In this document: positions 1 to 64,000 of the stretch, piece by piece
Position numbering within the stretch: position 1 is the stretch's first letter
How the letters are laid out: each line of letters opens with the position of its first letter
Assembly (NCBI GenBank): GCA_003138895.1
Contig: PLHJ01000005.1
Location: 3,729-67,728 of the forward strand
From: Acidimicrobiaceae bacterium
GTDB lineage: Bacteria > Actinomycetota > Acidimicrobiia > Acidimicrobiales > RAAP-2
Length of the DNA stretch: 64,000 bases
Direction of reading: 5' to 3'
Notes under the pieces: generated by a model
Database searches by the model: none
What the model was told of the DNA's origin: nothing
What the model saw: the letters and a program-made list of their open reading frames with translations, nothing else
Position numbers and translations under genes: made by a program

Positions 1-1692
1 TTGATGGCTTCAACGCCCGCCCAGGATCGCAGCGTTCTCGAAAGTAAAGAGCGCGACGAACTTCAAGAGATCGCCCAAGCAATCGGTGTAAAGACACCGC
101 CTCGTGCTTCGAAGGCCTCACTCATCAGCGCCATTATTGGCGGCCCCGAATCGAGCTCCGACTCTTCGGAATCATCATCCAATGGTGATACATCGGACTC
201 GGGTTCACCTTCTTCGAGAGGCGCCAGCGCCGTGAGGTCGCGTCGTACGGTCGCCACGCCGGACACCGATTTTGACGAGTTCGTAAAAGAAATTACCGGC
301 GACGAAACAACGTCGGAAGTCGCTACCGAAGAAGGTGTCACGCCTTCACCCGGTCCTTCGATCGCCCCGTCGGAGCGCACCCCGCGCAACGACCGACAAC
401 CCCGTGATTACAACAACGGCGGTGGCAACAGCAACGGCAACGGTGCTGACGGCAACCGCAATCGTCGCAATCGTCGAAACCGCAACACGGGTGGCGGCCG
501 CGAACGCTTTGACCGCGAACCCCAGAGTGGCGCCGACCAGCCCTACACCGGCGAACTGGTGGAAGTACAGGGTCTACTTGATTTGCGCGACGACGGCTAC
601 GGCTTCTTGCGCACCAAGGGCTACCACCCTTCGCCCAACGACGTCTATGTCTCCATCAGCCAAGTGCGTCGGTACCAACTTCGCAAGGGAGACACCATCG
701 TCGGCGGCTTTCGACCCGCTGGATCAAATGAGAAGTACCCGGCGTTGTTGCGCGTTGACACCGTGCAGGGATTTGATCCCGAAGTGGCTCGCCTTCGACC
801 CAAGTTCGAAGATTTGACGCCGCTCTTTCCGGACGAGAAACTGAAGCTCGAGACCAACGAAGGAAAGATGGATCTCACGCCTCGCATTGTGGATCTCATT
901 GCCCCTATTGGTAAGGGACAGCGCGGACTCATTGTTTCGCCGCCCAAGGCCGGTAAGACAACCGTCGTCAAGCAGATTGCTCAGTCCATTGAGGCCAATA
1001 ACCCCGAAGTGCACCTCTTGGTGCTACTGGTTGACGAGCGTCCTGAAGAAGTAACCGACATGCGACGAGGCGTGCACGGTGAAGTGGTCGCTTCAACGTT
1101 TGACCGTCCCGCTGACGAGCACACGCACATTGCCGAACTGGCCATCGAGCGCGCCAAGCGTCTCGTGGAACAAGGTCGCGACGTGGTCATCATTTTGGAC
1201 GGCATTACCCGACTGGCTCGCGCTTACAACCTCGCCCAGCCAGCAACCGGACGCATCATGTCCGGTGGTGTGGACTCCGGTGCGCTCTATCCGCCTAAGA
1301 AGTTCTTCGGTGCGGCGCGCAACATTGAAGAGGGCGGTTCGCTCACGATTCTCGCCACCGCGCTCGTCGAAACCGGTTCCAAGATGGACGAAGTTATCTT
1401 CGAAGAATTCAAGGGAACCGGCAACATGGAACTGAAGTTAGACCGTCGCCTCGCCGAACGCCGTTTGTACCCAGCAATTGACGTCAACGGGTCATCGACT
1501 CGACACGAAGAATTGCTCTTTGACCGCGAGCAATTGGCCCAGGTCTGGAAGCTTCGCCGCGTGCTGAGTGGTCTTTCCGCAGAGGGTCGAGAGGCCGCCG
1601 GACTGGAGCTGCTCATTGACAAACTGAAGCAGACGAAGTCCAATGACGAGTTCTTGGCCGAAATCGCCAAGGGCGCGAATCCAACCAGCTAA
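1..1692 (+). CDS. rho: Transcription termination factor Rho with disordered Asn/Arg/Gly-rich N-terminal insert; start may lie upstream of the window
   Basis: SPPKAGKTT Walker [52 protein letters not shown]; followed by rpmE. Confidence 0.97.
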
Positions 1693-1730
1693 CAACCGAT
1701 TAGAATTACTATTCGCAATAAGGAGCACCT

Positions 1731-1955
1731 ATGAAGCCAGACATTCACCCCCAGTACGGCGTCGCGAACGTCAAGTGTTCGTGTGGAAACACGTTCACGA
1801 CGGAGTCGACCAAGTCGTCGATCTCGGTCGAACTTTGTAACGAGTGCCACCCCTTTTTCACCGGTAAGCAGAAGCTTGTGGACACCGGTGGTCGCGTGGA
1901 GCGCTTCCAGCGTCGTTACGCACAAAAGACCAAGGCTCACGCCCCGAAGGCGTAG
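1731..1955 (+). CDS. rpmE: 50S ribosomal protein L31 (zinc-ribbon form)
   Basis: MKPDIHPQY...CSCGNTF...[13 protein letters not shown]. Confidence 0.97.
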
Positions 1956-1976
1956 AGCTTCTGGCTTTTCTTCTAC

Positions 1977-3056
1977 GTGCGTTCGGTTGACGACACTTTA
2001 AAGTCCCTCTCCGAGGAACTGGCGAGCGTCGAAACCGCGCTCGCTGAACCCGACGTCGCGAGTGATCTCACTCGTCTTCGAGATCTTTCTCGACGACACA
2101 AGGAACTGGCCGAAATTGACGCCGCGTGGCAGTCATTGCAGCGCGCCCGCGAAGATCTTTCCGGCGCCAGAGAAATGTTCAACGAGTCTGCTGGTGACGA
2201 CCGTGAACAGTGGCGTGACGAGATCAACAAGGCTGAAGAAGAAATCGCCGAACTCGAACAACGAATTGAGAGGCTGCTGTTGCCGCGCGATCCGAACGAA
2301 GGCCGAAACGTCATTGTTGAAATTCGCGGGGCAGAAGGCGGCGAAGAAGCGAACCTCTTCGCGAGCGACCTCGCCGAGATGTATCGGCGCTACGCGGCCA
2401 TTCGTGGCTGGAAATTAGAAGTCGTCGAAGAACGAGCTAGCGAACAGGGTGGCATTGATGAGGCGACGTTTCTCATTAAGGGTGACGACGCCTGGGCCCG
2501 GCTCGAACAAGAAGCCGGCGTTCACCGCGTCCAACGTGTGCCAACGACCGAAGCAAAAGGTCGCGTGCACACGTCGTCAGCCACCGTGTCCGTACTTCCC
2601 GAAGCTGAAGAAGTAGACGTTGACATCGAAGCAAATGATTTGAAGATTGACGTGTATCGTTCGTCGGGTCCCGGTGGACAAAGCGTCAACACCACCGACT
2701 CAGCGGTTCGCATTACACACCTGCCTACGGGAATTGTGGTCTCAATGCAAGACGAGAAGAGCCAGATTCAAAATCGTGCCAAGGCAATGATTGTTCTTCG
2801 ATCACGGTTGCTGAAGGCTGCCCAGGACGCGCAGGCCAGTGAACAAGGTGACCTCAAGCGCTCGCAACTGGGCGGCGGGGGACGTAGCGAAAAAATTCGT
2901 ACCTACAACTTCAAAGAGAATCGTGTTACTGATCACCGAATTAACTTGACGCTCTATGACTTGGAAGCAACGCTGGGTGGTCAACTTGATCCCTACGTTG
3001 ACGCATTGCTGAGTGACAAACGAGCGCGCCAGTTGGCCGAGAGTGACGGACGTTAA
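1977..3056 (+). CDS. prfA: Peptide chain release factor 1
   Basis: SSGPGGQSVNTTDSAVRITHLPTGI GGQ motif; neighbours rpmE and prmC. Confidence 0.97.
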   Translation: MRSVDDTLKSLSEELASVETALAEPDVASDLTRLRDLSRRHKELAEIDAAWQSLQRAREDLSGAREMFNESAGDDREQWRDEINKAEEEIAELEQRIERLLLPRDPNEGRNVIVEIRGAEGGEEANLFASDLAEMYRRYAAIRGWKLEVVEERASEQGGIDEATFLIKGDDAWARLEQEAGVHRVQRVPTTEAKGRVHTSSATVSVLPEAEEVDVDIEANDLKIDVYRSSGPGGQSVNTTDSAVRITHLPTGIVVSMQDEKSQIQNRAKAMIVLRSRLLKAAQDAQASEQGDLKRSQLGGGGRSEKIRTYNFKENRVTDHRINLTLYDLEATLGGQLDPYVDALLSDKRARQLAESDGR

Positions 3057-3879
3057 CGCCGCCTTCGTTCGCGACCTCGTTGGTCGGGGTCTCGAACGCC
3101 GCGAGGCGATGTGGCTCGTGGAGGAATTTTCACCAGGGGCCGACGCCGACGCTGCGCGAGCGGTGGAATTGGCCGGTACCAGGCGCTTAGCGGGCGAGCC
3201 GCTTCAGTACGTCATTGGTCACTGGCCGTTTCGCACACTTGATTTGGACGTTGATCTTCGTGTCTTAATTCCTCGTCCCGAAACCGAAGAACTCGTTTCG
3301 TTGGCGCTGAAGGCACTCGTGAGCTCGCAAGCAACCTCGCCACTCGTGTTCGATATGGGGTGTGGATCGGGAGCGATTGGCCTTTCGATTCTCAGCGAAC
3401 TCGCCGAACGAGGAATTTCAGCCACGGTGGTGGCCGTTGATTCTTCGATCGACGCGCTGGACGTTGCTCGAAGAAATGCCATCAAGCACGCACTCCATGC
3501 CGTTTCGTTTGTGAACTCGTCATGGTTTAAAGATCTTGATCCCTCGCTCCAGGGGCACGTTGATCTCGTGGTGTCGAATCCTCCCTATGTGGGCGAAAGC
3601 GAATTCGAAGCACTCGACCCCGTCTTGCGCCATGAGCCCTACGGCGCACTCGTGTCACCCAGTAGTTCGGGCGTCGAAGGTTTTAAGGATCTCGAAATCG
3701 TGGTGCGTGAAAGCATCAACTGGCTTCGTCCCGGCGGCTCACTGGTCTGTGAACATGGGAGCACGCAGGCGGATGCCGTAGTGCAACTCGCCACTTCGAC
3801 GGGTTACGCCAACGTGGTTGACGTTGCTGACATGGCGGGAAATGCACGCGTGCTCATTGCCAGAAAGCCACTGACGTGA
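3013..3879 (+). CDS. prmC: Release factor glutamine methyltransferase; true start may be around 3043
   Basis: LIPRPETEELV, DMGCGSGAIGLS, VVSNPPYV (NPPY). Confidence 0.93.
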   Translation: MTNERASWPRVTDVNAAFVRDLVGRGLERREAMWLVEEFSPGADADAARAVELAGTRRLAGEPLQYVIGHWPFRTLDLDVDLRVLIPRPETEELVSLALKALVSSQATSPLVFDMGCGSGAIGLSILSELAERGISATVVAVDSSIDALDVARRNAIKHALHAVSFVNSSWFKDLDPSLQGHVDLVVSNPPYVGESEFEALDPVLRHEPYGALVSPSSSGVEGFKDLEIVVRESINWLRPGGSLVCEHGSTQADAVVQLATSTGYANVVDVADMAGNARVLIARKPLT

Positions 3880-4475
3880 ACGTCGTTAGCCCCAACGCCG
3901 CAACTTCGCTGTTGCTCGAAGGAGCCGTTGTGGCAATTCCGACGGACACTGTCTACGGTCTCGCCGTCCGCCTTGATGACGGACAGGCAATCGCCAAGCT
4001 TTTTTCGCTAAAGAAACGACCCTTGCACGTTGCGCTCCCGGTCTTTGTGACGTCGCTCGATCAAATCAATGTCCTTGGCGTCACGTGGCCAGCGAGAGCA
4101 AAAACGCTGAGTGACGCCTTGTGGCCCGGTGCTTTGACGATTGTCGTAGCGGCGCCGATTGAACTGGCAAAGCGGGTGGGAGCCACGTCGGCCACGATTG
4201 GTTTTCGTATGGTGGAAAACGAAGTTGTTCAATCCATCGTTGCATTGACCGGACCTTTGTGCGTGACGAGCGCGAATGAGCACAAGCAACCTCCGTGCAC
4301 GTCAGCGAAGGACGTAATCGATATTTTCGCGGACAGTTCGGATTTGGACGCCGTCGTCGACGGAGGAGTGTGCAACGGAACAGTGTCGACCGTGGTTGAT
4401 CTTTCGGATGAACCGTGGCGCGTTCTTCGAGAAGGCGCACTGAGTGCTGAGGTGATTTCGTCACTGCTCGACTAG
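3876..4475 (+). CDS. L-threonylcarbamoyladenylate synthase (TsaC/Sua5/YwlC family)
   Basis: IPTDTVYGLAVRL, KKRPLHVALPVFV, TSANEHKQPPCTSA, VVDLSDEPWRVLREGAL. Confidence 0.92.
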   Translation: MNVVSPNAATSLLLEGAVVAIPTDTVYGLAVRLDDGQAIAKLFSLKKRPLHVALPVFVTSLDQINVLGVTWPARAKTLSDALWPGALTIVVAAPIELAKRVGATSATIGFRMVENEVVQSIVALTGPLCVTSANEHKQPPCTSAKDVIDIFADSSDLDAVVDGGVCNGTVSTVVDLSDEPWRVLREGALSAEVISSLLD

Positions 4476-5959
4476 AGCAAAAACAATCCGTCACGCACGC
4501 TTCCACGCTGTCCAATTAGTTCCGTTGTTTCGGCGTCGTTCATGAGTGACGATTCAGTACTTGTCGCCCACACTCGATCCCCGTTTGAGTTTCGCGCGAC
4601 GACGACCAGCCGATTGGGCGAATCGTCGCGGTTGTGGACGACGGTGTACGTCTCGATAGTGACGTCGCCGTCTCCCTGCTGGTGCGCACAGACTGGTTGC
4701 ATATCGACGTCATCTTGGACGTTCTTCCAATGGAACGACGAGGCTGGCGGCGTCGCCGAGTACGTACCCCAGGCGTGCTTCGTCGAAAACCAGCCCAGCC
4801 CACTTACGAGTCCGGTTGATTGTGATTCACGGAGCAACGACACCATGGTGGCAATGGAGTGCGTCACGTAGTTATTGCCGGGACCGCCGCCGAAGGTGAG
4901 ACCTCCGGTGACCGTGGGTATGCGTGAAGGATCAAAGGCGTCGATGCCCGCAACGTCGCAAGCGGTTTGCACAACCGTGGGGAAGCAACTGTAGAAATCA
5001 ATATGCGACAGGTCGTCAGTGCGCACACCAAACGACTGCAGCGCTGACCAAATGGCGGTCATCGCAGGAGAGCTGTCGAGTTGGGGTCGGTCGGAAATGA
5101 ACCAGTGGTCGGTGGCATCGGCGCCGGCGGTTGGGAAAATCATTTTGTCTGACGCAACGCCCAACGAGGTTGCCTTCTCGTAACTCATCATGATGTAGGC
5201 CGCACCCATGTCCACGGGCATATTGGCGACCAGCATCTTCGTATACGGAAACGACACCATGCGATTGTTCGGTGACGGCGTCGCTATCTCTTGAGCACTG
5301 GGCGCCGTGCGTATCCAAGCGTACGGATTGTTCGCGGCGACCGTCGCAAAGTTCGCCCACAGCCGACCGAGTTGTTGTCGTTGCTCATCAATGGTCCAAC
5401 TGAGCCGCGCGCGGCGCGCGTTTTCGAACAGTGGATACGCTTCGACGGGCAACGTGATCCCGTTTTCGTATTCGTCCTTCGTCAGGGGCGCGCGGTTTTC
5501 TTCGACGAGATCGGGTGCGGCGACACTACCGTCTTGCTTGAGCCAGCCCAGGGGGAGGCCTTGTTTTCGCGCGAGTGAACTCGCGTACATTGCCTCGGCA
5601 CCAACGACCGCAATAGCATCGATTTCGTTGGCCAAAATGCGACGGGCGCTCTCGTGGACCAACTTTTGTGGGATGTTTCCCCCGGTTGGCGTGAGTCTCG
5701 TTCGGACATTGCTGAGACCAAGGACGTTGGCCACGAGGAGTGCGGGGTCCGTGGTGTGCCAGGTGAACGATCCAATGGCTACGAGTTCGTCGAGTGAACG
5801 AAGCACGCCGTCAGCACCCGAATCCGCACTTGCTCGCTCGAGCGCCTCAATCATGAGATCGAGGGGGTGGGGTCGCGATTCGTACGCCGCGTCGTGGTCA
5901 GGGTGATCCGTTATTTGACCGACGCCCACCATCACGGGGGTTCGAGGTTCAATTGCCAC
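4472..5959 (-). CDS. Thiolase-superfamily (acetyl-CoA acetyltransferase-like) protein
   Basis: Long ORF; VMVGVGQIT N-terminus, GAEAMYAS, GGLTFGGGPGNNYVTHSIATMV C-terminal thiolase-like motif. Confidence 0.8.
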   Translation of the reverse strand: MAIEPRTPVMVGVGQITDHPDHDAAYESRPHPLDLMIEALERASADSGADGVLRSLDELVAIGSFTWHTTDPALLVANVLGLSNVRTRLTPTGGNIPQKLVHESARRILANEIDAIAVVGAEAMYASSLARKQGLPLGWLKQDGSVAAPDLVEENRAPLTKDEYENGITLPVEAYPLFENARRARLSWTIDEQRQQLGRLWANFATVAANNPYAWIRTAPSAQEIATPSPNNRMVSFPYTKMLVANMPVDMGAAYIMMSYEKATSLGVASDKMIFPTAGADATDHWFISDRPQLDSSPAMTAIWSALQSFGVRTDDLSHIDFYSCFPTVVQTACDVAGIDAFDPSRIPTVTGGLTFGGGPGNNYVTHSIATMVSLLRESQSTGLVSGLGWFSTKHAWGTYSATPPASSFHWKNVQDDVDMQPVCAHQQGDGDVTIETYTVVHNRDDSPNRLVVVARNSNGDRVWATSTESSLMNDAETTELIGQRGSVRDGLFLL

Positions 5960-6009
5960 GCTAGGAAGTATTGCCGCTCAACGGTCTGGCAAGAAGTTAG
6001 AGAACTAAG

Positions 6010-6471
6010 GTGGGCGTAATGCGTATCGCTCTTGGTTCTGATCACGCTGGATTTGACCTCAAATCTCTGCTCGTAGCCACGCTTTTGGAGCGTGGCCACG
6101 ACGTCTTGGACCTCGGCACCGATTCAGACACCGTCTCGGTGGACTATCCCGACTTCGGAGCTGCCGTTGGCCGAAGTGTTGTATCGGGCGAAAGTGATCT
6201 CGGAGTAGCTATTTGTGGCACGGGCATAGGAATGTCAATTGCCGCGAACAAAGTGCCCGGCGTTCGCGCCGCCGTTGTTCACGATGTCTCGAGTGCACGA
6301 CTCGCTCGAGAACACAATCACGCCAACGTTTTGTGCATGGGCGCGCGTCTCATTGGAACGGTCACCGCCGTCGACGCTCTGGACGCGTGGTTAACGTCAC
6401 CGCTGGGTGAAGGTCGTCACCTCCGACGAATTGAGAAGATTGCTGTGCTTGACGAACAAGCGCAGTTGTAA
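6010..6471 (+). CDS. rpiB: Ribose 5-phosphate isomerase B
   Basis: [45 protein letters not shown]. Confidence 0.93.
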
Positions 6472-6488
6472 GAAAGGCGAATCCCATC

Positions 6489-7778
6489 GTGGGCTCATCA
6501 CCGTTTGATGCTTGGATCACCGGCGACGATCAAGTAACGGATCTCTTGTCCCAAGAGTGGAACCGCCAAACGTCGACCCTGCAACTCATCGCGAGTGAGA
6601 ACTTCGCTTCGCCCGCCGTGATGGCGGCGACGGGCTCCGTGCTTACGAACAAGTACTCCGAGGGTTACCCGGGACGTCGCTACTACGGCGGAAATCAAGT
6701 TGTCGACCAGGTCGAAGATTTGGCTCGCCGTCGGCTCGTGGCGCTGTTTGGAGCAGACCACGCCAACGTGCAACCTCACAGTGGCGCAAACGCCAACGTC
6801 GCTGTGTACCAAGGGCTGCTCGAGCCCGGGGACACGATTCTCGCCATGCGTCTCGACCAGGGTGGTCACTTGACGCACGGTTCGCCGGCGTCAATCACTT
6901 CAAAGATTTGGAATTTCGTTTCCTACGGTGTCACGCCACGTTCGGATGACCCGTCGGTCGCTGGTGAAGTCATTGACTTCGACAATGTCCGCGCTCTCGC
7001 ATTGCATCATCGACCTAAATTGATTGTCGCGGGCGCCACGGCGTACTCGCGTTTCATAGAACCAGCACCGTTTCGAGAAATTGCCGACGAAGTAGGTGCG
7101 CTGTTGATGTTTGACTCGGCGCACGTGGCGGGCCTCATTGCGGGAGGATCGCACCCCAATCCGGTTCCCTTCGCCGACGTGGTCACCTTCACCACGCACA
7201 AAACGTTGCGTGGTCCACGAGGCGGCGCAATCCTTTGTCGCGAAGAACACGCGAAGAAGATTGACATGTCGGTCTTTCCTGGCATGCAGGGCGGCCCGCT
7301 CGAAAACGCCATTGCGGCGAAGGCCGTGGCGTTTCGCGAAGCGTCGCACAAGAGCTTCTCCGAGTACACCGAGCGCATTGTTGAAAATGCGAAAGGTTTC
7401 GCTGGCGCACTGGCAGCGGAAGGGTTCCGCATTGTCTCGGGCGGTACTGATAACCACATGGTGATTCTCGACTTACGCGACTTTGACGCCGATCTCACTG
7501 GCAAAGTTGCCCAAGAAGTATTGGACCGAGCTGGCATCACTACAAACCGAAATCAAATTCCCGACGATCCACGAAGCCCCTTCGTTACGTCAGGACTTCG
7601 TTTGGGTACGCCAGCTGAGACCACCGCGGGCATGGGCGTAGGCGAGTTTTCCCAAGTGGCGTCGCTAATAGCACGGGCCCTTCGTGGTCGAGATGAGGAA
7701 GCGCACGTCGAGGGTGTGCGAGTTGACGTGAATGAATTGTGCTCCCGCTTTAATCCGTACGCCGACTTTGGTAAGTAA
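6489..7778 (+). CDS. glyA: Serine hydroxymethyltransferase
   Basis: [50 protein letters not shown]-lysine motif. Confidence 0.97.
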
Positions 7779-7784
7779 ATCGTC

Positions 7785-8924
7785 GTGAGCAATATCGCTT
7801 CCTACGTCCTCGTCATGGTCGTAGGTGTTGTGACCACCGTTCTCGTGGATGGACCTGCGCGACGTGTTTCACTTCGCGTGGGCTACACCGCGCTGCCGGA
7901 CGAGCGAAAAGTTCATAAGGACGTCACGCCCTATGGCGGTGGGGCATCGATGTTCATAGGTCTGTGTGTTGCCTTGGTGGTTGCGGCGTTCATTTCTCCG
8001 CTTCGTCAAATAATTTCGTCCTCGCACGAAATGCTTGGCGTGTTGTTGGCGGCCACGGTGATCTTCATTGTCGGGATGGTGGATGACTTTCGTGACATGT
8101 CGGCACCGGCAAAGACAGCTGGCCAAGTGTTGGCGGCGAGCATTCTTTATTTCAGCGGCTGCACGATGTACCAACTAAAGCTGCCCTTTGCTGGCTTCAT
8201 TGTTCTCGGCCCCTCAATTCTTCCGTTGATTACCGCCGTATGGGTGTTCGCGCTCACGAACGCCGTGAACTTGATTGATGGTCTTGACGGTCTCGCCGGA
8301 GGAATCGTGGCCATTGCCTCGGGCACACTCTGCGTGTACGGACTGCGTCTTGAGGACCTGGGCCTTCTTCCGTCAAATAATATTGGGCCCTTGGTGGCGG
8401 CCATTACCTGTGGCATAAGTCTCGGGTTCTTGCGAGACAACTTTCATCCCGCTCGACTTTTCATGGGTGACGCCGGCGCACTGATGCTCGGTCTTCTCAT
8501 GAGTGCCTCGACCATGGTGATTGGCGGACGTACGCCGCCGACCAGTGGCGTCACCTTCTTCTTTTTCGCGCCCATTCTTATTCCGGTCTTTATTTTGGGT
8601 GTACCCCTCGCGGATGCGGTCTTCGCCTACGTTCGCCGCATCGCGTCGGGGCAAGGTTTTCATACCCCGGACAAAAACCACATTCACCACCGCTTAATGC
8701 GCCTCGGCCACGGGCACCGGCGGACCGTCGTGATTCTTTGGGCGTGGACTGCGCTGTTGTGCGGCTTTGTGCTCTTTCCGCTGTTTGCGCCACGGGCGAA
8801 CGCGCTTATTCCTCTGGGTGTCGCCCTCTTGATCGTCGCCCTCTTTACCTGGTTCTATCCGGGTCTCCATCGACGCCGCACGGCCGCCGAAGCGGCGAGC
8901 GACGAAGAGGTGCCGGTGCGGTGA
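7785..8924 (+). CDS. Undecaprenyl-phosphate sugar-1-phosphate transferase (WecA/MraY family)
   Basis: Multi-TM; NAVNLIDGLDGLAGG, DNFHPARLFMGDAGALMLG, DKNHIHHRLMRLGH. Confidence 0.92.
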   Translation: MSNIASYVLVMVVGVVTTVLVDGPARRVSLRVGYTALPDERKVHKDVTPYGGGASMFIGLCVALVVAAFISPLRQIISSSHEMLGVLLAATVIFIVGMVDDFRDMSAPAKTAGQVLAASILYFSGCTMYQLKLPFAGFIVLGPSILPLITAVWVFALTNAVNLIDGLDGLAGGIVAIASGTLCVYGLRLEDLGLLPSNNIGPLVAAITCGISLGFLRDNFHPARLFMGDAGALMLGLLMSASTMVIGGRTPPTSGVTFFFFAPILIPVFILGVPLADAVFAYVRRIASGQGFHTPDKNHIHHRLMRLGHGHRRTVVILWAWTALLCGFVLFPLFAPRANALIPLGVALLIVALFTWFYPGLHRRRTAAEAASDEEVPVR

Positions 8925-9175
8925 GTGCGGAACCCCCCGCGACACCTCCGTCTCAAGAATCTCCTGATCAAGGCCAAATAAAGGATCTGCCGGGATTGGT
9001 GGCTTTTGCCGTCATGGGAACCACCATCGCCAGTTGCGTCGCCGTCGGAGTATTGCTTGGGATTTGGGCTGATTCGGTGTGGCACACCGCTCCTGCGTTC
9101 TTGCTAATTGGATTACTGTTGGGTTCGCTAGCCGCCGTGGTCAGCGTTGTCAAACAGGTCCGGCGCTGGTTGTAA
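8921..9175 (+). CDS. AtpZ/AtpI-like small membrane protein
   Basis: In-frame GTG at 8921 overlapping the previous stop; two-TM protein LVAFAVMGTTIASCVAVGVLLGIWAD; immediately upstream of atp genes. Confidence 0.7.
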   Translation: MSAEPPATPPSQESPDQGQIKDLPGLVAFAVMGTTIASCVAVGVLLGIWADSVWHTAPAFLLIGLLLGSLAAVVSVVKQVRRWL

Positions 9176-9187
9176 GAACGAAATCCT

Positions 9188-9595
9188 GTGCTCGAAAACC
9201 TACCCCCCGATACATTGCCGCGCCTCCTGCGCCGGACCTCCTGGTCCGCCTTAATTGTCGCAACCATCGGGTTCATCGTGGCTCTCGTGATTGATCAGCC
9301 CTGGGCTGCGTTGGGCCTCGTGTTTGGTGTCTTCCTCGCGGTGATGAATCTTCGTTTCCTCGACCGTCAAGCGGCGAAGGTCGAACTGAAGGGCGAACAG
9401 TCCTCCAAGGCCATCCGTCGCCAGCTCGGCTCTAGAACCTCAGGACGCCTTGCCGTCGTAACCGTTATCGTCGTAGTGGCCCTTTTAATTACCGCCCCCT
9501 TGGGAGTCGGTATTGTGACAGGGCTTGTGTTGTATCAGGTTGTTTTCGTCATGAACGTGTTGCGCGTCGTGGCGAGCCAAGGAGGAATTGAGTGA
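9188..9595 (+). CDS. ATP synthase subunit I-like membrane protein
   Basis: Four hydrophobic segments, directly upstream of atpB. Confidence 0.7.
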   Translation: MLENLPPDTLPRLLRRTSWSALIVATIGFIVALVIDQPWAALGLVFGVFLAVMNLRFLDRQAAKVELKGEQSSKAIRRQLGSRTSGRLAVVTVIVVVALLITAPLGVGIVTGLVLYQVVFVMNVLRVVASQGGIE

Positions 9596-10356
9596 GGACG
9601 CTGCTCGCGGCGAAGCAGATTGACGTTGGGGTTCACCCGACGGCGCATTTGCCCATCATCGGGACTATCGATCTCGACGTCTTGGCTTCGACATTGCTCG
9701 CCGTCGCCATCTTTTCGTTGCTTGGTTATTTCTTGGTGCGAAAGGTCACGCCTGGCGTGCCCGGCAAATTTCAACTCATGTGGGAAATCATTTACGAGAT
9801 GGTGAGTGATCTCGCACTGTCCGCCATTGGACCAAAGGGTAAGCGCTACATCCCAATTGGCGTCACGATATTTATTTTCATTTTGATCTGCAACTGGATT
9901 GGTTTCATCCCGTCAGCGCTGCACCCGGGTGGATCGTTTGAACTTCTTCCGGCGCCGACCGCCGACGTGAACTTGCCTCTCGCCTTTGCCCTGTTTGTCA
10001 TTGTGTGGGTACACATAGATTCGGCGCGCTCGCGAGGCTTTCGTGGTTACTTCGCGCACTATAAACAGCCGTTCACGGCGCTGCTACCGATCAACATCAT
10101 TGAAGAAATAACCAAGCCCATAACCTTGACTTTCCGACTTTTTGGCAATCTCTTTTCCGGTGGACTCATGGTGCTCGTTATGACCACGTTGTTGCCGGTG
10201 TTCGTAGTTCCATACGGGGAATTAATTTGGAAGCCCTTTGACCTCTTTATTGGGGCCATTCAGGCGTACATCTTCATGTTGCTGACGGTCATCTACTTTG
10301 CGATGGCCACGTCGAATGACCCCGAACACAATGAAGTTTTAGAAAAATCGCATTAA
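9592..10356 (+). CDS. atpB: F0F1 ATP synthase subunit a
   Basis: ITKPITLTFRLFGNLFSGGLM; operon context. Confidence 0.96.
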   Translation: MRTLLAAKQIDVGVHPTAHLPIIGTIDLDVLASTLLAVAIFSLLGYFLVRKVTPGVPGKFQLMWEIIYEMVSDLALSAIGPKGKRYIPIGVTIFIFILICNWIGFIPSALHPGGSFELLPAPTADVNLPLAFALFVIVWVHIDSARSRGFRGYFAHYKQPFTALLPINIIEEITKPITLTFRLFGNLFSGGLMVLVMTTLLPVFVVPYGELIWKPFDLFIGAIQAYIFMLLTVIYFAMATSNDPEHNEVLEKSH

Positions 10357-10375
10357 ATAACCAGGAGGAAAGTAC

Positions 10376-10645
10376 ATGGCAACGAATCCAAACGACATCG
10401 CGGCAGCGGTCCGTAGTGCCGGCGCGCTCGTCGGTGGCGGTCTCGCCCTCGGTGGAGGCGCTATTGGAGCAGCAATTGGTGACGGTTTGGCGGGTAGTCA
10501 GACGATTGCCGCTATTGCCCGTCAGCCCGAGATTGAAAACAAAGCACGTCAGTACTTCTTTTTGACGGTTGGTTTGGTGGAGGCAATGTACTTCATCAAC
10601 CTGCTGTTCATGGTTGTCTTCGTGTACGTCTTCAAGAAGCAATAG
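10376..10645 (+). CDS. atpE: F0F1 ATP synthase subunit c
   Basis: Hairpin membrane protein; IARQPEIE loop and [10 protein letters not shown] carboxylate helix. Confidence 0.96.
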
Positions 10646-10651
10646 TTCGCG

Positions 10652-10683
10652 CGTTGGGTGGTTTTTAGCGAAGCCACCCAACG
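10652..10683 (+). other. Strong inverted repeat between atpE and atpF (10-bp perfect arms, 12-nt loop)
   Basis: CGTTGGGTGG-tttttagcgaag-CCACCCAACG; no downstream T-run. Confidence 0.85.
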
Positions 10684-10719
10684 TCCAAAAATCAAAGTAG
10701 ATAGAGAAGGTCAATTGAG

Positions 10720-11241
10720 ATGATTGCTGAGTCAGTCTTTCTGTTACCGAATGGAACGTTCTTCGTCGAGTTAATCGTCGTTGCCGTTGTGCTTTTCCTG
10801 GCGACGAAATACATCCTGCCGCCCCTTAATAAGGCGCTCGAAGAACGACAATCCAAAATCAAGGCCGCACTGGACTCCGCCGACGAAGCGCGAGCCGAGG
10901 CCGAAGCCGCGGGTGGCGAGCGCCAAGAAATCTTGAACACCGCACGAAACCAAGCCCGTGACATCATCGCGGCTGCCCAGGCCACTTCGGATCAGGTGAA
11001 GGCGGAAGCGGCCGGACGAGCCCAGGTCGAAGCGGACCGCATCGTCGCCGCCGCGAACGGTGAAGTTGATGCCGCGCGCCAGCGGGCCATCGACGAAGCA
11101 TCCGCTCGCATTGGCGAAATCGTCTTTGACCTGGTCGCCAAAATTGTGGGACGCGAAGTTGATCAGTCCTCGCACCAAGACCTCGTTCGAGAAGCCGTTG
11201 CCGCGCTTAATTCTGAAGCGCAAAAGGCGAGTGGTCGTTAA
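10720..11241 (+). CDS. atpF: F0F1 ATP synthase subunit b
   Basis: N-terminal TM followed by Ala/Glu-rich coiled coil; operon order. Confidence 0.94.
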   Translation: MIAESVFLLPNGTFFVELIVVAVVLFLATKYILPPLNKALEERQSKIKAALDSADEARAEAEAAGGERQEILNTARNQARDIIAAAQATSDQVKAEAAGRAQVEADRIVAAANGEVDAARQRAIDEASARIGEIVFDLVAKIVGREVDQSSHQDLVREAVAALNSEAQKASGR

Positions 11242-11243
11242 TC

Positions 11244-12149
11244 ATGCTGCCCAAGGTTCAGGGATTCGTTGCGGCCGTGCTTGGTCCCTTGGGCCAAGGC
11301 GATCTCTCGACGGTTGCTCGCGAAATTCGAGAGTTTGACTCTCTGGTTCGCTCGCGAAACGACATTCACGATGTTTTAACTGACACGTCGATTGCTCACA
11401 TTGCACGCGGCAACATTGTCCACGAACTCCTGAATGGCAAAGTGCAACCTTCGACGCTCCGACTTCTTTGCTACGTCGCGGTCCAATCGCCCGCGCAGCA
11501 CGTTCCCAAAGAAATCGACGACCTGGCACACACCGCTCATCGAATGAGTGAAGGCCTCGTTGACGAAGTGCCGAGTCTTTCGCTCCTTGAAGCTCGCCGC
11601 CGGGTTGGCGGATTTGCTGACGCCCACCTAGAAGACGTCTCGACGGACAACTTCACCGGTATTGAAGACGACCTCTTTCGCTGGGCGCGTTACGTCGAAG
11701 CAAACGGCGCACTTCGTCGTGAACTCGTTGACCGTGACGCACCGCTCGAAGCGCGCGTTTCTCTCACGACGGAATTACTCAACGGAAAAGTAAGTGCGAC
11801 GGCGCTGGCACTTGCGACCTACGTCATCATCGGCGGCCGTCCACGCGACGTGGTGGGAACACTTGATTTCCTCGTTGACTACGTGGCCAAGTCGCGAGAC
11901 TGGCGAGTGGCGCGGGTCTTTACCGCACGGGCCATGGATGATCAAACTCGCGAGCAGCTCACTGCTTCGCTGCGAGCGGTATCGGGGAAAAACGTAGAGT
12001 TAGAGGTCGCCGAAGACCCTTCACTCTTGGGTGGAGTGCTGGTGGAGATGGGCGACCTTCGAGTGGACGCGACAACGCGAGGTCGGCTTGGGTCACTTCG
12101 TGATGCGGTGAGCCCCGGACATTTTTATGAATCAAATAGCGATCGTTAA
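11244..12149 (+). CDS. atpH: F0F1 ATP synthase subunit delta (long form with internal repeat)
   Basis: Position between atpF and atpA; C-terminal [23 protein letters not shown]. Confidence 0.92.
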
Positions 12150-12169
12150 CGGAAAAGGAAAAGGAAAAA

Positions 12170-13690
12170 GTGATGACTGAGCTCACGATTAGTGCCAGCG
12201 AAATCACCGATGCGCTGAGGCGCAACGTAACCGAATACACCCCAACGGTGGGCACCGAACAGGTCGGCCGTGTGGTGGAAGTGGGCGACGGTATTGCTCG
12301 CGTTTCGGGTTTGCCATCGGCGAAGGTGAACGAGCTCCTCGAATTTGCCGACGGAACCGTAGGTCTCGCCATGAACCTCGATGAAGAGACCATTGGTGCC
12401 GTGGTTCTTGGTTCCGTGGACGGAATCGAAGAAGAACAGATTGTTCGCGCCACGGGGAAGATTCTCTCGATGCCGGTGGGCGACGCCCTGCTGGGACGCG
12501 TCGTGAACGCTCTCGGTGAGCCCATTGACGGCAAGGGTCCTCTCGTCAATCCGACGATTCGACGCATGGAAGTTCAGGCGCCGGGCATCATCGGTCGCCA
12601 GCCGGTGAGCGAACCGTTGCAGACAGGTATCAAGGCTATTGACGCCATGACCCCAATTGGTCGAGGGCAGCGCGAACTCATTATTGGTGACCGCAAGACC
12701 GGTAAGACGACGGTTGCCGTTGACACGATCTTGAATCAAAAGGGCCTGGGTGTGAAGTGCATCTACGTGGCCGTTGGTCAAAAGAACTCGTCCGTCGCCC
12801 AGACCGTGAAGATCCTGGAAGACTTTGGCGCACTCGAGTACACGGTGGTCGTCGTGGCTTCAGCCGGTGACCCCGCACCGTTCAAGTTTCTCGCGCCCTA
12901 CGCCGGTTGCGCCATTGGACAAGAGTGGATGGAAAATGGCCAGCACGCATTGGTGGTCTACGACGACCTCTCTAAGCAGGCCGAGGCGTACCGACAGATT
13001 TCGCTGCTGCTGCGTCGTCCACCGGGCCGCGAGGCGTACCCCGGTGACGTGTTCTATTTGCACAGTCGACTTCTCGAGCGCGCCGCCAAATTGAGCGACG
13101 AACTCGGTGGAGGGTCGCTTACGGCTCTTCCCATCATCGAAACCAAGGCCGGCGACATTTCGGCGTACATCCCGACGAACGTAATTTCGATTACCGACGG
13201 ACAGGTGTTCTTGGAAGCCGACCTCTTTTATTCGGGTGTTCGTCCCGCCATCAACGTGGGCAACTCGGTGAGTCGAGTCGGTAGCGCTGCTCAGATTAAG
13301 GCCATGAAGTCAGTATCGGGAACCCTCAAGATTGACCTGGCGCAGTTCCGAGACCTGGAGTCGTTCGCGACTTTTGGATCCGAACTCGACAAGTCGTCCC
13401 AGCAACAATTGGACCGTGGTTACCGTCTGACCGAACTGTTGAAGCAGTCGCTCAACGCTCCGGTGCCAGTAGAAGAGCAAGTCATTGTCATCTATGCGGG
13501 TACCAAGGGTTGGCTTGATGAGGTGCCCATTAGCGACGTTCGAAGGTTCGAGAGCGAAATGCTGACGACCTTTCGAGCCAAGCACAAGGACCTGCTTGAT
13601 CAGATTCGCACTACGGGTGCACTGCCCGACACGGCAGCGATTGACGCGGCGCTGGAATCATTCCGCCACGGCTTTGCAATCAGCAACTAG
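12170..13690 (+). CDS. atpA: F0F1 ATP synthase subunit alpha
   Basis: [39 protein letters not shown]. Confidence 0.98.
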
Positions 13691-13724
13691 TCAGTAGTAG
13701 TCGAGCGAGGAAAGGAGGCAACCC

Positions 13725-16059
<2,335 letters not shown>

Positions 16060-16063
16060 CACA

Positions 16064-16492
16064 GTGCCCGTACTGCACGTTGAGATAGTGACACCAGAAT
16101 CGTCGTTGTGGGAGGGAGACGCCACGGCGCTTATTGCTCGATCCTCTGACGGCAACTTCACCATCCTTCCTGAGCACACGGCCGTCATTGGCGACTTGGT
16201 GCCCGGCGTTCTTCGGGTGGAAACAGCGGAGGGTGAACTTTCGTTCGTTGAACACGGTGGCTATTTTCAAGTTAATACTGATCACGACGCCGACGCCACG
16301 ACGGCAACGGTGTTGGTCGGAACAGCCGAGCGAACCTCGGACATCGACGTAGCTCGCGCCGAAGCGGCGAAGGCAACCGCCGAAGCGGCGCTCGCGGCGA
16401 CGAATCGTGAAGGCGACCTTGACGATGCTGTTCTTCAGTCGGCTCGTGATGCGTTGGCGCGCGCTGAACTGCGCCTCGGTGCCGCGAAGTAA
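16064..16492 (+). CDS. atpC: F0F1 ATP synthase subunit epsilon
   Basis: In-frame GTG at 16064: (M)PVLHVEIVTPESSLWEGDATALIARSSDGNFTILPEHT; operon end. Confidence 0.94.
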   Translation: MPVLHVEIVTPESSLWEGDATALIARSSDGNFTILPEHTAVIGDLVPGVLRVETAEGELSFVEHGGYFQVNTDHDADATTATVLVGTAERTSDIDVARAEAAKATAEAALAATNREGDLDDAVLQSARDALARAELRLGAAK

Positions 16493-16924
16493 TTAACGCG
16501 CGGAGACGTACTCCAGCAGTTCCGTCTTCTCACGTTCTAACTCGTGAAGTCGAGCGTGAACAACGTCACCAATGGACACAATGCCGACGAGTGATTCGCC
16601 GTCGGTTACTGGGATGTGACGTACGCGCATCTCGGTCATGAGTTCCATTAACTCGAGGGTCGTGGAACTGGGTGAGCACACCGTGATATTCACCGTCATG
16701 AGTTCACTTACTCGCTGGTCGAGGACGCCTTCTTCGCCATTGGCAAGTGCTCGCACGACGTCACGCTCGCTCAAAATTCCCACCAGTGGGGGCGTTGCGC
16801 CCACCACAACGAGCGCGCCTATGCCGCGTTCACGAAGCAGTTGGACGGCGTCGCCCACGAGTTGTGACTGATTGATTGTCGCAACCGCAGAACCCTTTTG
16901 CTGCAAAAGTTCAGACACCTTCAT
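16493..16924 (-). CDS. CBS-domain pair protein
   Basis: Two CBS repeats: VVGATPPLVGILSERDVVRAL and RHIPVTDGESLVGIVSIGDVV. Confidence 0.9.
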   Translation of the reverse strand: MKVSELLQQKGSAVATINQSQLVGDAVQLLRERGIGALVVVGATPPLVGILSERDVVRALANGEEGVLDQRVSELMTVNITVCSPSSTTLELMELMTEMRVRHIPVTDGESLVGIVSIGDVVHARLHELEREKTELLEYVSAR

Positions 16925-17014
16925 AGATCCTCCTTGACCTACGACGCGCTGCGCGCCAGGAGATTCGTCTCCTTATTGGACACTACGCCTCAAAAGTGGC
17001 GGCCGCTCGGGTCT

Positions 17015-18001
17015 TTAAAAACCCGCGATCGTGAACTCATTGAGCTTGTTATGGCGGTGAAACGTCTCAATGGTCCGCACCGTGCCCGACTTGGAGCGCA
17101 CGACCAGGGACTGGGTGGTGGCGCCAAAATCGTGAAATCGAACACCGCGAAGAAAGTCGCCGTCGGTGATGGCGGTGGCACAAAAGAAACAATCGCCGCC
17201 CACGAGATCATCAGTCGTCAAGATTTTTTGCGTGTCGTAGCCGAGTGAGGAAGCACTCTTTTTGAGTTCCTCGTCTTCGGTCCAGAGGCGGCTCTGAATC
17301 TCGCCTCCGAGGCCCTTTAAGGCCGCCGCGGCGATTACGGCTTCGGGTGTTCCCCCGACGCCCATCAGAATGTCGGCACCCGAATGCGGCCACGCAGTCG
17401 CGATGGCCCCGGCGACGTCGCCGTCGCCAATGGACACCACGCGAGCACCGGCGTCACGAATCTCCGCCACAAGATCGTCGTGGCGCGGACGTTCGAGCAC
17501 CACCACACCCAATTCTTGGACGGGCTTGTTGAGGCACTTTGAAAGCTCCGTGAGATTTTCTTTGACGGTGGCTTCGAGACTCACGACGCCACGACCCTTG
17601 GGTCCGACGGCGAGTTTCTCCGCGTAAAAGAACGGTCCCGGGTTGAACATGGTGCCTCGTCCAGATATGGCAATGACCGACAGTGCGCCGTTTTGGCCCT
17701 TGGCCGTGGGGCGTGTGCCATCAATGGGATCAACGGCGACGTCCACGAGCGGGGGTCGCCCGTCGCCCACGTGCTCGCCGTTAAAGAGCATCGGCGCTTG
17801 GTCTTTTTCACCTTCTCCAATGACCACGACTCCGTCCATGGTCACCGAGGTAAGAACGTGACGCATGGCGTCCACCGCAGCCTTATCGGCAGCAATTTTG
17901 TCGCCCCGTCCCGACCATCGGGCCGCCGCGATGGCCGCCGCTTCGGTGACACGAATGAGTTCGAGGGCAATGTTGCGATCGGGGCGGGCGGGCGTCTGCA
18001 C
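17015..18001 (-). CDS. glpX: Class II fructose-1,6-bisphosphatase (GlpX); start uncertain, GTG at 18001 preferred
   Basis: VVIGEGEKDQAPMLFNGEHVG, DVAVDPIDGT, GVGGTPEAVIAAAALK. Confidence 0.93.
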   Translation of the reverse strand: MQTPARPDRNIALELIRVTEAAAIAAARWSGRGDKIAADKAAVDAMRHVLTSVTMDGVVVIGEGEKDQAPMLFNGEHVGDGRPPLVDVAVDPIDGTRPTAKGQNGALSVIAISGRGTMFNPGPFFYAEKLAVGPKGRGVVSLEATVKENLTELSKCLNKPVQELGVVVLERPRHDDLVAEIRDAGARVVSIGDGDVAGAIATAWPHSGADILMGVGGTPEAVIAAAALKGLGGEIQSRLWTEDEELKKSASSLGYDTQKILTTDDLVGGDCFFCATAITDGDFLRGVRFHDFGATTQSLVVRSKSGTVRTIETFHRHNKLNEFTIAGF

Positions 18002-18086
18002 CCCAAAAGAGTAGTGGGGAGCGACTACGAACGCGCTAAAACTATGCGATTCATGCCAACTTGCCGCAGCGACAATACTTGAAGGC

Positions 18087-19349
18087 ATGACGCAACTCGT
18101 AGTGAAGCCTGCGGGACCGCTTTCGGGTGTTGTGCGGGCGTACGGTGCCAAAAACGCGGTCTTGAAGGAGATGGCGGCCTGCCTATTGGCAACCGGCGAG
18201 CACCATCTCACGAACGTGCCGAACATTACTGACGTCGCTACGATGGCCGAACTCTTGGTGGCGCTTGGTTGTCAGGTTCGAAGAGACGACCACGAACTCT
18301 GGATTTCCGTGCCCGAAGCGGGGGCTCTTTCGCCGGTCGCTCCCGCGCATCTTTTTGAAGCCATGCGCGCGTCGCTCGTGGTACTTGGACCGCTACTGGC
18401 GCGCTGTGGACAAGCCAACATGGCCTTGCCGGGTGGCGATGACTTTGGCCAGCGACCAATCAATTTTCACACCGACGGGCTGAGTGCAATGGGCGCGCGT
18501 TTTCACAACAATCGAAGTTCTATCCACGCAACGCTCGAAGGACTGCGACTGCAGTGCGCGCGAATCACACTCGAATATCCCAGTCATACCGCTACGGACA
18601 ATTTGCTCATGGCAGCAGTGCTCGCCAACGGCCGCTCCGTTATTGAGAACGCTGCTCGAGAACCAGAAGTCGAAGACCTTGGTCGACAGCTGCAGGCCAT
18701 GGGAGCAAAGATTGATGGTCTCGGAACATCTCGTTTGACGATTGAGGGCGTGGAAGAACTCTCTCCGGCGACGCACGACGTCATTCCTGACCGCGTAGTG
18801 AGCGCGACGTACTTGGCCGCGGGGATTATCACCGGCGGCGCCGTACGCGTGAGTGACGCTCGAGCTGATCACATGGAAATGTTGATTCGAAAGTTCGAAA
18901 CTATGGGAGCCGAGATTGATGTGTCGGGTGAAGGAGTGCTCGCGAGAGGTCCCGATCAACTCTTAGGCTGTGACGTGGCGACCTTGCCGTATCCAGGAGT
19001 GGCCACGGACTACAAGCCCCTCATTACGACGCTGCTCTGCGTGGCGAGCGGGGTGTCGGTCGTGACAGAAAATCTCTTCGCAGGACGATTTCGCTATGTC
19101 GACGAATTGGTTCGCTTGGGCGCTCTCATTACGACCGAGGGGCACCACGCCTTGATTCGCGGGGTGAACAAACTCAACGGAACGTCGGTGAATGCTACGG
19201 ACATTCGTGCCGCGGCAGCGTTGTCCCTCGCGGGACTCGTGGCTGAGGGCGAGACAATTATTTCTGGTCTCGAGCACCTCGACCGGGGCTACGACGATTT
19301 CGTCGGTCGCATTAAATCCCTAGGCGCCACGGTAGAACGCACCTCGTGA
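18087..19349 (+). CDS. murA: UDP-N-acetylglucosamine 1-carboxyvinyltransferase
   Basis: GAKNAVLKEMAACLLA, LEYPSHTATDNLLMAAVLANG, TDYKPLITTLL, DIRAAAALSLAGLVAEGET. Confidence 0.95.
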   Translation: MTQLVVKPAGPLSGVVRAYGAKNAVLKEMAACLLATGEHHLTNVPNITDVATMAELLVALGCQVRRDDHELWISVPEAGALSPVAPAHLFEAMRASLVVLGPLLARCGQANMALPGGDDFGQRPINFHTDGLSAMGARFHNNRSSIHATLEGLRLQCARITLEYPSHTATDNLLMAAVLANGRSVIENAAREPEVEDLGRQLQAMGAKIDGLGTSRLTIEGVEELSPATHDVIPDRVVSATYLAAGIITGGAVRVSDARADHMEMLIRKFETMGAEIDVSGEGVLARGPDQLLGCDVATLPYPGVATDYKPLITTLLCVASGVSVVTENLFAGRFRYVDELVRLGALITTEGHHALIRGVNKLNGTSVNATDIRAAAALSLAGLVAEGETIISGLEHLDRGYDDFVGRIKSLGATVERTS

Positions 19350-20308
19350 TTCCTCGCGAACCCGACACCCTGGTAGCCCTCGCGAAGCAGGGATCGCGCA
19401 CAGCTCTCGCTCGCCTCATGACCTACGTGGAATCCGGTGGCGACACGCAGCGTGCCACGACGGCACTGGCGTACCTGTCAAACGAGCCCTACGTCGTCGG
19501 AATAACTGGTCCTCCCGGCGCAGGGAAGTCCACGCTGACAGACCAACTCATTACGCGCGCGCTTAACGAAGGATCGTTCGATGGCGAGGGAGCGTTCGCT
19601 GAGGTGGGCATTCTTTGTGTCGATCCGAGTTCGCCCTTCACGGGCGGTGCCATTCTTGGTGACCGTGTTCGCATGCAGGATCACGCGACGAATGAGAAGG
19701 TGTTTATTCGTTCCATGGCCACGCGTGGGCATCTCGGCGGACTTTCCTTAGCCGTACCTGACGCTCTCCGGGTGCTCGGCTGTGCCGGGTTTGAATTGGC
19801 GCTCGTAGAAACGGTGGGCGTTGGTCAGATGGAAGTGGATATTGTCTCGACCGCTGACACAACCGTCGTGGTGACCAATCCAGGATGGGGTGACGCCATG
19901 CAAGCCAACAAGGCCGGCCTCTTGGAAATTGCGGACCTCTTTGTCATCAACAAGGCTGACCGCGCCGGCGTGCGTGAAACCCGTCGTGACTTAGAGCAAA
20001 TGCTTGATCTGGGAGAAGAGCGTTCGTGGCGACCCCCGATTGTGGAGACGGTGGCCACGGGAGGATCCGGCGTTGAAGAGTTGTGGCGAGCGCTGAGCGA
20101 ACATCGCCAGTACTTGTTGAAATCAGGAGATTTCACTCGTCGACGTCGCCTGCGAACGCGTGTTGAATTTGACAGAGTTCTCTCGGCCATGGTCCAATCG
20201 ACCGTGCAAACAATTGCCGGCGGCGCCGCTTACGAAACGCAACTCGAAGCCCTCGAGCAACACGTCATTGACCCGTACAGTGCGGCTGAACTCTTGTTGG
20301 ATCTTTAA
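19346..20308 (+). CDS. meaB: MeaB/ArgK-type G3E GTPase (methylmalonyl-CoA mutase chaperone family)
   Basis: VGITGPPGAGKSTLTDQL, VDPSSPFTGGAILGDRVRM, VETVGVGQMEVDI. Confidence 0.93.
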   Translation: MIPREPDTLVALAKQGSRTALARLMTYVESGGDTQRATTALAYLSNEPYVVGITGPPGAGKSTLTDQLITRALNEGSFDGEGAFAEVGILCVDPSSPFTGGAILGDRVRMQDHATNEKVFIRSMATRGHLGGLSLAVPDALRVLGCAGFELALVETVGVGQMEVDIVSTADTTVVVTNPGWGDAMQANKAGLLEIADLFVINKADRAGVRETRRDLEQMLDLGEERSWRPPIVETVATGGSGVEELWRALSEHRQYLLKSGDFTRRRRLRTRVEFDRVLSAMVQSTVQTIAGGAAYETQLEALEQHVIDPYSAAELLLDL

Positions 20309-20760
20309 TGCTGGCGGTCAGCGTGGCGTCCGATATTTTGTACGTGGTGCACATCATGGTTGCGCTCGCCACTTTTTCGGTGCTCATCGCTATGCGTACG
20401 TCGGTGGCGATGCTCGTTAAGTCGCCCGGTAATGAAAAATTGACGAATAGGTTTCCTCCGGGACGTAACTGGGCGGGTCGCATTATCCATCTGCTCCCTC
20501 TTTCGGGACTAGCGCTTTCACTCAGTGAAGGTCACGACGACTCGCTAGGTCATCCGTGGATTGGCGTGGGATTCCTTTGTTATCTCGCGGCCGCTGGATT
20601 ACTCGAAGCTCGCGTATTCCCCTTGGAGCGGTCAGTCGCCTCGACCCTCGCGGCCGGTGAGGATGTTTCGAAGAGCGTGGGACGTCAACTGGGAAGTCGC
20701 TTGGACACCGTTTTGACGATTCTCGCGATCGCGGTCATCGTGATGGTGGTGCAGTTTTAA
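20308..20760 (+). CDS. Membrane protein of unknown function (DUF2269-like, tentative)
   Basis: Four hydrophobic helices; start overlaps meaB stop. Confidence 0.6.
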   Translation: MLAVSVASDILYVVHIMVALATFSVLIAMRTSVAMLVKSPGNEKLTNRFPPGRNWAGRIIHLLPLSGLALSLSEGHDDSLGHPWIGVGFLCYLAAAGLLEARVFPLERSVASTLAAGEDVSKSVGRQLGSRLDTVLTILAIAVIVMVVQF

Positions 20761-22013
20761 AGAAACGAAGCGCGTCCGACCATGCCCGCAGCAACGGTCG
20801 CGTTTGATTTCTCATCAATGAGCACAAAACTGCCGGTAATCCGGTTTTCTTGGTACTCGTCGACGACAATCGGGTCGGCCGTCTGAATTTGTATAACCCC
20901 AATGTCGTTGGTGGCGAGTTGCCCTGCGTCGTGAATTGAAAGATTGGAAATGTCCACGACGCCTTCAATGGCACTTATGCGCGCTGGTGTCGAGCGCGTC
21001 GTGTGCTTCAGTCGTAGGCGCTGTCCAGTGGAAAGCGGCTGTTCACCGAACCAGCAAACGGTGGCCAGCACCTCTCGCGTCACGCGCGGCAAAGGAGAAA
21101 CGGCTAAGAGATCACCGCGTCCCGCGTCAGTATCGTCGGCCAGGTCGACGTCCACGGAAATTCCCGGCGGCGCTTCTTGCACGTCACCTTGTGGTGACGT
21201 GATTGCGCGAATTGTCGTCTTGACGTTGGCGGGAAGAAGTGACACCGTGTCACCAACGTGAATAGTTTTGCCACTCACCATGCCGGCGTAGGTGCGTCCG
21301 CCGCCGGATTGGCGAAGTACCCACTGGATAGGAAGTCGTGCGCCACTGAGTGACGAGGCCCATGATCCGGTGTAGGCCTGCTCGAGGGCACTGAGCACGG
21401 TCGGGCCGTTGTACCAACCGGCCGCGGCCGAGGCGTCGACGACGTTGTCGCCGTTCAGCGCCGAAACGGGAATAACGAGTGGATTTTCAAAACCCAGTTG
21501 TTCGGCGAGCGCGTGCACTTCTTTCACCACGAGATCAAAGGGTTCTTGTTCCCAACTCGCCACGTCCATTTTGTTCGCGGCCACAATGACGGTGCGCACT
21601 CCGAGCAATGCCGCGATGCAGAGGTGGCGACGCGTTTGTTCCTTGAGACCTTGGTTGACATCGAGAACCACGAGCGCGAGGTCCGCGTTCGAAGCGCCCG
21701 TGGCCATGTTGCGCGTGTACTGAATATGACCAGGACAGTCAGCGATAACAAATTTTCGAGTGGGGGTCGCGGCGTAGCGGTACGCCACGTCGATGGTTAT
21801 TCCTTGTTCGCGTTCCGCGCGAAGACCATCGGTCACAAAACTCAGGTCGAGGTCACCCACTCCGCGTTTCGACGACGCTTGTACCACGGCGTCTAATTGA
21901 TCGTCGAAGAGTTGACGAGTGTCGACGAGTAATCGACCAATCAGCGTCGATTTTCCATCGTCCACGGAACCAACCGTGGCGAAACGTAGGAGTTCCTTGC
22001 TTGCTTGGGTCAC
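20757..22013 (-). CDS. cysN: Sulfate adenylyltransferase subunit 1 (GTPase)
   Basis: GSVDDGKSTLIGRLL, DCPGHIQYTRNMATGAS, AANKMD; next to cysD. Confidence 0.95.
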   Translation of the reverse strand: MTQASKELLRFATVGSVDDGKSTLIGRLLVDTRQLFDDQLDAVVQASSKRGVGDLDLSFVTDGLRAEREQGITIDVAYRYAATPTRKFVIADCPGHIQYTRNMATGASNADLALVVLDVNQGLKEQTRRHLCIAALLGVRTVIVAANKMDVASWEQEPFDLVVKEVHALAEQLGFENPLVIPVSALNGDNVVDASAAAGWYNGPTVLSALEQAYTGSWASSLSGARLPIQWVLRQSGGGRTYAGMVSGKTIHVGDTVSLLPANVKTTIRAITSPQGDVQEAPPGISVDVDLADDTDAGRGDLLAVSPLPRVTREVLATVCWFGEQPLSTGQRLRLKHTTRSTPARISAIEGVVDISNLSIHDAGQLATNDIGVIQIQTADPIVVDEYQENRITGSFVLIDEKSNATVAAGMVGRASFL

Positions 22014-22937
22014 TTAAAAGTAACCCTCGCGTTTGCGATCCTCCATCGCTGTTTCAGAAAATTTGTCATCGGCGCGAGTCGCGCCACGTTCTGAAACATT
22101 GGCCGTTGCTACTTCGTGAATGATGGCCGCGACGTCGTCGGCATCGGAAACAACTGCACCAGTGCAGGAGGCGTCGCCAACGGTGCGATAGCGCACGCGC
22201 TTTCGAATCACCGTTTCATTTTCGCGAGGCACAATCCATTCGCACAGTGCCAACCACATGCCGTCGCGTTGGACGAGGTCGCGCTCATGAGCAAAGTAGA
22301 TCGAAGGCAAATCAACGTTCTCGCGTTGGATGTATTGCCACACGTCTAGTTCGGTCCAGTCCGACAACGGGAACGCCCGAAGATGTTCGCCGGGATTGAC
22401 CTTTCCCTGGTAGAGCTGCCAGAGCTCGGGACGTTGGTGACGCGGATCCCACTGTCCAAAGGCATCACGGAACGAGAGAATTCGTTCTTTCGCGCGCGCT
22501 TTGTCTTCGTCGCGACGAGCGCCACCGAAGGCGGCATCAAAACCGTGTTCATTTATTGCATCGAGCAAACTCACCGTTTGCAAACGATTGCGCAGTCCAA
22601 GCGCACCGGGGTCAGCAACGCGACCTTGATCAATGGAGTCTTGAACCTTCGCGACGACGAGTTGAGCACCCAACTTCTTCACGGTGGCGTCACGAAAATC
22701 GAGCACCTCTTGGAAGTTGTGTCCGGTGTCAACGTGAAGAACGGGGAAGGGAAGGTGCTGAGGCGCAAATGCTTTGACCGCGAGGTGCAGCAGTACGGCG
22801 GAGTCTTTACCTCCCGAAAAGAGAAGCACCGGTCGCTCGCATTCAGCGGCTACTTCACGCAAAATGAAGATGGCGTGGGCTTCCAATAAGTCCAAGTGGT
22901 CGATGCCTCGGGTGGGCTGGGGGAGGGTCGTCGTCAT
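22014..22937 (-). CDS. cysD: Sulfate adenylyltransferase subunit 2
   Basis: LLFSGGKDSAVLLHLA PP-loop, LHVDTGHNFQEVLDFRD, RYRTVGDASCTGAV; ATG at 22937 preferred. Confidence 0.95.
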   Translation of the reverse strand: MTTTLPQPTRGIDHLDLLEAHAIFILREVAAECERPVLLFSGGKDSAVLLHLAVKAFAPQHLPFPVLHVDTGHNFQEVLDFRDATVKKLGAQLVVAKVQDSIDQGRVADPGALGLRNRLQTVSLLDAINEHGFDAAFGGARRDEDKARAKERILSFRDAFGQWDPRHQRPELWQLYQGKVNPGEHLRAFPLSDWTELDVWQYIQRENVDLPSIYFAHERDLVQRDGMWLALCEWIVPRENETVIRKRVRYRTVGDASCTGAVVSDADDVAAIIHEVATANVSERGATRADDKFSETAMEDRKREGYF

Positions 22938-23022
22938 GAGAAGATGGGTCCTACGAAGTGTTGTAGTCAATTCTATAAACCTGATTGATACAGTCAACTC
23001 TTCGATTAGAACATAGGTGGAT

Positions 23023-23694
23023 ATGAGTACTTCGACGCACGACTTTTATGACGAACTTGTTACAACGTCACAAGGCTTTGAAACGGCGACGCCGAGTGAG
23101 ATTCTTCACTGGACCTTCGAACGCTTTGGTGCCAACGTCGCGATGGCCTGTTCCTTTGAAGACGTCGCACTGTTGCACATCTTGTTGCAACAACGTCCTA
23201 AGACGGAGATCATTTTTCTCGACACGCTCGGTCACTTCTACGAGACCTACAAATTCGTCGATCAAATTGAACGAGAGTGGAAGCTCAATCTCACGAGAAC
23301 GAAACCAGGTCCCGACGCTGACGCGTGGCCCTGTGGCACCGAGCAGTGCTGCGCTCTTCGAAAGGTTGAGCCCTTAAAGCGCGCCGTCCAAGGTAAGGCC
23401 GCGTGGATTACCGCGGTGAAGCGCTCGGACGCAGCAACCAGGGCCACGATGCCGATTGTGTCCTGGGACGACAAATTCGGACTGGTGAAAGTAAATCCGC
23501 TCGCTAATTGGAGTGACGACGATGTGGCGTATTACTTGCGCGATCAAGGGCTCCCGGAACACCCCCTGTGGGCGAAGGGCTACGCCTCAATTGGTTGTGC
23601 CGCAATGACCGTGAAGCCAGCGCCAGGAGCTGATCGAAGGTCAGGCCGATGGGCGGGCCTCGACAAGGACGAATGCGGGCTCCACGAGGCCTAG
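23023..23694 (+). CDS. cysH: Phosphoadenylyl/adenylyl-sulfate reductase family protein
   Basis: FLDTLGHFYETY, CCALRKVEPLKRAV, GCAAMTVKPAPGADRRSGRW, ECGLHEA; divergent from cysDN. Confidence 0.92.
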   Translation: MSTSTHDFYDELVTTSQGFETATPSEILHWTFERFGANVAMACSFEDVALLHILLQQRPKTEIIFLDTLGHFYETYKFVDQIEREWKLNLTRTKPGPDADAWPCGTEQCCALRKVEPLKRAVQGKAAWITAVKRSDAATRATMPIVSWDDKFGLVKVNPLANWSDDDVAYYLRDQGLPEHPLWAKGYASIGCAAMTVKPAPGADRRSGRWAGLDKDECGLHEA

Positions 23695-23769
23695 TATCCA
23701 CTAAAAATAAGGCTTTTCGCACTACCGTTTTTATGACATGTCAACGGTGGTGGGACAAGGGATTGCCGG

Positions 23770-24597
23770 ATGCTGCTGATAATCCTCGCTGTGCTTTGGA
23801 TTGCGGTGCTAGCGCCTACTGGTTTTCGTCGACTCCGTGACCGCCAAACGAACCACTCTATCGAAGCATTTCACTCGGGCTACGAGTCCTTGTCACACAG
23901 AGGCGAGTACGTTGTCGATCCTGCCTACAAATTGCACGACGAGGGGAGCGCGCAGCCTCCTCCCGAGCCAGAAGAAGAAATAACTCCTCGATTACCTCGA
24001 CTTCGTTTAGTTGCCCCTAACGAGACTGCGGCGTCGCTCGCTCGAGAAATGTCCTGGGCCGAATGGTCCGAATCAATGGCGGATGATCCTTTCGAACGAG
24101 TTGCTGCACCCGCATTCACTCACCGTGAAAATCACACCGACGTTTCGTTCGACGATGACGTGGCGCCCGTAAATCCAGCGGTTGCGTATTCGCGTCCAAT
24201 GCAGCAAACGGCGCTCTCGGCGCAACGACACTTCGATACTGGTCCAGACCGAGGCGCTCGCGATCAACGCCGCCGCCGAAGGAACTTCGTCCTCGGTCTT
24301 TTAGCGCTCGCGATTCTTGATTCGTTGGCGGCCTTTGCGCTTTCGTCCACGATGATTATCTACAGCGCGGCTGCCTTATGGTTTGCGTGGCTTAGCTACC
24401 TCGCGCTCATGTTCGTCGCCATGCAACGCGGCATGATTGCTTCCTCGCGCGTCACCCGATCGACGACGGCGCCGCGTAGCGAACGATACATTGAGGCTCC
24501 GGCTGCTTCCTACGAAGAGACCTACGACAACGAGTTCTACGAGCCCGAAACCGCGCGGGAGTGGCCTCGACAGGCCCGTTACGCCTCAGGGCAATAA
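23770..24597 (+). CDS. Membrane protein with N-terminal TM and two C-terminal TMs; possibly SepX/GlpR-like
   Basis: MLLIILAVLWIAVLAPTGFRRLRD N-terminus, acidic linker, LALAILDSLAAFALSSTMIIYSAAALWFAWLSYLAL. Confidence 0.55.
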   Translation: MLLIILAVLWIAVLAPTGFRRLRDRQTNHSIEAFHSGYESLSHRGEYVVDPAYKLHDEGSAQPPPEPEEEITPRLPRLRLVAPNETAASLAREMSWAEWSESMADDPFERVAAPAFTHRENHTDVSFDDDVAPVNPAVAYSRPMQQTALSAQRHFDTGPDRGARDQRRRRRNFVLGLLALAILDSLAAFALSSTMIIYSAAALWFAWLSYLALMFVAMQRGMIASSRVTRSTTAPRSERYIEAPAASYEETYDNEFYEPETAREWPRQARYASGQ

Positions 24598-24636
24598 CAA
24601 TCTGGGCATAAACCGAGTTAGACTGATTCCCCTTTT

Positions 24637-24712
24637 GGGGGTGTAGCTCAGTTGGTAGAGCGCTACGTTCGCAATGTAGAGGTCGTGGGTTCGAATCCCA
24701 TCATCTCCACCA
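24637..24712 (+). tRNA. tRNA-Ala (anticodon CGC), CCA encoded
   Basis: Cloverleaf GGGGGTG/CATCTCC with G3:U70, anticodon arm CTACG-TTCGCAA-TGTAG, T-arm GTGGG-TTCGAAT-CCCAT, ACCA end. Confidence 0.95.
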
Positions 24713-24742
24713 AAAGGCACTTCGACAAGGTGCAATGGTTCG

Positions 24743-25222
24743 GTGCGAAATTTCTCGAAGCCCTGTGACGGGAGGTTTGAGTTGCACAAGCTCGGTAATC
24801 GACGAATTGGTTCCTTGGTCGCGTTGCTTCTGATCGGGGCACTCATTGTCGTACTTAAGCTTCATCCTTGGCAGAGCGTCACAGGAGTGTCAGCATCGAC
24901 CCGAGTCCAAGGCGGATACGCCAAGAACGAATCGTTTTGTGGCGGTGGCGGTACCGTTCAATACCGGGTAAGTGACAAGATAGCCACTGTTACGTTGAAT
25001 CTCGTGTCGCTTTCTCCACATCGTGAGTACTCACTTGATTGGATGAACAATACGGTTCGTGGGTACACCATCGGGGCTTTTAAAACCACGAGCGGTGGAA
25101 AAGTGGTTTCAGGTTCGTTGCGGTTGTTTCGGCCAGCCGAGACCCACGGAATTCGTGTGAACGTCTATTACATAACCGGAGGCGTAAATCCTACGGACAT
25201 TCACCACTACGGGCCTTGTTAG
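24743..25222 (+). CDS. Hypothetical signal-anchored secreted protein
   Basis: ORF with single N-terminal TM (GSLVALLLIGALIVVL), Cys-containing exported domain; start uncertain. Confidence 0.5.
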   Translation: MRNFSKPCDGRFELHKLGNRRIGSLVALLLIGALIVVLKLHPWQSVTGVSASTRVQGGYAKNESFCGGGGTVQYRVSDKIATVTLNLVSLSPHREYSLDWMNNTVRGYTIGAFKTTSGGKVVSGSLRLFRPAETHGIRVNVYYITGGVNPTDIHHYGPC

Positions 25223-25310
25223 TCGTGGAGAAAGTCATACAAATTACGGTCCGAAGGACTCAATATCTTCTGCACGATTTAATGAATTGGCAAAATCGCT
25301 GACTCGGTCC

Positions 25311-25697
25311 TCACACGTGTATCACCGGGAGATCCTCCAACCGGATGTAGTCGTCGTCCTGGGTGATGATGGGCAAGGCCATGGACATTGCGGTGGCTGC
25401 GATCCACGAATCATTGACCGGCATGCGTTGGCCCGTGTCACGGAGCAGTACACGAAGTCGAGCCCATTGTTCAGCGACGTGGTAGTCAATTGGAATCGGA
25501 TCGAGCAACATAGCCGTCGTCAAAGTAACAAGGCGCACGTCCCGAGTTTTTGTGTCGTCGGCAGCAAGTACGCCTGCACGAAGTTCTCCAATGCTTACAA
25601 TTGAAACGGCGAGTTCGTCGGGAAGCATCGATTCACGTAGTGGTCGCCCGGACTCGCGCGCAATGAACAGAGTTGTGTCAGCCAGACCTCTGGTCAA
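25311..25697 (-). CDS. PIN-domain toxin (VapC-like)
   Basis: GLADTTLFIAR acidic start, VSIGELRAGV, NDSWIAATAMSMALPIITQDDDY. Confidence 0.88.
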   Translation of the reverse strand: MTRGLADTTLFIARESGRPLRESMLPDELAVSIVSIGELRAGVLAADDTKTRDVRLVTLTTAMLLDPIPIDYHVAEQWARLRVLLRDTGQRMPVNDSWIAATAMSMALPIITQDDDYIRLEDLPVIHV

Positions 25698-25945
25698 AAT
25701 GAGATGTCGTCGGTAGTGTCGGGCGCTAATCGCTTCAATTCATCACGAAGCGCGGGGTCGGCTTGGCGACCAGCAACGCGGCGAGCGAATTCTGCACCGT
25801 TAATCCATCGGGGCCGTTGATGGAGCGGGCGCAGTGCCGCAACCGGTAGGCCGTCAACGGTAATCACAATGTCCTCTCCTCGGGCAACTCGTTGCAGAAG
25901 ACCCCGTGTGTTATTGCGTAGTTCCCGTGAAGCGATCTCCGTCAT
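25694..25945 (-). CDS. Phd/YefM-type antitoxin partner of the PIN toxin; track ORF is over-extended upstream
   Basis: MTEIASRELRNNTRGLLQRVARGEDIVITVDGLPVAALRP; 4-nt overlap with toxin ORF. Confidence 0.88.
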   Translation of the reverse strand: MTEIASRELRNNTRGLLQRVARGEDIVITVDGLPVAALRPLHQRPRWINGAEFARRVAGRQADPALRDELKRLAPDTTDDISF

Positions 25946-25947
25946 GC

Positions 25948-25977
25948 CACAACTGTAGCACATATGCGACAGTTGTG
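25948..25977. promoter_or_regulatory. Inverted repeat upstream of the antitoxin, candidate autoregulatory operator
   Basis: CACAACTGT-agcacatatgcg-ACAGTTGTG, 9-bp perfect arms, 2 bp upstream of antitoxin ATG. Confidence 0.65.
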
Positions 25978-26119
25978 TACGGCCAATCTTTTCAGAGTGG
26001 GAAATCGATGTCATCACCGTCGCAAAGGTCGGGAGCGTTGGACGCTTATTGCCGCAAGCACAATGCTTTATAGAGTGTGGTGATTGCTCAGGAGCTCTAG
26101 CGAAAGCAGAAGACAACCA

Positions 26120-26764
26120 ATGGCGCAGGCAGTTCGTGTACACAATTTCATGGTGTCGAGTGATGGCTACGGCTCCGGTGCGGGTCAGAGCTTTGAGCAT
26201 CCCTTCGGTCACGCCAATCCTGCCGATCTCTTTTTCTGGGCGGGAGCAACTGCGAACTGGGTAAATCGAACAGAGCCCGGTGGCACCTACGGATTAGACG
26301 ATTACTGCACGCGCGACTTCTCGCGGAACATCGGGGCCGAAATCATGGGGCGCAACAAGTTTGGACCTCAGCGTGGACCGTGGGAAAACCTGGACTGGCA
26401 AGGCTGGTGGGGCGACGACACGCCGTTTCACACGCCGGTTTTCGTGCTCACACATCATATTCGTCCTTCAATAACCCTGGGGGACACGACGTTTCATTTT
26501 CTTAATGCGTCGCCCCACGATGCACTCGCACAGGCGTTTGAAGCGGCCGATGGCAAAGACGTGCGCATCGGCGGTGGCGTTGAAACGGTGCTCGAGTTTC
26601 TCGAGGCTGATCTGATTGACCAAATGCATTTTGCGGTTGCGCCTGTCGAACTTGGCCGCGGGGAAAAACTGTGGAACAGCCCGAACGATCTTGCCGAACG
26701 TTTCTTCTTGGAATCGGTACCCAGCTCGAGTGGCGTGACGCATCACTTTTTCTGGCGACGTTAA
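26120..26764 (+). CDS. Dihydrofolate reductase/RibD C-terminal family protein
   Basis: MAQAVRVHNFMVSSDGYGSG, EIMGRNKFGP, PVFVLTHHIRPSITLGDTTFHFL, GGGVETVLEFLEADLIDQMHFAVAPVELGRGEKLW. Confidence 0.85.
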   Translation: MAQAVRVHNFMVSSDGYGSGAGQSFEHPFGHANPADLFFWAGATANWVNRTEPGGTYGLDDYCTRDFSRNIGAEIMGRNKFGPQRGPWENLDWQGWWGDDTPFHTPVFVLTHHIRPSITLGDTTFHFLNASPHDALAQAFEAADGKDVRIGGGVETVLEFLEADLIDQMHFAVAPVELGRGEKLWNSPNDLAERFFLESVPSSSGVTHHFFWRR

Positions 26765-26796
26765 CTGTCAAATAATTGCAACGTCGGCAAGCATCC

Positions 26797-27045
26797 TTAG
26801 CAGCACTCTCGTATTCGAGCGAGCACGACGGCCTGTTCCTTCTTTGTGCTGATGCGAAAGCGTTCGAATTCGTCACTGATTCGTACGTCGGCAAAGAGAC
26901 CCGCCGGATCTTCGTGCACGTGAAAAAACGCCCGTGAGCCTCGATAGAAAACGCCAGTCTTTTTCTCGGCGAGCCCGGGGACGTGACGCAGTTCAGCTAG
27001 AAACTCGGCAATTTCCTGGAGTGCGTGCTCGCCAGCGTGTTTCAC
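26797..27045 (-). CDS. Small hypothetical protein (MmcQ/YjbR-like, tentative)
   Basis: 82-aa ORF; GVFYRGSRAFFHVHEDPAGLFADVRI. Confidence 0.55.
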   Translation of the reverse strand: MKHAGEHALQEIAEFLAELRHVPGLAEKKTGVFYRGSRAFFHVHEDPAGLFADVRISDEFERFRISTKKEQAVVLARIRECC

Positions 27046-27274
27046 GCTTCGTACGATACGTCAACGACCACCAACCGATCGATTGAGGGGAGTTTCCCGC
27101 GACGTTTCTTCTGTGGAAAAGCTGCGAGAAAGTAGTGCATGAAGTGCCCTCGTCAGAAAATTTTGGTGGATAACCATTTCAATGTCTGGGCATATCGTTT
27201 GGATATCGTGTTTTCGACGTGTTCACGGTTGCTTGGCAAACAGGGGTCTGGCATTGTTCATTCTGTAGTTCACG

Positions 27275-27511
27275 CAGTACCTACCGACAGCCGGTGGAGC
27301 CGAAAGGCGAAGTGGGTTGAAGGAACGAGGGGCCTCGCAAGAGGAACGGAGTTCCCGTCGGGCAGCGGAGTTCGGTCTGCTGTTCACTCGGTAAAGGGCG
27401 TGAGGTGCCGCCGTTTTGTAGGGACCTGTCCGACACGGGAAACTAGGAGACGCGCCTTCGGAAACCCCGAGGGGCTGGAGAGCTTCGGCTCGCTGGTCAC
27501 TCGGGGTTTTC
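27275..27511 (+). ncRNA. Candidate structured noncoding RNA of unknown class, with a 3' terminator-like hairpin
   Basis: Long-range pairing 27275-27284/27418-27428 enclosing hairpins gccGAAAggc, cctcGCAAgagg, an 8-bp stem and ggcg/cgcc; 3' 11-bp hairpin with inner gagcTTCGgctc. Stable tetraloops only in the + orientation. Confidence 0.45.
27461..27511. terminator. Terminator-like hairpin, possibly bidirectional
   Basis: GAAACCCCGAG...CTCGGGGTTTTC stem, just beyond the 3' end of the minus-strand nucleotidyltransferase. Confidence 0.65.
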
Positions 27512-27517
27512 GGCTTT

Positions 27518-28384
27518 CTACAGCGAAAAAGCCCGAGCCGGACGTTCGCCGCGAGCAACCTGCTCACGAACGTCGGCTTGAACAAGGGGCAAGTCTTCGG
27601 CGTGGGTAACACCCACGCAGCGCGACGCATTCGCCAATACGTCAAATCGGTGGCCCTCGAGTAACTGCGAAATGACGTCAGGCAGCCGAATTTCGTTTTC
27701 TTCAGAGGCGTCCTCCTCCAACAGCGCCTGTTCGAACGCTTCCCAGACGTAAGGCTGGAACCCCCAGAGATTCATGGAGACCGGCGTCTCGGGCTCCAGG
27801 TGCCGAGGAAGTTGCCCGTCGTTGGCGACGTAGCCCTTGTCGGTTAATTGCACGTGGTGTCGTTCGCGGATGCTCACAAGTTTGCCGTCGGCAATTTCGC
27901 AAACTCCTCTCGACACCGGTAAATCGTTCACGAGTGCGCGGTCGAGCTGGTAGCCCACCAGGCAACTCGTGGGCTCGCGACGCAGATGCTCCCCCAACTT
28001 GGTCATGGCTTCGAGGCCATACAAGTCGTCCGCGTTCGCGACACCAAAGGGCACCGAAGGATCGAGCAATGATTTGGCGGCGAGAACCGCGTGCACCGTG
28101 CCGTAGGCGTGTTCTTGCACTGCGAAAGAAACGTCCTGGGAACTTGGCCAGTACTCTTCGACGTGGCTCTTGATGGCGGGACCCGTATCTTCGTTGATGA
28201 CGAGAACAATGTGATTAAATCCGGCGGCGTAGGCGTCGGAGGCAACAAGGTCAATGACTCCTTCACCATTGACGCCAATGGGGGCCAATTGTTTCAACCC
28301 GCCATAACGACGGGCGCGACCGGCCGCCAGGATGACTAGGGGAACTTGTCTCAACGTGACCAGCGAACCACGGCGGACGCCCAC
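27518..28384 (-). CDS. Sugar-phosphate-type nucleotidyltransferase (NTP_transferase fold)
   Basis: LVILAAGRARRYGGLKQLAPIG, ANADDLYGLEAM, MNLWGFQPYVWEAF. Confidence 0.83.
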   Translation of the reverse strand: MGVRRGSLVTLRQVPLVILAAGRARRYGGLKQLAPIGVNGEGVIDLVASDAYAAGFNHIVLVINEDTGPAIKSHVEEYWPSSQDVSFAVQEHAYGTVHAVLAAKSLLDPSVPFGVANADDLYGLEAMTKLGEHLRREPTSCLVGYQLDRALVNDLPVSRGVCEIADGKLVSIRERHHVQLTDKGYVANDGQLPRHLEPETPVSMNLWGFQPYVWEAFEQALLEEDASEENEIRLPDVISQLLEGHRFDVLANASRCVGVTHAEDLPLVQADVREQVARGERPARAFSL

Positions 28385-29274
28385 GTCATGCCGGCGCCAA
28401 AGCCAGTCATGAGGGCAAGTTCGCCCGGCTTAACACGTCCGTTTGTGCGGGCGTCGTCAAAAGCCAGTGGAATTGAGGCACTTGACGTGTTGCCAAAGCG
28501 GTCCAACACCACGACCGCTCGCTCCATTTCAATGCCCAGTCGCGAACAGGCGGCACTAATGATGCGTACGTTCGCCTGATGGGGGATGACGAGGCTGAGG
28601 TCATCCGCCGTGACGTTGGCGTCTTTCATGGCGTGCTCGGCTGATTCCACGACGATGCGCACGGCGCGGCGAAATACTTCTTTGCCGTCCATCCAGATGG
28701 TGCCCCCGTGTTCACAGGTGAGAAGGTCAGCCAGCGAGCCGTCCGATCCCAAATGAAACGAGAGAAGGTCTCCTTCGTCGTCAGTCTTTTCGAGCACGAC
28801 GGCACCGGCACCGTCACCGAGCAGCACGGCCATGGTGCGGTCATTCCAGTCAGTCCAGCGCGACAAGTTTTCTGAACCAACGACGAGCACACGCGTGGCA
28901 CCGGTGGCGAGGAGTCCCTGCGCCGTGCGAAGGGCGTACATGAAGCCACTGCAGGCGGCGTTGACGTCCATTGCGGGAGCAACGAGACCCAACTCGTTCG
29001 CCACCATCGGCGCGGTAGCCGGAATGAGTCGGTCCGGCGTCGTTGTCGCGAGGACGAGAAAATCAATACTTAGTGGATCAACGTTGGCATCTTGCAGGGC
29101 TCGTCGCCCAGCTTCCACACCGAGGGACTTGGCGGTACCGCCCACGCGACGCTCGTGGATCCCCGTGCGCTCAAAAATCCATTCGTCAGTGGTATCGAGG
29201 GTTTCTGAGAGCTCGTCATTGGTGACAATGCGATCGGGAACGGCGACACCCCAGCCAAGAAATCGAACGCCCAC
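28351..29274 (-). CDS. fabH: Beta-ketoacyl-ACP synthase III
   Basis: DEWIFERTGIHERR, VNAACSGFMYAL (Cys), IPHQANVRI (His), GNTSSASIP (Asn). Confidence 0.95.
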   Translation of the reverse strand: MGVRFLGWGVAVPDRIVTNDELSETLDTTDEWIFERTGIHERRVGGTAKSLGVEAGRRALQDANVDPLSIDFLVLATTTPDRLIPATAPMVANELGLVAPAMDVNAACSGFMYALRTAQGLLATGATRVLVVGSENLSRWTDWNDRTMAVLLGDGAGAVVLEKTDDEGDLLSFHLGSDGSLADLLTCEHGGTIWMDGKEVFRRAVRIVVESAEHAMKDANVTADDLSLVIPHQANVRIISAACSRLGIEMERAVVVLDRFGNTSSASIPLAFDDARTNGRVKPGELALMTGFGAGMTWASAVVRWSR

Positions 29275-29325
29275 CGTTACCCTCGCCCCCGTTTGGTCAT
29301 GCGTTGAGTCTAGGACGCGACCGGC

Positions 29326-29742
29326 TCAGACCTTAGGTGCATCCAAAACAGCCAAGGTGCAGCGCGCCACACAGATCATGCGCCCGTTTTCGTCCGTAAG
29401 GTCGATGCCCCAGACCTGGATTGTTCGTCCAGCCCGGACTGGGGTGGCAGTGGCCGTTAAGACACCTTCGGTCATGGAGCGAAGATGGCTCGCGTTTAAT
29501 TCGATGCCCACGACAATCTTTCCTTCGGGCACCGAGTGAGCGCCACCAATGGAAGCGGCCGATTCAGCGAGCAGTGCCGAGACGCCACCGTGCAAAATCC
29601 CGTAGGGCTGGTGAACCTGGGGGCCGACCTCGAGTTGGCAAACCACCCTCTCCGGCGAGACCTCAAGGACGGTAATGCCGAGAGCGGAATGGACGTTGGC
29701 GGCGCTGGCGGGATCGGAAGTGTCGGAACTCATGAAAGTCAC
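29326..29742 (-). CDS. PaaI-type hotdog thioesterase
   Basis: QPYGILHGGVSALLAESAASIG, GIELNASHLRSMTEGVLTATATPVRAGRTIQVW. Confidence 0.9.
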   Translation of the reverse strand: MTFMSSDTSDPASAANVHSALGITVLEVSPERVVCQLEVGPQVHQPYGILHGGVSALLAESAASIGGAHSVPEGKIVVGIELNASHLRSMTEGVLTATATPVRAGRTIQVWGIDLTDENGRMICVARCTLAVLDAPKV

Positions 29743-29769
29743 TCTAGGGCCCGCCGGTAGCCTTTCATC

Positions 29770-30792
29770 GTGAGCCGACGCGTTGATTTACGAAGCGACA
29801 CCGTTACCCAGCCAACCCCCGCCATGCGTGAAGCAATGGCCACGGCAATCGTGGGCGACGATGGTTACGGCGAAGACGAGACCGTCACTGCACTTGAGCA
29901 CCTCTACGCCCAGATCGTCGGAAAGCCCGCCGCGGTGTTTGTTCCGTCTGGCGTTATGGCCAACCAAATCGCGATTCGAATCTTGACGAAACCCGGCGAT
30001 CTCATCTTGGCCGGGCACACCCAACACATGGTGAGTTTCGAAATGGGAGCGGCCGCACGAAACTCCGGTGTGCAATTTGCCTTGGTGGATGACACGAGTG
30101 GCGCTTTTGAATTAAGTGAGGTGCAACAAGTACTTGATGGCGAATACGACCATCAGCCGCACGTCGCCATGGTGAGTGTTGAAAATACTCATATGCCCTC
30201 GGGCGGAACTCCCTGGGACCTCGCCGCTCTGGAAAAACTCGCGGGTTCAATTGGTACTCGACCTATTCATATGGACGGGGCTCGACTGTTCAATGCCGTC
30301 GTGGCGACGGGAACCCCCGCGGCTTCGTACGCTTCGTCGGCGACGACGGTGATGTCGTGCCTGTCAAAAGGACTCTGTGCCCCCGTGGGTTCTGTGTTGG
30401 CGGGTCCGAGCGAACTCATGGACGAAGCTCGCATCGAACGAAAGCGACTTGGCGGGGCAATGCGCCAAGCGGGCATCATCGCGGCCGCGGGACTGCTGGG
30501 TCTCTCGACGATGACGGATCGATTGGCAGAAGATCACGACAAGGCACAACATCTCGCGCTCGCTTTCGCCGAGCGATTCTCCGAGAGTGAGTACAATCCC
30601 ATGAGTTGTCAGACCAATATCGTGGCCTTCAGTCATGAACGCGCTCGCGAACTCGTGTCGTTGTTAGAAGCGCGCGGTGTTGTCGGAGACACCATTGCAC
30701 CTACGCGAGTTCGATTCGTCACTCACGCGGACGTGAGTGACGCTGACGTTGACTTCTGCATCGACGCAATTCGGAACTTCACGTGGAACTAG
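29770..30792 (+). CDS. Low-specificity L-threonine aldolase / beta-eliminating lyase family
   Basis: VDLRSDTVTQPTPAMREAM, VGDDGYGEDETV, MDGARLFNA, SCLSKGLCAPVGSVLAG PLP-lysine. Confidence 0.93.
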   Translation: MSRRVDLRSDTVTQPTPAMREAMATAIVGDDGYGEDETVTALEHLYAQIVGKPAAVFVPSGVMANQIAIRILTKPGDLILAGHTQHMVSFEMGAAARNSGVQFALVDDTSGAFELSEVQQVLDGEYDHQPHVAMVSVENTHMPSGGTPWDLAALEKLAGSIGTRPIHMDGARLFNAVVATGTPAASYASSATTVMSCLSKGLCAPVGSVLAGPSELMDEARIERKRLGGAMRQAGIIAAAGLLGLSTMTDRLAEDHDKAQHLALAFAERFSESEYNPMSCQTNIVAFSHERARELVSLLEARGVVGDTIAPTRVRFVTHADVSDADVDFCIDAIRNFTWN

Positions 30793-31157
30793 TTTTCGAC
30801 GGCCAGTGTGGATTTTGTCGTCGGAGTGCCCAGTGGGCGAGGCGCCACTACCGAGGTGATTTACAACTGGTAGCGAACGCCGACGTGTCCAACGACGTGT
30901 TGCAACGTCGAAGTATTACGCGGGCTCAATTGGAAAGTGCCGTGTGGCTCTTGGCCCCGTTTGAAGAATGGTCGGGTTCTGTTGCGGTAGCGAAGGTATT
31001 GCAACGCTCCAAACGTCCGTGGCGCTGGCTGGGAATCACGCTGGCGTTACCTGGTGTTCGCCGAATTGCCAAAGTCGTGTACTGGGTGGTGGCTCGTGAA
31101 CGCGGGCGACTTCCGGGATCAAACTGTCAGGTTTCTGCACCTCGCCCACAGGGGTAA
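30783..31157 (+). CDS. DCC (DUF393) thiol-disulfide oxidoreductase-like protein
   Basis: LVFDGQCGFCRRSAQWARRH (DxxCxxC). Confidence 0.85.
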   Translation: MELVFDGQCGFCRRSAQWARRHYRGDLQLVANADVSNDVLQRRSITRAQLESAVWLLAPFEEWSGSVAVAKVLQRSKRPWRWLGITLALPGVRRIAKVVYWVVARERGRLPGSNCQVSAPRPQG

Positions 31158-31182
31158 ACTTTGAGGGTCTCGAGGACTCTCT

Positions 31183-32439
31183 ATGCAGCAAATTCTTCAC
31201 CTTTCCACGTTTCTTCGCCGTCCTATCTTCGATCGTGACGGTGACCGGATCGGTCGCGTCCAAGACCTCGTTGCACGTCTCGGATCTGATCCACACCCGC
31301 CCGTTGTTGGCGCTGTTGTTCGCATTGAGGGACGAAATACCTTCATCCCGATTCGAAAAATTGGTGGTCTCGCGCAGGGACGCATGACGTTTGAAGGTCG
31401 CCGCGTTGACCTTCGACGCTTCGAACGTCGTCCAGGCGAGCTCTTGCTCGCCGAAGACCTCCTCGCGAGAAATTCCATCAACCTGGTACGTGGCCGACTC
31501 ATCAGTGCGAACGAAATTGAACTGGCGGAGATTGACGGAAAGTGGGAAGTCGTCGCGGTTGATCCGGGTCGACGACCGCTGCTTCGTCGCATCTTTGGCC
31601 GCTTTGGGATTCGCGTACCTTCGGGACCGGTCGTGGACTTTGCTTCGATCGAGCCATTCTTTGGTCACGTACCTACGGCGCGACTTCGCATTCCGTATCG
31701 AAAGTTGGCGCGGCTGCATCCGGCACAAATTGCCGACCTCGTAGAAGCCGCCAGTCACGATGAAGGTGAAGAGATCATTGAAGCCGTAGGTCTAGACCGT
31801 GAGCTCGAAGCCGACGTCTTTGAAGAGTTGGACACCACGCATCAGTTGGAATTCATTGAGTCACGTTCGGATGTTGACGTCGCTCGTCTGCTCGGTCGTA
31901 TGGAACCCGACAACGCGGCCGACCTTATTAATGAATTCGATCAAGATCGTCGACTGCCTATCCTCGAACTCTTGCCTGAAGCACTCCAGCAAAAAGTCCG
32001 CAACTTGCTTTCCTACAATCCCGGTACGGCTGGTGGACTTATGAACCCAGACTTTGTTGCAGTACTAGCGACAGCCACGGTGGGAGAGGCGCTCGAGGCC
32101 ATTCGTTTGTCGTCGGCCCCCGCCGAAGCCCAGAACGTTGTCTTTGTTTTGGACGAACACGGCCAGCCCGTTGGCGCCGCTCCCATTGTGCGACTTGTTC
32201 GCGCGCCCGAACACGAGTTGGCGCTGTCGGTAGCTCGAACGCAGTTGACGCACGTGCACCCGCACTGGGACATTCACCGAATTTCGATGAAGATGAGTGA
32301 CTTCAATCTGACGGTCCTACCGGTGCTCGACGACGAGCACGGCAAAATGATCGGCGTAGTCACAGTGGACGACCTACTCGAGGAGATCCTGCCCCAGGGC
32401 TGGCGTCGCGAGTTCGGCATGCACACGGTGGATGAATAA
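31183..32439 (+). CDS. Soluble MgtE_N + CBS-domain protein with N-terminal PRC-barrel-like segment
   Basis: FLRRPIFDRDGDRIGRVQDLV; superhelical MgtE_N-like repeats (LLGRMEPDNAADLINEF), NPGTAGGLMNPDFVAVL CBS1, LPVLDDEHGKMIGVVTVDDLLEEIL CBS2; no TM helices. Confidence 0.88.
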   Translation: MQQILHLSTFLRRPIFDRDGDRIGRVQDLVARLGSDPHPPVVGAVVRIEGRNTFIPIRKIGGLAQGRMTFEGRRVDLRRFERRPGELLLAEDLLARNSINLVRGRLISANEIELAEIDGKWEVVAVDPGRRPLLRRIFGRFGIRVPSGPVVDFASIEPFFGHVPTARLRIPYRKLARLHPAQIADLVEAASHDEGEEIIEAVGLDRELEADVFEELDTTHQLEFIESRSDVDVARLLGRMEPDNAADLINEFDQDRRLPILELLPEALQQKVRNLLSYNPGTAGGLMNPDFVAVLATATVGEALEAIRLSSAPAEAQNVVFVLDEHGQPVGAAPIVRLVRAPEHELALSVARTQLTHVHPHWDIHRISMKMSDFNLTVLPVLDDEHGKMIGVVTVDDLLEEILPQGWRREFGMHTVDE

Positions 32440-32629
32440 CCGTGTCTCGCGTCGCCGTCAACGGTCTTGTTCTAAGGGGGACTCTCTGAAACCCCCAAGT
32501 ACCAACTCACACGTTTCACCTGCTCAGAAGCGGCGTCATCTGACGCGAAAGGACGGTTGCTAAGCGACTTCCGCGTGTCGTTGAGGTCGTTGACGTGCTC
32601 GACCACAACACATTGAAAGGAGGTTTGCC

Positions 32630-34207
32630 ATGAGCAACGAGCGGTCACAAAATGACATCGCCGGCGCGTTCGGTTCTATCAAAGAACACGACGTCGGATC
32701 ACGCAAAGGAGCCCGTGCACGCCTCTTGACCCTCGCCGCCATCATTGGCCCCGGTCTCATTGTGATGGTGGGGGACAACGACGCCGGTGGCGTCTCTACC
32801 TACGCGCAGGCTGGTCAAAACTTCGGCTACTCGTTGCTATGGACGTTGCCATTGCTGATTCCAGTGTTGATTGTGAATCAAGAAATGGTGGCCCGACTAG
32901 GAGCCGTCACTGGTGTGGGCCACGGCCGCGTCATTAAGGAACGCTTTGGTCGTCGCTGGGGGAATTTTTCAATTGGCATGATCCTTCTTCTCAATTTCTT
33001 GATCATCATCACAGAGTTCATTGGCGTGTCTTTGTCTATGGAGTACTTCGGTGTTTCTCCCTATATTTCTGTGCCCGCCGCCGCGTTAACACTGTTTGGG
33101 GTGACCGCTTCAGGTTCGTTCCAACGGTGGGAACGGTTCATGATGATTTTTGTCGCCGTCAATTTCTTTGTCATACCACTCTTGATTGTCACGCACCCTC
33201 ACGTGGGCGCAGTTTTCCATCACGCCGTCATACCCGGTATTCGAGGGGGAGTGAATTCCGCCGCGGTATTACTCATCATCTCAATTATCGGGACCACTGT
33301 CGCGCCTTGGCAGTTGTACTTTCAACAAAGCAACATTGTCGATAAGCGAATCACGCCGCGCTGGCTGAACTACGAACGAGTCGACACGATTATCGGGTCG
33401 TTCATTGTGGTGATTGGCGCTGGCGCGCTGATTGCTGCTGCGGCCGCTGGGCTGTCGGGACACGGGGGGACGACGGCGTACACGAGTGCGCTCGGGGTGG
33501 CGCGCGGGCTGCGTGCGCATGTCGGCTCCGCTTCTGGCACGTTCTTCGCCATTCTTTTGCTCAACGCCTCATGCATTGGAGCAGCGGCCGTGACGTTGGC
33601 GAGTAGTTACGCCCTGAGCGACCTTTCGGAAAAGCGACAAGGTCTCAACGTTCGTGTTCGCGACGCCAAGGCGTTCTTTGGCGGTTTCGCCGCCATGTTG
33701 GCCGTGGCAGGTTTTGTGACGTTGTTACCTGGTGCGCCGCTCGGACTCATCACGCTGGCCGTCCAAGCCATGTGTGGATTAATGCTTCCCAGTACGACGA
33801 TATTTGTTCTTCTGCTGTGTAACGACCGCGAGCTGATGGGTCCTTGGGTCAATTCGAAGTGGCTCAACGTTTTGGCCGTGGTGATTGTGGCCGTCTTGGT
33901 CGTATTGTCCATTGTTTTGATCGTCTCGACGCTCTTTACCTCACTGGACGTCGTGCGCCTTCTCGAAGATCTCGGCGGCGTGGCGGCGGCCGGGCTGCTC
34001 GTGGGACTTCCGATTGGCCTTCGACGAAGTGAAGCGCCTCGGAGTTACGACATTGCCCGCGTGGACTGGCGCACACCGCGAATGGCGCTACTTGCTCCGC
34101 CTCCGACGTCGAGGATCCGCCGTATTCTTTTCCGAGCGGTGGCGTCGTATCTGTTGATTGCGGGCACGGTACTTATCGTGCGTATCATTCAGCTCGCCAC
34201 GGCCTAG
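32630..34207 (+). CDS. Nramp/SLC11-superfamily divalent metal transporter, Nramp-related variant
   Basis: Multi-TM; GPGLIVMVGDNDAGGVSTYAQAG (TM1), GTTVAPWQLYFQQSNIVDK (TM6); SD aaaggagg. Confidence 0.88.
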   Translation: MSNERSQNDIAGAFGSIKEHDVGSRKGARARLLTLAAIIGPGLIVMVGDNDAGGVSTYAQAGQNFGYSLLWTLPLLIPVLIVNQEMVARLGAVTGVGHGRVIKERFGRRWGNFSIGMILLLNFLIIITEFIGVSLSMEYFGVSPYISVPAAALTLFGVTASGSFQRWERFMMIFVAVNFFVIPLLIVTHPHVGAVFHHAVIPGIRGGVNSAAVLLIISIIGTTVAPWQLYFQQSNIVDKRITPRWLNYERVDTIIGSFIVVIGAGALIAAAAAGLSGHGGTTAYTSALGVARGLRAHVGSASGTFFAILLLNASCIGAAAVTLASSYALSDLSEKRQGLNVRVRDAKAFFGGFAAMLAVAGFVTLLPGAPLGLITLAVQAMCGLMLPSTTIFVLLLCNDRELMGPWVNSKWLNVLAVVIVAVLVVLSIVLIVSTLFTSLDVVRLLEDLGGVAAAGLLVGLPIGLRRSEAPRSYDIARVDWRTPRMALLAPPPTSRIRRILFRAVASYLLIAGTVLIVRIIQLATA

Positions 34208-34217
34208 TGTCTAGCGA

Positions 34218-35033
34218 ATGACAACACGCCCGACCCTCGTTTGTGTGCACGCGCACCCCGACGATGAAGCGTTCTTTACGGCGGGCATCATGGCCCACTA
34301 CGCCGCCGAGGGTTACCGCGTAGTGCTTATTACCTGCACGAATGGACGACTGGGCATTGACGATCAGCCGTTGCCGGGCTTTATGCCTGGACATCACACC
34401 GCGCTGACGATCGCGACTCGCGCGAGCGAGCTCCAAGCCTCTGCATCGCTTCTTGGCGTCGAGCGAGTCGTAACACTCGGTTACGACGACTCCGGCATGA
34501 CGGGTTGGCCTCAGAACGATGACCCCGGCGCTTTTATGAGTTCCGATACGACAGCGGTCGCGGCCATAGTCGCCGCGATTTTGAATGATGAAGGCGCGAG
34601 CGTTGTTGTTACCTACGACGAATTTGGTTTTTACGGACACCCAGATCACATTAAGACGAATGAAGTCACTCGAGCCGCCATTGCACTTAGCCCCTCGGTG
34701 GAGCGTTTGTACTATCCCGTGGTACCCACGAGTGTCTTGCACGCTTTTGTTCCCACCGCGCAGTCCCAATCGGTGTATTTGCCGGCGTGGGTCATTGACG
34801 CGGGTGACGGCACAGCGGACGGCGACATAACGACCAAGATGGCGACCGAGAAGTACGTGGCGCTGAAACGAGCGTCGATGGCCGCTCACGCAACGCAGAT
34901 AGATAACCGCGACGTGGTCAATATGGACGACGAATTATTTACCCTGTTGTTTGGACGCGAGTATTACGTGCGAGCGTGGTCGCGTGACGAAACGAGCGGC
35001 GACGAATCGGATCTTTTTGGAGGATTAGCGTGA
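34218..35033 (+). CDS. PIG-L/LmbE-family deacetylase (copy 1)
   Basis: VHAHPDDEAFFTAG, TYDEFGFYGHPDHIKTNEV. Confidence 0.93.
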   Translation: MTTRPTLVCVHAHPDDEAFFTAGIMAHYAAEGYRVVLITCTNGRLGIDDQPLPGFMPGHHTALTIATRASELQASASLLGVERVVTLGYDDSGMTGWPQNDDPGAFMSSDTTAVAAIVAAILNDEGASVVVTYDEFGFYGHPDHIKTNEVTRAAIALSPSVERLYYPVVPTSVLHAFVPTAQSQSVYLPAWVIDAGDGTADGDITTKMATEKYVALKRASMAAHATQIDNRDVVNMDDELFTLLFGREYYVRAWSRDETSGDESDLFGGLA

Positions 35034-35863
35034 GCGAGTCGTTGACATTTTTAGCGGTGCACGCGCACCCCGACGACGAAGCCAGTTCGTCAGGTGGCGT
35101 CTTTCGGCTCTTGAAGGACCAGGGAGTTCGAACCGTACTCGTGACGTGCACGAACGGTGAGTTCGGCGATGCGGTCGGCGGTATCAAGCCCGACCAACCT
35201 GGACACGATCCCGACGCGGTCGCCATCTATCGAAAAGGTGAGCTCGAGGATTCGTGCAAGATTTTGGGGATTGACCGACTCGTCATGCTGGGTTATCGCG
35301 ATTCGGGAATGATGGGCTGGCCCCAGAACGACGATCCGAAGTGCTTTTGGTCCACACCCCTGGAAGAAGCCGCCGAAAAATTGGCCGCCATCTTGAATGA
35401 AGAACGTCCCCAGGTCATCATGACCTACAACGAAATTGGTTTCTACGGTCACCCTGACCACATTCAGGCGCACCGGATTACGTTGTCGGCGCTTGACCTG
35501 CTGGACTACCAACCCACGGTGTATTTCAACGCCATACCGGCGAGTGTGTTCGCACGTTTTCGTGAAGTTATTGAGGAATCACAAACTGAAGAAGAGAATG
35601 ATGAAGCCCGCGAGAGTGAAGAAGAGCAAATGGATCTCGGCACGCCAGACGAATTAATCGGCGCGGCCATCGACGTGACGAGCGTTGCCGACGCGAAATT
35701 CGATGCCCTCCAAGCTCACTCCTCGCAACTCGACGAATCGTTTTTTTTGCGGATGGGGCGTGAACGCTTCAAAGAGGTGATGGGCACAGAGTGGTTCGTT
35801 CGCGCCGTGAGCCCCTTTGCTCACGACGACGTGGTGACTGACTTGTTCGTCGATTACCGCTAG
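35030..35863 (+). CDS. PIG-L/LmbE-family deacetylase (copy 2; MshB/Mca-like)
   Basis: VHAHPDDEASSSGGV, TYNEIGFYGHPDHIQAHRI, GYRDSGMMGWPQNDDP. Confidence 0.94.
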   Translation: MSESLTFLAVHAHPDDEASSSGGVFRLLKDQGVRTVLVTCTNGEFGDAVGGIKPDQPGHDPDAVAIYRKGELEDSCKILGIDRLVMLGYRDSGMMGWPQNDDPKCFWSTPLEEAAEKLAAILNEERPQVIMTYNEIGFYGHPDHIQAHRITLSALDLLDYQPTVYFNAIPASVFARFREVIEESQTEEENDEARESEEEQMDLGTPDELIGAAIDVTSVADAKFDALQAHSSQLDESFFLRMGRERFKEVMGTEWFVRAVSPFAHDDVVTDLFVDYR

Positions 35864-35876
35864 GAACGAAAACGCT

Positions 35877-37322
35877 CTAGTAGCGGTAGGTGTCTGGCTT
35901 GTACGGTCCGTCGACCGCCACCCCGATGTAGTCGGCCTGCTCTTTTGAAAGCTGCGTCAATTTCACACCGAGTGCGTCCAGGTGAAGTCGAGCAACTTTT
36001 TCGTCTAGGTGCTTAGGCAACACGTAGACCTTCTTTTCGTAGTGCGCCCGGTTCGTGTACAACTCAATTTGCGCCATGGTCTGGTTGGTAAACGAGTTGC
36101 TCATTACGAAACTCGGGTGACCAGTGGCGTTACCGAGATTGAGAAGGCGACCTTCGCTAAGCAAGATGATGGTCTTGCCGCTGGGAAGGATCCACTTGTC
36201 AACCTGTGGCTTGATGTTTTCGCGCTTGACGCCCTTAAGACCCGCGAGACCCGCAATGTCGATTTCGTTGTCGAAGTGGCCGATGTTGCCCAGAATCGCT
36301 TGGTGCTTCATCATCTGCATGTGCTCAACGGTCACGATGTTCTTGTTGCCGGTCGCCGTGATGATGATGTCCGCGTAAGGAAGGGCGTCATCCAGCGTCG
36401 TGACCTGGAAACCGTCCATCGCCGCTTGCAGCGCACAAATCGGGTCAATCTCCGTGATGATCACCCTGGCGCCTTGACCACGGAGTGATTCGGCCGAGCC
36501 CTTACCAACGTCGCCGTAACCACAAACGACGGCCACTTTGCCACCAATCAATGTGTCGGTAGCGCGGTTGATGCCGTCAATGAGCGAGTGACGACAGCCG
36601 TACTTATTGTCGAACTTCGACTTCGTCACGGCGTCGTTCACGTTGATGGCGGGGAAGAGCAAGGTACCGTCGCGCTCCATTTCGTAGAGACGGTGCACAC
36701 CGGTGGTGGTTTCTTCGGACACGCCAATGATGTCGGGCGCCATTTTGGTGAAGCGCTGGTCACCTGATGCGACGATGGTGTTGAGCAGTTGCAATATCAC
36801 GCTGTACTCTTCGGAATCGGTGGCTTCGGGAGCGGGCACGAATCCGGCCGCTTCAAACTCCACACCCTTGTGAATGAGGAGCGTTGCGTCACCACCATCA
36901 TCAAGAATCATGGTGGGGCCAGCATGGTTGGGCCAACGAAGAACTTGCTCGGTGCACCACCAGTACTCTTCGAGCGTCTCGCCCTTCCAGGCGTAGACGG
37001 GAATGCCCCGAGGGTTCTCGGGTGTGCCGTTTGGCCCCACGGCGACGGCCGCAGCGGCGTGGTCTTGCGTTGAGAAAATATTGCAACTGGCCCAACGAAC
37101 GTCGGCACCGAGGGCGACGAGCGTCTCAATAAGAACTGCCGTTTGAATTGTCATGTGGAGCGAGCCGGTGATTCGCGATCCAGCCAAGGGCTTGGAAACG
37201 CCGAATTCGTTTCGCATGGCCATGAGGCCAGGCATTTCGTGTTCGGCCAAAATAATTTCTGCGCGACCGAAACTTGCGAGTGACAGGTCGGCGACTTTGA
37301 AATCAGGGGATACAGAGGTCAT
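35877..37322 (-). CDS. ahcY: Adenosylhomocysteinase
   Basis: [56 protein letters not shown] terminus. Confidence 0.97.
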
Positions 37323-37378
37323 GATTCTCCTAGTGATGTTGTTTGTACTACCTAGTTCGGCGTCGACCTCTGTCTGAC

Positions 37379-37408
37379 ACGCCTAACTACATAGTAGTGG
37401 TTAGGCGT
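37379..37408. repeat. Inverted repeat overlapping the ychF stop, upstream of ahcY
   Basis: ACGCCTAAC-tacatagtagtg-GTTAGGCGT, 9-bp perfect arms. Confidence 0.7.
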
Positions 37409-38480
37409 TTACTCTGAACTCCACAACGTCGCCGTCGCGCATGACATATTCCTTTCCTTCAATGCGCGCCTTGCCGGCCGCACGCACCGCCACCATTGTG
37501 CCGAGCTCGACGAGGTCGTCAAAGGCTACGACCTCTGCCTTGATGAAATGCTTTTGAAAATCGGTATGGATAACGCCCGCAGCTTCGGGTGCGGTGGCCC
37601 CTTGGTGAATGGTCCAGGCCCTCGTTTCCTTGGGACCCGCCGTCAAATAGGTCTGCAGGCCAAGTGTTCGAAATCCCACCTGGGAAAGTTGCTCAAGTCC
37701 CGACTGCGTCTGCCCGTAACTTTCCAAGAGTTCAAGCGCCTCTTCGTCACTGAGACCCGACAATTCTTCTTCGACCTTGGCACAAAGCACCACCGCCGGC
37801 GCTGGTGCCACCGAGGCCTCAAGTTGCTTTCGGATGTCGTCGTTGCCCATTGACTGTTCATCCACGTTGAAGACGTAGATGAAGGGCTTGTCGGTAAGGA
37901 GGTGGAGATCGCTGAGGGCGCTGCGGTCAATGTCTTTGCCAATTGACGAAATGACGTGGCCGGAATTTAGGGCGTCGCGTGTCTTTTGGAACTCGGCCAT
38001 TTTGAGAGCTGCGTCGCCGCCACGTTTCGCGTCGCGTTCGAGACGACTGATGGCCTTATCCACCGTCTGGAGGTCGGCGAGAATCAATTCCGTTTCAATG
38101 GTGGCCACGTCGCTCGCCGGGTCAATTCGACCATCAACGTGAATCACGTCGTCGTCAACGAAGACTCGCACGACTTCGCAGATGGCATCAGATTCACGAA
38201 TAGCCGCCAGGAACTGATTGCCGAGGCCCTCGCCTTCGGAGGCCCCACGCACGATGCCCGCAATGTCGACGAAGGTGACGGCCGCCGGCAAGATTTTTTC
38301 TGAGCCGAAAATCTGCGCCAAGACAGCGAGACGAGCGTCGGGAACGGAAACGACACCAACGTTGGGTTCAATTGTGGCGAAGGGGTAATTGGCGGCCAAG
38401 ACGTGGTTCTTCGTAAGCGCGTTAAAAAGAGTGGATTTTCCAACATTGGGGAGTCCGACGATGCCGATTGAAAGTGCCAT
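37401..38480 (-). CDS. ychF: Redox-regulated ATPase YchF (OLA1 family)
   Basis: [44 protein letters not shown]; track ORF is 25 codons over-long. Confidence 0.95.
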
Positions 38481-38651
38481 ACGAGACACGAGGCTAGTAA
38501 ACCTCTGTCGGTACCACTTCGAACTGCACTCCCTCCTACGTGAGAAGTGGCCCAATTAGGAGCATGGGCCCCAAAATTTTTCCCTAGGCTACGTGAAATC
38601 GGAAAACGCCGAATGAATTCCCACTAAGTTGCACTCACTCGAGGAGGGTTC

Positions 38652-40142
38652 GTGGTCAGCGAAGTTGAAAGCGTTTTGGGAACCGGTATAGGTAACCCAC
38701 TAGTTATTGAAGAGAATGGCGTAAACGTCATTGCCCAGTCCGAACGTCGGGGCTCACCTCGAGAATTGTTCTGGCCGTGGTTTGGCGCCAATGTTTCAGT
38801 ACTGGGCCTGAGTTACGGGGCGTTCATCTTTGGTCTAGGTGTTTCGTTCTGGCAAGCCGTGGTCGTCGGATTTTTTGGCATCATCATTAGTTTCTTGTTC
38901 TGTGGGCTAATTGCCCTTGCGGGAAAGCGCGGATCGGCTCCCACGATGGTGATTAGTAGAGCGGGCTTCGGCGTTCGAGGAAATCGATTGCCGTCGGGCT
39001 TTTCTTGGCTCTTGAACGTCGGCTGGGAAACAGCACTTTCCGTCATTGCCGTTCTCGCCATGTCGACCGTCTTTACTCGCCTTGGTTGGGGCGGGGGAAC
39101 TGCCGTGAAAGTGATTGCCATCATTGTGGTGGCTGCTCTGACTGTTGGTGGTGGAGTGATGGGTTTTGACCTCATTATGCGAATGCAGGCATTCATCACG
39201 GTCATTACCGGCGTCCTAAGCGTGGTGTTCATAATTTTGACGTTGAAATACATCCACTGGCATTCGGTGTCGGCCGTGCACAGTGGATCTCCTCAACACG
39301 TGATTGGTGCGTTGGTGTTTGTGATGACGGGGTTTGGACTCGGATGGGTCAACAGCGCCGCCGATTATTCGCGTTATCTACCGAGAAGTTCGTCGAGTCG
39401 TGGTGTAGTGGGTTGGACGACGTTTGGTGGATCACTCGCGCCGGTGATTCTCGTGCTCTTTGGCTTGTTGCTGGCGGGTTCATCAACGAAGCTCAGTTCG
39501 GCCATTGGCAATGACCCCGTGGGGGCCCTGGCGAACCTGCTTCCCACGTGGTACCTCGTACCGTTTGCCTTCGTGGCCATTTTGGGCATCGTCGGAGGGA
39601 CCATTCTCGACATCTATTCGTCAGGTCTTTCGCTGCTCGCGGCCGGGCTCAAGGTTCCTCGTTACGTGGGCGCCGCTATCGATGGCGTCATCATGATTAT
39701 TGGCACCATATACATAGTGTTCGTTTCGGGTAATTTCCTAAGCCAGTTTGAGGGTTTCCTCGTCACCGTTGGTGTTTTGATTGCCGGTTGGTGCGGCGTC
39801 TTTTTGGCTGACTTTGCCCTTCGTCGAAAGAACTACGACGACGCTGACCTAAATGACCTCAATGGTCGATACGGCGACGTCCGATGGTTTCCCATTGCGA
39901 CCGTTCTTCTCAGTACCGTCCTTGGCTGGGGACTCGTAAACAATTCGTTCTACGCTTCCTGGCTCGATTGGCAGGGCTATTTGCTGGGGCCATTTGGTCT
40001 AGGTGGAAAGTCCGGTGCCTGGGCGGGCGCCAATCTAGGGGTACTCGTTGCGCTGGTGGTTGGTTTCGTCGTGACCATCGTGGTGAGTCCCGCCGCCGTG
40101 AAGCGCCAAGAAGCTTTGCCGGTCGCCACCGTCAGTGCCTAG
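38652..40142 (+). CDS. NCS1-family cytosine/purine-type permease
   Basis: 12-TM-like; ISRAGFGVRGN, GFGLGWVNSAADYSRYLPRSSS. Confidence 0.87.
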   Translation: MVSEVESVLGTGIGNPLVIEENGVNVIAQSERRGSPRELFWPWFGANVSVLGLSYGAFIFGLGVSFWQAVVVGFFGIIISFLFCGLIALAGKRGSAPTMVISRAGFGVRGNRLPSGFSWLLNVGWETALSVIAVLAMSTVFTRLGWGGGTAVKVIAIIVVAALTVGGGVMGFDLIMRMQAFITVITGVLSVVFIILTLKYIHWHSVSAVHSGSPQHVIGALVFVMTGFGLGWVNSAADYSRYLPRSSSSRGVVGWTTFGGSLAPVILVLFGLLLAGSSTKLSSAIGNDPVGALANLLPTWYLVPFAFVAILGIVGGTILDIYSSGLSLLAAGLKVPRYVGAAIDGVIMIIGTIYIVFVSGNFLSQFEGFLVTVGVLIAGWCGVFLADFALRRKNYDDADLNDLNGRYGDVRWFPIATVLLSTVLGWGLVNNSFYASWLDWQGYLLGPFGLGGKSGAWAGANLGVLVALVVGFVVTIVVSPAAVKRQEALPVATVSA

Positions 40143-40160
40143 CGATGTTTCGGTTGCGCT

Positions 40161-40835
40161 TTAGGCAACTTCTTGCAGCACACCGTCTTCAATCTCTAAG
40201 CGTCGATCAGCCTGACTCGCGATTTTTTCGTCGTGCGTAACGACGAGCACGGTCGTTTGTTGTTTGGTCGCCGCTTCGCGAAGTAACTCGACAATTTTCT
40301 GGCCGGTTTGACGGTCGAGACTGCCGGTTGGTTCGTCCGCCAAAATGAGCGGCGGCTGTGCGGCGAAAGCTCGAGCAATTGCCACGCGCTGTTGTTCACC
40401 GCCGGAGAGACGGTTGGGTCGACGACGCGCCTTCACTTCGTCAAGACCCACCATTTCCAACATTTCAGTGGCACGAGCGTCGCGGTCGTCTTTGGGCCAG
40501 TCGGCGAATTCGAGCGCGAGAAGGACGTTCTCCTTGGCGTTCAGGTTCGGAATCAAATTAAAGGCCTGGAATATGAAGCCCACCTGACGAGATCGATACA
40601 GCGTGCGACCTTTCGCGTCGAGACGAGCGAGTTCGACGCCGTTGATATCAATGGAACCACTGTCGGGAGCGTCTAAGAGACCTAAGAGTGAGAGCAACGT
40701 TGACTTGCCGCTTCCACTTGGTCCCACAATCGCCACCATCTCGCCGTTTTTGGCTTCGAAGGAAACGTCGTTTACCGCGAGGATATCGCCGGCGTCCGTA
40801 CGAAATTTCTTTTCTAGGTTCTTGACTTGCAGCAT
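40161..40835 (-). CDS. MacB/LolD-type ABC transporter ATPase
   Basis: [23 protein letters not shown] Walker [16 protein letters not shown] signature, [12 protein letters not shown]. Confidence 0.95.
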
Positions 40836-42235
40836 TATTCGCTCCTTAGTACTTCAGCTGGTCGAATTCGAAGAATGGTGGCCGTGGCAACTGCGCTGCC
40901 AACGATCGCGACGACGATCGCTGCGATGAAGGCAAACAGCAAGGTTGACCAACCCACGGCAGCGTGCACTTGGGTGATGGTGCTGTGAAACCCACCAAAG
41001 CGAAGCCCACTGCTGGTCGTAGGACGAGTAAAGCCACCGCCGCCAAAGCCGCCGCCAGGACCGCCACCAAACCCGTTCCTTGTGAAACCGCCGCCGCCCG
41101 ACGATGTATTGGACGATGCCGACACGAGCGCAGAGGTAATAGGACTACTGAGCAAGATGCCCACGATGAGCCCGACAATGCTGCCGAGCACCGTGAACGT
41201 TGTCGACTCTGCAATGAACTGTCCGATGACCGAACGATTGGAGGCGCCCAGCGCTTTAAGAACGCCGACTTCGCGGCGTCGTTCGCGAACAATCATCAAC
41301 ATGGAGAGGAGCAAGATGATGCCGGCGGCGCCAACGGCGCCAAACAAGGTGTAAGTGGAGATGGTCTTTACCGAGTTAAGAGGAGCCAACGCCGTGAGCG
41401 TCGCTTGTTGCTGCGACGTCACATCAGCCGCGCTGCCCAACTTCGCGCTGATTGCCTTGGCGGTTGAAGCCACGTTGTTCACGTTGTCAACAACAACAGT
41501 GGCACCCGTAACTTGATTTGCTGCGCCGGCGAGCTTTTGGACGGTAGCGAGTGGCATGAGGACACCGTTGTTGGCAAACGTGGACTGCGCGTTGTAGATG
41601 CCAATGACCTTGATGGAGGTTTTCCACGCGGTGAACGTAGAACCAACAGTCAATTTGTTAGCCGAGGCAAGAGTGGTGCCAATGATGGCGACGTCGCCGG
41701 AGGAGGAAGCGGAAAATGAGGAGCCGGAAGTGAGCTTCTCGGTACCGCCACCACTGGCACCACCCGTAAGTGCGTTACCGGGGTCAGTGGTACCGGTAAC
41801 GGTGATCGGAATTGAAAACGTTGTCGTTGTGCCCGTGGCGCCGCCAAAACCGCCTCCGCCAAACTGTTGGCCCAACGTGCCGGGCGTGATGCCCGACGTG
41901 AGAGATGTTTCTGACGAAGTGAGGCGCTCGTTCAGTGAGGCCCGCACGACCGTGACATGTGCCACCGAAGCAATCTCGCTCATCTGTGCGTCGGTGAGAG
42001 GCGTGCCACCACCTTGAAATCCAAAGAATCCCTTGGGGCTGACGGTAATGGTGTTGCCCGTAGACGCTCGGACGTCATTGATCTTTTTCGTCACTGCGTC
42101 TCGGGCCACCAACATCGAGATCGAAAGGGCAATGGCTACGGCCAAAATGACGATGACTCCAACGGAGCGAACTGTGTTTCGAAACGCGTTCTTTATGCCA
42201 CGACGCAGTGCGTTCACTACTGATCCTTTCAACAA
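40835..42235 (-). CDS. MacB/FtsX-type ABC transporter permease with Gly/Phe-rich segments
   Basis: N-terminal TM + periplasmic domain + RERRREVGVLKALGASNRSVIGQF; adjacent ATPase. Confidence 0.9.
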   Translation of the reverse strand: MLKGSVVNALRRGIKNAFRNTVRSVGVIVILAVAIALSISMLVARDAVTKKINDVRASTGNTITVSPKGFFGFQGGGTPLTDAQMSEIASVAHVTVVRASLNERLTSSETSLTSGITPGTLGQQFGGGGFGGATGTTTTFSIPITVTGTTDPGNALTGGASGGGTEKLTSGSSFSASSSGDVAIIGTTLASANKLTVGSTFTAWKTSIKVIGIYNAQSTFANNGVLMPLATVQKLAGAANQVTGATVVVDNVNNVASTAKAISAKLGSAADVTSQQQATLTALAPLNSVKTISTYTLFGAVGAAGIILLLSMLMIVRERRREVGVLKALGASNRSVIGQFIAESTTFTVLGSIVGLIVGILLSSPITSALVSASSNTSSGGGGFTRNGFGGGPGGGFGGGGFTRPTTSSGLRFGGFHSTITQVHAAVGWSTLLFAFIAAIVVAIVGSAVATATILRIRPAEVLRSE

Positions 42236-42313
42236 AACTCCTGGTCATTTTGCCGAGCGATTCTGAATACTGGGCGAGGAGCGATTAAGGATTGGTTAAG
42301 GAATCGTCGGTCG

Positions 42314-43624
42314 TTGGCTAGCGTGACGTTGATGGAGAAGCACGATTTGGGTCAATCGCCCTTGGATTACTGGCCAAGTCCATGGCCGGGCGAAGACGCG
42401 GGTCCCCAACGGTTGCAGGTTTCGCCTTCCAAAAAGGCAATTCGAATTTCGACAGAGTTCTCGGTTCACTCGCGAACCGCCATTGCTTCGACCATGGTCG
42501 TACTTCGAGCACCGGGCGAGGTATTTCTCCTTTGCCACACGGGAGGTGATGACGCTATTTCCTGGGTGGAACAAATTGATCCCGAAACGCTCGAGTTGAT
42601 ACGGCGCTCGCCCGATCTTCCTGGGGGACCAACGTGGCCCGGCGGGCTCGCGGCCCACGCCAACGGTTCGTTGTATGTCGTGTTTGGCCGTCACGCGCAC
42701 CGCCTTTCTTCGACACTTGAAGTCGAAGTTTCCAGGAAGCTTCCACGAAATCGTCCTTACAACTCGTTTGTAATTTTGGAAGACGGTTGTCTCGCCACCA
42801 AGGATTTTGGTGGCGCTCGACCAAGTGAGGACCCAACGTTTCTTTCCGACGACACTGAAGTATTGATTCTCGATCCCTTAAACCTCGAGACGCGAGCGAA
42901 TCTGATTATTCCCGAAGCATCGGTTGCACGCTTAAGCGGTACCGCACGAACAGTTGACGTCGTAGGAGTGACGACACTGTGGAGAATGCACTGGAAGCCG
43001 GTGCCCGGAAGCGAAAGGTTGGAGTTTGATGACTCTCCTTCTGGCTCGACGCAGTACCGAGTGAACGATGGCGAAGGCTACGGCTGGGACGCGGTACTGG
43101 CGGACGAAAGTGCGTGGTTCCTCAATAACGGCGCGGGTTCGGAAGGATTCAACGGCAGTCTGCGTGGCGTGGGTGTCGCGACGTACCCCCAAGAAATTGT
43201 TCGAGTGAGTCGTCGAGACGGTGCTATGCAGCGATACCGAGTAAATGATCAGCCAGGCGGCATCGTGGCCAATCCGCCAGCGGTGGACGAGTCACGATGC
43301 ATTGTTGTCGGTTACGACAGTGGCAACGGTGTGGTCACGGCGTGGCGTTACGACGAGAACCCAACGAGACTTTGGACGAAGCATTGGAATCACGCGGGTC
43401 ACCCTTTGCTTTTCCCAGAATCGGGCATTGTGGTCCTTGGTGACTTTGATCAACAACGAGGCATCGACGTCGTGTTGTTTGTGGACATTGAAACCGGCGA
43501 AGAACTGGCCCGGGTGGATACCGAGTCGCCCTTGCAATCAGTGTTGTTTGGAGCCGCCGGTTTCGCCAACGATATTTATATGTGCACTTTTACAACGGTG
43601 ACCCGAATTTCGTTTTCAGTTTAG
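42314..43624 (+). CDS. Hypothetical protein, possible beta-propeller
   Basis: Long ORF with repeated Trp/Gly/Asp-rich strands; no family recognised. Confidence 0.6.
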   Translation: MASVTLMEKHDLGQSPLDYWPSPWPGEDAGPQRLQVSPSKKAIRISTEFSVHSRTAIASTMVVLRAPGEVFLLCHTGGDDAISWVEQIDPETLELIRRSPDLPGGPTWPGGLAAHANGSLYVVFGRHAHRLSSTLEVEVSRKLPRNRPYNSFVILEDGCLATKDFGGARPSEDPTFLSDDTEVLILDPLNLETRANLIIPEASVARLSGTARTVDVVGVTTLWRMHWKPVPGSERLEFDDSPSGSTQYRVNDGEGYGWDAVLADESAWFLNNGAGSEGFNGSLRGVGVATYPQEIVRVSRRDGAMQRYRVNDQPGGIVANPPAVDESRCIVVGYDSGNGVVTAWRYDENPTRLWTKHWNHAGHPLLFPESGIVVLGDFDQQRGIDVVLFVDIETGEELARVDTESPLQSVLFGAAGFANDIYMCTFTTVTRISFSV

Positions 43625-43667
43625 GAAATTGGAAAGACGTTCGAAGACCTAAAAACTTGAAGTCTGC

Positions 43668-44462
43668 TCAGTTTTTGAGTAGTCGTGCGTTTTTGCGCTC
43701 AACCCAAGAACCCATGATGTGTTGGTACATCGCTTGGGATGCACCCTCTTCATCATGTGCGGCAATGCGGTCGAAGATTTCAACGTGGCCCTTATGGGAG
43801 ATCTGAATTTCGGCGACCTCGACTTTGGGGTTGTAGCGCGTGCTGGCACGAGCAAAAGGGTGAATTGATCGGATAACGGATCGCCCCAATTGATTGCCCG
43901 AACTCACGAGAATCACGTCGTGATACTCCGTGTCGGCAACGAGATAACGATCGGGATCATCACGCAAGGATTCGAGAACTTCAAGCGACGCACGCAGATC
44001 ACCCAGTTGTTCGTCCGTCATCGTGAGGGCGGCTTTTTTCACCATGAGACACTCCAGTGACACTCGGACGTCAATCAAGTTGTCAAGAATTTCTAAATTT
44101 TCGTCGTAACGGATTGCTGACTGAAGAACGAGTGGGTCCAAAAGGTTCCATTGATTTCGAGGTGCCACGGTCGTTCCTTGACCTTGTTTTGCTCGAATCA
44201 GACCTTTTTCTTCCATGAGCTTCAGTGACTCGCGTACGACTGTTCTACTTACGCCAAAGGCGATACAGAGTTCAGGATTGGTAGGAAGCGTTGAACCTGG
44301 TGGCAGTTCGCCGCTCACGATGTTGTCGGTGAGGGTCTCCAACACCGCAATACCCAGCCTGGAGGGTCGAGGGAGCGCCGGCGCGTTGACGAGGGACATC
44401 AAACTTGGCGCGGTAGCCGTTCGACTGTCTTCAAACGATGTCACTGCATCCCCCCGGATCAC
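43668..44462 (-). CDS. GntR-family regulator (FadR/FCD subfamily)
   Basis: GELPPGSTLPTNPELCIAFGVSRTVVRESLKLMEEKGLIRAKQGQGTTV wHTH, FCD C-terminal domain. Confidence 0.94.
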   Translation of the reverse strand: MIRGDAVTSFEDSRTATAPSLMSLVNAPALPRPSRLGIAVLETLTDNIVSGELPPGSTLPTNPELCIAFGVSRTVVRESLKLMEEKGLIRAKQGQGTTVAPRNQWNLLDPLVLQSAIRYDENLEILDNLIDVRVSLECLMVKKAALTMTDEQLGDLRASLEVLESLRDDPDRYLVADTEYHDVILVSSGNQLGRSVIRSIHPFARASTRYNPKVEVAEIQISHKGHVEIFDRIAAHDEEGASQAMYQHIMGSWVERKNARLLKN

Positions 44463-44571
44463 CTTGAAAATTCAAGTTGTTCGGTCCTCTAACTGTATAT
44501 AAGAGGTCGCCACAATTTGAATTCAAATTATTGGAATTCATAATACAACATTCGTATCACGTCATACGAAT
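44463..44571. promoter_or_regulatory. Divergent intergenic region with three palindromes (candidate operators)
   Basis: CTTGAAaaTTCAAG 44463-44476; AATTTGAATTCAAATT 44514-44529; ATTCGTATcacgtcATACGAAT 44550-44571. Confidence 0.7.
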
Positions 44572-44625
44572 TTCTGTGGTAGGAATACTCGGGTACTTCG
44601 GGGTGACGTACCGCTGCAACTCGAA

Positions 44626-45768
44626 GTGAACAAGTATCTGTTGGACCAAGGGGGGGCCTTGCGAATTACGAATCTAGAGACGTTCACCGTGTTCGCTCCC
44701 GGGGCCAAGCCATCGTTTGCCTGGCGACACGGACTTCCCGGCAGTTCACCCGACGGCTACGTCTCCGTACTTCGGATTTCCACCGACGAAGGAGTCGAAG
44801 GTGTTGCGATTGCCCCTCGTCCCGGCAGTGCGCCCATCATGGCCGATCTCGTCGAACGTGTTTTTCTAAAGGAATTCATTGGCGCGGATCCACTGCAACG
44901 CGAGTTGCTCTGGCATCGGATGTGGGAGCTCGATCGGGTGTACGAGTTTCCAATCAACATCCTCGGCATAATCGACACTGCCTTATGGGACCTCGCCGGT
45001 CGCTACTACAACGCACCAACGTGGGAAGTGCTGGGGGGCTACCGGAAAGAAATTGAAGCCTGCGCGTCAACGTCAACGTTTTCAACGGTCGAAGAGTTCA
45101 TTGATGTTGCCACGCAGTGCGTGGAACTCGGTTACCCAGCACTGAAAGTGCACGCGTGGGGTGACGCTCGAAAAGACGCTGACCTATGCCAAAAGCTTCG
45201 CGACCACTTAGGACCGGAGTATCCGTTGATGTACGACGGATCGGCGGGCTTTGATATGGCCGACGCGGTGTACGTGGGCGACGCACTTTACGAAGCTGAC
45301 TACCTCTGGTACGAAGAGCCGATGCGCGAGTTCAATATCACCGCGTACAAGTGGCTCGCTGAACGAGTTCGAGTTCCTTTGAATGTGGGAGAAACGTCCG
45401 ACGGCTCCTTCATGAATACGGCTGACTTCATTTCGAGCGGGGCCGCAACGTTCGTTCGAACGAGTACAGAAATTCGGGGCGGCTTTACCGGGGCCATGAG
45501 GATTGCTCACCTGGCCGACGCGTATCGCCTTCGAGCAGAACCTCACGGCAACACGATCTACGCACGTCATCTCTGTATGGCAATTCCTAACTGTACGTAT
45601 TACGAGTCTCTGGTGACTTCGAATCCGGTCGTGCGAGAAGCGGGTATCAACGAGAAGGGCATTGTCATGGCTCCTCGAGGACCGGGGGTGGGCCTTCCGC
45701 TCGGCCCTCATTACCCACAAGAACTGGAACCGTATGTCGTTGACCTTGCGGAGTCAGTACAGAAGTAG
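44626..45768 (+). CDS. Enolase-superfamily (mandelate racemase/muconate lactonizing-like) sugar-acid dehydratase
   Basis: IDTALWDLAGRYYNAPTWEVLGGYR, YPALKVHAWGD, LMYDGSAGF, WYEEPMREFN, LNVGETSDG. Confidence 0.9.
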   Translation: MNKYLLDQGGALRITNLETFTVFAPGAKPSFAWRHGLPGSSPDGYVSVLRISTDEGVEGVAIAPRPGSAPIMADLVERVFLKEFIGADPLQRELLWHRMWELDRVYEFPINILGIIDTALWDLAGRYYNAPTWEVLGGYRKEIEACASTSTFSTVEEFIDVATQCVELGYPALKVHAWGDARKDADLCQKLRDHLGPEYPLMYDGSAGFDMADAVYVGDALYEADYLWYEEPMREFNITAYKWLAERVRVPLNVGETSDGSFMNTADFISSGAATFVRTSTEIRGGFTGAMRIAHLADAYRLRAEPHGNTIYARHLCMAIPNCTYYESLVTSNPVVREAGINEKGIVMAPRGPGVGLPLGPHYPQELEPYVVDLAESVQK

Positions 45769-45847
45769 CAGCAACACAAGTCCTTTTTAGGGAGATGTAC
45801 CAAATTAAGCAGCAACTAAGCAGTAACAACAAAGGGGGAAGTAAGCA

Positions 45848-47194
45848 ATGCGAATAGCAAAGAGTGGTAATAACGGGGGCAGGCGACTTCGCTTGCGACT
45901 TCGAACGCCACTAGTGGTGCTCGCTGCGGCGGGCGTTTCACTAGGGACGATTGCGGTCGCGATTCCGGCTTCGGCTGCCTCAAAGGCAAAGCCAGTAGTG
46001 ACGGTGTGGGTGGACTCAACTCGTGTCGCTCAGGTGAAGGCGTATGAAAAGGCCAACCCGGGCGTCAAGGTTGTTATGACCGTTTACAACGGAAACGCGA
46101 ACGGATCTGGCTACCTGCAGTCCAAGATTTCTTTGGATAACCGTGTGGGTGCTGGTTGGCCGGACGTTGTGTTCTCAGAAGAGAACAACGACGCCGCGTC
46201 ACTCGCCAGTCCACAGTTCAACTACCCGGCACAGCTAGACAATGGCACCGTTTCGAAGACCATCTTGAATGGTTTCGCCAAGGGCACGTTGGCTGGTTGC
46301 ACGGTGAACGGAAAGGTTTACTGTCTGCGTAACGACCTTGCTCAGAACGTGCTTTGGTACAACAGCGCACTGATGACGCAATTTGGTTACACGGTACCGA
46401 CCACGTGGCAACAGTGGCAAGCGCTTGGCGAAGAAGTAGCCACGCAGCACCCGGGCTACATCGTCGGTGGCATTGGCGATGGCTGGGACGACAACATTTA
46501 CTTGTGGCCTTCTGAGTGTCACGTCAATGATGTGGTGAAGGCTGACACGGTTGACATCAACGCTTCAGACCCGAACTGCACGCGCGTGTCATCGCTTCTT
46601 GACCCGCTCGTTAAGGACGGCGCACTGACAACCGACAACGTCTTCACGTCGTCATTTGACCAGTCATTCACCAACAAGATTCTGATGATGCCCGGACCGT
46701 CATGGTATGGCGCTGACTTGTTTCCAGGTCTTGTTGCCAAGGGCGACCTCGGTGCGGCGGACCCACTTGCGTGGGGAAGTGCACCTGCGGTGACCGGTGA
46801 AGTTGGTGGTGGACTCTGGTTCATGTCACGTCACGTCACGGGTGCCACGAAGACTGCCGCTGCGCAGGTTCTCACGTGGCTCTCAACGAACTACGGAAGC
46901 CAAGGCATCTCGCCTGGATTCCCGGCGTACGTTGCCGACGAGGCGAAGTGGACAGCAGGACAGCAGGCGTCGGGTCAATACTCAACCCAGCTAGCTCCCG
47001 TGTTTGCCAAGGCCGCGACCGAAGTCTGGTCCGGTTGGTCGCCTGTTCCGTGGAGTGTTGACGCAGTGTGGGGCAGTAGTGTCACACCGTCCATCAATGC
47101 CTCAACGTCGATTGGGTCATTGCTACCAAGCTTCGCTTCACAGTTAACGGATTATGCCCAGAGCGATGGTTATACCGTCGTAACGAAGCCGTAG
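45848..47194 (+). CDS. Carbohydrate ABC transporter extracellular substrate-binding protein
   Basis: Signal peptide ending IPASAAS; VTVWVDSTRVAQVKAYEKANPGVKV; followed by two permeases and an ATPase. Confidence 0.9.
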   Translation: MRIAKSGNNGGRRLRLRLRTPLVVLAAAGVSLGTIAVAIPASAASKAKPVVTVWVDSTRVAQVKAYEKANPGVKVVMTVYNGNANGSGYLQSKISLDNRVGAGWPDVVFSEENNDAASLASPQFNYPAQLDNGTVSKTILNGFAKGTLAGCTVNGKVYCLRNDLAQNVLWYNSALMTQFGYTVPTTWQQWQALGEEVATQHPGYIVGGIGDGWDDNIYLWPSECHVNDVVKADTVDINASDPNCTRVSSLLDPLVKDGALTTDNVFTSSFDQSFTNKILMMPGPSWYGADLFPGLVAKGDLGAADPLAWGSAPAVTGEVGGGLWFMSRHVTGATKTAAAQVLTWLSTNYGSQGISPGFPAYVADEAKWTAGQQASGQYSTQLAPVFAKAATEVWSGWSPVPWSVDAVWGSSVTPSINASTSIGSLLPSFASQLTDYAQSDGYTVVTKP

Positions 47195-47209
47195 TCCCAA
47201 GGGGATCTG

Positions 47210-48145
47210 ATGTCATCAGTCGAGGTGAATAAAAGCCAACCCTCTCCTGGACCGACTGATGTTGTCAGCCCCGTCAGAAATAACAAAGAGAAGAGAGGAG
47301 TAGCCGGGTACCTGTTCGTATCCGGCTACTTCCTCCTCCTCGTTCTGTTTGGAGTTGCACCGACGCTCTACGCGCTGTACTTGGCGTTCACGTCATCCGG
47401 CGGACACTTCGTCGGACTCTCAAACTTCATTAATACGGGTAAGGACTTTCGCTTCCTGCCGGCCTTCGAGAATATTGGCGAGTATTTGGGCATATGGCTC
47501 GCTTCACTCATTGTCATTGTTCTCGGACTCGCGCTGATGCTGCATTCGCTCGCGCGAAGAGTTAGCGCCGCATTTCGATTTATCTTCTATCTTCCGGGCG
47601 CTCTCGCGGGAGCCGCGAGCGTGCTCGTGTGGCTCTTTATGCTGGACCCTTCGGTGAGTCCATGGAAATTCGTTCTTTCGGGATTCAATTTTCACAACCT
47701 CGGACAAACTATTCAGCCGAGTCACTTGCCACTAATTTTTGCCATCATCGCGTTTTGGGCAGGTGCGGGAGGTTGGATCGTCGTTACCTATGGCGCGCTC
47801 AATAACATTCCCAATGAATTGCTAGAAGCTGCCTCCTTGGACGGCGCGGGAGTTTGGAAGACGGCACTACGAATTAAATTGCCGCTTATCAAGAAGTGGA
47901 TTGCCTTCATGTTGATTCTGGCGTTCGCTGCCGGTACCCAACTTTTTGTTGAGCCAACACTCGTCAGTGAAGCAAGTCTTGGACTCATCAGTCCGGCATG
48001 GTCGCCCAACGAACTGGCGTACGTCTTCGCGTTCCAAAACAATAACTTCCAATACGCCGCCGCCATTTCGGTTGATCTTTTAATCCTCGGACTCATGTGT
48101 GCGGCCGTCTTGGTGTTTCGAACCAAACTTTTCGAGGTCGAATAG
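47210..48145 (+). CDS. Carbohydrate ABC transporter permease (MalF/UgpA type)
   Basis: Multi-TM with EAA-like loop IPNELLEAASLDGAGVWKTALRIKLPLI. Confidence 0.92.
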   Translation: MSSVEVNKSQPSPGPTDVVSPVRNNKEKRGVAGYLFVSGYFLLLVLFGVAPTLYALYLAFTSSGGHFVGLSNFINTGKDFRFLPAFENIGEYLGIWLASLIVIVLGLALMLHSLARRVSAAFRFIFYLPGALAGAASVLVWLFMLDPSVSPWKFVLSGFNFHNLGQTIQPSHLPLIFAIIAFWAGAGGWIVVTYGALNNIPNELLEAASLDGAGVWKTALRIKLPLIKKWIAFMLILAFAAGTQLFVEPTLVSEASLGLISPAWSPNELAYVFAFQNNNFQYAAAISVDLLILGLMCAAVLVFRTKLFEVE

Positions 48146-48146
48146 C

Positions 48147-49022
48147 GTGAAAATTTTTAATCGGCTCTGGACAAAGACACTGGGATTCATTGTTCTGCTT
48201 GCTTTTACGGCGTTTTTCATCGTCCCTGTCATTTGGCTCTTGCTCGCTCCTACGAAGACGGATCACCAACTGATATTTGGTAATCCATTCTCGTTTGGTT
48301 CGTTTCATAATTTGGCGCACGCCATTCGCGTCACGTTCACCTATCAGGACTACGCCCTTCTCACTTGGGTAAAGAACTCGGCGATCTACTCATTTGGTGG
48401 TATTGCTATTGCACTCGTTGCTTCAATTCCGGCCGGGTACGCACTCGCTTTTACGAACTTCATTGGTCGTCGAACGTTGTTAGGAATCACTCTCTTTGTG
48501 ATGATTATGCCGGCGACTGCGTTGGTCCTTCCTCTCTTTCTCGAGGCCAACGCGGTTCACGCCATTGGTTCGCCAATTTCGGTGATTTTGCCATTTTCGT
48601 TTTTTCCTTTCGGTGTGTATCTTTCGTACATTTTCTATTCATCTTCGGTGCCTCGCGATCTACTTAATGCGGCGCGTATCGACGGCTGCAACGAATGGAA
48701 CGTCTTTCGAAAAATTGCTCTTCCGCTGGCTCGACCGGTGGTGGCCCTCGTGGCGTTCTTTGCGTTCGTTGCGAACTGGAACAACTTCTTTTTGCCGTTC
48801 GTGATGCTGCCAAGTAATTCGAACTACCCGTTACCCATTGGACTCCAAGACCTGCTTTCTTCGACGCCGGCATTTAATCCCGGTATTGGCGGTGACGTGC
48901 CGATTCTTCGACCCGAACTCGCAGTAGCGACGATTGTGGCAATGGCGCCCGTACTTATTGTGTTCCTCTTTGCCCAGCGGTCGCTCGTTTCGGGCATGCT
49001 CGCGGGAGCGACGAAAGAGTGA
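48147..49022 (+). CDS. Carbohydrate ABC transporter permease (MalG/UgpE type); GTG start
   Basis: Multi-TM with EAA loop VPRDLLNAARIDGCNEWNVFRKIALPLARP. Confidence 0.92.
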   Translation: MKIFNRLWTKTLGFIVLLAFTAFFIVPVIWLLLAPTKTDHQLIFGNPFSFGSFHNLAHAIRVTFTYQDYALLTWVKNSAIYSFGGIAIALVASIPAGYALAFTNFIGRRTLLGITLFVMIMPATALVLPLFLEANAVHAIGSPISVILPFSFFPFGVYLSYIFYSSSVPRDLLNAARIDGCNEWNVFRKIALPLARPVVALVAFFAFVANWNNFFLPFVMLPSNSNYPLPIGLQDLLSSTPAFNPGIGGDVPILRPELAVATIVAMAPVLIVFLFAQRSLVSGMLAGATKE

Positions 49023-49089
49023 GTACCGAGCCTTCAATTTCTGCTTTGACGGAACTTTCACTACCCCGACAACCACGAAGGAAACACTG

Positions 49090-50274
49090 ATGTCACCCGT
49101 TTATTTGGACAAGTTGACCAAGATCTATCCCAACGGATACGAAGCGGTTCACGATTTCGACTTGGAAGTCAAAGACGGCGAGCTCATGGTGCTGGTCGGA
49201 CCCTCGGGTTGTGGCAAAACCACGGTGATGCGCATGGTTGCTGGGTTGGAACGAATTACTCGCGGGACATTGCGTTTTGACGACAAGGTGATGAATGACG
49301 TATCGCCGAAGGATCGTGACATCGCCATGGTGTTTCAGAACTACGCGTTGTACCCACACATGACGGTGGGCGAGAACATTGGCTTTGCCCTATCGATGCG
49401 CAAATTGCCCAAGAGCGAAGTGCGAAAGAAAGTCAAAGAGACCGCTGAGATTTTGGGACTCGAGGAATGGATTGACCGAAAGCCCGGTCAATTGTCCGGT
49501 GGTCAACGTCAACGCGTAGCCATGGGTCGCGCCATCGTTCGAGAACCCAAAGTCTTCTTGATGGACGAACCACTTTCCAACCTCGACGCGAAGCTCCGAG
49601 TACAGATGCGCGCCGAAGTAACACGAATTCAACGCCGCGTCGGTGTCTCGACGATCTACGTGACGCACGACCAAGTTGAAGCAATGACCATGGGTGACCG
49701 AGTGGCCGTCATGCGCGACGGTCATCTGCAACAGTGTGCGAAGCCCCAAGAGGTCTATGACAATCCCGTCAATATCTTTGTGGCGGGGTTCATGGGATCA
49801 CCGTCGATGAACCTCTTTGAGGCAACGTTGAACGAAAACGCCGATGTCTTGACGTTGGGTAGTCAAACCCTAAAACTTCCAGCAAGCGTTCTCGCGTTGA
49901 AGCCCGCTCTCAAGAAGTATGCCAATTCACGTGTCGTCGTCGGGATTCGTCCGGAGAGTTTGAACGCGCCCGGACCTCAGACGCAAAAAGGCGACGACGA
50001 CGTGAGTCTCGAGGGCGAGGTTGATTTGGTGGAAGCTTTGGGATCGGAACTGCTCGTTCACTTCTCTACTGACGCCGTTCGCGTCGAGGCAGAGGGTGCA
50101 GTGAGTGAAGACGCCGAGGGACTCGACGCGGGACTCATTGCTCAGCGTGGAGCCGGCGTCGCACGAGTTGAGCCTGGTGCGCAAGTGACTCTGGGTGGGA
50201 AAACAACGTTCAGTCTCAATCCGAGTCGTTTGTATTTCTTTGACAGTTCCACGGGACTGTCCATTGTCGAGTGA
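49090..50274 (+). CDS. Carbohydrate ABC transporter ATPase (MsmX/UgpC type)
   Basis: GPSGCGKTTVMRMVAGLE, LSGGQRQRVAMGRAIVREPKVFLMDEPLSNLDAKLR; TOBE-like C-terminus; ATG at 49090. Confidence 0.95.
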   Translation: MSPVYLDKLTKIYPNGYEAVHDFDLEVKDGELMVLVGPSGCGKTTVMRMVAGLERITRGTLRFDDKVMNDVSPKDRDIAMVFQNYALYPHMTVGENIGFALSMRKLPKSEVRKKVKETAEILGLEEWIDRKPGQLSGGQRQRVAMGRAIVREPKVFLMDEPLSNLDAKLRVQMRAEVTRIQRRVGVSTIYVTHDQVEAMTMGDRVAVMRDGHLQQCAKPQEVYDNPVNIFVAGFMGSPSMNLFEATLNENADVLTLGSQTLKLPASVLALKPALKKYANSRVVVGIRPESLNAPGPQTQKGDDDVSLEGEVDLVEALGSELLVHFSTDAVRVEAEGAVSEDAEGLDAGLIAQRGAGVARVEPGAQVTLGGKTTFSLNPSRLYFFDSSTGLSIVE

Positions 50275-50354
50275 CGCTCCTGTAGTGACTAACCGTGTAG
50301 CGACGAAGTGCGGGAGATTCTGCGTTCATTTCCACTATGAGGAATTTGATTTCC

Positions 50355-50369
50355 CACAATTGGAATTGT
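50355..50369. promoter_or_regulatory. Candidate operator upstream of the SDR-AKR-lactonase operon
   Basis: ACAATTggAATTGT palindrome; 13-mer CACAATTGGAATT matches CACAATTTGAATT at 44511-44523 with one mismatch. Confidence 0.5.
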
Positions 50370-50500
50370 CGTCAATGCTCGCAGTAACTGGCCCGAGCAA
50401 AGTTGGATGAGCGCCGGTGATGAAGAATGATGATGTTCTAAACATCGTGCGTGAGGAATGGCAGTAGAAAAGTAGAAGTACATCGAAAAGAGATGGAGTT

Positions 50501-51280
50501 ATGAGTTCGCCACGTTCGAATGAAGCATTGGAATTTTATGGATTGAAAGCAGTCGTAACGGGTGGCGCGTCCGGAATTGGCTTGGCCGTGGTGGAAAGTC
50601 TTCTTTCGCGAGGTTGTCACGTTGCGGTGCTTGATCGAGACCAGAGTGAGGTACCCGGCGCCCACTTCGTCCTTTGTGATGTGTCGGACGATGCGAGTGT
50701 TCGCATTGCTATTGCCGATGCCGTAAAAACTCTTGGTGGACTCGACGTCGTGGTGAACAACGCAGGAATCGGTGCTCAGGGAAATGTTGAAGCCAACGAC
50801 GACGATGAATGGCACCGTGTTTTTGACGTCAACGTGTTTGGCATCGTCCGAGTCTCTCGAACGGCTTTGCCCTCCCTTCGAGAGTCTCACTACGCCGCCA
50901 TTGTTAATACGTGCTCTATAGCGGCAGAGATTGGGCTACCCAATCGTGCGCTTTACAGCGCCACCAAGGGAGCGGTACTCGCTCTTACTCGCGCCATGGC
51001 GGCCGACTACTTAAACGAGGGGATCCGCGTGAACTGTGTGAATCCAGGAACCGCGGACACGCCCTGGGTGAAGCGACTACTCAGTCAAGCGAATGACCCC
51101 GAAGCAGAACTAAAAGCTCTTGCGGCACGCCAACCGCACCATCGCCTCGTCAGTGCTGACGAAGTTGCGGGTGCCATTTGTTACTTAGCGAGCCCACTTT
51201 CGGGTTCAACCACGGGCACTGCCTTAAATGTGGACGGTGGCTTGATTGGACTTCGTCTGCCGCCGCGCAGTGTCGAGTGA
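50501..51280 (+). CDS. SDR oxidoreductase (2-keto-3-deoxy sugar-acid dehydrogenase-like)
   Basis: VTGGASGIGLAV, NNAGIG, YSATKGAVLALTRAMAADY. Confidence 0.92.
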   Translation: MSSPRSNEALEFYGLKAVVTGGASGIGLAVVESLLSRGCHVAVLDRDQSEVPGAHFVLCDVSDDASVRIAIADAVKTLGGLDVVVNNAGIGAQGNVEANDDDEWHRVFDVNVFGIVRVSRTALPSLRESHYAAIVNTCSIAAEIGLPNRALYSATKGAVLALTRAMAADYLNEGIRVNCVNPGTADTPWVKRLLSQANDPEAELKALAARQPHHRLVSADEVAGAICYLASPLSGSTTGTALNVDGGLIGLRLPPRSVE

Positions 51281-51284
51281 TCCC

Positions 51285-52271
51285 ATGTCGTCACGGGTAA
51301 CAGATCTTCTTGCCCGAGGCGAAAGTCGATCGACATTCGTCTTGGGTTGTGCACCTCTTGGTGGTCTTTACCAAGCCGTTGAAGCTTCAAAGGCGAGCGA
51401 AACGTTGCAGACGGCGTGGGATCACGGTGTGCGAATCTTTGATACTGCGCCGCACTACGGCGTTGGCCTTTCAGAACAGCGACTGGGACAGTTTCTCGCA
51501 AACTATCCCCGGGACGAATTTGTTATCTCCACCAAGGTTGGTCGACTGCTCGAAGCTACTGATGACGACGTTGACGGCGTAGAAGGTTTCTACGGAACAC
51601 CTCAGAAAAAACGTGTGCTCGATTACTCCGCGAAGGGTACGAGGCGGTCAATTGAGGAAAGTTGTGAACGATTGCAACTCAATCACATTGATATTGCGCT
51701 CGTGCACGATCCCGATGACTATTTGGAGATTGCCGCGCAAGAAACGATTCCGGCCTTGCTCGAGCTTCGCGACGAAGGGGTCGTCGGTGCCGTCGGCGTG
51801 GGCATGAACTACGCGCAAAAGATTCAGTATTTCTTGGAGCGAACTTCACTCGACTGCGTTCTCATGGCGGGACAATATTCTCTATTGAAGAGTGACGCCA
51901 CGCCCGATTTCTTTGCTTTGTGTCGTGAGAAATCAGTGTCGGTGTTGGTAGGTGGCGTGTTCAACAGTGGTGTCTTGGCGAACCCAGTTGCTGGAAGCAC
52001 GTTTGATTATCGACCAGCATCGCAAAATACGCTTAGTCGTGTTCAGAGAATTGCCCAGTTGTGTCAAGAATTTGGCACAACGCTTCCCGCCGCCGCCATT
52101 CACTTTGTATTGGCGAATCCTGACGTCAATGCAGTAGTCATTGGAGCAAGTGACGCTCAGCACGTTATTGATGATCTGAAATACCTTGACGCTGAAGTTC
52201 CTAGCGAGCTCTTTGAAGAGTTGCATCGGCTGAATCTGCTTGGTAATTCAAGCCCCGCGGACCCCTCGTGA
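51285..52271 (+). CDS. Aldo/keto reductase (L-fucose/D-threo-aldose 1-dehydrogenase-like)
   Basis: LGCAPLGGLYQ, IFDTAPHYGVGLSEQRLGQFL, ISTKVGRLL, HIDIALVHDPDD. Confidence 0.9.
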   Translation: MSSRVTDLLARGESRSTFVLGCAPLGGLYQAVEASKASETLQTAWDHGVRIFDTAPHYGVGLSEQRLGQFLANYPRDEFVISTKVGRLLEATDDDVDGVEGFYGTPQKKRVLDYSAKGTRRSIEESCERLQLNHIDIALVHDPDDYLEIAAQETIPALLELRDEGVVGAVGVGMNYAQKIQYFLERTSLDCVLMAGQYSLLKSDATPDFFALCREKSVSVLVGGVFNSGVLANPVAGSTFDYRPASQNTLSRVQRIAQLCQEFGTTLPAAAIHFVLANPDVNAVVIGASDAQHVIDDLKYLDAEVPSELFEELHRLNLLGNSSPADPS

Positions 52272-53101
52272 GCATTGACGCTCATTTTCATTTGTGGGAT
52301 AACAACGTTCGTGATCACCGGTGGGTGCGCCAAGTCCCGGGCCTTGGCGAAACCTTCGTGCTCGATGATTATGAGCTGCAGGCTCGCGAAGCGGGTATTG
52401 AAGGAGCAATTTTGGTCCAAGTGCTCAACGACGCTGACGAGACGTCGGATTTCTTAGCGGCTGCTTCACGTTCACCCTTTATACGAGGCGTGGTTGGTTG
52501 GCTTGATTTGGAAGACGCCAACGTGAGTGAGCACGTGTCGATGCTGTGTTCGTCCACGCACGGTCATTCCCTCGTGGGAGTGCGCCATCTAGTGGAGGGA
52601 GAAACGGATCCCGAATTTCTGGAACGTCCGAGTGTTCTTCGAGGGCTTTGTGCTTTGGCGAAAGAAGACCTGGTCTTTGACCTCGTGGTTCGTCCGCGAC
52701 AGATGGCGTCGGCACTTCGAGCGCTCAGGTTGTGTCCCGAACTTCGCGTGGTTCTCGACCACGCGGGAAAGCCTCCAATTGGCGATCAACTTGACGGCGA
52801 GTGGGTTGGTCTTATTACTGAGTACGGGCAGGATGAGCGAATTTCCTGCAAAGTGTCGGGTCTTCTTAACGAAGCTGGTTCGACATGGCGTGAGCGCTCG
52901 TTTGCCCCAATTTTCGAGCACTTATTCGATTCCTTTGGACCTTCGCGGTTGATGTTTGGTTCCGACTGGCCCGTATGTACGACAGTGGCGTCGTTAGACG
53001 AGGTGGTGCAATGGACCACCAAGAACCTCCGGTCACTCAGTCCAAGTGAGCAAGCGAACGTAATGCAAGCAACGGCCGAGCGCGTTTATCTAAAGCAGTA
53101 A
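52268..53101 (+). CDS. Amidohydrolase-family lactonase (COG3618, fuconolactonase-like)
   Basis: MSIDAHFHLWD (HxH), RVVLDHAGKPPIGD, LMFGSDWPVC. Confidence 0.9.
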   Translation: MSIDAHFHLWDNNVRDHRWVRQVPGLGETFVLDDYELQAREAGIEGAILVQVLNDADETSDFLAAASRSPFIRGVVGWLDLEDANVSEHVSMLCSSTHGHSLVGVRHLVEGETDPEFLERPSVLRGLCALAKEDLVFDLVVRPRQMASALRALRLCPELRVVLDHAGKPPIGDQLDGEWVGLITEYGQDERISCKVSGLLNEAGSTWRERSFAPIFEHLFDSFGPSRLMFGSDWPVCTTVASLDEVVQWTTKNLRSLSPSEQANVMQATAERVYLKQ

Positions 53102-53163
53102 CCGAGTAGTTGAAGAACCCGTGAACGTATGATTTACGGCCGAACAGAAGTGGAGAAATAATC

Positions 53164-54018
53164 ATGCGTCTTATGAGACTTGGTGAGATGGGACAAGAGC
53201 GACCCGTGGTCATGTTGGCCGACGGTGCGGTGCTGGACTGTTCGCAGTTGGTGGGGGACTTTGATCCGACATTCTTTGCGTCGGGAGAACTTTCAACCTT
53301 GGCCCAACGTGTTGAAGCATCGGACCTACCCACCATCGACGCAAGCAAGTTCCGAATTGGCGCCCCCGTTGCTCGACCACAGAAGATTGTGTGCGTTGGC
53401 ATGAACTACACGCTGCACGTGCAAGAAAGTGGGGGCGAGATGCCCAAGGAGCCCGTGTTGTTTATGAAATCGCCGGGTACGTTGGTGGGGCCAGACGATC
53501 ACGTGGTGGTTCCTCGAAAATCAGAAATGACTGACTGGGAAGTCGAACTCGCCGTCGTAATCGGGAAAAGGGCGAAGTACATAGAGTCCCCCGACGTAGC
53601 CTTGTCGTACGTGGCCGGTTACGCCATTTCGAACGACGTCTCCGAACGAGAGTTCCAATTACTTCGCGGCGGCCAGTGGGATAAAGGTAAGAACTGCGAA
53701 ACGTTTAATCCCATGGGCCCGTGGGTCCTTAGTGCCGACGAGGTAAGCGACCCCCAAACGATCGATCTACGACTCTCGGTGAACGGGGTTCTTCTTCAGA
53801 ATGATTCCACGAAGAACATGATCTTTCCCGTGGCATACTTGCTTTGGTACATCAGCCAATTCATGGTCCTCGAACCAGGTGACATTGTGAATACCGGCAC
53901 ACCCGCCGGCGTTTCGCTGGGCCACGACGACGTTTCCTTCGTGCGTCCAGGCGACGTCATGGAACTCGAAGGAACTGGTCTTGGCCGCCAGCGTCAGGTT
54001 GCCGTCGCCGCCGAATAA
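53164..54018 (+). CDS. Fumarylacetoacetate hydrolase-family protein (2,4-diketo-3-deoxy sugar-acid hydrolase-like)
   Basis: KIVCVGMNYTLHVQE, DWEVELAVVIGKRAKYI, GYAISNDVSEREFQLLRGGQWDKGKNCETFNPMGPWV, GDIVNTGTPAGVSLG. Confidence 0.93.
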   Translation: MRLMRLGEMGQERPVVMLADGAVLDCSQLVGDFDPTFFASGELSTLAQRVEASDLPTIDASKFRIGAPVARPQKIVCVGMNYTLHVQESGGEMPKEPVLFMKSPGTLVGPDDHVVVPRKSEMTDWEVELAVVIGKRAKYIESPDVALSYVAGYAISNDVSEREFQLLRGGQWDKGKNCETFNPMGPWVLSADEVSDPQTIDLRLSVNGVLLQNDSTKNMIFPVAYLLWYISQFMVLEPGDIVNTGTPAGVSLGHDDVSFVRPGDVMELEGTGLGRQRQVAVAAE

Positions 54019-54033
54019 ATGGCTTCGATGGAC

Positions 54034-54960
54034 CTAACTTCGTAAGACGACGTTGATTGGCACGTCGCCGTTTTGCAATCGGTGAATCTGGTCTTCCAGC
54101 ATGCGCCTCACTCGCGGGAACATCGCACTCGAGGCGCCACCCACGTGGGGACTAATCAGTACGTTTTCTAGCGCGAAGAGTGGGTGATGATCGGGTAACG
54201 GCTCGGGATCCGTCACGTCGAGCGCGAGGCGAAGTCGTCCCGACGTCGCGTGTCGGACCAACGCATCGGTATCGGCAACGAGTCCTCGAGACACATTGAC
54301 GAGAAGGCTGCCCTCACGCATCAACGAGAGAAAATGATCGTCAATCATTCCTTTGGTTGACTCGGTAAGAGGAACGCAGACGACGACGATGTCAAAGTCG
54401 GGTAGTAGAGATGGCAGTGACGAGACGGGATAGATAATGCCGTGTTCATCGTGACGTTCGCGCGACGCGACGCGCGTGATACTTACTTCAAAGGGCAACA
54501 GGCGTTGCTCGATTGCCGTACCTAAACCGCCGTAGCCAACGATTAAGACCCTTCGATCAGCGAGACTGTTGAACAAACGTCGCTTCCAACGTCCCGCCGC
54601 AGCATCGCGAACAAAGTCCGCAATCCCTCGTTGGGACGCGAGAATGAGCGCCATCGTGAGTTCTGCCGTTGAGGTTTCGTGGACACCGGCGGCGTTCGCG
54701 AACACGAGACCCGGCGGAAGCACTGCTTCAACACCGTCGTAACCAATCGCCTGACTCTGCACGAGTTGGGTAGTGACGTTCGCCAAATTTTTGAGAACAA
54801 CAAGATCCGACATGTACGGAAGGACAACCAAGTCGATGGTGTCACGGGGCGCAGGATCGCTCAGGGTCCACTTGAGTACTTCAACACCCTCAATTTTCGA
54901 AGCGAGCGATTCGAAGAGAGAATCAGTAGGAACACTGACGACCAAAGGGCGCGATGACAT
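54034..54960 (-). CDS. D-2-hydroxyacid dehydrogenase (NAD-dependent)
   Basis: VLIVGYGGLGTAIEQRLLPF, VNVSRGLVADTDALV, ISPHVGGAS. Confidence 0.9.
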   Translation of the reverse strand: MSSRPLVVSVPTDSLFESLASKIEGVEVLKWTLSDPAPRDTIDLVVLPYMSDLVVLKNLANVTTQLVQSQAIGYDGVEAVLPPGLVFANAAGVHETSTAELTMALILASQRGIADFVRDAAAGRWKRRLFNSLADRRVLIVGYGGLGTAIEQRLLPFEVSITRVASRERHDEHGIIYPVSSLPSLLPDFDIVVVCVPLTESTKGMIDDHFLSLMREGSLLVNVSRGLVADTDALVRHATSGRLRLALDVTDPEPLPDHHPLFALENVLISPHVGGASSAMFPRVRRMLEDQIHRLQNGDVPINVVLRS

Positions 54961-54967
54961 TATTTCG

Positions 54968-56011
54968 CTACCGGCGCGGATCTACGTGAATCTTGGGGCC
55001 CGGACCCGCACCACTTGGTCGCTCGCCAGCGAGGACGTGACCGACATTGCCCAAGCCCACCGTGGCGGCAACGAGCGGTCGAGGGTCCACCTGGCCACTC
55101 GCGTAAATATCAACGAGGCTTGAAAGAGCCGGTGATCCGCTCAAGATTCCTACGGCGGTGACGTCCTTGATTGTGAGCAGCCGAGAATCAAGGTGACCCG
55201 TGTGTGTACCAAGACCAATAAGGACAATTCGCCCTCCTGGTTCAACAAGATCAAGCGCCTGAGCTGGAACATCCGAGTCGTTCGTGGCGTCAACAACCGC
55301 GTCCCATTGAAGTGCGGGTAATTCTGAAATGAGCCACGCACCGTCAATACCGAGCGTGCGCGCAAACGCCAACGCATCTGGTCGAGTACCGGCGACATGT
55401 ACTTCAATGCCTTGCGACTTGGCAAGAAGGGCGACGAGGAGTCCAATGGTGCCTGGGCCAATGACTAAAAGCCGTTCACCGGGACCAAGCTTTGATCCCC
55501 ACACGCAACGAAGGGCGTTCGCTCCCGGCTCGACCAGTGCACCGAGTGTTTCATCGACGTTGTCCGGCAAGGTTTGCAGGGCTGTCACCGGGACGCGAAG
55601 CTGTTCGGCGAGGGCTCCAGGAAATCCGCCTCGGACACCAATTTCTACGCGGAACTCGCACACGTGTTGATGGCCCAACATACAGCGGCGACAGACCCCG
55701 CAGCCGAGCATGGTGTCGCCCGTAACGCGAAGGCCCAGCCACTTCTCGTCTTCACGTCTCCCAACGGAGACAACCGTACCCATCCATTCGTGACCCAGAC
55801 GCATCGGGAAATGAGCATTCCCGTCGTGCAAGTACGCCATGTCACCCTTAAAGAATTCAACGTCTGTTCCGCACACTCCAACACGCTGCACCTCAATAAC
55901 GGCGAAGCCGGCGTCGGCAATCGGGGCCTGCTCATCGGCAATTTCTGACGTATTGGGGCCCGTGACGACAAACGTTTTCATGGTGCTCATGAAACTACTG
56001 CTCCCGACCAA
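54968..56011 (-). CDS. Zinc-binding medium-chain alcohol/polyol dehydrogenase
   Basis: GVCGTDVEFFKG, LGHEWMGTVVSVGR, VIGPGTIGLLVALLAKS; start probably at an internal Met. Confidence 0.9.
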   Translation of the reverse strand: MVGSSSFMSTMKTFVVTGPNTSEIADEQAPIADAGFAVIEVQRVGVCGTDVEFFKGDMAYLHDGNAHFPMRLGHEWMGTVVSVGRREDEKWLGLRVTGDTMLGCGVCRRCMLGHQHVCEFRVEIGVRGGFPGALAEQLRVPVTALQTLPDNVDETLGALVEPGANALRCVWGSKLGPGERLLVIGPGTIGLLVALLAKSQGIEVHVAGTRPDALAFARTLGIDGAWLISELPALQWDAVVDATNDSDVPAQALDLVEPGGRIVLIGLGTHTGHLDSRLLTIKDVTAVGILSGSPALSSLVDIYASGQVDPRPLVAATVGLGNVGHVLAGERPSGAGPGPKIHVDPRR

Positions 56012-56877
56012 GTTGGGCTCACCAGTCCGCCTTTGCCAACATTGGCAAGAAAAATTCGACCTGCGTCAGGGTATGTCTTTTTTTCGACTTCACTTAATTC
56101 GATCGACGCCGTGGTGATGACGAGAGTGTCGAGGTCCGAGCCCGCGAAGGTGACGCTTGAAGGGTGGGGAGCGTCGACAGTTACAACATCGACGAGGTCG
56201 CCATTGGGCGAAATTGATTGCACTTCGCCTGATCCCCAAAGGGCTACCCAAAGAAAGCCGTCCTGATCGACACATATCCCGTCGGGTAGTTTCTCTCCGA
56301 AACTTCGAAAGATTTTGCGTTCACCCATATATCCCGAGTCAGCGTCGTAGTCGCGGGCATAGACCACCCGACGCAACGTGTCCGTGGAGTAGAAAATTTT
56401 ACCGTCCGGTGACCAAGCAAGACCATTCGAGAGAGTTAGGTCATCGTCAAGTAACTTCACGGCTCCGTTGTCTCCCACGCGAACGAGATATTCGTCTTTA
56501 GAAGTGTCACCCAGACAAAGCGTGCCCACTAGGAATTGACCGCGAGGGTCGCAGGCACCGTCGTTCAGTCGACTGTTTCGTTCGACATCAATAATTCGCG
56601 GTCCTGGTGTCAAATCGCCATTTTCATCCACGACTGCCAATGTCTTCTGAAGCGCCAGGAGAAGCGTGTTGTCCGGTCCCGGTACCGCTACTCCAACGGT
56701 CTCGGGAAACGAGAGTTCCCGAGTTATGGCGATAGAACCTTCGTGGAGCCTTCCTTCGAAGACTTGTCCCGCTTCAATGTCGACCCATACCAAAGTCTGT
56801 CGCTCGCTGTTCCAGCGCGGACCTTCACCAAGAATGTGTCGAATGGGTGAAGCGGGCGTTGCAACGAACGTAGTCAT
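55987..56877 (-). CDS. SMP-30/gluconolactonase/LRE-family lactonase
   Basis: LGEGPRWNSERQTLVWVDIEAG, RLNDGACDPRGQFLVGTL, LSNGLAWSPDGKIFYSTDTL, LPDGICVDQDGFLWVALWGSG. Confidence 0.94.
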   Translation of the reverse strand: MTTFVATPASPIRHILGEGPRWNSERQTLVWVDIEAGQVFEGRLHEGSIAITRELSFPETVGVAVPGPDNTLLLALQKTLAVVDENGDLTPGPRIIDVERNSRLNDGACDPRGQFLVGTLCLGDTSKDEYLVRVGDNGAVKLLDDDLTLSNGLAWSPDGKIFYSTDTLRRVVYARDYDADSGYMGERKIFRSFGEKLPDGICVDQDGFLWVALWGSGEVQSISPNGDLVDVVTVDAPHPSSVTFAGSDLDTLVITTASIELSEVEKKTYPDAGRIFLANVGKGGLVSPTWSGAVVS

Positions 56878-57677
56878 GGGGACGTGGATTCAAATCGCCC
56901 GTCCACAATGGCGCGAATTGTTTCAACGTCATCAACCAATTTCGAAAGCGGCGTTCGGTACACGAGCGCACTGATACTGACGGCACCCACGGCTACCGCT
57001 GGTGACGAGAAGTAGTAGGGAACGGCGAGACAATTTACGCCGAGTTCGTTCTCTTCATCATCCGTCGCATAGCCAACGCTTCGAATGCGAACAAACTCTT
57101 CGTGCAGTGCTTCGGGAGTCGTCAACGTGTTTGACGTGCGAGCCGGAAGCGTGCGCTCACCAACCCACTGCTCGACCGCCGCTAAGTCGAGCAGTTGTGT
57201 AGACAGCAGTAACTTGCCAATTGCGGTGCAGTGGGCGGGATTTCGTCCGCCGATTGTGGATGTAAGCCGGATAGATCCACCAGTGGGATCGACCTTCGAA
57301 CGATAGATAATGCTATTCGAGTCGAGCACGGCGTAGTGAACGGTTTCACCGTAACGATCGGCGAGCTGAACGAGGACGGGCTGGACGCGTACGTGGTCGG
57401 GACGTGATTCATGGTGCGAAAAGGCCATGCGTAAGAATTCGTCACCCAATATGTAGTGTCCACGACCATCTCGACTGGCGAGACCGGCTCGACACAGTGA
57501 CGCGAGTGCGCGGTGCACGGTGGCTTTAGGACTCCTTACAACCTTGGCCATGTCGTCAAGACCAATACCATTTGGGTAGTTCGAGAGTTCCGTTAAGACA
57601 TTGAGAACGCGGTCGGAACCCACGAGGCGACTAGGAGACGTACCATTCGCGTCCGACGTGGCGTGGCGAATTGTCAT
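56874..57677 (-). CDS. IclR-family transcriptional regulator; track ORF start at 57983 is over-extended
   Basis: RVLNVLTELSNYPNGIGLDDMAKVVRSPKATVHRALASLCRAGL wHTH; PAHCTAIGKLLLS, C-terminal IclR effector domain. Confidence 0.93.
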   Translation of the reverse strand: MTIRHATSDANGTSPSRLVGSDRVLNVLTELSNYPNGIGLDDMAKVVRSPKATVHRALASLCRAGLASRDGRGHYILGDEFLRMAFSHHESRPDHVRVQPVLVQLADRYGETVHYAVLDSNSIIYRSKVDPTGGSIRLTSTIGGRNPAHCTAIGKLLLSTQLLDLAAVEQWVGERTLPARTSNTLTTPEALHEEFVRIRSVGYATDDEENELGVNCLAVPYYFSSPAVAVGAVSISALVYRTPLSKLVDDVETIRAIVDGRFESTSP

Positions 57678-57728
57678 AGTATTCCAGATACTAGTCATTA
57701 ATTCTAAGAAACGGAAAGAGGGCCGGTC

Positions 57729-59444
57729 GTGGGGGAGCGTCGAAGCGCGCAGTGGTACGGGGGAAACGATCGCAATTCGTACATCCATCGTGCGTGGATG
57801 CGCCGTGGCCTCGCGAACGATGCCTTTGACGGTCGCCCTCACATTGCCATTGCCAACACAGCCTCTGACCTGACGCCGTGTAACGCACACCTCAACGACG
57901 TGATGGAGAGTGTCCGTGACGGAATTCACGAAGCCGGCGGCGTAGCTCTCAATCTTCCCGTTGTCTCGCTCGGCGAAACCCAAGTGCGACCAACGGCCAT
58001 GTTGTGGCGCAACATGGCGGCCATGGCCACGGAAGAAATGATTCGAGCAAATCCCATTGATGGTGTGGTCCTGCTCGGTGGCTGCGACAAGACAATTCCC
58101 TCACTCTTGATGGCGGCCGCGTCCGTGAATCTTCCAGCACTCGTGATTCCAGGTGGTCCGATGAAGACCGGTACGTTTCGGGGTGAACCGTTGGGTTGTG
58201 GCACCGATGTGTGGCGCCTCAGCGAAGAGACGCGTGCTGGCACGATGACCGAAGAGGATTTCTTTTTATCCGAGTCTTCGATGATCTCGAGTAGCGGGCA
58301 CTGCAACACCATGGGCACAGCGTCGACCATGGCGTGCATGGCGGAAGCTCTCGGCGCCACGCTTCCCGGCATCGCCGGTACTTCAGCCGTCGACAGTCGC
58401 CTCCTCGAAAAATCAGTGGAGTCCGGTCGGCTCATCGTTGAGATGATTGACAAGGATTTGCGGCCGAACGACTTTTTGACCAAGGGCTCGTTCCACAATG
58501 CCATCGTGGCCCTCGCGGCCATTGGTGGCTCGACCAACGCCGTGGTGCACCTACTGGCGATTGCCGGGCGTCTTGGTATTGATCTCACGCTCGAGGATTT
58601 TGATGCCATTGGTTCGCGAGTGCCTCTGCTCGTGAATCTTCAACCAGCCGGTCGGTATCTGATGGATGACTTTCAACGTGCGGGCGGATTTCTTTCCGTG
58701 TTGTCCCAAGTGAAGGATTTGCTGGATCCCATGGCACTCACCGTGACTGGTCGACCACTCGTGGATTTCTTGGACGATCAGAAGATTTGGGATGACGACG
58801 TCATCGCCACACGAAATAGTCCTTTGGTCGCCGAAGCGGGTGTCGTCGTGCTTCGAGGGAATCTGGCTCCCGACGGAGCGGTCATTAAGCCCGCGGCGGC
58901 GTCTGCGAATCTCTTGCAGCATCGAGGGCGAGCACTCGTCTTTGACTCGATTGAAGACATGCACGCGCGCATTGATGACCCTTCGCTCAACGTTGACGAA
59001 AACAGCGTCCTCGTTCTTCGTGGCTGCGGCCCAAGGGGTTATCCGGGAATGCCCGAAGTTGCAAATATGCCAATCCCAAAAAAACTATTGAGTCAAGGCG
59101 TGCGCGACATGGTGCGCGTGTGTGACGGACGAATGAGTGGCACTGCCTATGGCACAGTGGTATTGCACGTCGCGCCAGAAGCGGCGGCCAATGGCCCACT
59201 GGGTCTCGTGCAAACGGGCGACTTCATTGCTTTAGACGTGGCGAAGCGAAGTCTCACGCTGGAAGTCGACGAAAAGGAACTAGCCAAGCGCCGACCGAGC
59301 AAGGCCATGACCGATGCCTTTGCGAAACCGCTTCGAGGTTGGGAACGTCTCTACGTTGATCACGTGCAGCAAGCCAACACGGGAGCGGACCTTGACTTCT
59401 TGCAAGGTTCCAGTGGGGATCAGGTGTCGCGCGAGTCGCACTGA
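57729..59444 (+). CDS. IlvD/EDD-family dehydratase (sugar-acid dehydratase-like); GTG start
   Basis: SDLTPCNAHLNDV, LLGGCDKTIPSLLMAAASVNLPA, GHCNTMGTASTMACMAEALG, DGRMSGTAYGTVVLHVAPEAA. Confidence 0.94.
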   Translation: MGERRSAQWYGGNDRNSYIHRAWMRRGLANDAFDGRPHIAIANTASDLTPCNAHLNDVMESVRDGIHEAGGVALNLPVVSLGETQVRPTAMLWRNMAAMATEEMIRANPIDGVVLLGGCDKTIPSLLMAAASVNLPALVIPGGPMKTGTFRGEPLGCGTDVWRLSEETRAGTMTEEDFFLSESSMISSSGHCNTMGTASTMACMAEALGATLPGIAGTSAVDSRLLEKSVESGRLIVEMIDKDLRPNDFLTKGSFHNAIVALAAIGGSTNAVVHLLAIAGRLGIDLTLEDFDAIGSRVPLLVNLQPAGRYLMDDFQRAGGFLSVLSQVKDLLDPMALTVTGRPLVDFLDDQKIWDDDVIATRNSPLVAEAGVVVLRGNLAPDGAVIKPAAASANLLQHRGRALVFDSIEDMHARIDDPSLNVDENSVLVLRGCGPRGYPGMPEVANMPIPKKLLSQGVRDMVRVCDGRMSGTAYGTVVLHVAPEAAANGPLGLVQTGDFIALDVAKRSLTLEVDEKELAKRRPSKAMTDAFAKPLRGWERLYVDHVQQANTGADLDFLQGSSGDQVSRESH

Positions 59445-59472
59445 CACCTTGTGAGTATGAGAGCAACGTTGC

Positions 59473-62412
59473 GTGACTAATACGTTCGACATTGGCGACA
59501 AGCCCGCGGAGTTCTTGGCTGGTAATAGCGTCGACCGTTCTGACGTGAGCGATGCCACGAGGCAAGCGTTGGAAGACGATCTTCGACGTTCTTTGCGTGG
59601 TGATGTGCATTTTGACGCTATGACGCGCAGTGTTTTTGCGACGGACTCGTCGAACTATCGCCAGATACCTTTGGGGGTTGTCTTCCCGGTTGACGAAGAG
59701 GATGTCAGGCAAATTTTGGCCATTTGCAAGCGACACCACGCGCCCGTGCTGGGTCGTGGCGCCGGAACAAGTTTGGCGGGTCAAGCCTGCAACGTTGCTG
59801 TCGTGGTTGACATGAGTCGTTACATGAACAAAATTTTGTGGATTGACGAAAAGCGGCGGCGCGCCCGCGTGCAACCCGGCGTTGTGTTAGACGAACTCAA
59901 TCGAGAGGCGCGTTCACTGGGCCTTACCTTTGGTCCCGATCCAGCAACGCACGCGTGGTGCACGTTAGGCGGAATGGTTGGCAACAATTCATGCGGTACG
60001 CACGGCCTCTACACCGGGAAAACAGTGGACAACGTAGCAGAATTGGTTCTGCACACTTATGACGGGCGGCGCCTAGAACTGGGTATCTACGCCGAGTCTG
60101 CTGATACCAAGGATGACCTTCGCCGAGTCGCCGACCAGCTTCGAGCATTGCGCGAAGAATTTGTTGACGAAATCCGAGGTGGCTATCCGACGATTTCGCG
60201 TCGGGTTTCTGGTTACAACCTTGATCAACTGTTGCCGGAGAATCATTTTCACCTCGCTCGCGCGGTAGTGGGAAGTGAATCGACGTGTGGGCTGGTAACC
60301 GAAATCACCGTGTCACTCTCGGCGTGGCCGAAATTTCGTCAATTGGTGGTCGTGGGTTACGAGGACATCTACCACGCCGCCGACGATGTTCCTCGCCTAC
60401 TGCAGTATGACCTCATTGGTTTAGAAGGTTTCGATGAAGCGTTAGTTCATCAGATGCGCAAAAAGGACATGTTGCTCGAAAACCTTTCGTTGCTGCCGCC
60501 CGGACGTGGTTGGCTGCTTTGTGAGGTGGGAGCCGACACCGAAGCACTCGCCCGCGCGAAGGCTCAACGTGTTATCGACGACCTCTCGGGTAACGCAGCA
60601 GGAGTGCTGCTGGCTGATCCACTCCAACAAGCAATGATTTGGAGTGTTCGCGAATCGGGCCTGGGAGCCACTGCGAGACCAAAAGACGCACCGGTTAACT
60701 ACGAAGGATGGGAAGACGCAGCCGTCGCACCCGAGAATCTGGGTCGCTATTTGCGAGGCGTTCGCGAGCTCTGGGACGAGTTTGGTTACGACGGTGCTTG
60801 GTACGGGCACTTCGGACAGGGGTGCGTACATACTCGCAACAACTTTGATTTAGGAAGTGTCGAGGGACTCAAGAAATATCGCGCCTTTGTCGAAAAGGCT
60901 GCCGACCTTTGCGTTGGCTTGGGCGGTTCGATTTCTGGCGAACACGGAGATGGTCAGAGTCGAGGCGAACTCTTAGCCCGCATGTACAGCCCGCGGTTGA
61001 TGGAGGCGTTTCGCAGGTTCAAGTTGATCTGGGATCCCCAGGGAATGATGAATCCCGGAAAGCTCATTGATGCGTTCCCGCTCGACAGCAACATTCGTTA
61101 TGGACCAAAATATCGTCCCAGCGCGCTTTCGTTGACGAAGTTCTCATTCGATCGTGACCAAGGTTCTCTCCAGAAGGCTGCCGAACGCTGCGTGGGAGTA
61201 GGCAAATGTCGAAGTGACGTCGGAGGAGTGATGTGTCCTTCGTACCGAGCGACCCGCGACGAGGTGCATTCCACGAGAGGACGAGCGAAACTATTCGTTG
61301 AAATGTTTCAAGGCGAAGTAACGCCGTCGAGTTGGAAAAACCGTGACGTCTTTTCGTCACTGGAGTTGTGCCTGTCTTGTAAGGGCTGCGCGACAGACTG
61401 TCCCACCCAGGTCGATATGGCGACGTACAAGGCAGAGTTCTTGCATCACTACTATCAGCGAAGACTGCGGCCTCGGTCGGCCTATGCGTTGTCGCTACTT
61501 CCATGGACTGGACGCCTAGCGAGTCGCACTTCCGGCGTGACCAATAAATTGCTCTCAAGCCAAGTGAGTGCGAGTCTCATTAAGCGGATCGGTGGTATTG
61601 CGACATCGAGGTCTGCGCCTACCTTCGCGAAACAATCCTTCAGGAGAAGTCGTCAAGGACGTGAGTTTCAAAAGGAGACAAACCCAACCGTCATCCTGTG
61701 GCCCGATACCTTCACTGACTTGTTTTCCACTGGTCGGGGTGATGCAACAGCGCGAGTGCTCGAGCACGTAGGCGAGACCGTTGGAATCCCTAATCAGTGG
61801 GCCTGTTGTGGGAGAACGCTCTACGACTCAGGCATGCTCGACCTCGCCCAACGAACTGCACGTCGAACACTTGACGTCCTCGAGCAATTTCTCGATAAGA
61901 ATGTGCCAGTCGTTGTGCCTGAGCCGAGCTGTCTCGCGACCTTCCGTGATGAATTCCCACAGATACTCCCCGATGATCCTCGTGCAGAGAAATTGGCGTT
62001 GCTCAGTTGCAGCCTTAGTGAACATCTTTCGCGCATTGGTTGGCGGTATACGGGAATTCCCGTATCAGGCACGATAAATCTACATCCCCACTGTCATCAA
62101 CGTGCAGTCCAAGGAACACGTTCAGAGGTCCACGTCTTAGAACAGCTGGGCTACGAGGTCAATGTCTTGGACGTTGGGTGTTGTGGTCTCGCAGGATCCT
62201 TTGGATTTCAAAGCGAGCATGATGAACTCTCGCGAACAATTGCAAAGGATAAGTTTCTCCCGGCCATACGACGTAATGCTCACAATGAAACTCTGGTCAT
62301 CGACGGATTTAGTTGTCAATTACAAGCCGTTGAGCTCGCGAGTGTTTCTTCGGCGACGATGGCCGAAGTACTTGCGAGAGCGCTTCACCTCGATCAAAAA
62401 ATCGTTCTCTGA
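59473..62412 (+). CDS. Fused FAD-linked oxidase / 4Fe-4S CCG-domain protein (GlcD-GlcF or D-lactate dehydrogenase-like)
   Basis: APVLGRGAGTSLAGQACNVAVVVDMSRYMNKIL, GHFGQGCVHTRNNFD, LCLSCKGCATDCPTQVDMATYKAEF, WACCGRTLYDSG, LDVGCCGLAGSFGF. Confidence 0.93.
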   Translation: MTNTFDIGDKPAEFLAGNSVDRSDVSDATRQALEDDLRRSLRGDVHFDAMTRSVFATDSSNYRQIPLGVVFPVDEEDVRQILAICKRHHAPVLGRGAGTSLAGQACNVAVVVDMSRYMNKILWIDEKRRRARVQPGVVLDELNREARSLGLTFGPDPATHAWCTLGGMVGNNSCGTHGLYTGKTVDNVAELVLHTYDGRRLELGIYAESADTKDDLRRVADQLRALREEFVDEIRGGYPTISRRVSGYNLDQLLPENHFHLARAVVGSESTCGLVTEITVSLSAWPKFRQLVVVGYEDIYHAADDVPRLLQYDLIGLEGFDEALVHQMRKKDMLLENLSLLPPGRGWLLCEVGADTEALARAKAQRVIDDLSGNAAGVLLADPLQQAMIWSVRESGLGATARPKDAPVNYEGWEDAAVAPENLGRYLRGVRELWDEFGYDGAWYGHFGQGCVHTRNNFDLGSVEGLKKYRAFVEKAADLCVGLGGSISGEHGDGQSRGELLARMYSPRLMEAFRRFKLIWDPQGMMNPGKLIDAFPLDSNIRYGPKYRPSALSLTKFSFDRDQGSLQKAAERCVGVGKCRSDVGGVMCPSYRATRDEVHSTRGRAKLFVEMFQGEVTPSSWKNRDVFSSLELCLSCKGCATDCPTQVDMATYKAEFLHHYYQRRLRPRSAYALSLLPWTGRLASRTSGVTNKLLSSQVSASLIKRIGGIATSRSAPTFAKQSFRRSRQGREFQKETNPTVILWPDTFTDLFSTGRGDATARVLEHVGETVGIPNQWACCGRTLYDSGMLDLAQRTARRTLDVLEQFLDKNVPVVVPEPSCLATFRDEFPQILPDDPRAEKLALLSCSLSEHLSRIGWRYTGIPVSGTINLHPHCHQRAVQGTRSEVHVLEQLGYEVNVLDVGCCGLAGSFGFQSEHDELSRTIAKDKFLPAIRRNAHNETLVIDGFSCQLQAVELASVSSATMAEVLARALHLDQKIVL

Positions 62413-62667
62413 TTGGCGACCTGAGAAGAGTGTAGGCAAGGGGACCGTAATTGCGGAGTTGTCGTCGTCGTTGCTAAAGCGATGTTCGTCGGGTTGTAGA
62501 AGAACCCCTGGTGCAGTGGAGCCTCATCAGCTGCTCCCGAGAGTAAGGCGATTGGCTCAAGAAGGACTCGTAGGTTGACGTGAAGGAGCGTGCATATCGA
62601 CCCGGTTGCGGGTGCACCCATGTGCCTAGAGATAGGGGCGCGTAGGATATGAGCGATTTTTCAACAC

Positions 62668-62742
62668 GCTCCCGTAGCTCAGGGGATAGAGCATCGGTTT
62701 CCTAAACCGTGAGCGCAGGTTCGAATCCTGCCGGGGGCACCA
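62668..62742 (+). tRNA. tRNA-Arg (anticodon CCT), CCA encoded
   Basis: GCTCCCG/CGGGGGC acceptor, anticodon loop TTCCTAA, T-arm GCAGG-TTCGAAT-CCTGC, ACCA end. Confidence 0.93.
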
Positions 62743-62848
62743 CGGCCGTTTTAGGCCACAATCACCTTCTATATGCTGCCTTGGACCAAGCGCAGGTAAC
62801 CTCGTCCGAGACCTCACGGTCATGAGAGCTGCGAAAAGAGAATTGTCT

Positions 62849-64000
62849 ATGAAGAACGCTTGGTTTGAGACGGTGGCCGAAGCGCAGCGCCGCGCCAAGA
62901 GACGCCTCCCTAAGTCCGTGTACGCCGCACTCGTCGCTGGTTCCGAACGAGGCGTGACCCTTGATGACAATCTGGCGGCCTTTGGAGAATTGGGATTTGC
63001 CCCACACGTTGCCGATTTGTCAAATACCCGAGAGATGGCAACCACCATCATGGGTCAGCCTTCATCAATGCCGGTGATGATTTCGCCGACCGGAGTGCAA
63101 GCTGTCCATCCCGATGGCGAAGTAGCCGTCGCGCGAGCAGCAGCCAATCGTGGAATTCCCATGGGTCTCAGTTCTTTCGCGAGCAAACCTCTGGATCAAG
63201 TCGTTGCGGCAAATCCTCAGACGTTCTTTCAGTCGTATTGGATTGGTACGCGCGATGAAATGGCCGAGCGCATGGAACGAGCGAAGAACCAAGGAGCCCT
63301 CGGTGTCATCGTGACACTGGACTGGTCGTTTTCCAACGGACGTGACTGGGGAAGTCCGTACATTCCCGAGCGCATCAATGTGAAGTCCGCTCTTCGGTAC
63401 GCTCCCCAGACTCTCGCTCGACCGAAGTGGCTCTGGAGTTTTTTGAAGACCGGCAAGATTCCCAATTTGACCGTGCCGAATCTCAACCCACCAGATCAAC
63501 CTGCTCCGACGTTCTTTGGCGCCTACGGTCAGTGGATGCAGTCGTCACTACCAACTTGGGACGACGTGCAATGGCTTCGCGAACAATGGGGTGGCCCATT
63601 CATGATTAAGGGAGTGACGCGCGTCGACGACGCGAAACGTGCGCGCGACATTGGCGTAACGGCAATTTCTGTTTCAAATCACGGTGGCAATAACCTCGAC
63701 AGCACGCCCGCCACGATTCGTCTACTGCCGGAGATTTCCAAAGCCGTCGGATCAGATATTGAGGTCTTGCTAGACGGTGGTATCCGCCGTGGTGGTGACG
63801 TCGTAAAAGCGTTGGCGCTCGGTGCGCGCGCCGTCATGATTGGTCGCGCGTACTTGTGGGGTCTTGGCGCCAACGGACAGGCGGGCGTCGAGAACGTGCT
63901 GGATATTCTTCGTGGTGGCATCGATTCGGCGATTCTTGGTCTGGGCCACTCTTCCATTGCCGAGCTCTCGCCGAATGATCTTTATATTCCCCAGAACTTC
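62849..64000 (+). CDS. FMN-dependent alpha-hydroxyacid oxidase family, MftD (pre-mycofactocin synthase)-like; 3' end truncated by window
   Basis: Manual translation open to window end: MKNAWFETVAEAQRRAKRRLPKSVYAALVAGSERGVTLDDNLAAFGELGFAPHVADL...PVMISPTGVQAV...ISVSNHGGNNLDSTPATIRLLPEI...VLLDGGIRRGGDVVKALALGARAVMIGRAYLWGL. Confidence 0.88.
   Translation, partial: MKNAWFETVAEAQRRAKRRLPKSVYAALVAGSERGVTLDDNLAAFGELGFAPHVADLSNTREMATTIMGQPSSMPVMISPTGVQAVHPDGEVAVARAAANRGIPMGLSSFASKPLDQVVAANPQTFFQSYWIGTRDEMAERMERAKNQGALGVIVTLDWSFSNGRDWGSPYIPERINVKSALRYAPQTLARPKWLWSFLKTGKIPNLTVPNLNPPDQPAPTFFGAYGQWMQSSLPTWDDVQWLREQWGGPFMIKGVTRVDDAKRARDIGVTAISVSNHGGNNLDSTPATIRLLPEISKAVGSDIEVLLDGGIRRGGDVVKALALGARAVMIGRAYLWGLGANGQAGVENVLDILRGGIDSAILGLGHSSIAELSPNDLYIPQNF

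Follow-up and report, generated by a model that had tools for sequence, protein, structure and literature searches.

The locus described here is probably a two-gene magnesium-homeostasis operon, consisting of an Nramp-related transporter of the NRMT type, a soluble MgtE-like sensor encoded directly upstream, and a separate leader element. This element, hereafter R1, lies between the two genes and is a candidate new cis-regulatory RNA. The window analysed is a 64,000-nucleotide stretch of an Acidimicrobiaceae contig (PLHJ01000005.1), in which both open reading frames were confirmed, at 31183-32439 and 32630-34207, both on the + strand. An earlier note on this DNA had proposed that the first gene encodes a detached MgtE sensor that gates or regulates the transporter encoded by the second, possibly for Mg2+. 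It was correct in outline and its interpretation is partly supported by our results. Its headline is not new, since both the pairing and the split-sensor idea have been published: according to Shin et al. (2014), the majority of NrmT genes adjoin a gene for an MgtE cytoplasmic domain, for which they proposed a role in feedback regulation or as a chaperone (PMC4072509). What looks new is the near-exclusion of full-length MgtE, the profile of residues kept and lost in the sensor, an NRMT subclade with an extended C-terminus and, most importantly, R1, to which the earlier note makes no reference. The locus contains the following features:

31183-32439, + strand: soluble MgtE-like sensor gene, 418 aa, with a PRC-like N-terminus, MgtE_N and a CBS pair but no transmembrane pore (Pfam and AlphaFold model)
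31183-31572, + strand: N-terminal PRC-barrel-like region, aa 1-130, beta-rich in the model (PF05239 in 21 of 32 relatives at E ≤ 0.01)
31714-32022, + strand: MgtE_N domain, aa 178-280, holding D211, D243 and D247, the equivalents of E59, D91 and D95 of Thermus thermophilus MgtE (TtMgtE)
32038-32391, + strand: CBS pair, about aa 286-403; D397 (site Mg4) retained, Mg5 altered (N375/E400), ATP-site residues absent
32465-32521, + strand: R1, conserved intergenic element and candidate cis-regulatory RNA 5' of NRMT (conservation; no Rfam match)
32476-32496, + strand: R1 helix P1, GGGGG (32476-32480) with CCCCC (32492-32496) and CTGAAA in the loop
32498-32503, + strand: conserved AGTACC of R1, with AGTA invariant and CC in at least 90% of 59 sequences
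32504-32515, + strand: R1 hairpin P2, variable in sequence, three pairs in the window
32567-32623, + strand: possible expression platform, with anti-Shine-Dalgarno ACTTCC (32567-32572), a hairpin at about 32583-32606 and Shine-Dalgarno AAAGGAGG (32616-32623)
32630-34207, + strand: NRMT transporter gene, 525 aa, with a C-terminal extension of ~86 aa and two extra predicted helices

The transporter belongs to the NRMT family

The downstream gene encodes an Nramp-like protein (PF01566, E 7.5e-75), as had been read from the sequence. The canonical Nramp/MntH motifs DPGN and MPHN are absent from it, and it scores 115.8 bits against the NCBIfam MntH model, the cut-off of which is 430. Alignment with EleNRMT places the metal site at D51-A-G-G54 in TM1 and TTVA225-PWQ in TM6, where EleNRMT has DAGG and TTIA-PWM. 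Hence the reading of APWQ in TM6 given in the earlier note stands, whereas the TM1 counterpart of DPGN is DAGG (DxxG) and not DNDA. The protein has the traits described for NRMTs (PMC8806188), namely DxxG in TM1 with TxxA/T in TM6, replacement of the helix 6b histidines (MPHN..H becomes APWQ..Q) and a retained alpha3 glutamate (E129). The top sequence match in the PDB is EleNRMT (E 2.6e-60), followed by the Bacteroides fragilis Nramp (2e-23) and by MntH structures at 1e-10 or weaker; EleNRMT is also the top fold match (E 6e-17, TM 0.86 on target). In a tree of 71 proteins, for which the program flagged long branches, the window NRMT falls with EleNRMT in a 48-row clade (support 99/95), apart from the Mn/Fe Nramps; ScaDMT, DraNramp and the B. 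fragilis Nramp lie outside. The suspected relation to NRMT is thereby confirmed, and this placement, together with the shared site letters, identifies the "altered" motifs as the published signature of the NRMT family.

In binding-site motif, clade, fold and the presence of an adjacent gene for an MgtE cytosolic domain, the window protein resembles the known NrmT/NRMT proteins of Clostridium acetobutylicum (Ca_c0685) and Eggerthella lenta (EleNRMT, 7QIA) (PMC4072509, PMC8806188). It differs from them in two respects: R1 takes the place of the M-box in the window, and its subclade has a C-terminus longer by ~86 residues, in which two more helices are predicted and the linker residues W480, R481 and P483 are invariant. 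A second NRMT subclade in the class, recognizable by the letters TTITPY, lacks this extension. The extra helices (34060-34204) and their W-R-x-P linker are a possible docking site for the sensor. In the explanation that we consider probable overall, this NRMT would import Mg2+, and probably Mn2+ too, through an SLC11 fold with a wide DAGG/TTVA site.

The upstream gene encodes a soluble MgtE-like sensor

The domain content reported for the upstream protein was borne out by Pfam, with one MgtE_N match (E 3e-19) and a CBS match in two stretches (E 5.5e-14, the best at aa 350-403). The protein therefore has the MgtE_N domain and CBS pair of MgtE channels. The MgtE channel domain PF01769 has no match in it, nor anywhere else in the window genome, and the protein reaches 96 bits against the mgtE equivalog model, which has a cut-off of 232.75. 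In the window protein a PRC-barrel match (aa 7-32, E 0.0018) falls short of the Pfam cut-off. The AlphaFold model (mean pLDDT 79) has MgtE cytosolic domains as its best fold matches; its low pTM (0.43) means that the model does not settle how the domains are arranged.

We mapped the sensor residues onto T. thermophilus MgtE across 95 relatives, taking the Mg4, Mg6 and Mg7 ligands at the N/CBS interface from PMC5882242 and the ATP-binding residues of the CBS domains from PMC5529423. In the window sensor the Mg2+ ligands are D243 and D397 (Mg4), D247 (Mg6) and D211, the latter in place of E59 (Mg7). The equivalents of TtMgtE D91 (Mg4) and D95 (Mg6) are kept in 95/95 relatives, that of D247 (Mg4) in 94, the remaining one showing a gap, and E59 is replaced by D in all 95. 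Site Mg5 is altered: 93 relatives have N for D226 and 85 have E for D250. Of the five ATP-contact residues compared (Y170, R187, D188, N203 and F227), the window sensor keeps none. Compared with T. thermophilus MgtE, the sensor thus shares the N domain and CBS pair, with residues of Mg4, Mg6 and Mg7 kept or conservatively replaced, but lacks the channel domain, the ATP-site residues and the plug helix that closes MgtE, and has an additional PRC-like N-terminus. The best reading of these residues is a putative Mg2+-dependent N/CBS clamp without ATP tuning. If the sensor acts on NRMT, it must do so through new contacts.

Other soluble MgtE_N proteins were found in the class sample, where 14 of 43 matches have no Nramp neighbour. 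Actinobacterial proteins of this kind beside DUF1003 genes are alike in domain make-up, but have no adjoining NRMT. One example is the MgtE_N/CBS protein at L138:5649-7363, which adjoins a DUF1003 gene on the same strand.

Conservation of the pair and near-exclusion of MgtE

The earlier note had asked whether the pairing is conserved in relatives. Of the 80 sensor loci found, 77 extend far enough to show the next gene, and in every one of these it is NRMT, directly downstream on the same strand, which places the pairing far from chance. The 148 class genomes contain 29 sensor-NRMT pairs; in 27 the two genes share a strand and the sensor precedes NRMT. A further 40 NRMT loci, nearly all from the same family, have an adjacent sensor in 34 cases; of the remaining six, two are truncated by a contig edge. 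Nramps of the class sample without a sensor neighbour nearly all differ from NRMT in their site letters (DPSG, DPTT, DIGx and others), the exception being L114, which has the NRMT letters; a later family set yielded three more NRMT-type genes without such a neighbour (L182, L197 and L198). In the TTITPY clade and in L193-L196 the end of the sensor gene all but reaches NRMT, and a leader would not fit between them.

The search for gene fusions, also proposed in the earlier note, came back empty: no MgtE-NRMT fusion was found among the sensor loci or the 40 further NRMT loci. Long open frames in L087, L090 and L096 were considered as fusions and rejected, the readings being in different frames.

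The MgtE channel domain is present in only 1 of the 29 genomes with the pair, versus 85 of the 119 without it (Fisher p 6e-12, a value that ignores kinship and overstates independence because the genomes are related). This near-exclusion fits a replacement of MgtE by NRMT plus a detached sensor. No anticorrelation was found between the pair and CorA, which occurs in 13 of the 29 genomes with the pair.

In the window genome, which is 86% complete, CorA and MgtE were not found, the best match of a P-type ATPase to MgtA scores 355 bits, under the cut-off of 610.75, and a CNNM/CorC protein is encoded. Because of the latter gene and of the completeness of the genome, we do not claim NRMT as its sole Mg2+ importer. 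Across 61 genomes of the family, Nramp is found in 58, CNNM in 58, and CorA over cut-off in 27.

M-box and R1 occupy the same intergenic position

An M-box riboswitch (ykoK leader, RF00380) lies between the sensor and NRMT genes in four relatives (L081, L100, L191 and L192), with scores of 127-140 bits for a gathering score of 44. The NRMT genes of these relatives belong to the same clade as that of the window, and an M-box in this position would control NRMT. Shin et al. treat an upstream M-box as a mark of Mg2+ specificity (PMC4072509), and the possible link to Mg2+ raised in the earlier note is strengthened by these four loci. The M-box covariance model has no match in the window, nor at the R1 region of L003, nor, at E ≤ 0.05, in four further relatives with long gaps. 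The gaps of L070, L071 and L080, which match neither M-box nor R1, contain a strong hairpin (of the GTCCGG..CCGGAC type) and a GGAGCAGCGCTG-like block in common with the region 3' of the M-box in L081 and L100; these are possibly a third leader type or M-box remnants.

In the window, the gap between the two genes measures 190 nt, and R1 occupies 57 nt of it, starting about 25 nt past the sensor stop codon. The R1 consensus is CGTTC(T/A)AAGGGGGnCTnTCTGAAACCCCCnAGTACC. A tolerant pattern retrieved it from the window and from 77 loci, 78 sequences in all, with L001 overlapping the window, and in 76/76 loci with both genes visible it lies inside the gap, on the NRMT strand and in no other place. 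Pairwise identity is 0.84 in the R1 core versus 0.52 in the remaining gap. With a covariance model built from 59 sequences, 21 of 395 class genomes were positive, with one match each, all between the sensor and NRMT genes, as were 8 of 397 phylum genomes, all from the same two genera and again with a single match per genome. A further genus of the family has weaker copies (L173, L174, L175 and L202) at this position; in the genomes scanned, R1 occurs within one family only. The possibility that R1 is a general element was rejected, with 0 copies outside the sensor-NRMT gap in the class and phylum scans. An Rfam search at R1 gave no match in the window, and none for the consensus-like copy of L003 even at E up to 10. 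R1 and the M-box thus share their position, but R1 is about 57 nt long, compared with about 170 nt for the M-box, and matches no Rfam family.

R1 most likely acts in the mRNA

R1 combines conserved sequence with covarying helices 5' of a single gene type, as riboswitch classes do. Helix P1 is paired in 97.3% of cells, and one of its pairs changes from G-C to A-U on both sides in three sequences. Hairpin P2 is paired in 64% of cells, all four of its pairs show double changes, and its best-hairpin score is 8.74 versus 5.24 ± 0.56 in shuffles. The covariation score of the whole structure (0.145) is above all 500 shuffles and all slid versions; these controls, for covariation and hairpin alike, model kinship incompletely.

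An alternative explanation, which we consider unlikely, is that R1 is a double-stranded DNA operator, an imperfect GGGGG/CCCCC palindrome bound by a metal-dependent repressor. P1 is nearly invariant and may be such a palindrome, its double changes from G-C to A-U are compatible with a dimeric operator as well, and the distance between R1 and the NRMT start leaves space for a promoter. However, the 11-nt spacer of P1 is itself conserved and asymmetric (CTGAAA), a further one-sided block, AGTACC, is conserved next to it, and P2 keeps pairing while its letters vary. Moreover, the same gap carries an RNA switch, the M-box, in relatives, and R1 begins very close to the sensor stop codon. The asymmetric invariant letters and P2 favour the view that R1 most likely acts in the mRNA.

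In many members the Shine-Dalgarno is predicted to pair with an upstream CCTCC-like stretch (probability of a paired Shine-Dalgarno 0.86 versus 0.78 in shuffles); this predicted pairing is seen in the window and in L003, being clear in the latter. Compared with shuffles, the window leader does not fold better (z -0.54), and that of L003 folds modestly better (z -2.03). No consensus fold of the 3' part of the leader was predicted from a MAFFT alignment, and the expression platform is hence a suggestion only. Control of translation by a hidden Shine-Dalgarno is our leading guess, and the predicted pairing would suit it.

We tentatively propose that, in this lineage, R1 may have taken over from the M-box 5' of NRMT as a riboswitch of a new, small, Mg2+-sensing class. 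Two Mg2+ feedbacks would then act on NRMT, an RNA switch on its synthesis and a detached MgtE sensor on its activity. If Mg2+ is its ligand, R1 would join the mgtA leader and the M-box as a further riboswitch class for this ion, and the locus would be a case in which one regulatory RNA has taken the place of another. In any case, R1 is a compact, precisely located and readily testable element.

Proposed mechanism and alternative functions

We infer that Mg2+ is the substrate of the transporter and the ligand of both the sensor and R1. In the cytosol, Mg2+ would bridge the N and CBS domains and compact the sensor, as in MgtE, and the compacted sensor would probably bind and inhibit NRMT already in the membrane. 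We propose that, through such inhibition, NRMT and the sensor together take the place of the single-chain MgtE channel. NRMT expression would be set separately by the leader between the genes, an M-box in some relatives and R1 in the window. At low Mg2+ the leader would be open, NRMT made, the sensor loose and the transporter active; at high Mg2+ the leader, M-box or R1, would shut NRMT synthesis and the sensor would inhibit the NRMT already present. Several observations count against this explanation. In the one pair tested by Shin et al., from Acidobacterium capsulatum, co-expression of the partner did not improve Mg2+ rescue (PMC4072509); the plug helix is absent, Mg5 is partly changed and no fusion was found. 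In addition, the CNNM/CorC gene and the 86% completeness mean that NRMT may not be the only magnesium route, CorA accompanies the pair in 13 of 29 genomes, the window has no M-box, and R1 comes from one family.

The lack of effect of the partner in A. capsulatum also bears on whether the sensor touches NRMT at all. It could instead be a Mg2+-responsive regulator or chaperone of something else, merely co-transcribed with the transporter, a scenario to which we give a lesser but appreciable chance. Related soluble MgtE_N proteins do exist without NRMT, one of them beside a DUF1003 gene, and the PRC-like N-terminal part could serve another partner. Against this, the two genes stay adjacent in two NRMT subclades that differ in gene spacing, down to the near-overlap of the TTITPY clade. 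The ion itself can also be questioned. The A. capsulatum NrmT rescued a Mn2+ transport defect and behaved as a Mn2+ transporter; together with its partner it likewise rescued this defect, and it restored Mg2+ growth only at low millimolar Mg2+ (PMC4072509). The study of EleNRMT likewise followed its Mn2+ uptake (PMC8806188), and the window has no M-box. The pair might then handle Mn2+, as suggested for A. capsulatum, with NRMT as a Mn2+ importer and the MgtE-like protein answering to Mn2+. We regard this as improbable, since four relatives have an M-box immediately 5' of an NRMT gene from this clade, the window NRMT has alanine at the TM6 position where a methionine would favour transition metals, and the pair and MgtE channels are almost mutually exclusive. 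Import of Mg2+ under control of the detached sensor and the leader is the explanation that we consider most probable.

A search of the literature after Shin et al. (2014) found no work on the MgtE-like partner of NRMT. Many uncultured Acidimicrobiia have the pair and no full-length MgtE, and CorA too is missing from about half of the family members sampled, which makes them good systems in which to ask whether a detached sensor controls an unrelated transporter.

Neighbouring genes

Two tandem PIG-L-like deacetylase reading frames follow NRMT (34218-35863) with a 4-base overlap, the first backed by Pfam and the second by eye only. On the other side, a gene for a DCC1-like thiol-disulfide oxidoreductase (30783-31157), on the same strand, ends 25 bases 5' of the sensor gene.
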